In this document: piece by piece, positions 1-38,111 of the stretch
Numbering within the stretch: the first letter of the stretch is position 1
How the letters are laid out: every line of letters starts with the position of its first letter
Source: Bdellovibrio sp.
GTDB taxonomy: Bacteria > Bdellovibrionota > Bdellovibrionia > Bdellovibrionales > Bdellovibrionaceae
Length of the DNA stretch: 38,111 nt
NCBI GenBank assembly: GCA_014376935.1
Contig: JACMQO010000172.1
Span: 1 to 38,111, forward strand
Direction: 5' to 3'
The notes under the pieces: model-generated
The model's database searches: none
Told to the model about the DNA's origin: nothing
What the model saw: the letters and a program-made list of their open reading frames with translations, nothing else
Translations under genes and position numbers: made by a program

Positions 1-1
1 C

Positions 2-1189
2 AATGTCATTTCAGCCAGTAACGAAGAAGCGCAAGAGATGGTTCGATTAGAATTACCGTATTGTTCGCTTCCTGAAGCCATGGGCGAATTAATTATCGCT
101 GATCGTGATTCATTCGTCATTTCAGGCACGCACGGAAAAACCACGACGACATCACTTTTAAGTTGGGTCGCTGAAACGTGCGGTAAACAACCGGGCTTTT
201 TAATTGGTGGTATTCCAAAAAATTTCTCGCAAAGTTTTAGAAATCCAAAGGCCAATACTTTTATCATTGAAGGTGACGAATACGATACGGCGTACTTTGA
301 TAAAGTTCCCAAATTTATTCATTACAAACCAAAGCACGTTATCTTAACTTCGGTCGAATTTGATCACGCCGATATTTACAAAGATTTCGATGCGGTCAAA
401 GCGGCGTTTAAACGTTTAGCGACGATGGTTCCGGCTGATGGCTCGATTGTTTATTGGGGCGATGATAAAAATGTTTCTGAAATCGCAACATTAGCTTCGT
501 GTAAAAATAAATTCAGTTATGGTTTTAATGAAAATTCAGATTACCGCGTTCAAGTGACTGAACAAAAAGATGGGTTCACCGCTTTTGCTGTTTCTTTTAA
601 AGGCGAAAAGTTAGGTGATTTCAGAACGATTATGACGGGTAATTATAATATTTTAAATGCGACGGCTGTTGTGGCTCAGGCCCATATTCAAAATTGGGAT
701 TTTGCAAGCGTTCAAAAAGCCATGTCAACATTTACGGGCGTTAAGCGTCGCCAAGAGATCTTAGGAGAGCCGAACGGCATTCTAATCATGGAAGACTTTG
801 CCCATCATCCAACCGCGGTCAAAGAGACTGTGAAGGGTGTTCAAGCCAGATACAAAGGGCGCAAAGTTTTTTCAGTCTTTGAACCAAGATCTGCGACATC
901 ACGTCGAAAAGTATTTCAAAAAGATTATGTTGATGCGTTTCAAGTGGCCGATGAAATCATTTTAGCCGAAGCCTTTGATCAAGCTAAAATTTCAGAAGAA
1001 GATCGTTTCTCGGTCGGGGAATTGATCGCTGACCTAAAAAAATCGGGCAAAACCGCAAATTCATTTCATACCGCTGATGAAATTGTGGGATTCTTAAAAG
1101 GTAAAGCCAAATCCGGCGACATGATTTTAATCATGAGTAACGGCGGATTTGACGGAATTTACCAAAAACTGATGACGGCTTTGGGTTAA
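2..1189 (+). CDS. mpl: UDP-N-acetylmuramate:murein tripeptide ligase Mpl (5' end cut off)
   Basis: Mpl joins recycled L-Ala-gamma-D-Glu-meso-DAP tripeptide to UDP-MurNAc in the cytoplasm, using ATP. The reading frame is open to the first bases of the window, so the true start lies upstream; about 395 residues are visible against roughly 457 in E. coli, so about 60 N-terminal residues are missing. The visible part begins with a Mur-ligase-like stretch (NVISASNEEAQEM), then PYCSLPEA, then the ATP-binding loop GTHGKTTTTS about 40 residues in. The later EGDEYDTAYFD and FAHHPTAV segments are typical of Mpl rather than MurC. An internal ATG at 38 is not the start. The gene ends three bases inside the stop region of the convergent DUF3309 gene. 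Confidence 0.95.
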   Translation, partial: NVISASNEEAQEMVRLELPYCSLPEAMGELIIADRDSFVISGTHGKTTTTSLLSWVAETCGKQPGFLIGGIPKNFSQSFRNPKANTFIIEGDEYDTAYFDKVPKFIHYKPKHVILTSVEFDHADIYKDFDAVKAAFKRLATMVPADGSIVYWGDDKNVSEIATLASCKNKFSYGFNENSDYRVQVTEQKDGFTAFAVSFKGEKLGDFRTIMTGNYNILNATAVVAQAHIQNWDFASVQKAMSTFTGVKRRQEILGEPNGILIMEDFAHHPTAVKETVKGVQARYKGRKVFSVFEPRSATSRRKVFQKDYVDAFQVADEIILAEAFDQAKISEEDRFSVGELIADLKKSGKTANSFHTADEIVGFLKGKAKSGDMILIMSNGGFDGIYQKLMTALG

Positions 1190-1344
1190 ATTCGGCCCAT
1201 TAGTAAAAGCACGATTAAAATCAGAACGATTAAGCCTAAACCGCCGCTGGGTCCATATCCCCAATTGCGACTGTGATTCCATCTTGGAAATGATCCAAAG
1301 GCCATGATCAGTAAAATAATTAAAATGATAGTTGCTAAGCTCAT
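1186..1344 (-). CDS. DUF3309-family small membrane protein (52 aa)
   Basis: This is a 52-residue reading frame. It starts with MSLATIILIILLIMAFGS, continues with PRWNHSRNWGYGPSGGLG and ends in a second hydrophobic stretch and LLMGRI. Two hydrophobic segments flanking a W-x-HSRxWGYGPSGGLG core is the pattern of the DUF3309 family, whose function is unknown. The ATG at 1344 has a good ribosome binding site (AAGGAG, about 7 bases upstream). It converges on mpl and overlaps its stop by a few bases. An inverted repeat just upstream at 1359-1380 could regulate it. Confidence 0.8.
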   Translation of the reverse strand: MSLATIILIILLIMAFGSFPRWNHSRNWGYGPSGGLGLIVLILIVLLLMGRI

Positions 1345-1358
1345 GTAGAACTCCTTCG

Positions 1359-1380
1359 AGTGTAAGTGTTAACTCACACT
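1359..1380. promoter_or_regulatory. Inverted repeat upstream of the DUF3309 gene
   Basis: Arms AGTGTaAGT and ACTcACACT face each other around a GTTA centre, with one mismatched pair. The site lies 15 bases before the start codon of the minus-strand DUF3309 gene. It could be an operator or a leader hairpin. No regulator is identified. Confidence 0.35.
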
Positions 1381-1548
1381 GCCGCCTTCATATTAAAATG
1401 TATACTTATCAAAACAAAGGGGGCGAATTGCCTCATGAGCAATGGGCAAAAAAGTTTGTTTTTTTAATTACAATCAAGGCGTTCGACTTGGTTTAAGTCT
1501 TAGAATTGCAGTTAAGGTCTGTATACGAAACTAACCAAGGAGAAATAA

Positions 1549-1779
1549 ATGAAAAATGAAACACCAGTTGCAACAGATAAAAAAGATGCGTTTGTAAAAA
1601 ATCAACCTGAGAAAACAGCTTCAACTATTAAAGTGGCTTCTGCCAAAGCACTTGAAGTTCAGGATACCGCAGGCGCTGAGATGCCAGACGCATCGGCATT
1701 GAAAGGCACAACCAAAGAAGACGCCAAAGCAGGCTTTGCCGCTCAAGCAAAAGATTTAAAGCCTGTAGTAAAAAAATAA
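1549..1779 (+). CDS. Small hydrophilic protein of unknown function (76 aa)
   Basis: I do not recognise a family. The product is 76 residues, rich in Lys, Ala, Asp, Glu and Thr, with no cysteine, no tryptophan, no signal peptide and no membrane segment. It is likely disordered, and it looks like a small cytoplasmic or stress-type protein, but that is only an impression. The ATG is preceded by a clear ribosome binding site (AAGGAG at about 1536-1541), which supports real translation. It stands alone between the DUF3309 gene and the convergent Imm10-like gene, whose stop lies 20 bases away. Confidence 0.65.
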   Translation: MKNETPVATDKKDAFVKNQPEKTASTIKVASAKALEVQDTAGAEMPDASALKGTTKEDAKAGFAAQAKDLKPVVKK

Positions 1780-1799
1780 TTTAAATTTGAACGAATGAT

Positions 1800-2198
1800 T
1801 TAGTCTTCAATGCGAAGTATTTCAGGATTATCTTGAAAAATACTTTTCATCGTTTCAATCATAAATTTTAATTCTTCATTTGAAATATTAAAGTGAATTT
1901 CGAATCCAGAGAACTCTGAAAAAATATTTTTAGAGTTCTCTGAGATTTTAATTTTGATAACGTCTTTTAAAATCGTAACGCTTTCACAAGCTTTGTAATC
2001 TCCGTACGCCTGGTCTTTATATTCGAACCAGTGCCCGGCTAAACCTGTTTCTTCATCTTGATCATCAAATTCAAAAGCTCTTTGAAATAGAGCAAATTCA
2101 GACGGATCTTTTTCGTTATCCATGAATCCCACGATAAAGCTTTCTTCTTCGGGACTATTTTCGGTAACGACAGATTTTGCGGTAAAAGTTTGTTTCAT
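1800..2198 (-). CDS. Imm10-like immunity-family protein
   Basis: The 132-residue product has the segment LFQRAFEFDDQDEETGLAGHWFEYKDQ followed by an acidic C-terminal region ending MKSIFQDNPEILRIED. The pattern LQRxxExDxQDxExG...EvnDQ...GYxg is what I associate with immunity protein 10 (Imm10), found in polymorphic toxin loci and also as orphans. The ATG at 2198 is preferred over a TTG one codon upstream (2201); neither has a strong ribosome binding site. No toxin gene lies next to it: the neighbours are a small hydrophilic gene and the divergent mutS. The family call rests on remembered motif pattern; the alternative is a plain hypothetical protein. Confidence 0.6.
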   Translation of the reverse strand: MKQTFTAKSVVTENSPEEESFIVGFMDNEKDPSEFALFQRAFEFDDQDEETGLAGHWFEYKDQAYGDYKACESVTILKDVIKIKISENSKNIFSEFSGFEIHFNISNEELKFMIETMKSIFQDNPEILRIED

Positions 2199-2288
2199 CA
2201 AGCTATTTTTAATGATTTCAAATGAAGCTTCAAGTTTATTTACTTTTGGTGTCGGTAAGCACGTATTTTACGCAATCAGGACGAGAAT

Positions 2289-2316
2289 TTGGCAAAAAAG
2301 CGCTGCATAATATAGG
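2289..2316 (+). promoter_or_regulatory. Candidate promoter of mutS
   Basis: TTGGCA at 2289-2294 and TATAGG at 2311-2316 are spaced by 16 bases, resembling a housekeeping promoter. Predicted transcription would begin near 2323, about 45 bases before the mutS ATG. This is a consensus match only. Confidence 0.4.
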
Positions 2317-2368
2317 CAATTAGCACTTAGTCATTGAAACTAGATGCAGTTAAAAATAGAACGTCTTC

Positions 2369-4891
2369 ATGGCAAAAAAAGCAGGCGAGCTAACACCGTT
2401 GATGAAGCAGTTTTGGGACATTAAAGCATTCCATAATGATAAGATTTTACTTTTCCGCATGGGTGATTTTTTTGAAATGTTTTACGACGATGCTGTGAAG
2501 GCTGCGCCTATTGTCGGGATTGCGTTGACGCAAAGAAATAAAAAATCTGAAGATCAAACTCCGATGTGTGGAGTCCCTCATCATTCAATTGCCGGTCCGA
2601 TTAATAAGTTGCTGGCGGCGGGTTTGAAAATTGCCATCTGTGACCAGATTGAAGATCCGAAATTTGCAAAAGGCTTAGTTAAGCGTGCGGTGACTCGCGT
2701 CTTAACACCGGGAATGGTATTTGATAGCGAAACATTAGATCAAACGAAAGCTCATTATCTATCTGCGGTTGACGAAATCTCAATCAGTTTTATCGATACC
2801 ACGACGGGTGAATCTTTTTATTACGACGTTGAAACGTTAGCGCAAAAATTAAGATTGATTGATATATTACCGGTGGCAGAAATTGTCCTGATCGATGTGA
2901 CAGCGCCTTGGATTATAGAAAATAAACTGTATGAAAAGTACGTTGTTTCTGAACACAAGGGCGAATTTTCGCACTCGAAAGACCTTCTATCTGACTACGT
3001 AAAAAAAATGGCTGTTTCAGATTTGCAGTTTATCTTAAAGCCATTTGAAAAACGCGAAAGCGAGCAGCGCCTTAATTTATCAAACACGACTTTACGTCAT
3101 CTTGAGATTTTTTCGAACTACAAAGGTCAAGAGCAAGGCTCGTTATTTAAAGCCATCGATCGCACAAAAACTTCGGCCGGCTCTAGAACATTACGCCAGT
3201 GGTTGTCGTTTCCATTACGTAGCCAAGCCCAAATTACCGGGCGGCAAGATAAAATTTATTTGTTCCGCGAAAATATGATGGAGCTTAAAAAGGTCCGTGA
3301 TGTATTGGGTGGCTTAGGTGACATTGAACGTCGCTTAGGAAAAATCGCGCAGCCGCAATGTCATGGACGCGATTTATTGTCTTTAGGAAATTCGATCAAG
3401 GCCGGTCGCGCCGCCATTTCATGGTGCGAAAAGTTTTTCAAATTTGACCACGTTGACGCGTTAGATCCTGTTTCAGCGTTAGCAGACCGTATCGAGCAAA
3501 CCATTTCGGATGAAGCCCCTTTGTCCGTAAAGCAAGGTTTCGTTGTCAAAAAAGGTTATTCTCAAGAGCTTGATGAGCTCATTCACATTTCAACGAATGC
3601 ACAGTCTTTAGTGGCTGAACTTGAGCGTAAAGAAAAAGAAGCGACGGGGATTGGTTCATTAAAGGTTCGTTATAATAACGTTTTTGGTTACTACATCGAA
3701 ATCACAAATACGCATAAAGATAAAGCTCCGGCCCATTACCAACGTAAACAAACGTTAGCCAATGCGGAACGCTTTTATACTGAAGAGTTATTAGAGCTTG
3801 AGAAAAAAGTATTATCGGCTCAGACAAAACGTTTCGAATTAGAATACGAAATCTTTGTTCAGTTGCGCGATCAGATTTTAAAATCGGCGGATCTAGTTTT
3901 AAAATTAGCTTCGATCTGTAACGAGCTTGACGTCATTTCAAGTTTAGCGTGGTTAAGTTTAGAAGAAAGCTACTGTCGCCCCGAATTTACCGAACAGAAA
4001 AAATTATTCTTACAGGCCTCTAGGCACCCGGTCGTCGAGCAGTTCACACGTGGAAAATTTGTAGCCAATACGATTGATATGCAAGGACAAGACTGCATTC
4101 TAATTACGGGTCCGAATATGGCCGGTAAATCGACTTTAATGCGTCAGGTAGCTTTGTGTGTGATCATGGCTCAAATCGGCTCTTACGTTCCAGCCACGGC
4201 GGCCTCAATGCCCATGTACGATTCGATTTTTACCCGTATCGGAGCCAGTGACCAATTGTCAGAAGGACTTTCAACGTTCATGGTTGAAATGACCGAGACC
4301 GCACAAATGTTAAATGAAGCGAGCGAAAATAGTTTATTAATTTTAGATGAAGTCGGTCGCGGAACATCGACTTTAGATGGGCTTTGTTTAGCGCAAAGTA
4401 TTTTAGAGTATATTTTAGGTCATTTAAAAACTCATGTTTTCTTTGCGACTCATTACCATGAACTAACCAGTTTAGAAGTTAGCCATGCGCAAATTAAAAA
4501 TAAGTACATGAAAACAGTAGCGAAAGAAAATGGAGAGATCGAATTTCTTCATATTCTAACATCAGGAACCGCTGGGCAAAGTTACGGGGTGAAAGTGGCA
4601 GAACTTGCAGGGCTTCCGGCTGAAATAATCGCGCGCGCGAATAGTTTACTTCACGTTTTAGAATCTACGAAACCGTCGAATGAAGCCAATGTGGACGCGG
4701 CACCGGTCGCGACGGGTTCAAAAAATGAAAAACAGAAGAAGACGAATCAACTTTCATTATTTGAAGCGATGCCCGTGATCGATCCCGAAAAAGAAAAATT
4801 AATTTTAGAGCTAAAAACATTTTCTGTTTTAAAAACGTCACCGTTAGAAGCTTTAAATCAAATCGCTAAGTGGCAAGAAAAGTTAAACTAG
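2369..4891 (+). CDS. mutS: DNA mismatch repair protein MutS
   Basis: MutS recognises mispaired and small looped-out bases and starts mismatch repair with MutL. At 840 residues it matches the usual length (853 in E. coli). The N-terminal mismatch-reading motif is present as GDFFEMF, giving the Phe-x-Glu pair at F34 and E36. The ATPase domain has Walker A GPNMAGKST at about 581-589, the segment STFMVEMTE, and Walker B with the D-loop LILDEVGRGTST near 658-668, followed by ATHYHEL. The C-terminal region after about 770 is low-complexity and then helical, as usual. The start ATG lacks a strong ribosome binding site but its N-terminus aligns with the family. The downstream neighbour is convergent. 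Confidence 0.98.
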   Translation: MAKKAGELTPLMKQFWDIKAFHNDKILLFRMGDFFEMFYDDAVKAAPIVGIALTQRNKKSEDQTPMCGVPHHSIAGPINKLLAAGLKIAICDQIEDPKFAKGLVKRAVTRVLTPGMVFDSETLDQTKAHYLSAVDEISISFIDTTTGESFYYDVETLAQKLRLIDILPVAEIVLIDVTAPWIIENKLYEKYVVSEHKGEFSHSKDLLSDYVKKMAVSDLQFILKPFEKRESEQRLNLSNTTLRHLEIFSNYKGQEQGSLFKAIDRTKTSAGSRTLRQWLSFPLRSQAQITGRQDKIYLFRENMMELKKVRDVLGGLGDIERRLGKIAQPQCHGRDLLSLGNSIKAGRAAISWCEKFFKFDHVDALDPVSALADRIEQTISDEAPLSVKQGFVVKKGYSQELDELIHISTNAQSLVAELERKEKEATGIGSLKVRYNNVFGYYIEITNTHKDKAPAHYQRKQTLANAERFYTEELLELEKKVLSAQTKRFELEYEIFVQLRDQILKSADLVLKLASICNELDVISSLAWLSLEESYCRPEFTEQKKLFLQASRHPVVEQFTRGKFVANTIDMQGQDCILITGPNMAGKSTLMRQVALCVIMAQIGSYVPATAASMPMYDSIFTRIGASDQLSEGLSTFMVEMTETAQMLNEASENSLLILDEVGRGTSTLDGLCLAQSILEYILGHLKTHVFFATHYHELTSLEVSHAQIKNKYMKTVAKENGEIEFLHILTSGTAGQSYGVKVAELAGLPAEIIARANSLLHVLESTKPSNEANVDAAPVATGSKNEKQKKTNQLSLFEAMPVIDPEKEKLILELKTFSVLKTSPLEALNQIAKWQEKLN

Positions 4892-4920
4892 GGCTCCCTA
4901 GGTGATGACCTTAGGGCCTA
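4889..4920. terminator. Imperfect hairpin spanning two convergent stop codons
   Basis: The sequence CCCTAGG-TGATGA-CCTTAGGG forms a stem with one bulged base, extended by outer TAGG and CCTA. The outermost TAG is the mutS stop, and the other end (CTA) is the stop of the minus-strand gene at 4918. There is no T-run, so it may act as a weak bidirectional terminator or an mRNA 3' end structure. Confidence 0.35.
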
Positions 4921-5262
4921 ATCAATCATAAGTGGGATTTTCATTTTCGCAAATTGCTCGACTTCCATATCGATCGCTAAGATATCATCAGAACTTAAAG
5001 CCATTTCGCATCTTGCGAAGCCTGTTTCAAGGGACTGAACTTTTTGTTTCATATTGAGCTCATCTGATTTTAAATTTTCAATTTGAGATTGAAGACTGCG
5101 TCCAATGACGCCGTCGTTTGGATTCATTTTTTCAGTGCGATTGTAAATTTGAATTTCCATGTAAAGTGGTTTGAAAGCTGGTGAACATTCCTCTAATCCT
5201 TGCGCTGAAACTTGAAAAGCCATCATGGATAAAAGGGCTGCGATTACTACTTTGTTCGTCAT
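4918..5262 (-). CDS. Small secreted protein of unknown function (114 aa)
   Basis: An N-terminal signal peptide is clear: MTNKVV followed by a hydrophobic stretch and VSAQG, so cleavage near residue 20-21 is likely and the product should reach the periplasm or beyond. The mature part is about 94 residues with two cysteines (ECSP and ARCEM) that could form a disulfide, and a probably helical charged middle with some coiled-coil character. No family is recognised. The ATG has a ribosome binding site (AAAGGA about 7 bases upstream). It converges with mutS and seems to be a single-gene unit. Confidence 0.75.
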   Translation of the reverse strand: MTNKVVIAALLSMMAFQVSAQGLEECSPAFKPLYMEIQIYNRTEKMNPNDGVIGRSLQSQIENLKSDELNMKQKVQSLETGFARCEMALSSDDILAIDMEVEQFAKMKIPLMID

Positions 5263-5394
5263 AAAATTCCTTTACAGTTAAATTGTTTGTTTCAACGATT
5301 TAAGATGCAAAGACGAAACCAGTAATAAGTTCATTAAATGGATTTGAAGATTGAGAATTGCGGGTAAGCCAAAAAATGTTATGCAGCTTAAAAT

Positions 5395-5430
5395 AAAAAA
5401 AGAGCAGGTGATTAGCCACTACTCTTTTTT
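5395..5430 (-). terminator. Hairpin terminator downstream of the 5463-6000 gene pair
   Basis: AAAAAAGAG and CTCTTTTTT pair, with an inner GTG/CAC pair and a small internal loop. The A and T runs on both sides make it usable in either direction, but it lies just after the stop of the minus-strand gene at 5463. Confidence 0.65.
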
Positions 5431-5462
5431 GCTGATTTCCTGAAAAGATTGAAATTTAAAAT

Positions 5463-5684
5463 TTATTTTTTCAAAGTCTCTGCTAAGCCTTCAGATGTTT
5501 TTTCGGCTTCGCCGGCTTTGCTGCCTTTGTGTTCGCGCCAATTGTATTCGGCGCTTTGAATAAGACGGTTTTGCCAATCATCCCATTTCTTTTTAGGAAG
5601 CTTGTGGGCAATCTGCCCTTTGTCGTCAAAGATGTCTGGTTCACTGCCGCCAACGATATTTGCTAATTTTTTAAAAAAACTCAT
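5463..5684 (-). CDS. Small cytoplasmic protein of unknown function (73 aa)
   Basis: The 73-residue product starts MSFFKKLANIVGG and continues with a Trp-containing charged region (KKKWDDWQNRLIQSAEYNW). There is no convincing signal peptide or membrane segment; the short N-terminal helix may be amphipathic. I do not recognise the family. No Shine-Dalgarno sequence is visible, but the gene begins 13 bases after the stop of the upstream gene at 5698, so it is probably read from the same message. A terminator hairpin follows at 5395-5430. Confidence 0.6.
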   Translation of the reverse strand: MSFFKKLANIVGGSEPDIFDDKGQIAHKLPKKKWDDWQNRLIQSAEYNWREHKGSKAGEAEKTSEGLAETLKK

Positions 5685-5697
5685 ATGAAAATACTAA

Positions 5698-6000
5698 CTA
5701 CATTTTTGGGTTTGCGCAAATGTCTATAATGTCTAATCCGCGTTCTTCGCCCGGATATTTACCGCCAGTTAGTTTTTGATAACAATCTTTTGCCGCTAAT
5801 TTAAACGCGACGTCTTTAGAAACACCGGTTTTCACGATGGTGAAACTTGGATTTTTCTGATCTTTTGTCGCAGAGACGTATTTTTGAGGGTTAAAAACGA
5901 ACTTGAACTCGGTCGGCTTTTCGGAGCTAGCCGGTCCACGGGCTGCAAAAGCGTTAAAGCTTAAGAAAGTCATGATTAAGGCTGAAGTCACTAGTTTCAT
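5698..6000 (-). CDS. Small secreted protein of unknown function (100 aa)
   Basis: The start is placed at the ATG at 6000, giving MKLVTSALIMTFLSFNAFA and a typical signal peptide with cleavage after AFA. An in-frame upstream start at 6045 would bury this signal, and the 6000 start has a strong AAGGAG ribosome binding site. The mature protein is about 80 residues, with two cysteines (DCYQ and DICA) that could pair, and a basic N-terminal half. No family is recognised. It is the first gene of a two-gene unit with the 73-residue gene downstream. Confidence 0.7.
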   Translation of the reverse strand: MKLVTSALIMTFLSFNAFAARGPASSEKPTEFKFVFNPQKYVSATKDQKNPSFTIVKTGVSKDVAFKLAAKDCYQKLTGGKYPGEERGLDIIDICANPKM

Positions 6001-6292
6001 AAAAACTCCTTTTCGTTCGTTGAAATAGTTATTTGCAAAACTCATGACTTAGGTCGCGTCTAAGTCTTAAAACAAGGCGTCTTAAGTATATGAATTATCT
6101 ACGTAAATTTTGATCTTAAAATGAGTCATTTGACAAAATTGAAAAAGGACGAAAAACGTTAGTCACCTTTGTTGTAAGCCAACTATTGACTTATAGACGC
6201 AATGTGTTAATTTGGGTCATCTATTTACATTTAGTCGTTCTGTCGCGCGGGTCATGTTTTGGGGTGGGTTTAGTTTTAAGGAAGGCCAAAAT

Positions 6293-7150
6293 ATGAAGGT
6301 TCTACTGTCATTTATCGTAGTCATAGCCGTTACTTTGCTTTCAAGCTTAGCTTTCTCGCAAGAAAGAAAAGTTTTACTGGTTAGCGACATTGACGACACA
6401 ATTAAGAACTCGCACGTTCTAAGTACAGTTGCAAAGCTCGCTCAGGGGCCGAATATCACGGCCGCTTTTACGGGAATGAGTCAGCTCTATACATTATTAA
6501 ACTCTCAAAAAAATATTAAAATTGTTTATTTATCAAATGCACCCCAAGAGGTCGCAGGTATTCCCGCGATTCGGTTCTTTCACCAAAGTTTTTTAGATTA
6601 TAATAAATTTCCGAAGGGTGATTTATTACTTCGCGCTGATTTGAAAGACATGAATCATAAAATCACCCAGCTTCGTTTGCTGATGCAAACCCAGAAGCCA
6701 ACCGACGTGATTTTAGTCGGAGATAACGGAGAGCGTGATTCAGAAATTTATCACCAGCTAACTGAAGAGTATAAAAATCAGAACATCAAATTTGTGACCT
6801 TTATTCATCAACTTTATAGCTCGAAACGAAAAATAGCTTTAGACCAAATTTTAGGGACGGATTTATTTTCAGAAGTCGGAAAAGTCATTTCAACTGAACA
6901 GTTCGGGTACGTGACTCCGGTTGAAATTGCGTTGCAGCTTCACCAAGAGGGTTTGTTATCAGACACCAACAAGCAGTGGATGATTGATCGAATGGCTCCT
7001 TATATCGCAAGCCAGCCCCGCACACGCTTTGATGCCAGCGGAGAAACGACTTTTGCGGCCTTCGAAGATTGTAGCGATTTTCAGTGGCGCTGGCCGGTCT
7101 TTCGTGAAATAAATGGCCTTGTGGAAAAGATCAGAACCCAATGCAAATAA
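6293..7150 (+). CDS. Secreted App1/DUF2183-type phosphatase
   Basis: The product has a signal peptide (MKVLLSFIVV to about residue 22, cleavage near AFS-QE) followed at once by the catalytic motif SDIDDTIK, with the DxDxT residues at about 32-36. A second motif, LVGDNGERDSEIY, fits the acidic segment of the family. These mark the DUF2183 (App1/LNS2-like, HAD-fold) phosphatases, which in yeast App1 remove phosphate from phosphatidate. The substrate here is unknown. Export would place it on membrane lipids outside the cytoplasm. The ATG at 6293 is chosen over 6212 because it has an AAGGAAGG ribosome binding site and restores the signal peptide. The end overlaps the next gene by 10 bases. Confidence 0.82.
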   Translation: MKVLLSFIVVIAVTLLSSLAFSQERKVLLVSDIDDTIKNSHVLSTVAKLAQGPNITAAFTGMSQLYTLLNSQKNIKIVYLSNAPQEVAGIPAIRFFHQSFLDYNKFPKGDLLLRADLKDMNHKITQLRLLMQTQKPTDVILVGDNGERDSEIYHQLTEEYKNQNIKFVTFIHQLYSSKRKIALDQILGTDLFSEVGKVISTEQFGYVTPVEIALQLHQEGLLSDTNKQWMIDRMAPYIASQPRTRFDASGETTFAAFEDCSDFQWRWPVFREINGLVEKIRTQCK

Positions 7151-7938
7151 AAACGATTGTTCCTGGGATTTACAAAAAGTTTATCTCGGCCAAATTATTA
7201 AATTTAAGTTCGGTCGAAACCAAGGCGACGTGTCAGAATTGTCTTCGTTCTAGGGATAAACGGTTTTCTTATACCTATGAAAGCAATTTGAAATGCTGTA
7301 CGTTTCATCCCTTTTTGCCGAATTATTCAGTGGGTGCATTATTATCGATGCCGAATAAGACGGTAGGTATCGAACGTATCGAGCATAAAATTAAAACGCG
7401 TGAATTTAGTTTGCCGTTAGGGATTTTAGCGCCCTATGAATACCAACTTAAATTTTTAGCTAAAGATGAATCAGATTTTGGAAATCGTGAAGATCTATTA
7501 TGCCCCTATTTTAGTGTCAAAGAGAACCAATGTTCGATTTGGGAATTTCGCGGTGTTGTGTGTACGTCGTTTTACTGCCGCAGTGATTACGGACAAAATG
7601 GACTTAAGTTTTGGGCCGTTTTTAGTGATTACTTAAGTTACGTTGAAATGGCGCTAGCTGAAGAGTGTTTGGTACAACTGGATTTTTCGCCACGCGATAT
7701 GTCAGATCAATTGATGTATTTAAATAAGCATGATTTTGATGGTGTTGAACAATCACAATTAGTTATTGAAGCTGACGTGGATCGAAAATTGTGGAATGGT
7801 TACGACGACAAGATCGAATTTTATAAAAAATGTTACGCCCTTATTTCTAAATTAGACCGCAAACAATTTAAAGAAATTATAGGGAATCAAGGCCTGCAGC
7901 TTGAAGAAGAAGTGATTGAATATGCAAATCGACGATAA
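7141..7938 (+). CDS. Cysteine-rich YkgJ-like metal-binding protein
   Basis: This 265-residue protein has eight well-spaced cysteines: C31-x2-C34, the pair C52-C53, C121, C131, C141 and C146. The stretch CSIWEFRGVVCTSFYC resembles the CxIYxxRPxxCRxxPC signature of the YkgJ/zinc-iron-chelating family, so a bound metal or Fe-S cluster is likely. There is no signal peptide, so it is cytoplasmic. It begins inside the end of the phosphatase gene (the ATG at 7141 overlaps its TAA) and its own end overlaps sufE by 17 bases, implying translational coupling. Location next to an Fe-S assembly factor suggests a link with Fe-S or metal handling. The exact function is unknown. Confidence 0.65.
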   Translation: MQIKTIVPGIYKKFISAKLLNLSSVETKATCQNCLRSRDKRFSYTYESNLKCCTFHPFLPNYSVGALLSMPNKTVGIERIEHKIKTREFSLPLGILAPYEYQLKFLAKDESDFGNREDLLCPYFSVKENQCSIWEFRGVVCTSFYCRSDYGQNGLKFWAVFSDYLSYVEMALAEECLVQLDFSPRDMSDQLMYLNKHDFDGVEQSQLVIEADVDRKLWNGYDDKIEFYKKCYALISKLDRKQFKEIIGNQGLQLEEEVIEYANRR

Positions 7939-8350
7939 AATAAATGAACTTAAAAAACAGTTTGATCGCCTGTCGACGTGGGAACAAAAGTACGAAAAGA
8001 TTATCGAACTTGGAAAAAAATGGCCAGGACTTGCGGATGAATATAAGACAGAAGACCTTAAAGTGAAAGGCTGTCAGTCGCAAGTTTGGATCCGTGCCGA
8101 ACTATCAGCCGACAAGAAAATAATATTTACCGGCGACAGCGATGCCCTACTGGTTAAAGGGTTAGTGGCTTTGGCCTTAAGCGTGTACTCAAATGAAACT
8201 CCGCAAACGATACTGTCAAAAGATCCTACATTTTTAAGCGATTTGGGTTTTGACAAAGGGTTAAGTCCCAGTCGTTCGAATGGTCTGTATTCAATGATTA
8301 AGCAAATTAAATACTACGCCACGGCATTTCAGTATTTACTTTCCAAATGA
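7922..8350 (+). CDS. sufE: Fe-S cluster assembly sulfur acceptor SufE
   Basis: SufE takes persulfide sulfur from the cysteine desulfurase SufS for Fe-S cluster assembly. The 142-residue product fits the family (about 138 in E. coli). The acceptor cysteine lies in VKGCQSQVW at C51, the same position as in E. coli SufE. The downstream LVKGLVALALSVYSNETP and LSPSRSNGLYSMIKQIKYYA segments are also typical. The ATG at 7922 is preferred to an in-frame TTG at 7916. It overlaps the upstream Cys-rich gene by 17 bases and the next gene begins one base after its stop. No sufS is visible in the window. Confidence 0.92.
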   Translation: MQIDDKINELKKQFDRLSTWEQKYEKIIELGKKWPGLADEYKTEDLKVKGCQSQVWIRAELSADKKIIFTGDSDALLVKGLVALALSVYSNETPQTILSKDPTFLSDLGFDKGLSPSRSNGLYSMIKQIKYYATAFQYLLSK

Positions 8351-8351
8351 T

Positions 8352-8846
8352 ATGACCGTAACATTAAGCATGAGATTAACACTATTTGTAATGTGCCTAT
8401 TTGGTTTGCTAGCTACGGCTAATGCTAGAATTCGTTTACACAAAGTTAAAGACCCGCCAAAGGCGTGCGTCGTCATGAAAGAAGACGAATTATTAAGTCG
8501 TAAAGATAAACTTGTTTGGGGAACCGAGCGTAACAGCGTGATCGTCGACGACGCTGAAATCACGATCGTTAATGATTTGGGTCAAAAAATTTGCGAGTGG
8601 AATAAGGCTTCATTTGCTGCGTTTGGTAACGTCGACGACTTTCGTTTTTATATCGATGAGTATAAAAATTTAATTTACCCTTACGTTGAAAATAAAGAAA
8701 AAGGTGCAGGCGTGACAATGCTTAAAGTACCTTTACAAACATGTTCGCTGAATGACCAAAGAACTTTGGCTTCATTAGAAATTCCTAAATGCGATAAGCC
8801 TAAAAAAGTCAGCCGCAGAAGTTCTAAAAAGAAAAATAGAGCTTGA
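8352..8846 (+). CDS. Small secreted protein with a basic tail (164 aa)
   Basis: The N-terminus MTVTLSMRLTLFVMCLFGLLATANA is a signal peptide with probable cleavage after ANA; an alternative start is the ATG at 8370 (Met7). The mature protein has four cysteines and ends with a strongly basic tail (KKVSRRSSKKKNRA). I do not recognise a family. It begins two bases after the sufE stop and its stop overlaps the TTG start of the Hsp70-like gene (TTGA), so it belongs to the same operon. A disulfide-stabilised periplasmic protein with a cationic tail is a reasonable guess. Confidence 0.68.
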   Translation: MTVTLSMRLTLFVMCLFGLLATANARIRLHKVKDPPKACVVMKEDELLSRKDKLVWGTERNSVIVDDAEITIVNDLGQKICEWNKASFAAFGNVDDFRFYIDEYKNLIYPYVENKEKGAGVTMLKVPLQTCSLNDQRTLASLEIPKCDKPKKVSRRSSKKKNRA

Positions 8847-10132
8847 GTCTAAATAGCGATCCAACACTTGCCATCGATTTCGGAACAAGTAATTCCTTAG
8901 TGGGCGCCTTTGTGAACGGCGAACGTATTGCCGCACTTGAAATTGATCCATTTGCTTCTGATAAAACGATGATGCGAACGCTTTTGTATTTCCCCCATGC
9001 GGATCTTTGCTATTACGGATCTGAAGCTCTATCAAAATATATTTCTGAAGATATGGAAGGGCGGCTGTTTCGTTCTTTCAAATCGCATTTACCGACGCAA
9101 AGTTATTTAGGAACGATCATTGATAATCGTATTTTAACTTTAGAAAATATGATCGGCACTTTTCTGCTTGAATTGAAAAAACGCGCCGAAGCTAAATTAG
9201 GTATTAAAGTTAATAAAGCCGTCATTGGTCGACCGGCTAAGTACTCCATGGACCCGGTAGCCGATGAAGTCGCGTTGATGCGGATGAAAAAGGCCGCTGC
9301 CTTTGCCGGGTTTACGGAAGTCGAATTTATCGCCGAGCCTTTAGCGGCTGCTTTTGATTACCGTAAGCAAATTAAAGATGAAAAATTAATTCTGATTGGT
9401 GACTTCGGTGGGGGTACATCAGATTTCACGGTTATTAAGCTTCACCCGAATAAGTTTAGTAAAAAAGATGTCTTGTCGATTGATGGATGTCCGTTAGCGG
9501 GTGATGCGCTAGATAGTATTTTTATGAGCCATAAGCTGAATAAGAATTTCGGGGCGGGCTCTGTCTACAGAATGCCATTTTCAACGAACATTTTAAAAAT
9601 GCCTCAATCTATTATGCAGCGATTAAATCACCCCGCGCACATTGTGCATTTAAAAGAAAAAGACACCTATGAATTCATTAAAGAGGTTCGAAAGTGCGCG
9701 CTTTTAGATTCAGATAAAGACGCGATCGACAAATTATTTTTAATGATCGAAGATCAGCAAATATTTTCTTTCTTTGAAAAAATTGAAAGTACAAAAAAGA
9801 ATTTGTCATCAAATGCTGATTTTAATTTTAAATTTGAATACCCCGGGCTTGAAACGAACGAAACCTTTTCGCAAAAGCAGTTCGTCGATTGGTCGGCAGG
9901 CGTTAAAGAAAAGATATTCCAATCGCTAGACAGCTGTTTGGCGTCAGCGCAAGTGACCTACGACCAAATTGATCTGGTCTGCTTGACCGGTGGTACGGCG
10001 CACGTTCCTTTTATTAAAAAAGAATTTGAAAACCGTTTTGGGCTAGACCGCTTACAAACGCAATCCCATTTTCACTCGGTCCTATCTGGTTTGATTGAAT
10101 CTGCAGCCTTCTGGTCTGAAGGTCTTATCTAA
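8843..10132 (+). CDS. Short Hsp70-family ATPase (YegD-like)
   Basis: The protein has the actin-like Hsp70 nucleotide-binding domain: phosphate-1 loop IDFGTSNS (about 11-18), AEPLAAAFDY, phosphate-2 loop GDFGGGTSDF near residue 186, and adenosine motif LTGGTAHVPFIKKEF near the C-terminus. At 429 residues it lacks the C-terminal substrate-binding domain of DnaK, like E. coli YegD (450 residues), whose clients are unknown. The start is the TTG at 8843, overlapping the TGA of the previous gene; the text after it (LNSDPTLAIDFG) fits the family start. A 102-base gap separates it from the SPFH-SHOCT gene, which may still be functionally related. Confidence 0.82.
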   Translation: MSLNSDPTLAIDFGTSNSLVGAFVNGERIAALEIDPFASDKTMMRTLLYFPHADLCYYGSEALSKYISEDMEGRLFRSFKSHLPTQSYLGTIIDNRILTLENMIGTFLLELKKRAEAKLGIKVNKAVIGRPAKYSMDPVADEVALMRMKKAAAFAGFTEVEFIAEPLAAAFDYRKQIKDEKLILIGDFGGGTSDFTVIKLHPNKFSKKDVLSIDGCPLAGDALDSIFMSHKLNKNFGAGSVYRMPFSTNILKMPQSIMQRLNHPAHIVHLKEKDTYEFIKEVRKCALLDSDKDAIDKLFLMIEDQQIFSFFEKIESTKKNLSSNADFNFKFEYPGLETNETFSQKQFVDWSAGVKEKIFQSLDSCLASAQVTYDQIDLVCLTGGTAHVPFIKKEFENRFGLDRLQTQSHFHSVLSGLIESAAFWSEGLI

Positions 10133-10234
10133 GCGTGTCAGTCTAATAATCTGTACAAATTTTTGTAGGATAGGAATAAAATAAACCCGTCCCCATTTAT
10201 TATTTATTTAGGTTTTTTACCTTAAGGAGTCATC

Positions 10235-11254
10235 ATGTTTGGATCGATTAAGAATCAATTACGCTCGGTTATTGAATGGAAAAATCCATCGACGGATGTT
10301 ATTTTCGAAAAATGGAGTTCAAGCCAGGATGAAATTAAAAACGCATCGAAATTGATCGTTGGCCCCGGACAAGGTTGCCTTTTTATTTACGAAGGAAAAG
10401 TGCAGGCCGTTTACACGACCGAAGGCATGGTCGAATTAACAACGGCCAATATCCCATTCTGGACAACGATCACCAAATTTATGCAGGCATTTGAAAGTGA
10501 ACATAAAGTTGGAATTTATTTCTTTAGACGTCATCAGCTGACCGATTTAGGCTGGGGCACAACATCAGTTATCAAATACGATGATCCAAAATATAAATTT
10601 CCGGTAGGCTTGCGGGCGTTTGGAAACTTCTCTGTGCAAATCACGCAAGCGGAATGGTTTGTGCAAAATATCACGGGCGTAAAAGATCAGTACACGGCCT
10701 CTGAATTACGCCAGTTACTAGCGTCGCGTTTTTTACAACCCTTAACTGACTATTTAGCCAATGCAAAGTACTCGTACGCGGAAATTGATTCTCATCGAAC
10801 GGATATCGCGCAAACTTTGAAAACAAATTTAGACGCCGATTTTTCTAAATTAGGTTTTAGTTTGTTAGATTTTAGAATTGAAGGTACTTCGTTTGATGAC
10901 GAAACGGCTAAACGCATTAACCGTATTGCGGATATGTCGGCTGAATCGTTAGCGGCGCAGGCCACGGGCTTATCGTACGCACAATTTCAGCAGCTTGAAG
11001 CTTTAAAAGAAGCCGCTAAAAACCCTGGCGGCAGTGCCGGCATGGGAATGGGCGTTGGCGTTGGTCTTGGCTTTGGTCAGCAAATGGTAGGCGCCATGGC
11101 TGGATTAAATAATAATTCTGCAAATGCCAACAGCGCTGCGGGTGGTGATGACGTTGCCGTGCGGTTAAAAAAATTAAAAGAATTGTTAGATCAAAATTTA
11201 ATTTCTAATGAAGAGTTTGAGACGAAAAGAAAAGAAATTTTGTCAAAAATATGA
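10235..11254 (+). CDS. SPFH/Band-7 protein with C-terminal SHOCT domain
   Basis: The product (339 residues) is an SPFH-type protein of the stomatin/prohibitin-like group related to B. subtilis YdjI (COG4260), which gathers at membranes. An N-terminal strand-rich region is followed by a helical segment (ASELRQLLASRFLQPLTDYL), an Ala- and Gly-rich stretch, and a short C-terminal SHOCT helix pair (about 305-339; core LKKLKELLDQNLISNEEFE). SHOCT is an oligomerisation module. There is no signal peptide. The ribosome binding site is strong (AAGGAG, 8 bases before the ATG). Its TGA overlaps the ATG of the Tim44-like gene (ATGA), so the two are made together. Confidence 0.85.
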   Translation: MFGSIKNQLRSVIEWKNPSTDVIFEKWSSSQDEIKNASKLIVGPGQGCLFIYEGKVQAVYTTEGMVELTTANIPFWTTITKFMQAFESEHKVGIYFFRRHQLTDLGWGTTSVIKYDDPKYKFPVGLRAFGNFSVQITQAEWFVQNITGVKDQYTASELRQLLASRFLQPLTDYLANAKYSYAEIDSHRTDIAQTLKTNLDADFSKLGFSLLDFRIEGTSFDDETAKRINRIADMSAESLAAQATGLSYAQFQQLEALKEAAKNPGGSAGMGMGVGVGLGFGQQMVGAMAGLNNNSANANSAAGGDDVAVRLKKLKELLDQNLISNEEFETKRKEILSKI

Positions 11255-12675
11255 AAAAAATAGCGCGCCTGACTTTATGCCTTTTTGCTTTGATCTTTAT
11301 CGCTAGTTCCACGGTGTGGGCTCGGGCTGGCGGAGCGGGCGGCGGCCACAGTGGTGGAGGCGGCGGCGGGCGAGGCAGTAGCGGCGGGGGATCATACGGT
11401 GGAGGTTATTCGGGCGGCTACAGTCGTGGTTACACGGCGGTCGGCACTGGGTATGGTTCAGGTAGCGGAAGTTCGTTTCCATTTTTTATTTTTATTATTA
11501 TCATAGTTGGATTGTATTTCTTCGTTATTTACCGCCGGCAAAATCGTCGTTCGGAGCAAAATCTAGAAAGCTTATCTGAAACTGATTCTTCCGTAGTCAT
11601 TCCGGGCGAAGACATCATTCTTTTTAGAAGAAAAGTGGGCGCGGCCTTTTTAGCGATTCAAGAGTCGTGGTCACGTCAGCGCGTTGATTTAATGCGAAGA
11701 TTTATTACGGACGGAGTGTACCAAAGATTTCATGCGCAGTTTTCGATGATGAAAAAGTTAGACTTAACAGATGTTATTTCTAATATTCAAGTTAGTAACA
11801 TAATAGTTGTTGGCTACCATCTAGACGGAATTTATGAAGTGGTCGACGTTCAAATTGAAGCCAGTAGCTTTGATCAATTTATAAGTCCGAAATATTCATT
11901 TTTAAATTCTCCGGGTGGCGAAGAGTCTTTTACTGAATACTGGTCATTTATTCGTCGTAAAGATCATGGTGGAAAAGATATCTTTCATTCAGACAACTGC
12001 CCGAAGTGCTCGGCGCCGATCACGAATAAGCTGGTTGAAAGTGCGCGGTGTCCTTACTGCGGTACCTATATCAATAATGGTGACTACGATTGGGTTTTAG
12101 CTGAAATCACGCAAGAAGAAGACTTTATGCCGAAGAGTGAAAGTTCTTTAAGTGAAACCACATTAAAAATTTCAGAAAAAATTCCTGATTATTCAAAACA
12201 ACTGATTGAAGATCGGGCCAGTAATGCATTTATGCAAATATTAATCGCGATCGCGAATAAAGACCTAACGCCATTGACTCGTTTTAGTGCGCCTGAAGTG
12301 ATGCCTACTTTTAAAAGTTGGTTTGAATCGTCAGATTATATTTACGATCGCCTTTTTTTAAATTCGGTCACGTTGTTAGAAGAAAATGTTCAACACGATT
12401 TAGCGCAGGTTGTGATCGATATTCAGTATAGTTACCGGCGTGTGCATCTTCAGGATGGGCGCGCTCAATTACTTGGTGATGAAATTTTAAAGACGTCGGC
12501 CAAAATGGTGATGGTTCGAAAGTTAACGGGATTAAGCCCGAAAGGTTCGATCTACGCGAATTCGTGCTCAAACTGCGGAGCGCCTCAAAAAGATACGTTA
12601 TCTTCTGTTTGTAGCTACTGCCAGGCTCCATTTAGCGACATCAATCGCGAATGGATTGTGGCGGCTTTAAGTTAA
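11251..12675 (+). CDS. Membrane protein with two Tim44-like/zinc-ribbon units
   Basis: The 474-residue protein starts with a signal peptide-like segment (1-25), then a Gly/Ser-rich linker (about 26-74) and one membrane helix (about 76-92). Two similar units follow: a Tim44-like alpha-beta domain (about 120-245) ending in a zinc ribbon with C250, C253, C267 and C270, then a second one (about 310-435) ending with C439, C442, C454 and C457. Tim44-like domains are known from protein translocation and membrane-associated proteins. The gene overlaps the SPFH gene by four bases, which points to a joint role at the membrane, perhaps in surveillance or envelope stress. The repeated layout is seen directly; the role is inferred. 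Confidence 0.78.
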   Translation: MKKIARLTLCLFALIFIASSTVWARAGGAGGGHSGGGGGGRGSSGGGSYGGGYSGGYSRGYTAVGTGYGSGSGSSFPFFIFIIIIVGLYFFVIYRRQNRRSEQNLESLSETDSSVVIPGEDIILFRRKVGAAFLAIQESWSRQRVDLMRRFITDGVYQRFHAQFSMMKKLDLTDVISNIQVSNIIVVGYHLDGIYEVVDVQIEASSFDQFISPKYSFLNSPGGEESFTEYWSFIRRKDHGGKDIFHSDNCPKCSAPITNKLVESARCPYCGTYINNGDYDWVLAEITQEEDFMPKSESSLSETTLKISEKIPDYSKQLIEDRASNAFMQILIAIANKDLTPLTRFSAPEVMPTFKSWFESSDYIYDRLFLNSVTLLEENVQHDLAQVVIDIQYSYRRVHLQDGRAQLLGDEILKTSAKMVMVRKLTGLSPKGSIYANSCSNCGAPQKDTLSSVCSYCQAPFSDINREWIVAALS

Positions 12676-12743
12676 GTATGAAAACCTTTTTTTTAGCAGT
12701 GAAAAAGTTCAAAAGCCGCTGTTAAATTTCCGATAGGCCGTAC

Positions 12744-13364
12744 ATGTGGGCCTTTAGTTCGAAACAAAAAATGGTTTTGCTATTTGCAACTTTGGGCGTT
12801 GCGGTCCTTTTCTTTTTTCAAAATTGCAGCTCGGGCCTTTACCAAATAGCGACTTCGGTTTCGGCCGAAGCGAAATCATCAAAACCAAGAACTGACTTTG
12901 ACGATTTATTACGTCAGTCCGAGCGCGAACTTGATCACACTCAAAAAGCCATGAAATCCACAAACGAATTAAATGTAGCGACCCCGACAGTTGGGAGTTA
13001 CGATGAGACGGGCTCTGTGACGGCCAAAAATAAAGGAATGAAAATTAAATTAGTTAAAAAAACCGCTAAGAAAAAAAGAACATACGCTTTAAATAAAAAA
13101 GCTTCAGCTCAAAGCAAAAAAGTCAGTTTAAATCAAATGTCGTCAAAAAGTTTGAAATCAAAAAAAGCGATGAATATTTCGAAGTCTTCGAAAAAATCAA
13201 AAATAGCTAAAAACGAGAAATTACAAAATAAGTCTTTATCAAAGAAAGCGCCCCAAAGGACGCCGGCTAAAGTTTCTAGTAAAAAGCTTAAGGCCGATGC
13301 GAAAAGCTTAAAGAAAAAGAAGAAGAAAAAGAAGAAAGTCGTACCCGAAGATCTAAAAAACTAA
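12744..13364 (+). CDS. Lysine-rich exported or membrane-anchored protein
   Basis: The N-terminus has a hydrophobic segment (MVLLFATLGVAVLFFFQNCSS) ending at a cysteine near residue 27. It resembles the lipobox of lipoproteins, though the residues before the cysteine (FQNC) are not canonical. From about residue 90 the protein is extremely rich in lysine, with serine, alanine and runs such as SKKAPQ, and a final run of lysines, like a histone-H1-type tail. No family is recognised. If exported, the tail could bind anionic polymers such as LPS, teichoic-like polymers or DNA. There is no good Shine-Dalgarno site. Its stop overlaps the yebC stop on the other strand by 4 bases. Confidence 0.6.
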   Translation: MWAFSSKQKMVLLFATLGVAVLFFFQNCSSGLYQIATSVSAEAKSSKPRTDFDDLLRQSERELDHTQKAMKSTNELNVATPTVGSYDETGSVTAKNKGMKIKLVKKTAKKKRTYALNKKASAQSKKVSLNQMSSKSLKSKKAMNISKSSKKSKIAKNEKLQNKSLSKKAPQRTPAKVSSKKLKADAKSLKKKKKKKKKVVPEDLKN

Positions 13365-14062
13365 ATCGTCGCAAATACTTTGTGCGTATCATCTAAGTCA
13401 TCAACTGCATTTAGAAATTCAGAGACTTCTTTATGCTGGTCTTCAGTCAGATCAGTGATATTTGTTGCTTTGTAAGAGGGGCCTGCCGAAGTCACTTTCC
13501 AGCCGCGGGCTTGAAGGGCTTTGTTCAGTCCATCAATATTTTCAAAAGTTGTAACGAATTCGTAAGAACCATCATCATTTTTAGAAACATCATCGGCGCC
13601 AGCTTCGATCGCTTCTTCGTCGATATCAAAAGTTCCTGCTTTAGATCCTTCAACAACACCAACGCGCGCAAACATCCACGCAACGCTACCGGTTTCACCT
13701 AAGTTTCCGTCATGTTTTTTAAATACGCTGCGCATCTCGGGAGCGGTTCTGTGTTTATTATCTGTTTGGCATTCAACGATGACGCCGACGCCATGTGGCC
13801 CGTAGCCTTCATATGTTAACTCTTCAATGATTTTTCCATCATCTAATAATCCAGCGCCTTTTTTAATCGCGCGGTCGATGGTATCATTCGGACAAGAAAT
13901 AGATTTGGCCGCGTCGATCGCCATGCGTAAGCGGGCATTCATGTCGGGGTTTGGACCGCCAATTTTAGACGCCACTTGAATCTCGCGCGCTACTTTCGTA
14001 AACATCGCTCCTTTTTTCTGTGCGTTCTCTGATTTGCCTGCGGCTTTCCAACCTTTACCCAT
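13361..14062 (-). CDS. YebC/TACO1-family regulatory protein
   Basis: YebC-family proteins bind nucleic acid or ribosomes; some act as transcription regulators and others help translation of proline-rich stretches. The product is 233 residues (246 in E. coli) and begins with the diagnostic MGKGWKAAGK, then GAMFTKVAREIQVASKIGG and ARLRMAIDAAKSISCPNDTIDRAIKKG. The middle GYGPHGVGVIVECQTDNKHRT is also typical. The ATG at 14062 has a good ribosome binding site (GAAGGAG). It stands alone, convergent with the Lys-rich gene and divergent from the DUF455 gene. Confidence 0.93.
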   Translation of the reverse strand: MGKGWKAAGKSENAQKKGAMFTKVAREIQVASKIGGPNPDMNARLRMAIDAAKSISCPNDTIDRAIKKGAGLLDDGKIIEELTYEGYGPHGVGVIVECQTDNKHRTAPEMRSVFKKHDGNLGETGSVAWMFARVGVVEGSKAGTFDIDEEAIEAGADDVSKNDDGSYEFVTTFENIDGLNKALQARGWKVTSAGPSYKATNITDLTEDQHKEVSEFLNAVDDLDDTHKVFATI

Positions 14063-14160
14063 AAATGCTCCTTCACGTAAAATAGTCTTTAAAATTATCG
14101 CGAAGGCTTTGCTTTGTCTAGGTCTTGGCGTCGCGTGCGCTGTATGTTAATGTTCCCGCC

Positions 14161-14937
14161 ATGTGGGCCTTTAACGAACCAGATATTTTTAAAAAAATCC
14201 TAAGAATGCGGCAATCGGCCGATGATATCTTTACGCTGAAAGAGCGCGCGGCGACGCCCATGATACCGGCGCGCGATATTTCACTATTAACTCCAAAAGA
14301 GCTGCCACCCAAAAAAGGGTTGTCTTTTAAAGAAGGCCAAGCGCGTTTACTGCATGATTTGGCCAGTATCGAACTTCAAGCCATGGAGTTAGGGCTTCGC
14401 ACTTTGGTTGAATTTCCAGACGCCCCGCACGCGTTCAGAGAGCAGCTTTTTGAGGTTACGTTATCTGAAAGCGTTCATCTAGAAATGTGTCTGACCGAAA
14501 TTGAAGGTCTAGGGTTTAAGTGGGGAGACTGGCCAGTTCACTGCGCGTTGTGGTCAGCGACCAGCTCGAAAGACTCATTAATCGATCGTATTTTGATCGT
14601 GCACCGTTTTTTAGAAGGCAGTGGCCTTGATGCCGGAGAAACAATTTTAAATCGTTTAAAATCAATCGACGCCCCGCCGGTGAAGCGCGCGGCTGAAAGA
14701 ATTTTTAACGATGAAATTGGGCATGTCGAATTTGGATCGCGCTGGTACCGAACGATGTGTGATGTTGAAAAAATCGATCCGAGCTTGGATTTTTCAGAAC
14801 GTTTGACGAAGTTACGCTGGGTATTACCAAAACGGGTTGAAAATATTGCGGTCGAGATTCGGAAAAAAGCGGGTTTTACCGATGCTGAAATTGAATATCT
14901 TAAAGATTTAAGACTTTCATTTCTAGGACGTAAATAA
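14161..14937 (+). CDS. DUF455 ferritin-like protein
   Basis: The protein carries the two metal-type ExxH motifs expected of a ferritin-like diiron fold: E71 in HDLASIELQAMELG, E103-xx-H106 in SESVHLEM, a candidate E152 or E160, and E185-xx-H188 in NDEIGHVEFG. This fits the DUF455 family (COG2833), whose substrate is unknown. The ATG at 14161 is preferred; an upstream in-frame TTG at 14125 would add 12 residues. Neither has a strong ribosome binding site, so the start is uncertain. The gene converges with the RluF-like gene, with only 3 bases between the stop codons. It has no signal peptide, so it is cytoplasmic. Confidence 0.8.
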   Translation: MWAFNEPDIFKKILRMRQSADDIFTLKERAATPMIPARDISLLTPKELPPKKGLSFKEGQARLLHDLASIELQAMELGLRTLVEFPDAPHAFREQLFEVTLSESVHLEMCLTEIEGLGFKWGDWPVHCALWSATSSKDSLIDRILIVHRFLEGSGLDAGETILNRLKSIDAPPVKRAAERIFNDEIGHVEFGSRWYRTMCDVEKIDPSLDFSERLTKLRWVLPKRVENIAVEIRKKAGFTDAEIEYLKDLRLSFLGRK

Positions 14938-14940
14938 AGG

Positions 14941-15720
14941 TTAGATTTCTTCGTCCGCGTCTAAAAATCTCCAACGACCTTCCGGTAATTTACCCAGCAT
15001 AAGCTTGCCGACGCGCACACGCTTAAGGCCAGTCACGTGTAAACCGACCATTTCACACATGCGGCGAATCTGGCGTTTCTTACCTTGTTTTAGGACGAAG
15101 CGCAGTTGTTCGTCATTGACCCATTCAACCAGGGCGGGTTTTAATTTTTCACCGTCTAATTCTAGACCGTGATTTAATAATTTTAAATCTTCAAAAGAAA
15201 GTCGACCTTCAACTCGCACCAAATATTCTTTTTCAACGTTCGAGTTTTCGCCAATCAATTTTTTTGCTAAGCGACCATCCTGGGTAAAGATCAATAGACC
15301 TTGCGAGTCGATATCTAAGCGACCCACGACCGCGATATCTTTTAAATCACCAATTTGAAGCGTCTTTTTTTGATTTGAAAATTGGGTGCTGTCTTTGATT
15401 AAACGAATCGCAGGTTCATAACCCGAACCTGGTTCAGGTTGTGACGATACGTAACCCACGGGCTTATTCATGATAATCGTCACTAAGCTATTTTGTTTTC
15501 TTAATGCGGGGGTATCCAGCGTGATTTTAACGTCGGGTAATACTTTAAAGCCAAGCTCTTGCACGCGCTCGCCATTCACGAAAACTAAACCTTTTGAAAT
15601 GTAGTCATCCGCTTCGCGGCGCGAACAAATACCACGCTCTGACATCAACTTTGATAGGCGTAGGGGTGTGTTGGGATCTAATTCAGGTTTCGGGGTGGGC
15701 TTCTTAATATACTGTGACAT
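14941..15720 (-). CDS. RluF-like 23S rRNA pseudouridine synthase
   Basis: This RsuA/RluB/RluE/RluF-family enzyme turns specific uridines of rRNA into pseudouridine. It has an N-terminal S4 RNA-binding domain (about 21-66, [20 protein letters not shown]) and the catalytic motif [11 protein letters not shown] with the nucleophile Asp near 136. [20 protein letters not shown] and [19 protein letters not shown] fit RluF best, but RluB or RsuA cannot be excluded from motifs alone. Its start (15720) lies inside the end of the PTPS gene (17-base overlap), so it is the last gene of a four-gene minus-strand operon. Confidence 0.85.
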
Positions 15721-16123
15721 AATATTTCTCGCTATATAAGTTTTCCATCTCGAACAACTTAATGAAGGCTAATTTGTTTTTTAATTTCAAAGCTAAAAGT
15801 TTTTTCTCAAAATAAAGTAAAATATTTTCTGTTGTGGGAACTGTTTTCTGAAATTCAGGAATCACGAAATTTAAATGCTCGTGATCTAAAACGGTGGTCA
15901 GTGATAGAATAGATTGTTCCAAAGCATTTTTCGTTTTCATAACTTCATCTTCGCTAAGCTTAGGATCAATTAAAAATCCAGTTTCTAATTTATAATTATG
16001 GCCATGCCCGTGATCCGTGTAGCATCGACCGAAAGCCCTTCGATTTTGGGCGTCGGTCATATCGTCATTTTTATACAGATGCGCCGAGCTAAAATTAGAC
16101 GACACAACTAAAATTCGTTTCAT
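15704..16123 (-). CDS. PTPS/QueD-family protein with the C-x5-HGH motif
   Basis: COG0720 proteins act on 7,8-dihydroneopterin triphosphate. Ligands for the catalytic zinc are H15, H40 and H42, and the active cysteine is C34, with the motif [14 protein letters not shown]-x5-HGH, as in animal 6-pyruvoyltetrahydropterin synthase, where the usual QueD has C-x3-[12 protein letters not shown] gives D80-H81, and TTEN (E99), not the PTAEN seen in QueD, again resembles the tetrahydrobiopterin enzyme. E125 may correspond to the conserved late glutamate. The start overlaps the stop of the SDR gene (ATGA) and its end overlaps the RluF-like gene by 17 bases. QueD-like activity remains possible. Confidence 0.82.
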
Positions 16124-16881
16124 TTTAAATTGATTCCGCCATCAACAGAAAGAATGGCGCCCGTCGTCCACGGAGACTCATCACTTGCCAAAAAGTAAGC
16201 AGATTTAGCGACATGGTGTGGTTTTCCGATTTCAGATAACAGCTGTAGATTTGAAACTGAATTCAAAACTTGGTTTTTGGCTTCTGTTTCTAAAATATGA
16301 AAATCATGAATAGGGGTGTCGACAATGCCCGGGCAGACGCAGTTCGCGCGAATGTTAAACGGACCACCTTCTTGCGCTAAGCTCAAAGTCCAATTGGTCA
16401 TCGCGGCCTTTACGGCTGAATAGGCCGACGTTCCAGGAGTCGGTTTAATTCCTAACGTCGAAGAGATATTTAAAATGCTACCTTTTTTGTTTTTCGCAAA
16501 CAAAGGCCATACCAGACGAGTCAAGCGAACCGAACTTAATAAATTCACTTCAAATTGTTCAAGCCAAATGTCTTCAGAGGTTTCAGCAAACGCTTCGCGG
16601 TGAAAAATTCCCGCGCAGTTAACTAAAACTTCAAAGTTTGGACCTGTCTCAATTAATTTTAAAATTTGATTTTGGTAATTTTTTAAATCTTTTAAGTCAA
16701 AGGCCAAAATTTCTGTTGGCCCCGAACAGGATGCTTGAACTTTTCTAAGCTTGTCAGAATTTCTACCAAGTAAGAATACGAAGTAGCCGTGTCTAGAAAA
16801 TTCGCGCGCGATTTCAGCCCCGATGCCAGAGCTGGCACCGGTAACAAGAACGCTGGCTTTTGTTTCTGGACCGAAACTCAT
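16120..16881 (-). CDS. Short-chain dehydrogenase/reductase
   Basis: A classical SDR of 253 residues: NAD(P)-binding TGASSGIG at 14-21, NCAG, the catalytic Ser in ILNISSTLG, the YxxxK pair in AYSAVKAAM, and a C-terminal SVDGGINL. Substrate is not readable from sequence. It starts 2 bases after the acyl-CoA dehydrogenase stop and overlaps the PTPS start by 4 bases. Because sepiapterin reductase and FolM-type dihydropterin reductases are SDRs, a pterin reductase role is plausible here, but fatty-acid or alcohol substrates are equally possible given the acyl-CoA dehydrogenase upstream. Confidence 0.9.
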   Translation of the reverse strand: MSFGPETKASVLVTGASSGIGAEIAREFSRHGYFVFLLGRNSDKLRKVQASCSGPTEILAFDLKDLKNYQNQILKLIETGPNFEVLVNCAGIFHREAFAETSEDIWLEQFEVNLLSSVRLTRLVWPLFAKNKKGSILNISSTLGIKPTPGTSAYSAVKAAMTNWTLSLAQEGGPFNIRANCVCPGIVDTPIHDFHILETEAKNQVLNSVSNLQLLSEIGKPHHVAKSAYFLASDESPWTTGAILSVDGGINLK

Positions 16882-16883
16882 AA

Positions 16884-18047
16884 TTACGAACGATCCATTT
16901 CAATCTTTGCAACCGTTTGAAGTTGCATGTTTGAAGTGCCTTCGTAAATTTGACCAATTTTAGCATCACGCCAGAATTTTTCGACCGGGTATTCTTTTGT
17001 AAATCCGTTACCGCCGAATAAATCAATCGCTAGTGACGTGATTTTTTCAGCTGCTTTTGAACTAAAGTATTTGGCCATGGCTGCGGCTTGGATGAAATCA
17101 GCGCCGGCATCTTTTAGGCGGGCGGCATTGTAAACCATTAAGCGTGAGGCTTCTAAATCAATACGCATTTGTGCTAACTGAAATTGAACACCTTGAAATT
17201 GACCAATGGCTTTGCCAAATTGTTCGCGTGATTTGATGTACCCTAATGTTGCATCATAAGCACCTTGAGCGATACCCACCATTTGCGCACCGATGCCGAT
17301 ACGGCCTTCGTTTAAAGTTTCAATTGCAATTTTGTAACCTTTGCCGATTTCACCTAAAACGTTCTCTTCAGGAACTTCGCAATTTTCAAAAACTAATTCG
17401 CAAGTAGAGCTTGCACGAATTCCAAGTTTATCTTCTTTTTTACCAACCGTAAAACCTTTGAAACTTTTTTCAACGATAAACGCCGTGATCCCTTTGTAAC
17501 CTTTTGATGGGTCCATGTTTGCAAAGACGATAAAGAACGATGCTTCTTTACCGTTAGTGATCCAAAGTTTATTTCCGTTGATGACCCATTTGCCATCTTT
17601 TTTCTCGGCACGGCATTTTAAAGCAAAAGCATCTGATCCAGATGATGATTCAGATAAACAGTAAGCTCCAACCCATTCGCGTGCTAATTTCGGTAAATAT
17701 TTTTCTTTTAAACCTTCAGAACCCCATTTGAGAATGGCGTTTGTCACTAATGTATTTTGTACGTCACAAAGTACCGAAACTGAGCCGTCGATACGACCGA
17801 TTTCTTCAATCGCGATACACGCCATTGTCATCGATGCGCCGGCTCCACCGTAACGCTCCGGAGATTCAATCCCCATTAAACCCATTTCAAATAATTTACT
17901 GACGATGGCCGGATTCATTTCGGCTTTTTCGTCCATGTGATTCACATGAGGTTTGATTTCTGTTTCGGCGAAAGAACGAACCGCTTCACGGAAAGCAACT
18001 TCATCTTCTGACCACATTGTTAAAGCAGGACGCGCGTTTTCAAACAT
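16884..18047 (-). CDS. Acyl-CoA dehydrogenase (short/branched-chain type)
   Basis: FAD-dependent enzyme that makes the alpha,beta-double bond of acyl-CoA in beta-oxidation or branched amino acid breakdown. At 387 residues it is a normal length. The motifs include the FAD/substrate loop GAYCLSESSSGSDA, GNKLWITNG, the segment LAIDLFGGNGF, and the catalytic glutamate in IYEGTSN (E369). The WRDAKIGQIYEGTSNMQL end is closest to short/branched-chain acyl-CoA dehydrogenases, though exact chain length is not certain. The ATG has a strong AAGGAG ribosome binding site. It heads a four-gene minus-strand operon with SDR, PTPS and RluF-like genes. Confidence 0.94.
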   Translation of the reverse strand: MFENARPALTMWSEDEVAFREAVRSFAETEIKPHVNHMDEKAEMNPAIVSKLFEMGLMGIESPERYGGAGASMTMACIAIEEIGRIDGSVSVLCDVQNTLVTNAILKWGSEGLKEKYLPKLAREWVGAYCLSESSSGSDAFALKCRAEKKDGKWVINGNKLWITNGKEASFFIVFANMDPSKGYKGITAFIVEKSFKGFTVGKKEDKLGIRASSTCELVFENCEVPEENVLGEIGKGYKIAIETLNEGRIGIGAQMVGIAQGAYDATLGYIKSREQFGKAIGQFQGVQFQLAQMRIDLEASRLMVYNAARLKDAGADFIQAAAMAKYFSSKAAEKITSLAIDLFGGNGFTKEYPVEKFWRDAKIGQIYEGTSNMQLQTVAKIEMDRS

Positions 18048-18217
18048 TGGTAACTCCTTCGAAATAGTCTTGTAAAAAAGATGTCTTAACTTAAGCGGAT
18101 ATATCTTTTAGATCAAGTGATAAGCCGCGTTATGTGTGTCTTATCAGAGTGAACAAAGTAGATGCAAATGAAAGGTTTTTCTCGACACGACCTTTTAATT
18201 TGGTAGCGTATGTGGCT

Positions 18218-18883
18218 ATGGATCCAGTAGAAATTGGCGGAAGATTAGCCTTATTTTTTGTTCCCTTATTGTTTGCACTTTGCTTTCACGAGTACGCGCA
18301 CGGCTTAGTCGCCAGTTGGTTAGGCGATGACACCGCCGAAAAGTTAGGTCGTTTAACTTTAAACCCGATGGCTCATGCCGATATGGTTGGAACGTTTATT
18401 TTACCCATCAGCGCGATCGTGTTCGGCGTTCCGCTTTTCATCGGTTGGGCAAAGCCCGTTCCGGTCAGTACGCGCAATCTAAAAAATGTGCGTACCGATA
18501 TGTTTTGGATCGCTTTTGCCGGCCCACTTTCTAATTTATTTCTAGCCTTCGTGACTTCGATCATTATGATTATCGGAATTCGGTTTAATATTTTTGGTAA
18601 CTATCAAAGTTCAATCCTGGCGTTAGGAAAAAACTTTTTACTGGTTAATATTTCGTTAGCCATTTTCAATTTAATCCCACTTCATCCATTAGATGGGGGT
18701 AAAGTTCTAGCTCGCTTTTTACCGGCTGAAGTTAATTATAAACTTGAGCAGAATGAACAAATCACGGGCTTCATTCTTTTAGGCCTGATGTTGTCAGGGG
18801 TATTAATGTATATTATCGGACCTCCGATTAATTTTTTATATCAATCGTTTGCCTCGTTAATTAATGCCGGAGTCTTTCTGTGA
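18218..18883 (+). CDS. M50 site-2 protease family membrane protein
   Basis: Predicted intramembrane zinc metalloprotease of the M50 family (221 residues with the start chosen). It has the zinc motif HEYAH in the first helix (H24, H28 of this start) and the third ligand in NLIPLHPLDGGK near 152-163. Several membrane helices flank them. The ATG at 18218 is chosen because it gives a typical start before the first helix; a longer start at 18134 is open in frame but adds a non-hydrophobic, unusual tail. No strong ribosome binding site is visible. The TGA overlaps the GTG start of trpS by 4 bases. Confidence 0.87.
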   Translation: MDPVEIGGRLALFFVPLLFALCFHEYAHGLVASWLGDDTAEKLGRLTLNPMAHADMVGTFILPISAIVFGVPLFIGWAKPVPVSTRNLKNVRTDMFWIAFAGPLSNLFLAFVTSIIMIIGIRFNIFGNYQSSILALGKNFLLVNISLAIFNLIPLHPLDGGKVLARFLPAEVNYKLEQNEQITGFILLGLMLSGVLMYIIGPPINFLYQSFASLINAGVFL

Positions 18884-19923
18884 GCGATGCGGTCTTGGCA
18901 CCAGCACCGAACACCACGCAGCCCGTAAAAAAATTAAGAGTCATGAGCGGAACTCGAACGACGGGTGCCCTTCATTTGGGTCATTATTTGGGTTGGCTCA
19001 GTAACTGTCTAGAGCTGCAAAAAAAATACGAATGTTTTTTTGGGGTGATGGACTGGCATGGGATGACTAGTAAATACAAAGAAACCGCCGACATCAATGC
19101 CTGGAACCGCGATATCTACGCCGAAATGATTGCGTGGGGGATCGATCCACAAAAAAATACGGTGTTCGTTCAATCCATGATTCCCGAACACATCGAATTA
19201 TTTATGATCTTTGCCAATTTAACTCCAATGGGATGGCTTGAACGCGTCCCTACGTGGAAAGACGCTGAAGAAGAAGCGAAGGCCAGTGATACTCATAATT
19301 TAGGTCGATTTATGTATCCTGTTTTACAAGCCGCCGATATCGCTCTTTATTTTGGAGCATTGGTTCCAGTGGGTGGAGACCAAGTTTCTCATTTAGAATT
19401 AACGCGCGAAATAATCAGACGATTTAATTTCTTATATAAAGCTAAACTTCCAGAGCCAAAGGCCATGCTGAGTGAAACGCCGTCATTTCCGGGATTAGAT
19501 GGTCGCAAGATGTCAAAGTCATACGATAATTCAATTTTACTTTCTGAAGATGAAAAGTCGCTGAAGAAAAAAGTGAATTCAATGCTGACAGATCCCGCGC
19601 GCGCATTGCGTGAAAACCCAGGAAACCCCGAGATCTGCACGGTGTATAGTTATCACAAATTTTTCTCGGCAGATGATGATAAAAAATGGGCTGCTGAAGG
19701 TTGTGTCACAGCGGGGATTGGTTGCGGCGACTGTAAAGCTAAACTTTTTGGCAATCTGAATGAAATGTTAAGAATTCCGCGCGAAAAGAAAAAAGAGTTG
19801 TTGAATAACCCATCTCTGCTTGATTCAATCATCGCAGAAGGTAACGAGAAAGCACGCGTTGTTGCGCGTAAAAATATTCAGATTATTAAAGATTACATGA
19901 AGTTAGGACCAAAGGTTAAATGA
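18880..19923 (+). CDS. trpS: Tryptophanyl-tRNA synthetase
   Basis: Class I aminoacyl-tRNA synthetase charging tRNA-Trp. The HIGH-type signature is GALHLGHYLG (about residues 29-38), and the KMSKS loop is GRKMSKSYDN (about 208-217), as expected in a 347-residue bacterial TrpRS. A C-terminal cysteine pattern (CVTAGIGCGDC) is also present. The GTG at 18880 overlaps the M50 stop and gives a short N-terminal extension before KKLRVMSGTRTTG, so translational coupling is likely. The stop overlaps the scpA ATG. Confidence 0.97.
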   Translation: MSDAVLAPAPNTTQPVKKLRVMSGTRTTGALHLGHYLGWLSNCLELQKKYECFFGVMDWHGMTSKYKETADINAWNRDIYAEMIAWGIDPQKNTVFVQSMIPEHIELFMIFANLTPMGWLERVPTWKDAEEEAKASDTHNLGRFMYPVLQAADIALYFGALVPVGGDQVSHLELTREIIRRFNFLYKAKLPEPKAMLSETPSFPGLDGRKMSKSYDNSILLSEDEKSLKKKVNSMLTDPARALRENPGNPEICTVYSYHKFFSADDDKKWAAEGCVTAGIGCGDCKAKLFGNLNEMLRIPREKKKELLNNPSLLDSIIAEGNEKARVVARKNIQIIKDYMKLGPKVK

Positions 19924-21368
19924 GTAGTATACGTGTTCAGCTCCAACAATTTGAAGGCCCTCTAGATTTACTTCTTTACCTTATTCGTAAAGAAGAGATG
20001 GACATTTTTAACATCAATATCGTCGAGATCACTAAACAGTATCTAGACTTTATTAAGTTGATGAAAGAATTCGACCTTGAAGTCGCAGGCGATTTTATCG
20101 CGATGGCTTCAACTTTAATTCAAATTAAATCAAAAATGCTTTTACCAAGTTATGATGAAAATGGCGAAGCCGTTGAAAACATCGATCCGCGTAAAGAGCT
20201 GGTTCAAAAACTATTAGAGTATGAAAAATACAAAGAAGCTTCAAAAGCTTTATATGATCGTCCGTTATTGAACCGTGACGTTTGGGCCCGTGGTTTACGT
20301 GAAAAGTTAGAAGTTGCTAATGACGATATCGAACTTGAAGATAACGCGCTATTTGCTTTGATTTCTTCATACCGTAAGATGGTCAAAACTCTTCATAAAA
20401 AAATTCACAAAGTAAATATTAAACTTCAATCTGTCGCCAGCCGTATTCTAGAGATGCGTGAAAAACTAATTCCGGGTCATACGATTCGCATGGTTGAATT
20501 ATTTAGAGCTGATTTAGCTGAGCGTATTGAAAGATCACGCCATGCTTTAATCACGTTCTTGTCGTTATTAGAATTAGGTAAAATGGGTTACGTCGGCATT
20601 TACCAAACTGAAAATTACGGCGATATTCATGTTCAAACCAAAAAAGAAATCGAAGGCGACGTCGTTTCTAAAGTAGAAGAATATGGAAACATGGATGCCG
20701 ATACTGTTGCGCAATCGCTTTTTGCCAAATCTTCGGTATTAACAGAGCAAGAATTAGAAATTCTAGATCAAGAAGATGACGTTTTAGCCTCAGGAACGGT
20801 TCAGCAAATGAGTTTCGAAGAAAACATGGCAGCCATTGCGGCTGACGTGGCTTCAGATGATGATCTTTTAGCGGCCGAAATCGAACTTGAAGCGGACGAA
20901 TCAAACAGTGCTCCATTTGAATTGGGCGCTGCTGAAGATACTTCGACTGAAGTGCTAGCGGAAGACCTATTAGCTGACGACGTAGCAACTGAAACATCGG
21001 TTGAAGAATTAGAAATAACTGAACCTGCAATTGAACAGCAAACAGACCAGTTAGCTATGGCTGAATCTGAAGTTACTTCAGAAGAAATCATCGAGCCAGC
21101 TCAAGAAGACATTTTAGTAGCTGAAGAAGAGTCGACTGAGCCTACTGTGGCCTCTTTCGAGCTTGAAGCTTTGCAAGCGCAAGATCAGTTAATAACAAAT
21201 GATCTACCTCAAGAATTTATCGAATCAGAAATGATTCATTCAGACGACGTTGCGGCAGAAATATTGGCAGAAAAAGTGTCTGAACCGACAGAACAAGTTG
21301 AAAATATCCAGGCGGAGCCATCATCAGAAGTGGCCGCTAGTCACCCCGATCTAGAAGAGCAGGTATAA
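19920..21368 (+). CDS. scpA: Chromosome condensation protein ScpA with a long acidic tail
   Basis: ScpA is the kleisin that links the heads of the SMC dimer during chromosome segregation. The N-terminal domain begins with VQLQQFEGPLDLLLYLIRKEEMDI, as in other ScpA proteins, and the C-terminal winged helix lies near residues 180-245 (LITFLSLLELGKMG). A normal ScpA ends near residue 250; here a further ~230 residues follow, dominated by Glu, Asp, Ala and Ser. The frame is clean and the codon usage similar to the core, so it looks like a real extension. It starts at an ATG overlapping the trpS stop and is followed one base later by scpB. Confidence 0.95.
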   Translation: MSSIRVQLQQFEGPLDLLLYLIRKEEMDIFNINIVEITKQYLDFIKLMKEFDLEVAGDFIAMASTLIQIKSKMLLPSYDENGEAVENIDPRKELVQKLLEYEKYKEASKALYDRPLLNRDVWARGLREKLEVANDDIELEDNALFALISSYRKMVKTLHKKIHKVNIKLQSVASRILEMREKLIPGHTIRMVELFRADLAERIERSRHALITFLSLLELGKMGYVGIYQTENYGDIHVQTKKEIEGDVVSKVEEYGNMDADTVAQSLFAKSSVLTEQELEILDQEDDVLASGTVQQMSFEENMAAIAADVASDDDLLAAEIELEADESNSAPFELGAAEDTSTEVLAEDLLADDVATETSVEELEITEPAIEQQTDQLAMAESEVTSEEIIEPAQEDILVAEEESTEPTVASFELEALQAQDQLITNDLPQEFIESEMIHSDDVAAEILAEKVSEPTEQVENIQAEPSSEVAASHPDLEEQV

Positions 21369-21369
21369 C

Positions 21370-22845
21370 ATGGCACGTAAGAAAAAAGCAGCAGCTGCAG
21401 TTGAAGAAGAAACGATTGTAACTTTGGCCGAAGAAATTTCGGCTGAAGTTGAAGCCACAAAAGAAGAGTCAGCTCCTGAATTAGATTTAGAATCTGAAGG
21501 TACATTGTCTGAAGGCGCTTTATTTTTGTCTGAAGAGGAAGAGCAAGAAGGCTTTATTCCTGAAGCCGCTGATGACGAAGCCGAAGTTGAAGACTTATTA
21601 GCTAGTGATGATGAATTAGCCGCAGCTGATGCAGCTATTGAAGGCACTGAATTAGATAATTTTGAATCGGCTGAAATCGAAGATCTAGAGTTCGTCGAAG
21701 ACGAACAAATTCAAAGTATTATTGAAAGTATTTTATTTGCCAGTGACCGTCCGGTCAGTCTTGCGTCTATTCAGCAAGTATTTAAAGGCACGACAGTTAA
21801 AAAAGATAAAATTCGCCGTACGATCGAAGCTTTAGCCGTTGATTATGCTGGCGGCCGTCGTGGTATCGTTTTAGAAGAAATCACGGGTGGTTATCAATTA
21901 AGAACAAAAGTTGATAATATGAATTTCTTAAAACGCACGATCAAATCACGCGCGTTTAAATTATCGGGCCCCGCTTTAGAAACATTATCAATTATTGCGT
22001 ACAAGCAACCTGTTGTAAAAATTGAAGTGGATCAAATTCGAGGTGTGGAATCGGGTCACTTATTACGTGCTTTAATGGAAAAAGGTTTAGTGAATTTCGA
22101 AGGAAAAGCCGAAAACTTACCCGGAAAACCAATGACTTATGGAACAACTAGAAGATTTTTAGAAATCTTTGGTCTACGTAATTTAAAAGAGCTTCCGACA
22201 TTGTCACAAATTGACGAGCTTTTACCTGAAGGTATTGGCGAAGAAGTCGAAGAAAAACAAACGTTATCGATGGTCACTGACAGCATGGCCGACCACAGTA
22301 AGACAACAAGCTATTCACAAGGTGAAGAAGAACTTGGCGATATCGAAAATCAGTTAACAGCCATCACGACGTCGTCTGAATTTTTTGAACAAGAAAAATT
22401 ACGTCAAAAAATGAAGCGCGATGAAGAAAAAGCGCAAAATATTCGTGAAGCTTTAACTGTGGGCGAAGTCGTTCCTAAAAAAGATATCAACTGGCTAAAA
22501 AAATACGATGAAGCCATTCTTCAAGCGGCCGCGGCGCAGGCAGCAGCTGTTGAATCTTCAACGAACGAGCCAACCGAAGCCGCAATCGTTGATGAAAACA
22601 CCGAAGCCAATGAAATTTCTTTAGCCGACGCTGCGATCACAGCGGCAGACGAAGAATCTGATGCAGATCTAGATAATGAATACAACGAAGACGAAGCCGA
22701 AATGATGGCTTCACTCTCTACGACTGCGGACGATTCTGATTCAGACGATGATGACGAGTTATTTGCAGACGCTGAGTCTGACGAATTACCAATGTATGAA
22801 GAAGCGGACGAAGACGCAGGCAATTCTTCAGAGGGTCATGTTTAA
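21370..22845 (+). CDS. scpB: Chromosome condensation protein ScpB with acidic arms
   Basis: ScpB binds ScpA in the SMC complex. The winged-helix core runs from about 111 (QSIIESILFASDRPVS) to about 288, including AYKQPVVKIEVDQIRGV and GRxxxPGKPMTYGTT-like text. It is preceded by about 110 residues and followed by about 200 residues of Glu/Asp/Ala-rich sequence, making 491 residues against about 200 in most ScpB proteins. The ATG at 21370 begins one base after the scpA stop. Both arms resemble the tail of ScpA in composition. The last codons overlap the next gene by 8 bases. Confidence 0.94.
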   Translation: MARKKKAAAAVEEETIVTLAEEISAEVEATKEESAPELDLESEGTLSEGALFLSEEEEQEGFIPEAADDEAEVEDLLASDDELAAADAAIEGTELDNFESAEIEDLEFVEDEQIQSIIESILFASDRPVSLASIQQVFKGTTVKKDKIRRTIEALAVDYAGGRRGIVLEEITGGYQLRTKVDNMNFLKRTIKSRAFKLSGPALETLSIIAYKQPVVKIEVDQIRGVESGHLLRALMEKGLVNFEGKAENLPGKPMTYGTTRRFLEIFGLRNLKELPTLSQIDELLPEGIGEEVEEKQTLSMVTDSMADHSKTTSYSQGEEELGDIENQLTAITTSSEFFEQEKLRQKMKRDEEKAQNIREALTVGEVVPKKDINWLKKYDEAILQAAAAQAAAVESSTNEPTEAAIVDENTEANEISLADAAITAADEESDADLDNEYNEDEAEMMASLSTTADDSDSDDDDELFADAESDELPMYEEADEDAGNSSEGHV

Positions 22846-23386
22846 TCGGTTAAAAAAAATCAGTCTGATTGTTCTGTTCTTTTATTTTGTTTCAATGATG
22901 ATTGTCATGGGTAACGGGTCTTCTTTTTTGGGCCGTTACTTTGAATCTTTTTATAATCCGGTCGCCAATTCGATCGGGCTTAATACAACCTGGAATTTCT
23001 TTTCTCCAGATCCAGCGCATACCATGTATATCAAATATGACATCTACTTCGAAGATGCGTATGGAAATCAGTTCAAAGAACCGGTCGAGTCTTATTATCC
23101 CGCAAGTCGTGATCAAGGCGGGGATTTACGTTTAGATAAAAAACGTTCGGCTTACGTGATGCGGTTTTTAATCATCGATCAAAGTCGCATTCCGCAATTT
23201 TTTGTTCCGTGGATGTGTGCTAAAAATCCGGGAGCTTCTAAAATTTTTGTTGAAGTCATTTTAAATCGTATTCCAACCCTTGATCAAATGATGTCCGTCG
23301 TAAATCAAAATCTAAAAAGTTACGATAATATTGTTTCAACCGAAGAAATCGGCAGGTCGTCGTACGAGTGTCCGCATGCAAGCTAG
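22838..23386 (+). CDS. Membrane-anchored protein paired with HTTM gene (182 aa)
   Basis: I do not recognise a named family. The product starts MFNRLKKISLIVLFFYFVSMM, a single N-terminal membrane helix, then an external domain containing TTWNFFSPDPAHTMYIKYDIYFEDAYGNQ. The W-x-FFSPDP segment looks like the small partner proteins I associate with HTTM membrane proteins. The ATG at 22838 overlaps the scpB stop by 8 bases and its own stop overlaps the HTTM gene start by 11 bases. The internal start at 22838, not 22748, is preferred because the longer frame runs inside scpB. Confidence 0.7.
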   Translation: MFNRLKKISLIVLFFYFVSMMIVMGNGSSFLGRYFESFYNPVANSIGLNTTWNFFSPDPAHTMYIKYDIYFEDAYGNQFKEPVESYYPASRDQGGDLRLDKKRSAYVMRFLIIDQSRIPQFFVPWMCAKNPGASKIFVEVILNRIPTLDQMMSVVNQNLKSYDNIVSTEEIGRSSYECPHAS

Positions 23387-24329
23387 GATTAAAAAAAATG
23401 TAGGTGATGTTAGATCTGCTTTAGATCAGTTTCTATTCGAAAAAAGTGCCCAAGAACAGTTGGGCGTTTATCGCTTTATTTTATGCGCCACTTTGTTTTA
23501 TATCGCCTGCTTCAGGCAGATGAATATTGATTTTTTAGGTGTTGAATCGATGATTCCGCGTGATGCGGCTTTAAATATATTTCCTGATTTTTATAGACCT
23601 TACATTCAATGGTTTTTTTGGCCTGATGCTTGGGTCGCGTATGTGCATTTGTTGTTAATTACATTATTGGGCTTAGCGGCTTTGGGCCTGACGTCAAGAC
23701 CGTTGATGCTTTTGACTTGGATCATTCATCAAGGAGTTTTAAACAGAAATTATTCCATGCTATTTGGAGCCGATACGATTGGCGGACTATTTTTATTTTA
23801 CTTAAGTTTTACGAATTGCACGTCTTACTTCAGTCTTAAAAATGTTCTTTTCAAGAAAAATAAAAACGATTGTTCGTCGAAAAGCGACGTGAATCATAAT
23901 ATTTCTATTAGTTCCGTTTTTTTTAGACTGATGCAAATTCAATTATGTATCATTTATATGTATACTGGATTTGAAAAACTTAAAGGAACGACCTGGTGGG
24001 ATGGAACCGCATTATGGACTGTTTTTGCGAACCCGCAGTTTAGTCAGTTTGATCTTAAATTCTTAAGTCGCGTTCCGGTCTTTTTCGCCGTTGGAACTTT
24101 TCTTTCGATTTTGTTTGAAGTTTACTTTCCGGTAATGATGATCAATAAGAATTATCGTAAGTATTGGCTTATCGCGGGAGTAATGTTTCATCTAGGAATC
24201 GGAATATTATTGGATCTGATGACTTTTTCGGTTGTGATGACATCAACGTATATTCTATTTCTGCAAGCAGATACGGTTTCATCAACTGTTAATTATTTGG
24301 TCGGTCGATTTAAAATCGCAAAGATCTAA
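23376..24329 (+). CDS. HTTM-domain integral membrane protein
   Basis: The 317-residue protein has several membrane helices and the pattern of the HTTM family (horizontally transferred transmembrane domain, related to vitamin K-dependent gamma-carboxylase): LNRNYSMLFGADTIGGLFLF and LMQIQLCIIYMYTGFEKLKGTTWWDGTALW. The activity of bacterial stand-alone HTTM proteins is mostly unknown. The ATG at 23376 overlaps the upstream gene; an earlier TTG at 23331 is less likely because it lies deep in that gene. It appears to be the last gene of the M50-trpS-scpA-scpB operon. Confidence 0.82.
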   Translation: MQARIKKNVGDVRSALDQFLFEKSAQEQLGVYRFILCATLFYIACFRQMNIDFLGVESMIPRDAALNIFPDFYRPYIQWFFWPDAWVAYVHLLLITLLGLAALGLTSRPLMLLTWIIHQGVLNRNYSMLFGADTIGGLFLFYLSFTNCTSYFSLKNVLFKKNKNDCSSKSDVNHNISISSVFFRLMQIQLCIIYMYTGFEKLKGTTWWDGTALWTVFANPQFSQFDLKFLSRVPVFFAVGTFLSILFEVYFPVMMINKNYRKYWLIAGVMFHLGIGILLDLMTFSVVMTSTYILFLQADTVSSTVNYLVGRFKIAKI

Positions 24330-24430
24330 AAGCGTAAAACTTTTATTCAGTCCTTTTGTAGGGGATTGATAGCTTTAGGCGAAATTGATCAAAATTAAGT
24401 GTCTCAGGTTAAGAATGCCTGCCGTTTTAT

Positions 24431-24459
24431 TTCAATATTTCACTCACAGAACCGATAAT
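24431..24459 (+). promoter_or_regulatory. Candidate promoter giving a nearly leaderless message
   Basis: GATAAT at 24454-24459 matches five of six bases of a -10 box, with a weak -35 (TTCAAT at 24431) 17 bases upstream. The expected transcription start is at or just before the GTG at 24467, and no Shine-Dalgarno sequence is visible there. The match is suggestive only. Confidence 0.28.
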
Positions 24460-24466
24460 AATCTTA

Positions 24467-25705
24467 GTGAAGTATCTTATTTTACCACTTTTTTTGGGTT
24501 CGTTATTTTTAGTGGGCTGTAATGCCTCTGTGGGTACAACTTTGTTGTCTAGTTACACGGCGTGTACGACAACCACAAGCAGTACGACCGACGCAGCTTG
24601 CGCATCGACTACGACGACCACGACTGGTGCGATTGAAATTACTCCGAACAACACAACACTTGCGCAAAATATTGATTCGTCTGATTTGATTGAAATTACC
24701 GGCACGTGCCGCGATCAAGGTCGAAAAAACAATCGTATCTTAGTTCAAGTTTTTGCGGGTGATCTGATCGAAACGGTCGATCCGTATATTGATAACTCAA
24801 CAAGTAATAAATGCTTGAATACGGCTTCTGGAATTGCGACGGGTGAAAAATGTTTTTCGGTCACGAAAGGCATAGGCCTAACAGAAGACTCTAGTCTTCC
24901 TGACCAAAGAGATTTTCCGCAGTGCCATAACGGTCAGTTTGGTTTTTCAGTTCGACTAGGAAAAATTTTAACAGATGCGGCTTTAGGAACTAACTATTTA
25001 GTGCGTTTTAAATTAAGAACCCAAGAAGGTTCTTTAAGTGATACTGTTTGGAGTCGGGTTACAGTGGCCCGAAAATTACGCGCACCGACAATTGATACTC
25101 CGACAGCCATTCCCACAACTTACCAATGTAGTCTAACGACAGGTGTCGCCCGATTTAATCAAAATATTCAGTACGCGCTACAAAAAAGTTATGTCGGTGG
25201 ATTGACGGGGACGACCTATTCTTACGCCGTTCCGGGGTTTGGATTAACCAGCGCTTCACCCTACGCTTTTGCGTACACAGATGGTGGTTTGATCGATGGG
25301 GTTACTTATACTTACTCTTTAACCGGTACCGAAACGCAGTACGCGGCCTATTATGGTGGTGTGCCGCAAACGGCCGTTTCAAATGCGGTAACCTGTCAGA
25401 TGCCGGCTCCGGTATTAACGATGCCTTCGGTACCGCTTGCCAATACATGTTATTTTGGACTATCACAGCGAAATTATACGGCGGGTGTCGGTTATGATTT
25501 AGCTTATTCAACACTAGGTGGTTGGGCTGCGGGCGGCCAAGCTTATCAGGCGTTAGCGACTTGTGCGAGTGGAAGTTTATTTAGTACGTGCGCGGTGAAC
25601 GGTTTAGCTAGTGGAACGACTTACTATTTTGCAGTGCGGGCTCGTGGATCAGGGGCTGATGAAGTCGGTAAATGGTCAGCTGAGTTTTCGTGTAAACCAC
25701 CGTAA
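24467..25705 (+). CDS. Lipoprotein with Thr-rich linker and repeated beta domains
   Basis: The 412-residue product begins with GTG and has a lipoprotein signal: MKYLILPLFLGSLFLVGC, with the lipobox LVGC and a lipidated Cys18. A Thr/Ser/Cys-rich linker follows (about 28-60), then an extracellular-type region with paired cysteines and several YxVxF-like or SGTTYYFAVRA repeats resembling fibronectin type III strands. No exact family is recognised; surface or envelope attachment is expected. Its stop lies in the loop of a strong hairpin at 25684-25721. It converges on nrdB. Confidence 0.72.
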   Translation: MKYLILPLFLGSLFLVGCNASVGTTLLSSYTACTTTTSSTTDAACASTTTTTTGAIEITPNNTTLAQNIDSSDLIEITGTCRDQGRKNNRILVQVFAGDLIETVDPYIDNSTSNKCLNTASGIATGEKCFSVTKGIGLTEDSSLPDQRDFPQCHNGQFGFSVRLGKILTDAALGTNYLVRFKLRTQEGSLSDTVWSRVTVARKLRAPTIDTPTAIPTTYQCSLTTGVARFNQNIQYALQKSYVGGLTGTTYSYAVPGFGLTSASPYAFAYTDGGLIDGVTYTYSLTGTETQYAAYYGGVPQTAVSNAVTCQMPAPVLTMPSVPLANTCYFGLSQRNYTAGVGYDLAYSTLGGWAAGGQAYQALATCASGSLFSTCAVNGLASGTTYYFAVRARGSGADEVGKWSAEFSCKPP

Positions 25706-25721
25706 AAGTTTACACGAAAAC
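25684..25721. terminator. Strong hairpin with the lipoprotein stop in its loop
   Basis: Two perfect 14-base arms (GTTTTCGTGTAAAC and GTTTACACGAAAAC, 25684-25697 and 25708-25721) enclose a 10-base loop that contains the TAA of the lipoprotein gene. The T-run after it is weak. It likely ends transcripts from both converging genes. Confidence 0.7.
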
Positions 25722-25749
25722 ATTCAATTATTTCTAAGTAAGATAAAAA

Positions 25750-26748
25750 CTAAAACGCTTCGTCAAAAGCAACTTGTCCAGAAACACCAACTTGGTAAGC
25801 TGAAACACGTTTTTCAAAGAAGTTTGTTAATTCTTGAACGTCTTGAAGCTCCATAAATGTGAATGGATTTTTTGCGTGGTAGCGCGCTGGCATGTGTAAC
25901 ATCTCTAAACGTTGGTCAGCGATGTATTCTAAGTACTGGCGCATGTCACCAATTGAAAGCCCTGCGATACCGTTAGCAATTAAATCTTCAGCGAAAGTCA
26001 TTTCACAATCGATCGCGTCTTCTAACATTTGCACGACCATGTCTTGCATCTGTTCATTGAATAACGTTGGATCCTCTTTACGAGCCGTTGCGATCACTTG
26101 ATTCGCAAAAGCCATATGCATACTTTCGTCACGGAAAACCCAGTTTGTTCCAGACGCTAAGCCCGCTAACATTCCTTTTGAACGTAAGAAGTAAACGTAA
26201 GCAAAGGCCGCGAAGAAGAACATACCTTCGATACAAGACGAGAAACAAATTAAGTTCATCAAAAACTTACGGCGATCTTCAACAGTTTGTAAGCTATCTA
26301 ACTGGTTGATTGAATCAATCCATTTAAAACAGAAATCAGCTTTCTTTTTAATAGACGGAATATTTTCAACCGCGGCAAACGCTTCAGCACGTTGATCTGG
26401 GTGTGGAATGTAAGTGTCTAATAAAGTTAAGTAGAATTGAACGTGTAAAGCTTCTTCATAAAGCTGACGGCTTAAATAAAGACGCGCTTCAGGTGAATTG
26501 ATATGTTTGTAAAGGTTTAACACTAAGTTGTTACCAACGATAGAATCACCCGTCGCGAAGAAAGCCACAAGACGGTGAATCAAATGTTTTTCTGATTCTG
26601 TCATTCTTGTGTTTAAGTCCACAAGGTCAGTTGAAAAATCAACTTCTTCAACAGTCCATGTGTTTTTAATACCGTTTTTATACATTTCGTAAAACATCGG
26701 GTATTTCATTGGTCGTAAGTTTAAGTCAAAGCCTGGATCTAAGATCAT
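25750..26748 (-). CDS. nrdB: Ribonucleotide reductase beta subunit (class I)
   Basis: The small R2 subunit holds the metal centre and radical that NrdA uses to reduce ribonucleotides. All expected ligands are visible: D68, E99-xx-H102, E174 and E208-xx-H211, and a tyrosine at Y106, four residues after H102, at the radical Tyr position of E. coli Y122. This argues for a Tyr-radical enzyme rather than a Tyr-less class Ic type. Length (332) is normal. The ATG lies at 26748, 93 bases downstream of nrdA, and no terminator is visible in that gap, so both are probably read together. Confidence 0.95.
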   Translation of the reverse strand: MILDPGFDLNLRPMKYPMFYEMYKNGIKNTWTVEEVDFSTDLVDLNTRMTESEKHLIHRLVAFFATGDSIVGNNLVLNLYKHINSPEARLYLSRQLYEEALHVQFYLTLLDTYIPHPDQRAEAFAAVENIPSIKKKADFCFKWIDSINQLDSLQTVEDRRKFLMNLICFSSCIEGMFFFAAFAYVYFLRSKGMLAGLASGTNWVFRDESMHMAFANQVIATARKEDPTLFNEQMQDMVVQMLEDAIDCEMTFAEDLIANGIAGLSIGDMRQYLEYIADQRLEMLHMPARYHAKNPFTFMELQDVQELTNFFEKRVSAYQVGVSGQVAFDEAF

Positions 26749-26841
26749 AATAAAGTTCCTTGCCTAATAGTCATAGGCGGTTAAATCATTTTTTAAGTTC
26801 GTTCAAACGTCGTTCTGGCAAAGGCCAGCAGTCGGAAAAGA

Positions 26842-29322
26842 CTACTGACACGCCTCACACGCTTCTGGGTTTTCTAAGCTGCAAGCGATGATTTCTGAAT
26901 CGGTGTATTCTTTTTTAACTTCAACAGCTGAAACCGTTGTCGTCGTTGATTCCATCATCATTGTCGTCGTTGTTTGGGCCGCATTTGGATGGGCCGTAGC
27001 CGAACGTCTCACAGTCGTTTTTGCAATCGAAGTCGCTGGACGTGAACGAAGGTAATAAGTTGTTTTAATCCCTTTTTTCCACGCGTACATGTACATCGAA
27101 GACAATTTGCCGATTGTTGAATTTTCTTGGAATAAATTAAGCGATTGAGATTGGTCAATATAAGCCCCACGTGCCGCTGCCATATCAACTAAAGCTTTCA
27201 TCGGAACTTCCCAAACTGTTTTATAAAGTTTACGGATATCTTCCGGGATACTTTCTAGATGTTGGATCGATCCTTCGCTCATTTTGATCTCGTTACGCAT
27301 TTCTTCATTCCAAAGACCTGCATTTTTCAATTCTTGAACTAAGTATTTATTCACTTGCATGAATTCGCCCGACAAAGTTTCACGCTTAAATAAGTTAGAA
27401 ATTTGTGGTTCAGTCGCTTCATAAGCTCCAACTAAAGACGCAATCGTTGCCGTAGGCGCAATCGCGATCATTAATGAATTACGAAGACCTGATTTCATCA
27501 TACGTGTACGTAAAGCGTCCCAACGAGTCATATCCGCTGGCTTCACATTCCAAAGATCAAATTGGAATAATCCTTTAGCAGCTTTTGTTTGCTCAAAACT
27601 TGTGTGCGCGCCATGCTTTTCAGCTAATTCAATACTTGTTGTTAAAGCGTTGTAGTAAATTTCTTCTTGAATTTTCGTTGATAAAGCTTCGGCTTCAGCT
27701 GAATCAAACGCGTATTTCAATTGAAAGAAAGCATCTTGTAAACCCATGATGCCAAGACCAATTGGTCTCCAGCGATTGTTCGAGCTAAGTGCGGTATCAA
27801 TCGGGTAGAAGTTGATATCGATCACGCGATCAAGATACTTCACAGCCACTTTCACAGTTGTTGCTAATTTGTCGAAATCAAGTTTACCATCAGCTGTGAT
27901 GTGACGACCTAAGTTGACTGAACCTAAGTTACAAACCGCTGTTTCATCTTTGGAAGTCACTTCTAAGATTTCAGTACAAAGATTTGATAAATGAATCACG
28001 TTTCCAGGTTCGCCGGTTTGATTCGCCTTGACGTTTGAAGCATCTTTAAATGTCATCCAACCGTTACCTGTTTGGGCTAAAGTCTTCATCATTCTAGAAT
28101 ATAAATCGCGTGCTTTAATTTGTTTGTGGAATAGTTTTTGACCTTCAGCTTCTAAGTAAGCCGCTTCAAATTCTTTTCCGTAAAGATCAACAAAGTGTGG
28201 AACCAAGCTTGGATCAAATAAAGACCACATCGCATCGGCTTCAACACGATTCATGAATAGATCAGGAACCCAGTTCGCGATATTGATATTGTGAGTTCGT
28301 TTTGCATCGTCACCCGTGTTATCGCGAAGCTCTAGGAACTCTTCGATATCCGCATGCCATGTTTCTAAGTACACACACGCAGCCCCTTTACGTTTACCAC
28401 CTTGGTTCACAGCCGAAACTGATGAATCTAAAGTTTTAAGCCAAGGAATAATACCATTTGAGTGTCCGTTTGTTCCTTTGATTAAAGAACCACGTGAACG
28501 AATACGGCTGTAAGCTAAACCAATACCACCTGCAAATTTAGATAGTAATGCAATGTCTGTGTAACGGTTGTAGATCGAACGTAAATCATCTTGCGGAGAA
28601 TCTAATAAGTAACAAGAGCTCATTTGCGGACGTTGAGTCCCTGAGTTAAATAAAGTCGGCGTCGATGGCATATAGTCATGAGACGAAGTTAATTTATAAA
28701 GTTCAATCGCTTCAGCCGGAGATTGAGCCAAACCACAAGCCACACGCATAAAGAAGTACTGAGGCGTCTCAAAAACTTGACGTGATTTCGGATTCTTTAA
28801 TAAGTAGCGGTCATAAACAGTGCGAAGTCCGAAGTATTCGAAACGATCTGTCTTGTAGTGTTCGATCGCAGCGCATAACTCAGTTTTATGAGTCATCACG
28901 AACGCATGAACTTCAGCTGATAATAGACCGTGATTAAATCCAACTTGAATCGAATCAGCGAAAGATCCTACTTTTTGTGTACGAACTTCTTCGTCGATGT
29001 AAGTCGATAAAAGACGGGCCGCTAAGCGAGAGTACTCTGGATCTTCGCCAATCAATAATGAAGCTGTTTGGATACATAAGTTATCTAGTTCTTTTGTTGA
29101 AGCGCCGTCATAAAGACCGCTGATAGCCTTGGTAGCTACGCGAAGTGGATCGACGCTCATTAAACCTTGGCAACAACGATTAACGCGTTCAACGATTTTA
29201 GTGACATCAACCGGTTCTAAAGAGCCATCTCTTTTCTTAACACGCATAACATGTCCCGAGTTGGCTCCGATTGTTGAGTTTGAATGATTAGCTTGTGAAT
29301 TCGTGCGTGCTTGAATTTCCAT
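26842..29322 (-). CDS. nrdA: Ribonucleotide reductase alpha subunit (class I)
   Basis: The large R1 subunit carries the active site and regulatory sites. An ATP-cone lies near 25-115 (VKKRDGSLEPVDVTKIVERV). The active site is NLCTE (N447, C449, E451), and the disulfide pair is C237 (MSSCYLL) and C464 (AVCNLGS). The radical-transfer tyrosines are in GIKTTYYLRSR, and the C-terminus ends EACEACQ, the redox shuttle cysteines. At 826 residues it fits class Ia. A strong ribosome binding site (GGAGGGG) precedes the ATG. The promoter must lie in the 557-base gap upstream, but no clear NrdR box is seen there. Confidence 0.96.
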   Translation of the reverse strand: MEIQARTNSQANHSNSTIGANSGHVMRVKKRDGSLEPVDVTKIVERVNRCCQGLMSVDPLRVATKAISGLYDGASTKELDNLCIQTASLLIGEDPEYSRLAARLLSTYIDEEVRTQKVGSFADSIQVGFNHGLLSAEVHAFVMTHKTELCAAIEHYKTDRFEYFGLRTVYDRYLLKNPKSRQVFETPQYFFMRVACGLAQSPAEAIELYKLTSSHDYMPSTPTLFNSGTQRPQMSSCYLLDSPQDDLRSIYNRYTDIALLSKFAGGIGLAYSRIRSRGSLIKGTNGHSNGIIPWLKTLDSSVSAVNQGGKRKGAACVYLETWHADIEEFLELRDNTGDDAKRTHNINIANWVPDLFMNRVEADAMWSLFDPSLVPHFVDLYGKEFEAAYLEAEGQKLFHKQIKARDLYSRMMKTLAQTGNGWMTFKDASNVKANQTGEPGNVIHLSNLCTEILEVTSKDETAVCNLGSVNLGRHITADGKLDFDKLATTVKVAVKYLDRVIDINFYPIDTALSSNNRWRPIGLGIMGLQDAFFQLKYAFDSAEAEALSTKIQEEIYYNALTTSIELAEKHGAHTSFEQTKAAKGLFQFDLWNVKPADMTRWDALRTRMMKSGLRNSLMIAIAPTATIASLVGAYEATEPQISNLFKRETLSGEFMQVNKYLVQELKNAGLWNEEMRNEIKMSEGSIQHLESIPEDIRKLYKTVWEVPMKALVDMAAARGAYIDQSQSLNLFQENSTIGKLSSMYMYAWKKGIKTTYYLRSRPATSIAKTTVRRSATAHPNAAQTTTTMMMESTTTTVSAVEVKKEYTDSEIIACSLENPEACEACQ

Positions 29323-29879
29323 ATTCCCCTCCGGTCGTGCGGCTTAGCTTAATGCCAAGCCTTAAGTAGCTGTAAAGCAGTTGTAAAAAAAAGTTAAAAG
29401 AATCCCACACGGCATCCCCTTAGAAGTCGTGAAGTCTTAAATCTAGTTCAAAATTTTTCAAGAGAATTTCTTTGACCGTTCTAGTCTAGTTCGTTTGAGC
29501 GAAATCTTGACTTGAGGTCAACTTTTCTCATCCGTGCGTTTTGCATTTCGAAGTGGTCGGCAATCTATTAAAAGATCTTAACCCTTCGAGCGATAACCAC
29601 TAGATCTAGTGGTTACAATGCTTAGCCTCATCAATAAGGCCTGTTCTTCTTAAAAATAAGGTTGAATCTTTTTTTAAAAACTTTCAAATAAAAAATTAAT
29701 TTTTTTAAGCCGCGCCTAATAAAATGGCATAACCTGGACCAAAAAATGAAATTGCTAAGATCTTGGTCTGGAGTTTAATCTCCCTCGAGGATTGATAACT
29801 AGGCCAATGTCTTGGCATTTTAGAATTTCACTTTTTTAGTGTCGCTTAGGGCTAAAGCAGCTGTTTCTTAAATTATCTG
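29323..29879. other. 557-base gene-free region upstream of nrdA
   Basis: No open reading frame above about 12 codons is convincing here. The region must hold the nrdA promoter (on the minus strand) and the 3' end of the radical SAM gene. It contains a 22-base palindrome at 29594-29615, a TTGAC-N5-GTCAA repeat near 29507, several T-runs and a small GCCAA-TGTC-TTGGC hairpin near 29803. I saw no tRNA, 6S or riboswitch pattern. A small RNA is possible but not shown. Confidence 0.5.
29594..29615. repeat. Perfect 22-base palindrome
   Basis: AACCACTAGATCTAGTGGTT is perfect over 20 bases and is extended by one T and one A at its ends. It lies 272 bases upstream of the nrdA start. It could be an operator for a dimeric regulator or a hairpin. 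No T-run follows directly, so a simple terminator is less likely. Confidence 0.55.
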
Positions 29880-30881
29880 TCAAATGCCAACAGTATATTC
29901 AACTCTGAGTTTCATTTGTTCAAAAAGATCGCGATCAGTTTGATTTTGAGGGTTCCAAAGGCAGCCTTGAAACGTCTTGCTTAAGCGTAACTCATCGATA
30001 ATCGCCTGATGAGTTCCCATTTTATTAGCAGTCCATTTCGGAGCCACTAATTCTTCCCAACGCGAAGCAAAAGCCGCAAGGCGGTGAACGGCGATGTGCG
30101 GCTTAAGGTAAGATAAAAATAATTTTACTTTTTCGGTGTAAGCTTCTTGCGAAATCGGCTCAAACTGGCCAGCAGCGTGCCATTTCTCAAGTTCGGTATT
30201 TTTTAAAACATGCAAATTATGAAGTTTAATATTGGTGATCGGTAAATCATTACAGATTTTTGCAGTCTGAATAATTTGTTCATCGGTTTCGTTCGGTGAT
30301 CCAAAAATTAAATGAATTCCTAAATCGACCGTCGTATTTCCGGTTATTTTGTAAATGGCTTTAATTGAATCATCGGCCGTGTGTCCACGTTGCATGAAGT
30401 TTAAATGTTCGTCGTAAAAACTTTGAACGCCAAGCTCGACCGAAACGAAAGACTTTTCATGAAACTCTTGCCATAAGTTTAAAACGGCTGGAGACAGGCA
30501 GTCTGGACGGGTGCCTACGACGAAACCTTTTACGAAATCGTATTTCAAAGATTGTTCAAAGTTTTGTCGTAATGCCGAAGTCTTCGTGAAAGTATTGGTG
30601 TAAGCCTGAAAGTAGACTAAGAAATTTTTAGAATTATAGCGTTTGGCGATAAGTCCCTTGAATTTCTCGATTTGCTCATCCAAGGTTAGTGTGAATGACT
30701 CAGATCTGGCGGCAGATCCCCACACATCGCAGAAGCTGCAAGTCTTCATACCCTTTAAGCCCATACGATTCGGGCAGTCGTCCACAACACTGACCGGAAT
30801 TTTATAGATTTTCTCTCCAAAAATTCTTTTGTAGTGTTCTGAAATCGAATGATAGGGTAAGCCGGTCCAACCTTTTTCCAT
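29880..30881 (-). CDS. Radical SAM protein of the YhcC/YtqA (TIGR01212) family
   Basis: The N-terminal iron-sulfur motif is C36-PNRMGLKGMKT-C48-SF-C51, the long-spaced CPNRDG...CxxC pattern specific to the TIGR01212 family (E. coli YhcC, B. subtilis YtqA), followed by VGTRPDCL and SVELGVQS. The ATG at 30881 is preferred: upstream sequence to 30971 runs into the divergent gene and is not typical. There is no visible Shine-Dalgarno site. The start is only 16 bases from the start of the methyltransferase on the other strand. Recent work, from memory, links YtqA to a tRNA wobble-uridine pathway together with YtqB; this is not shown here. Confidence 0.85.
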   Translation of the reverse strand: MEKGWTGLPYHSISEHYKRIFGEKIYKIPVSVVDDCPNRMGLKGMKTCSFCDVWGSAARSESFTLTLDEQIEKFKGLIAKRYNSKNFLVYFQAYTNTFTKTSALRQNFEQSLKYDFVKGFVVGTRPDCLSPAVLNLWQEFHEKSFVSVELGVQSFYDEHLNFMQRGHTADDSIKAIYKITGNTTVDLGIHLIFGSPNETDEQIIQTAKICNDLPITNIKLHNLHVLKNTELEKWHAAGQFEPISQEAYTEKVKLFLSYLKPHIAVHRLAAFASRWEELVAPKWTANKMGTHQAIIDELRLSKTFQGCLWNPQNQTDRDLFEQMKLRVEYTVGI

Positions 30882-30897
30882 AAGGAGCGAATATAGA

Positions 30898-31773
30898 GTG
30901 AATGGGTCGACGAAGCAATCAGTGAAACCAAGACTGAAGCAAACGGCAAACCCTTTTCCGGGCTCGCACAATCAGTCATTTAATGAATTGGGTTATACGG
31001 TCGAGCTTACCCGTGACGATAGCCCTACGCTTCGTCTAAAGCCCACGGACGAAGAAATTCGAACTCAGCGAATGTCTGAGGCGATGCACCACTCGGGTGG
31101 AGCGGCTTTAGAAAGCTGGTATATCTACGGAGACGTGATTGGAAAAGTTTTTCAAAATGCCTCGAAAATAGAGCCTATCAAGGTTTGCAGCGTTGGCCTG
31201 GGGTTAGGTTACATCGAAATGATATGGGCCTTATGCGCCGTTCATCACAAACAGAAAGTGCAATCCAGCATCCAAATTGACAGCTTCGAAATTGATCCAG
31301 GATTGGTTTCTTTTTTCTTGTCTTGGATCAGGCAAGAAAATAAAGTCTCGTCGGCCGTTTACGACCTAGCATTTCAAAAATTAGTCGAAGCTAACCCCTT
31401 ATTTTCGGCTCATTTAAAAGTAGAGGTGCAAAACCTGCTGTCCAGCTCGTTGAGCCAAAATTTTTGTCTGCACAAAAATGTGCGCGACTTTAAAAAAACA
31501 AAAAGATGGGATGTTGTTTGTTACGACGCCTTTAGTAAAAAATTTTCTGAAGACATTTGGCGCGAAGACTTTTTGAATGAATTCTTAAAAAACCACTGTA
31601 GTGATGACTGCGTCTTTACCACGTATGCCTACACAGCCGAACTGAGGCGGGTATTAGAACAACACAATTTTATTTTTATTGAACGGCCGGGATTTTGTAA
31701 TAAAAGAAAGTCGACCCTAGCTGTACGTGGGTTTACTACGACTTTCGAGCTACAAACTCGTTACTCTCGTTAA
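30898..31773 (+). CDS. MnmC-type tRNA methyltransferase domain, stand-alone
   Basis: The SAM-binding loop is SVGLGLGYIE (about 98-107), and EAMHHSGGAALES plus WDVVCYDAFSKKFSEDIW and FTTYAYTAELRRVL are the pattern of the MnmC N-terminal methyltransferase domain. In E. coli the full MnmC also has an FAD oxidase domain; here the protein is 291 residues and that domain is absent. The family methylates 5-aminomethyl-uridine at tRNA position 34. The GTG at 30898 has AAGGAG ten bases upstream. The gene is divergent from the radical SAM gene and its end overlaps the convergent small gene by 38 bases. Confidence 0.8.
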   Translation: MNGSTKQSVKPRLKQTANPFPGSHNQSFNELGYTVELTRDDSPTLRLKPTDEEIRTQRMSEAMHHSGGAALESWYIYGDVIGKVFQNASKIEPIKVCSVGLGLGYIEMIWALCAVHHKQKVQSSIQIDSFEIDPGLVSFFLSWIRQENKVSSAVYDLAFQKLVEANPLFSAHLKVEVQNLLSSSLSQNFCLHKNVRDFKKTKRWDVVCYDAFSKKFSEDIWREDFLNEFLKNHCSDDCVFTTYAYTAELRRVLEQHNFIFIERPGFCNKRKSTLAVRGFTTTFELQTRYSR

Positions 31774-32038
31774 TAAAGCCCTCGTGTCTAGCTAGTTGTC
31801 CGATCGTTCCGGAAAGTAGGGTATCTAAGTTAAGCGAAGCTGATAAAAGCCATTTATGCATTTTTTCATCTTTCGGAAATTTTTCAATACACGTTTGCGA
31901 GTATTCTGAAAACGCGCGAATTTTCTTTAAGATTGCTATAAGGTGCGTCGGGCATTCGCACTCGATCATATCCGTGTGCTCGCCTAATTGTAGGATTGCT
32001 TCGTTAGTTAATCTGTTTCCTTCTCCGTAAATGGTCAT
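31736..32038 (-). CDS. Small helical protein with ECECP motif (100 aa)
   Basis: The protein is probably all-helical and has a short cysteine motif (MIECECPTHLIAILKKI), then FSEYSQTC and a repeated helical region. I recall similar helical modules next to or fused to MerR-type regulators, but here there is no DNA-binding domain and the function is unknown. The ATG at 32038 has a good AAGGA ribosome binding site. Its 3' end overlaps the convergent methyltransferase gene by 38 bases. It follows the cyclase gene after a 48-base gap, so it may be the last gene of that operon. Confidence 0.65.
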   Translation of the reverse strand: MTIYGEGNRLTNEAILQLGEHTDMIECECPTHLIAILKKIRAFSEYSQTCIEKFPKDEKMHKWLLSASLNLDTLLSGTIGQLARHEGFINESNEFVARKS

Positions 32039-32086
32039 AGTGATTCCTTCTAAGTTAGTATTAAAAACTGTAAAAGAAAAAAAAGA

Positions 32087-32689
32087 CTAAGGCCAGATAT
32101 TCAAAGGGGAAAGCCAATGGGTCGTAGCCGTTTCAGAAACGCCGCGCAATCTTTGGGGAGGCATTTCCTTTAATACAAACTTATCTTGTACGCGTTTCGA
32201 TGTTTCTTCTGAAATTAAACAGTCAACGCCAAAAAATTTAGTTAAAGATTCGATTCTTGACGCTAGATTTACGGTGCTTCCTAGGACAGTAAATTCTTTT
32301 TTGTTCAATGTGGATATTGTACCGGCTGCAACTGGGCCTGAGTGAATTCCCATTCCGATGCTAACGACAGGTTGATCGAAACCGTAGCGGGTCGAGTTAA
32401 TCACCATTAGAGCCGCGCGCAATCGAATCGCGCACCAACACGCTACTTCGGCGTGGTTTACTTCGGTTGAAGAGTTTATGCCAAAATACGCTAAAAACCC
32501 GTCACCTGTAAATTTGTCGATTTCTCCCGCGCAGGCCTCGACGACGGCACCCAGCTCTCCAAGCACAGAATTGGCGAAAGCGAGCGCTTCTTCGGGATCG
32601 CGATTATCGAAAAGGGCGGTAAACCCACGAATGTCACAAAATAGAATTGTGACGTCAAAGCGTCCACTTTTTCGTTCATGTGCGCCCAA
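32087..32689 (-). CDS. Class III nucleotidyl cyclase (adenylate-type)
   Basis: A catalytic-domain-only cyclase of 200 residues. The two metal aspartates are D19 (LFCDIRGFT) and D63 (KFTGDGFL). Substrate specificity is suggested by K59 and T139 (VLGSTVN), the pair usual in bacterial adenylate cyclases; N141 and R145 complete the transition-state pair. It therefore is likely to make cAMP rather than cGMP. The TTG at 32689 is 2 bases from the PilZ stop, with no ATG in frame, so translation is probably coupled. There is no N-terminal sensor, so control must come from partner proteins or from expression. Confidence 0.87.
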   Translation of the reverse strand: MGAHERKSGRFDVTILFCDIRGFTALFDNRDPEEALAFANSVLGELGAVVEACAGEIDKFTGDGFLAYFGINSSTEVNHAEVACWCAIRLRAALMVINSTRYGFDQPVVSIGMGIHSGPVAAGTISTLNKKEFTVLGSTVNLASRIESLTKFFGVDCLISEETSKRVQDKFVLKEMPPQRLRGVSETATTHWLSPLNIWP

Positions 32690-32691
32690 AA

Positions 32692-33492
32692 CTATCCGCC
32701 CTGCTGCGTGATTTTTCCAAATTTCTTAACGTACTCAATGATAACCGCTTTAGCTTCGTCGTTGATTTCGGTAAATTTTAAACCGATGTAGCCATCAAGG
32801 CCCGAGTAAATCACGTCGGCTTTGACGTTTAAAGGCTGAAAGAACTGTGGACTCATGATTTGGCCTTCAACGTTGTCACCAATTTTTAAATCAAAAACTT
32901 CGGTAAAGCCCATACCACCTTCACTGATCGTAACTATTTTAGCACCTAAAGACGGGTGTTTATTGGAATGCCCATTGAACTGCGCTAAAATCGGAACCCG
33001 TGGCTGTTTACGTCGTGATAGGCCTAGGCGCTCGACGATATCAGGGTAGGCGAAAACTTCATTCCACTCTTTGGTCTTTGGATTTTGAATCGATAGCTTC
33101 GAAATATCTGTTAATTTTGAAATGTAATTTAAAAGTTCAGGCTTCGTCATTAGTGGTTGATCGACGTAATTCAGTTGCACGCGAAAGAAAGCGCTTTCAG
33201 CTAACGTATCGGCAATTGTTTTTTCGACGGCGTTATTTGTTTTCTGATGCTGAGCCGTTTGGGTGTAATTGATATTAGTTTCTTCAGATAACATATTTTT
33301 TGAAATCGCGGTTGAATCCCCCGTGATTTCTGGCTGCCATTTTGTGGCCTTCATCCAATCTGTTAAGCCACGTTTCCAGACCATTATTTTACTGATTTCA
33401 TTGTCTTGGCGTTGGCGTAATTCCATTTCAAGAGCTTCATTCGTGAATGGTCCTTGAACGCGACCTTGAAATTCTAAAAACCATTTTGACAT
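32692..33492 (-). CDS. GYF_2-like and PilZ domain protein
   Basis: The N-terminal 1-55 (WFLEFQGRVQGPFTNEAL...WKRGLTDWMKATKW) fits the GYF_2/DUF4339 protein-binding fold. After a low-complexity linker, a PilZ domain spans about 155-258: RKQPR gives the RxxxR c-di-GMP motif (R161 and R165), and TISEGGMG stands in for the D/NxSxxG motif, with Thr in place of the acidic or Asn residue. It may bind c-di-GMP, but the altered second motif leaves that open. It lies 4 bases after the patatin gene and its stop is 2 bases before the cyclase start. Confidence 0.78.
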   Translation of the reverse strand: MSKWFLEFQGRVQGPFTNEALEMELRQRQDNEISKIMVWKRGLTDWMKATKWQPEITGDSTAISKNMLSEETNINYTQTAQHQKTNNAVEKTIADTLAESAFFRVQLNYVDQPLMTKPELLNYISKLTDISKLSIQNPKTKEWNEVFAYPDIVERLGLSRRKQPRVPILAQFNGHSNKHPSLGAKIVTISEGGMGFTEVFDLKIGDNVEGQIMSPQFFQPLNVKADVIYSGLDGYIGLKFTEINDEAKAVIIEYVKKFGKITQQGG

Positions 33493-33496
33493 AAAT

Positions 33497-34633
33497 TTAT
33501 TGTCCTATTTCGAAAAAAGAATGAATTTCTGTTTTATGGGTCAAAGCATCGTTGTACCCCATATCAATCATTTTGCGACAAAACTGAGGATTAAATAACA
33601 AATAACTTAAAAGTTCGCTGGCTTCATCCAAATGTCCAAACGTTGATATCGTCATACGTAATAAGCGCGGCAAATGATGAGCGTATTGACGTGCAATTTC
33701 ACCAATATTTTCAGACGGAGAAATACACAAAGCAGGGATCGTTCGTAAATCGTGAAGCTCGCGGGTTTTTGCGTCAGCTTTGCAAACTAAATCGTTAATA
33801 CGCTGAATGCGATGCACATCTTGTTCGACTGCATCTAAAAGAACCGCGTTTAATAAGGTGTTTAAAATGCGAATCATCGAAGGTTGTCGGTGTTCATTAT
33901 TTTTTTCTGATGGTTCGGCTTTTGAGTGCGCTTGCTTTTCAGAGCTTGTTTGTGTGCGAACACCGATGACAAATAATTTTTCAGCACCCATACGAATTGC
34001 GGGGCTACAAGGCGTATTATTTCGAACGCAACCATCGCCGAAATACCCGTTATTGATTTGTACGGGTGGAAATAGCATGGGAATCGCGCTGGAAGCCATA
34101 ATGTGACTGGCGTTAATTTGCGTCAGCTCTGCATGGCGCCGGCTTTCGCTCCAAGTGACATCATTCATTCGGCTTTGCACAAAGCTTACGGCCGAATTCA
34201 TATCGTAGTTATTGGCCGTTATAATCACGGATTCAATAATTTTATCATCCAAGTTTTTTTGAATACGGTTAAAGTCACAATTTTTTTCAATTAAGGTTCG
34301 TAAAGGCGCCGTATCTAACATTGCGTTTAGTTTTTTCTCTCCGAGTAAGCCCAATGAAAATTTATTCAGTGAAAGAAAATCAGTTTTGAAAACCTGTTCT
34401 GAAGAAATGTTTGACCAAAGATAAACAAGTTTTTCAACCGCCATGTCAAAGTTATCGATCTGGGCCGCTAATTGCCCGCAATTAATAGCCCCGGCGCTAA
34501 CGCCGGATAAAATTTGAAAAGGATTTTTAAATTTTTCTTCTTTAAAAATCTGGGCTAAACCCTTTAAAACTCCAACTTGATAAGCTCCACGAGCTCCGCC
34601 ACCAGATAAAATTAATGCTGTCTTAGATGCCAT
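33497..34633 (-). CDS. Patatin-like phospholipase
   Basis: Lipid acyl hydrolase with a Ser-Asp dyad: oxyanion loop GGGARG (11-16), nucleophile elbow GVSAG with Ser46, and the catalytic Asp in YFGDG (Asp200-Gly201). The protein has 378 residues with a helical C-terminal half. No signal peptide is visible, so it is cytoplasmic or injected by other means. No Shine-Dalgarno site precedes the ATG at 34633; a consensus-like promoter at 34640-34668 would make the message start at or near the ATG. It heads an operon with the PilZ protein, cyclase and small helical protein. Confidence 0.9.
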   Translation of the reverse strand: MASKTALILSGGGARGAYQVGVLKGLAQIFKEEKFKNPFQILSGVSAGAINCGQLAAQIDNFDMAVEKLVYLWSNISSEQVFKTDFLSLNKFSLGLLGEKKLNAMLDTAPLRTLIEKNCDFNRIQKNLDDKIIESVIITANNYDMNSAVSFVQSRMNDVTWSESRRHAELTQINASHIMASSAIPMLFPPVQINNGYFGDGCVRNNTPCSPAIRMGAEKLFVIGVRTQTSSEKQAHSKAEPSEKNNEHRQPSMIRILNTLLNAVLLDAVEQDVHRIQRINDLVCKADAKTRELHDLRTIPALCISPSENIGEIARQYAHHLPRLLRMTISTFGHLDEASELLSYLLFNPQFCRKMIDMGYNDALTHKTEIHSFFEIGQ

Positions 34634-34639
34634 GATTTA

Positions 34640-34668
34640 AGGTTAAGGGCCGTCTCAAAACCTGTCAA
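34640..34668 (-). promoter_or_regulatory. Candidate promoter of the patatin operon
   Basis: On the minus strand, TTGACA (perfect -35, at 34663-34668) lies 17 bases before TAACCT (34640-34645). The predicted transcription start is at about the ATG at 34633, so the message would be leaderless or nearly so. The -10 box matches only partly. Confidence 0.35.
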
Positions 34669-34742
34669 ACGATCGACCTTTTTCTGGTCCTTTTAAGCTT
34701 GTCGTGACAGGGGGTGATTAACAATTTTTTGCCGCTCCTATA

Positions 34743-34770
34743 TTGAGACATTTAAATAAAATCTTAGAAT
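34743..34770 (+). promoter_or_regulatory. Candidate promoter of the 34889 lipoprotein gene
   Basis: TTGAGA (34743-34748) and TAGAAT (34765-34770) are spaced by 16 bases. Transcription would start near 34777, giving a leader of about 110 bases that includes the hairpin at 34804-34844. Confidence 0.45.
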
Positions 34771-34803
34771 GAGAACGCCTTTGAAATCACAGTGAAATTA
34801 AAA

Positions 34804-34844
34804 AGTGCTTCAAGGTCGAAAACTGGCCTCTGTCTTGAAGCACT
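34804..34844 (+). promoter_or_regulatory. Leader hairpin before the lipoprotein gene
   Basis: AGTGCTTCAAG and CTTGAAGCACT are perfect 11-base arms around a 19-base loop. It sits between the candidate promoter and the ribosome binding site. It has no T-run directly after, so it is more likely a stability or regulatory element than a terminator. Confidence 0.5.
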
Positions 34845-34888
34845 AACGTTTGAAGAGTGAATTCGAAATTTTAACTAAGGAGAGATTT

Positions 34889-35524
34889 ATGTCTCAAACT
34901 AAGAACCCAACTTTCAAAAAATCTTTGGTCGTTTTAGTTTTATCATTATTAGCTGTAACGTCTTTTTCCTGCGCAAAGAAAGCCACCGGAGTTCGAGGCC
35001 AAGTTAAAAAGACCTCACAATTAAATATGAATCCGGGAGTGACCGCGCAGGCCGAGCAAACGGCTTCAGCTCAAAAAGTACTTTATAAAATTGCTTCGAT
35101 CAGCACTCCGGTTTCAGCGACGGATGGCAGTGGCGGAACAAGTGTCAGTTTTGAATTATTAACTCCAGCTAATCAGTACTTACCATTTACAACGACCCAC
35201 GTGGCGGGAGCGTTAACTCGTCAGGGTTTATACCAAGACACGGTTAATAACGTTCAAGTCAGCGTTCAATCAAAATGTACAACAGCTGATTGCACCAGTT
35301 ACTATTTATTAGTTAGCGTTTTAAAAAATAATGTGGCCGTGTTTCAAACGGGTGCCGTATCTTACGCGAACGATCAGTACTTCTATGGCATATCAGTGAC
35401 GAATAATTTCACTAGCGTTGATTCATTACAAAGTTATGTGGCTTCAACGCAGTATGCGACTCCAAGAAATGACATGCCAGCAACAGCTGCCGACACAAGC
35501 AACGATGTTGACTGGTTATTTTAA
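34889..35524 (+). CDS. Small lipoprotein of unknown function (211 aa)
   Basis: The ATG at 34889 gives MSQTKNPTFKKSLVVLVLSLLAVTSFSC, a lipoprotein-like signal with a likely lipidated Cys at position 28; the longer frame from 34850 is rejected because a strong AAGGAG ribosome binding site precedes 34889. The mature region is Ser/Thr/Ala-rich, with two cysteines (KCTTADC) close together, and probably beta-rich. No family is recognised. It has its own promoter and leader hairpin, and a terminator at 35533-35586. Confidence 0.7.
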   Translation: MSQTKNPTFKKSLVVLVLSLLAVTSFSCAKKATGVRGQVKKTSQLNMNPGVTAQAEQTASAQKVLYKIASISTPVSATDGSGGTSVSFELLTPANQYLPFTTTHVAGALTRQGLYQDTVNNVQVSVQSKCTTADCTSYYLLVSVLKNNVAVFQTGAVSYANDQYFYGISVTNNFTSVDSLQSYVASTQYATPRNDMPATAADTSNDVDWLF

Positions 35525-35532
35525 AGACTTCG

Positions 35533-35586
35533 GAGTCATTTTGCCGATTTAATCGAAATCAGTAACGTAATGACTCTACTTTTTTA
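35533..35586 (+). terminator. Rho-independent terminator of the lipoprotein gene
   Basis: GAGTCATT at 35533-35540 and AATGACTC at 35569-35576 are perfect arms, followed by TACTTTTTT. The loop is long but contains a smaller GATTT...AAATC stem. Confidence 0.6.
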
Positions 35587-35781
35587 AAACAAAACGCTTA
35601 AAAAATAGTTAAAGTAAAAGTTTAAATTAAAGTAAACTGCTGCATTCTTGCAAAAAATTACACAGTCACTATCCCGATTGATTTCGAAGACTTGACGCGA
35701 AGCGCTACATTCGATTTCAGCTCGTAAATACGAAAAAAAAAAGAAATCTTAATTGTTCCGGTTGATACCCATGACGGTTTA

Positions 35782-35797
35782 TGGCACTTTCGTTGCT
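35782..35797 (+). promoter_or_regulatory. Sigma-54-type promoter of the barrel gene
   Basis: TGGCAC-TTTCG-TTGCT has the GG and GC dinucleotides exactly 10 bases apart, close to the sigma-54 consensus TGGCAC-N5-TTGCW. Transcription would begin near 35807, about 47 bases before the ATG at 35854. It would need a bacterial enhancer-binding protein; the 200 bases upstream hold TTCGA-rich and A-tract sequence but no proven site. Confidence 0.65.
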
Positions 35798-35853
35798 CAG
35801 TTACAAACGTGGCTCAGTTTGATGCCATAATGAAACCATTTGGGGGAATAACA

Positions 35854-36993
35854 ATGAAGAAGATATTAGCATTAGCAATCGTATTGGCATCGGTCATTAC
35901 ATCTGCACAGACCGGAACAGCAACGACCGCACCTGCCGCAACAACAAATGAAGCGGCTCCTGCAGCAGCAACACCAGTTGCAAAAGGCAAAGTTAAAAAA
36001 GCTAAAAAGAAAGCTGCTAAGCCAAGTGCTCAAGCGACTAAAATTGAAAATAACGTAGCACTTACACAAAAAGAAACAGGAACTGCAACGACTGCTGTAG
36101 CCACTGAAAATAAAGACAAAGAAGCAGTTCAAGCAGCTGCCACTGCAGCGGGTACAACGACAGCTGCTGTATCTGACGTCTCTTCGACTAAAAAATGGGG
36201 CGGAGCGATCAAGATGTACAGCACGGACGACATGAGCGACATGAAAAACATCCAAACATTAACAAGCGTCGGTGCTTCTTATAAAGTATCTGATAAATTA
36301 ACTTTAAAAGCGGCTCAAACTTTCGAGACGTTAACTGTTGGTGACGGTTTATCTGATAGTGCTAAAAAACGTGAAATGGTTGATCAAAGCAATTTCAGAC
36401 CTTCTCATTTAGATCTTACTGCTGCGACTAAATTGCCAGGTTTTTGGGGTAGCAATGAAGTAGCTGCTTCTTTCAATTACCGCGCAATGGGCGCTGACGC
36501 TGTTTACACGACAATCGGTAGTTACAAATCTGTTTACAGTATGTTTGAAGCCAACGCTTCTATTCCATACTCAATTGCTCCTAAAGTTGATTTAAGCATC
36601 GAAACTCAATGGAGACACAATATTGCTAAAAAGGGTCCTAACACGAATCGTGTTCTTGCGATCCCTTATCTTTCATACGCTTTCAACGACGTATTCAGCG
36701 TTTACCAAGCTGCTGGTGGTATCTTAAGCATGCGTGATAATACTGATTTCCGTCGTAATTACACGCGCGGTTACCTTGAAACTGGTGTTTCAATTACTCC
36801 TGTTAAAAACTTCAATATTTCTTTAGACATCAGTCAGGATAAAGTTATTCAGTCATCTAATGACGGTGTTGACGTGACTAACTGGACGCCATACAGCAAC
36901 CAATTATCTGCTAACGGTGCGACTGAAGCTGATCGCGCTGAAAGAACAATCGATGCTGTGGCTTACGAGATGTATATCTCTTACAGCTTCTAG
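35854..36993 (+). CDS. Putative outer-membrane beta-barrel protein with a basic linker
   Basis: The product (379 residues) starts with a signal peptide (MKKILALAIVLASVITSAQ), then an Ala/Thr-rich, Lys-containing linker (about 20-115, with KVKKAKKKAAK), then about 260 residues of alternating short strands, and ends in ISYSF, the C-terminal Phe typical of outer-membrane barrels. No named family is recognised. The ATG at 35854 with GGGGGAA upstream is preferred to 35809. A sigma-54-type promoter and a strong terminator bracket it, so it seems to be a single-gene unit. The cationic linker could contact peptidoglycan. Confidence 0.7.
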   Translation: MKKILALAIVLASVITSAQTGTATTAPAATTNEAAPAAATPVAKGKVKKAKKKAAKPSAQATKIENNVALTQKETGTATTAVATENKDKEAVQAAATAAGTTTAAVSDVSSTKKWGGAIKMYSTDDMSDMKNIQTLTSVGASYKVSDKLTLKAAQTFETLTVGDGLSDSAKKREMVDQSNFRPSHLDLTAATKLPGFWGSNEVAASFNYRAMGADAVYTTIGSYKSVYSMFEANASIPYSIAPKVDLSIETQWRHNIAKKGPNTNRVLAIPYLSYAFNDVFSVYQAAGGILSMRDNTDFRRNYTRGYLETGVSITPVKNFNISLDISQDKVIQSSNDGVDVTNWTPYSNQLSANGATEADRAERTIDAVAYEMYISYSF

Positions 36994-37025
36994 TTTTTTT
37001 GACTCATTTAGAAATTTTAGTTTTC

Positions 37026-37059
37026 AAAAAGCCATGTCTTCGGATGTGGCTTTTTTTTT
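37026..37059 (+). terminator. Rho-independent terminator of the barrel gene
   Basis: AAAAAGCCA and TGGCTTTTT form a 9-base stem with a 12-base loop, followed by a run of Ts. It begins 33 bases after the stop of the barrel gene. Confidence 0.8.
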
Positions 37060-37317
37060 GGGTTTTTTGGGTTTTTTGGATATGGATATGGGTATGAGTA
37101 GGGATTGGGATTTCGGATTTGAGTTTGTTGGCTGAATATTTAAATAGGTTGGGCTTCGATCCGTTCTTGTGGAGGGTGATTTTCTTAACTGACTTTGAAT
37201 TGCGGACGGGAATCCTGATTGGGTACAATCAGGATTGAGATGTTCAGGGTGCTTTTTTTCGCCTTTGAGCCGGTGTGGATTTCGATTTTTTTTGATAGGA
37301 AGGTTTTGCTCGACTTT

Positions 37318-37348
37318 AAAAGTTACCGCCACGGTGGCGGTAACTTTT
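37318..37348. terminator. 31-base perfect palindrome, likely bidirectional terminator
   Basis: Fifteen-base arms (AAAAGTTACCGCCAC and GTGGCGGTAACTTTT) meet at a single central G, with A and T runs at the ends. It lies 114 bases after the stop of the minus-strand peptidase gene and could end its message, or an RNA from the other strand. Confidence 0.65.
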
Positions 37349-37395
37349 CATTTTTGATGGAACTTAGTTTGAGTTTTAAGAATTAAACGAACTAA

Positions 37396-37446
37396 TTACG
37401 AATTAAAGGGGAGACTTACGAATTATAGAATTTCTGGTAATTCGTA
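37396..37446. repeat. TTACGAATTA direct repeats plus an inverted copy
   Basis: TTACGAATTA occurs at 37396-37405 and 37416-37425, exactly 20 bases apart, and a near-complete inverted copy (TAATTCGTA) lies at 37438-37446. This is about two helical turns, which is often seen in protein-binding sites. It lies just after the peptidase stop codon. Confidence 0.4.
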
Positions 37447-37461
37447 TTGGCTTAAAAAACT

Positions 37462-38111
37462 TTATTCGTCTGGTGATCCGTTATCAACATCGTTGGTTAA
37501 GGCTTCACCTGCTGGTAATAGCGGTAGCGGGTCGATGGGGCCGTCTAATTTTCTGATTTCAAAATGTAAGTGGGGGCCGGATGAGCGGCCGGTGTTTCCT
37601 AAGGCGCCGATCACTTCGCCTTGTTTTATTTTAGCGCCTTCGTGCACGATAATTTTATCTAAATGACCATACAGCGTGGCCCAGCCATCGGTGCTTTCGA
37701 TCATGATCATTTTTCCGTAACCTTTAAAGCCTTTTCCCGTATAGATGATCGTTCCGTCATGAGAGGCCATGACGGCCGTTCCGCGCGGGGCCGCTAAATC
37801 GATTCCTTTATGCGGGCGCTTTCGTTTTTTTGCAACTTTCGGTAGAAAACCACGGGTCATACGGGCTTCCCACACGGGCCAATCAAATTGATATTTTTTT
37901 CGTTTCGTTTTGACTTTAGTTTGGCTGTTTTTATCTTGCGCCGATTCGTCTTGGGGGCGCGTAATGCGAATCGAATTATTTTCTTTATCGATTTGCACTT
38001 TTGGCTGCTCCGGAGACGCGTCGTTTGTCACAACGACATCCGACGGCGGTTTTGAGGCGCAGCTGGCGATAATTAAAAGCGCAGTGAATGAAACCGCAAA
38101 CTTATGACTTC
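37462..38111 (-). CDS. M23 (LytM-type) peptidase lipoprotein, 5' end cut off
   Basis: A zinc endopeptidase domain of the M23 family, which cuts peptide bridges in peptidoglycan. The ligands are all visible: H and D in RPHKGIDLAAP, then GHLDKI and HLHFE, so it looks catalytically competent, unlike the degenerate NlpD/EnvC type. The frame stays open to the window edge: the codons upstream of the GTG at 38031 read SHKFAVSFTALLIIASCAS, a lipoprotein signal with an IASC lipobox. The real start therefore lies beyond 38111. The region between the lipid anchor and the domain is charged and likely a flexible linker. No LysM domain is seen. Confidence 0.85.
   Translation of the reverse strand, partial: SHKFAVSFTALLIIASCASKPPSDVVVTNDASPEQPKVQIDKENNSIRITRPQDESAQDKNSQTKVKTKRKKYQFDWPVWEARMTRGFLPKVAKKRKRPHKGIDLAAPRGTAVMASHDGTIIYTGKGFKGYGKMIMIESTDGWATLYGHLDKIIVHEGAKIKQGEVIGALGNTGRSSGPHLHFEIRKLDGPIDPLPLLPAGEALTNDVDNGSPDE

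Follow-up and report, generated by a model that had tools for sequence, protein, structure and literature searches.

MnmEG forms cmnm5U at the tRNA wobble position from glycine, and Jaroch 2024 reportedly found MnmL to be required for mnm5s2U in Bacillus and Streptococcus. In E. coli, the steps after cmnm5U are assigned to the bifunctional MnmC, which joins an FAD oxidase domain (MnmC1) to a methyltransferase domain (MnmC2). In Bacilli, the genes of a TIGR01212 radical SAM protein, MnmL, and an SAM methyltransferase, MnmM (PF06962), adjoin on the same strand (YtqA-YtqB; Cho 2023, PMC9976899), and PMC12548931 cites Jaroch 2024 for MnmL and nm5s2U. We found this order, the TIGR01212 gene followed by MnmM, in gene neighbourhoods of Listeria, Anoxybacillus, Enterococcus, and several streptococci. 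The stand-alone MnmC2 of Aquifex aeolicus (DUF752, 3vyw) has no oxidase domain at all.

The window analysed here, a stretch of 38,111 nucleotides from a Bdellovibrio sp. assembly, contains a pair of genes that resembles these systems in part. One is an mnmL-like radical SAM gene (29880..30881, minus strand; TIGR01212, 333 aa, ATG at 30881), and the other encodes a stand-alone MnmC2-like methyltransferase (30898..31773, plus strand; Methyltransf_30, 291 aa, GTG start); both were confirmed as intact and real. As in the Bacilli pair, a TIGR01212 protein with the C-x-[FY]-C-x-x-x-GS motif adjoins an SAM methyltransferase, with MnmEG present and MnmC1 absent. Unlike that pair, the genes are divergent, the methyltransferase belongs to Methyltransf_30 rather than PF06962, and MnmM is missing; what stands beside MnmL is MnmM in Bacilli but an MnmC2-like protein in the window.

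The two genes lie head to head, as the sequence-only reading had described, with the 16 bases 30882..30897 between their start codons. This gap holds no room for two promoters, so promoter elements must sit within the opposite genes. AAGGAG (30882..30887, plus strand), which probably serves the methyltransferase gene as its ribosome-binding site, is placed 10 bases before the GTG and abuts the opposite-strand radical SAM start codon (30870-30900). A TTG at 30971, given as the radical SAM start in the table of open reading frames, is less likely, because the gene would then overlap the methyltransferase gene. Among 29 class loci, the median gap between first ATGs is 48 bases, and it is below 100 in 22 of them. 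The pair is flanked by ribonucleotide reductase on one side and by small unrelated genes (a cyclase domain, PilZ) on the other.

Our preferred reading, also the simplest, to which we give a probability of roughly three in four on the basis of sequence comparison and structural models, is a hybrid pathway in which an enzyme of the MnmL type and an MnmC2-like methyltransferase complete mnm5(s2)U34. MnmE-MnmG would place cmnm5 on U34; the radical SAM gene product is the proposed enzyme for cmnm5(s2)U34 to nm5(s2)U34, removing the carboxymethyl group as the FAD oxidase domain of MnmC does; and the Methyltransf_30 protein is proposed to methylate the aminomethyl nitrogen with SAM, turning nm5(s2)U34 into mnm5(s2)U34, which is the job of MnmM in Bacilli. 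The analysis shows which genes are present, that the pair is conserved, that MnmC1 and MnmM are lacking, and that motifs and folds are intact; the two reactions, the sequence in which they run, and the final nucleoside are inferred.

The radical SAM protein scores 243 bits against TIGR01212, above the curated equivalog cut-off of 180, and also matches the Pfam models Radical_SAM and Radical_SAM_C. TIGR01212 is an equivalog model whose current NCBIfam name is ‘tRNA modification radical SAM protein MnmL/YtqA’. The motif C36-x11-C48-x2-C51, which binds the iron-sulphur cluster (codons at 30729..30776, minus strand, located by translation and alignments), is intact, and its three cysteines are invariant in an alignment of 29 homologues. 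The nearest solved fold to the AlphaFold model (pLDDT 90) is Elp3, and the sequence search agrees with this. Elp3 is the radical SAM enzyme that modifies wobble U34 in archaea and eukaryotes. At one other listed locus (L067, G158:C152), a single TAG stop is reported within the open stretch of the TIGR01212 frame, which sets it apart from the remaining listed loci.

Membership in TIGR01212 is not by itself evidence of MnmL function, because E. coli holds the family member YhcC together with a full MnmC. The sequence-only reading had lumped YhcC with YtqA, and this grouping did not hold up. While the window protein shares family membership with E. coli YhcC, the latter coexists with the complete MnmC, has no methyltransferase neighbour, falls in a separate clade, and carries C-N-x-x-S-F in place of the GS motif. 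A form such as C-N-x-x-S/T-F follows the cysteines in E. coli YhcC, in Bacteroidota, and in family f17, whereas the window protein groups with the MnmM-linked motif. In the radical SAM tree, the window clade stands apart from YhcC; its backbone support of 11 is too weak to place it relative to the MnmM-linked clade.

The methyltransferase scores 42 bits against PF05430 (Methyltransf_30; cut-off 22). Searched alone against PDB sequences, it matched only the stand-alone Aquifex MnmC2, and a profile built from 26 class methyltransferases matched 3vyw at 1e-22 and the E. coli and Yersinia MnmC at about 1e-10 or better, with no PDB matches besides MnmC2 and MnmC entries. The predicted fold is that of MnmC2: for a model of pLDDT 78, made from a shallow alignment of five sequences, the first nine fold matches are all MnmC2 or MnmC, led by 3vyw and followed by E. 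coli and Y. pestis MnmC, with TM-scores of about 0.5. In E. coli MnmC, Asp178 is catalytic, Glu101 binds SAM, and Lys236 binds RNA (PMC3648344); the aligned residues D210, E131, and K269 of the window protein are invariant in 39 sequences. The Aquifex enzyme, the best match in both sequence and fold, has the catalytic Asp, the Glu, and the KRK motif in common with it, and the homologous MnmC2 domain of the bifunctional E. coli MnmC would serve the same pathway step.

In other respects the protein is divergent. Against NF033855 (MnmC2), it reaches 65 bits, under the cut-off of 136, which no class genome passed in the profile scan. Following the catalytic Asp, both Pro182 and the NP motif are lost, with DAFSKKFSEDIW instead of DGFAPAKNPDMW, and a class-specific insert precedes this Asp. 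In an unrooted tree, the class clade (96) lies outside the clade (95) of E. coli, fused, and f17 sequences. Its identity to Aquifex MnmC2 is only about 20%, and it is linked to MnmL, has lost the NP motif, and carries the extra insert, all unlike the Aquifex enzyme. The label ‘MnmC type’ in the sequence-only reading is thus borne out by family, fold, and active site but does not extend to orthology: because it falls below the NF033855 cut-off and forms its own clade, we regard the protein as apparent kin of MnmC2, not as a certified MnmC2 orthologue. A tblastn search of plasmids with the methyltransferase returned zero matches.

The missed cut-off, the absent P182/NP motif, and the separate clade also count against the hybrid reading itself, as does the weak backbone of the radical SAM tree. 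These three traits of the methyltransferase would suit an enzyme that uses another wobble substrate and, together with the radical SAM enzyme, yields a product other than mnm5(s2)U, as would the class-specific insert and the existence in the phylum of further Methyltransf_30 subfamilies that are fused to TGT and presumably have a different job. We consider this distinctly unlikely, given that the catalytic Asp, the SAM-binding Glu, and the RNA-binding Lys are retained, that sequence matches fall only on MnmC2 and MnmC structures, and that MnmL is reported to make nm5U, which is the MnmC2 substrate. The version in which the methyltransferase evolved separately as the partner of MnmL and makes another wobble-uridine derivative instead of mnm5(s2)U is very unlikely; if it were true, the U34 nucleoside of Bdellovibrionia would be one not yet described.

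The hybrid pathway also agrees with the gene content of the host genome, which is 99.5% complete in 192 contigs. MnmE and MnmG are encoded together on contig C155, and there is one MnmL and one MnmC2-like gene. No MnmC oxidase domain (TIGR03197) over the cut-off, fused or separate, was found in this genome, and no match to MnmM (PF06962); a full MnmC, an MnmC1, or an MnmM elsewhere in the genome was accordingly rejected, and this check, named with the sequence-only reading, did not refute it. Unlike in E. coli, where MnmC contains the FAD oxidase domain, the oxidase step is assigned here, provisionally, to the radical SAM enzyme. The best MnmC1-like protein of the host, the DAO protein L008 on contig C9, was rejected as an MnmC1: it scores 79 bits against a cut-off of 174 and does better on the pipecolate and sarcosine oxidase models, which points to another amine oxidase.

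An unrecognised FAD oxidase such as L008 could still be imagined to remove the carboxymethyl group. The 79 bits of L008 are in keeping with this, and so is PMC7408541, which reports an MnmC(o)-like activity in B. subtilis that is SAM-independent; this result is hard to square with a radical SAM protein being the sole source of such activity. We hold this to be highly improbable, since L008 fails the cut-off and prefers other oxidase models, and at 1e-20 the MnmC1 model finds a match in only three of the 109 genomes of the class.

Conservation also supports the preferred hybrid reading. MnmG is present in 106 of the 109 class genomes, while MnmC1 over the cut-off and MnmM (PF06962) were each found in none (0/109). 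The phylum sample includes 86 class genomes: both genes of the pair occur in 81, MnmL only in one (G089), and neither in four; these four belong to three genera and all retain MnmG. The joint loss of MnmL and the methyltransferase gives a Fisher p of 2e-6, a value that ignores kinship and is indicative only. Of the 82 class genomes that have MnmL, 76 encode the methyltransferase divergently beside it, two encode it beside MnmL on the same strand, three have it on another contig, and one lacks it. The recurrence of divergent adjacency in 76 of 82 genomes is far beyond chance, and the MnmL-methyltransferase pair is old; the pairing that had been noticed in a single stretch of DNA is strongly conserved, and this second check did not refute the sequence-only reading either. 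Across the 241 phylum genomes, MnmL occurs in 126 and MnmC1 in 20, with an overlap of zero (Fisher p 1e-7, which likewise ignores kinship and is indicative only), and both states also occur within a single family, f16. We consider the divergent linkage across many genera a stronger argument than the Fisher values.

Outside Bdellovibrionia, no adjacency of MnmL and MnmC2 (within about 4 kb) was seen among the 80 best loci of a genome-wide scan. One more head-to-head TIGR01212/Methyltransf_30 pair was observed beyond the class but within the phylum, in family f15 (L057 and L058); its methyltransferase is much diverged and has HDPFG as its aspartate motif.

The same patterns bear on a rival account, in which MnmEG makes nm5U directly with ammonium, the methyltransferase completes the modification, and the radical SAM protein does some other, YhcC-like job. 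E. coli MnmEG does use ammonium in vivo, giving nm5U directly, and MnmC(m) works independently of MnmC(o) (PMC3936742), so that a demodifying partner is not a strict requirement for MnmC2. Orphan methyltransferases do exist, as shown by family f17, which mostly has MnmC2 without MnmL or MnmC1. However, this account leaves unexplained why the methyltransferase co-occurs almost perfectly with the radical SAM gene, is absent together with it, and is linked to it head to head, and also why MnmL and MnmC1 exclude each other; we judge it unlikely.

Returning to the hybrid pathway, the mixed route proposed by the sequence-only reading is well supported by the presence of MnmE and MnmG, the absence of MnmC1 and MnmM, and the retention of the pair; its claim that a radical SAM enzyme replaces the oxidase had already been published for MnmL. 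The use of a radical SAM enzyme instead of the oxidase is known, and so, since Aquifex, is a stand-alone MnmC2. The mixed element is only the pairing of MnmL with an MnmC2-like rather than an MnmM methyltransferase, and in these Bdellovibrio-like predators the locus appears to combine known kinds of enzyme in a new and conserved way, with no new enzyme kind. We found no description of a class-wide head-to-head arrangement of MnmL and an MnmC2-like gene without MnmC1 or MnmM in the literature searched, which left out Jaroch 2024 and Kitamura 2012.

Cho et al. 2023 raised, without answering it, the question of where nm5U comes from in organisms that have an orphan mnmC(m) and lack mnmC(o) (PMC9976899); the locus offers a specific, class-wide candidate enzyme, strongly backed by linkage. 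A further suggestion from the locus is that the pathway's last two steps can be exchanged as modules, with an oxidase or a radical SAM enzyme for one and a methyltransferase of the MnmC2 or the MnmM type for the other. A TIGR01212 protein is encoded in an Aquificaceae MAG (L199), and the partner of the stand-alone Aquifex MnmC2 may likewise be a radical SAM enzyme.

Other Methyltransf_30 proteins in the phylum occur in different settings. The genomes of loci L035-L045 and most family f17 genomes have a stand-alone MnmC2 without MnmC1, mostly also without MnmL. A gene for a protein of about 450 aa, weakly HD-like, is a recurrent neighbour of this orphan MnmC2, and the neighbour search showed no consistent oxidoreductase beside it.

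TGT is the queuine/preQ1 tRNA-ribosyltransferase; it places preQ1 at position 34, and the aminomethyl group of preQ1 resembles that of nm5U. In families f16, f12, and f19, full-length TGT (TIGR00430, 465 bits) is fused at its C terminus to a Methyltransf_30/MnmC2-like domain, giving proteins of about 690 aa. Examples are L128 (286-2358, plus strand) and L134 (1478-3484, minus strand), and further fusions are found in L129-L132 and L135. The TGT-fused domains form a clade apart from MnmC2 in the tree. Our guess is that the fusion might N-methylate the aminomethyl group of preQ1 at position 34; the literature search returned nothing on methylated preQ1, and these fusions are possibly more novel than the MnmL-methyltransferase pair. 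Some class genomes additionally encode another Methyltransf_30 paralogue, whose motif is DPYSP (L077, 1378-2250; L082, 1444-2322; L105, 1315-2172), which is kin to the TGT-fused domains and does not adjoin tgt.
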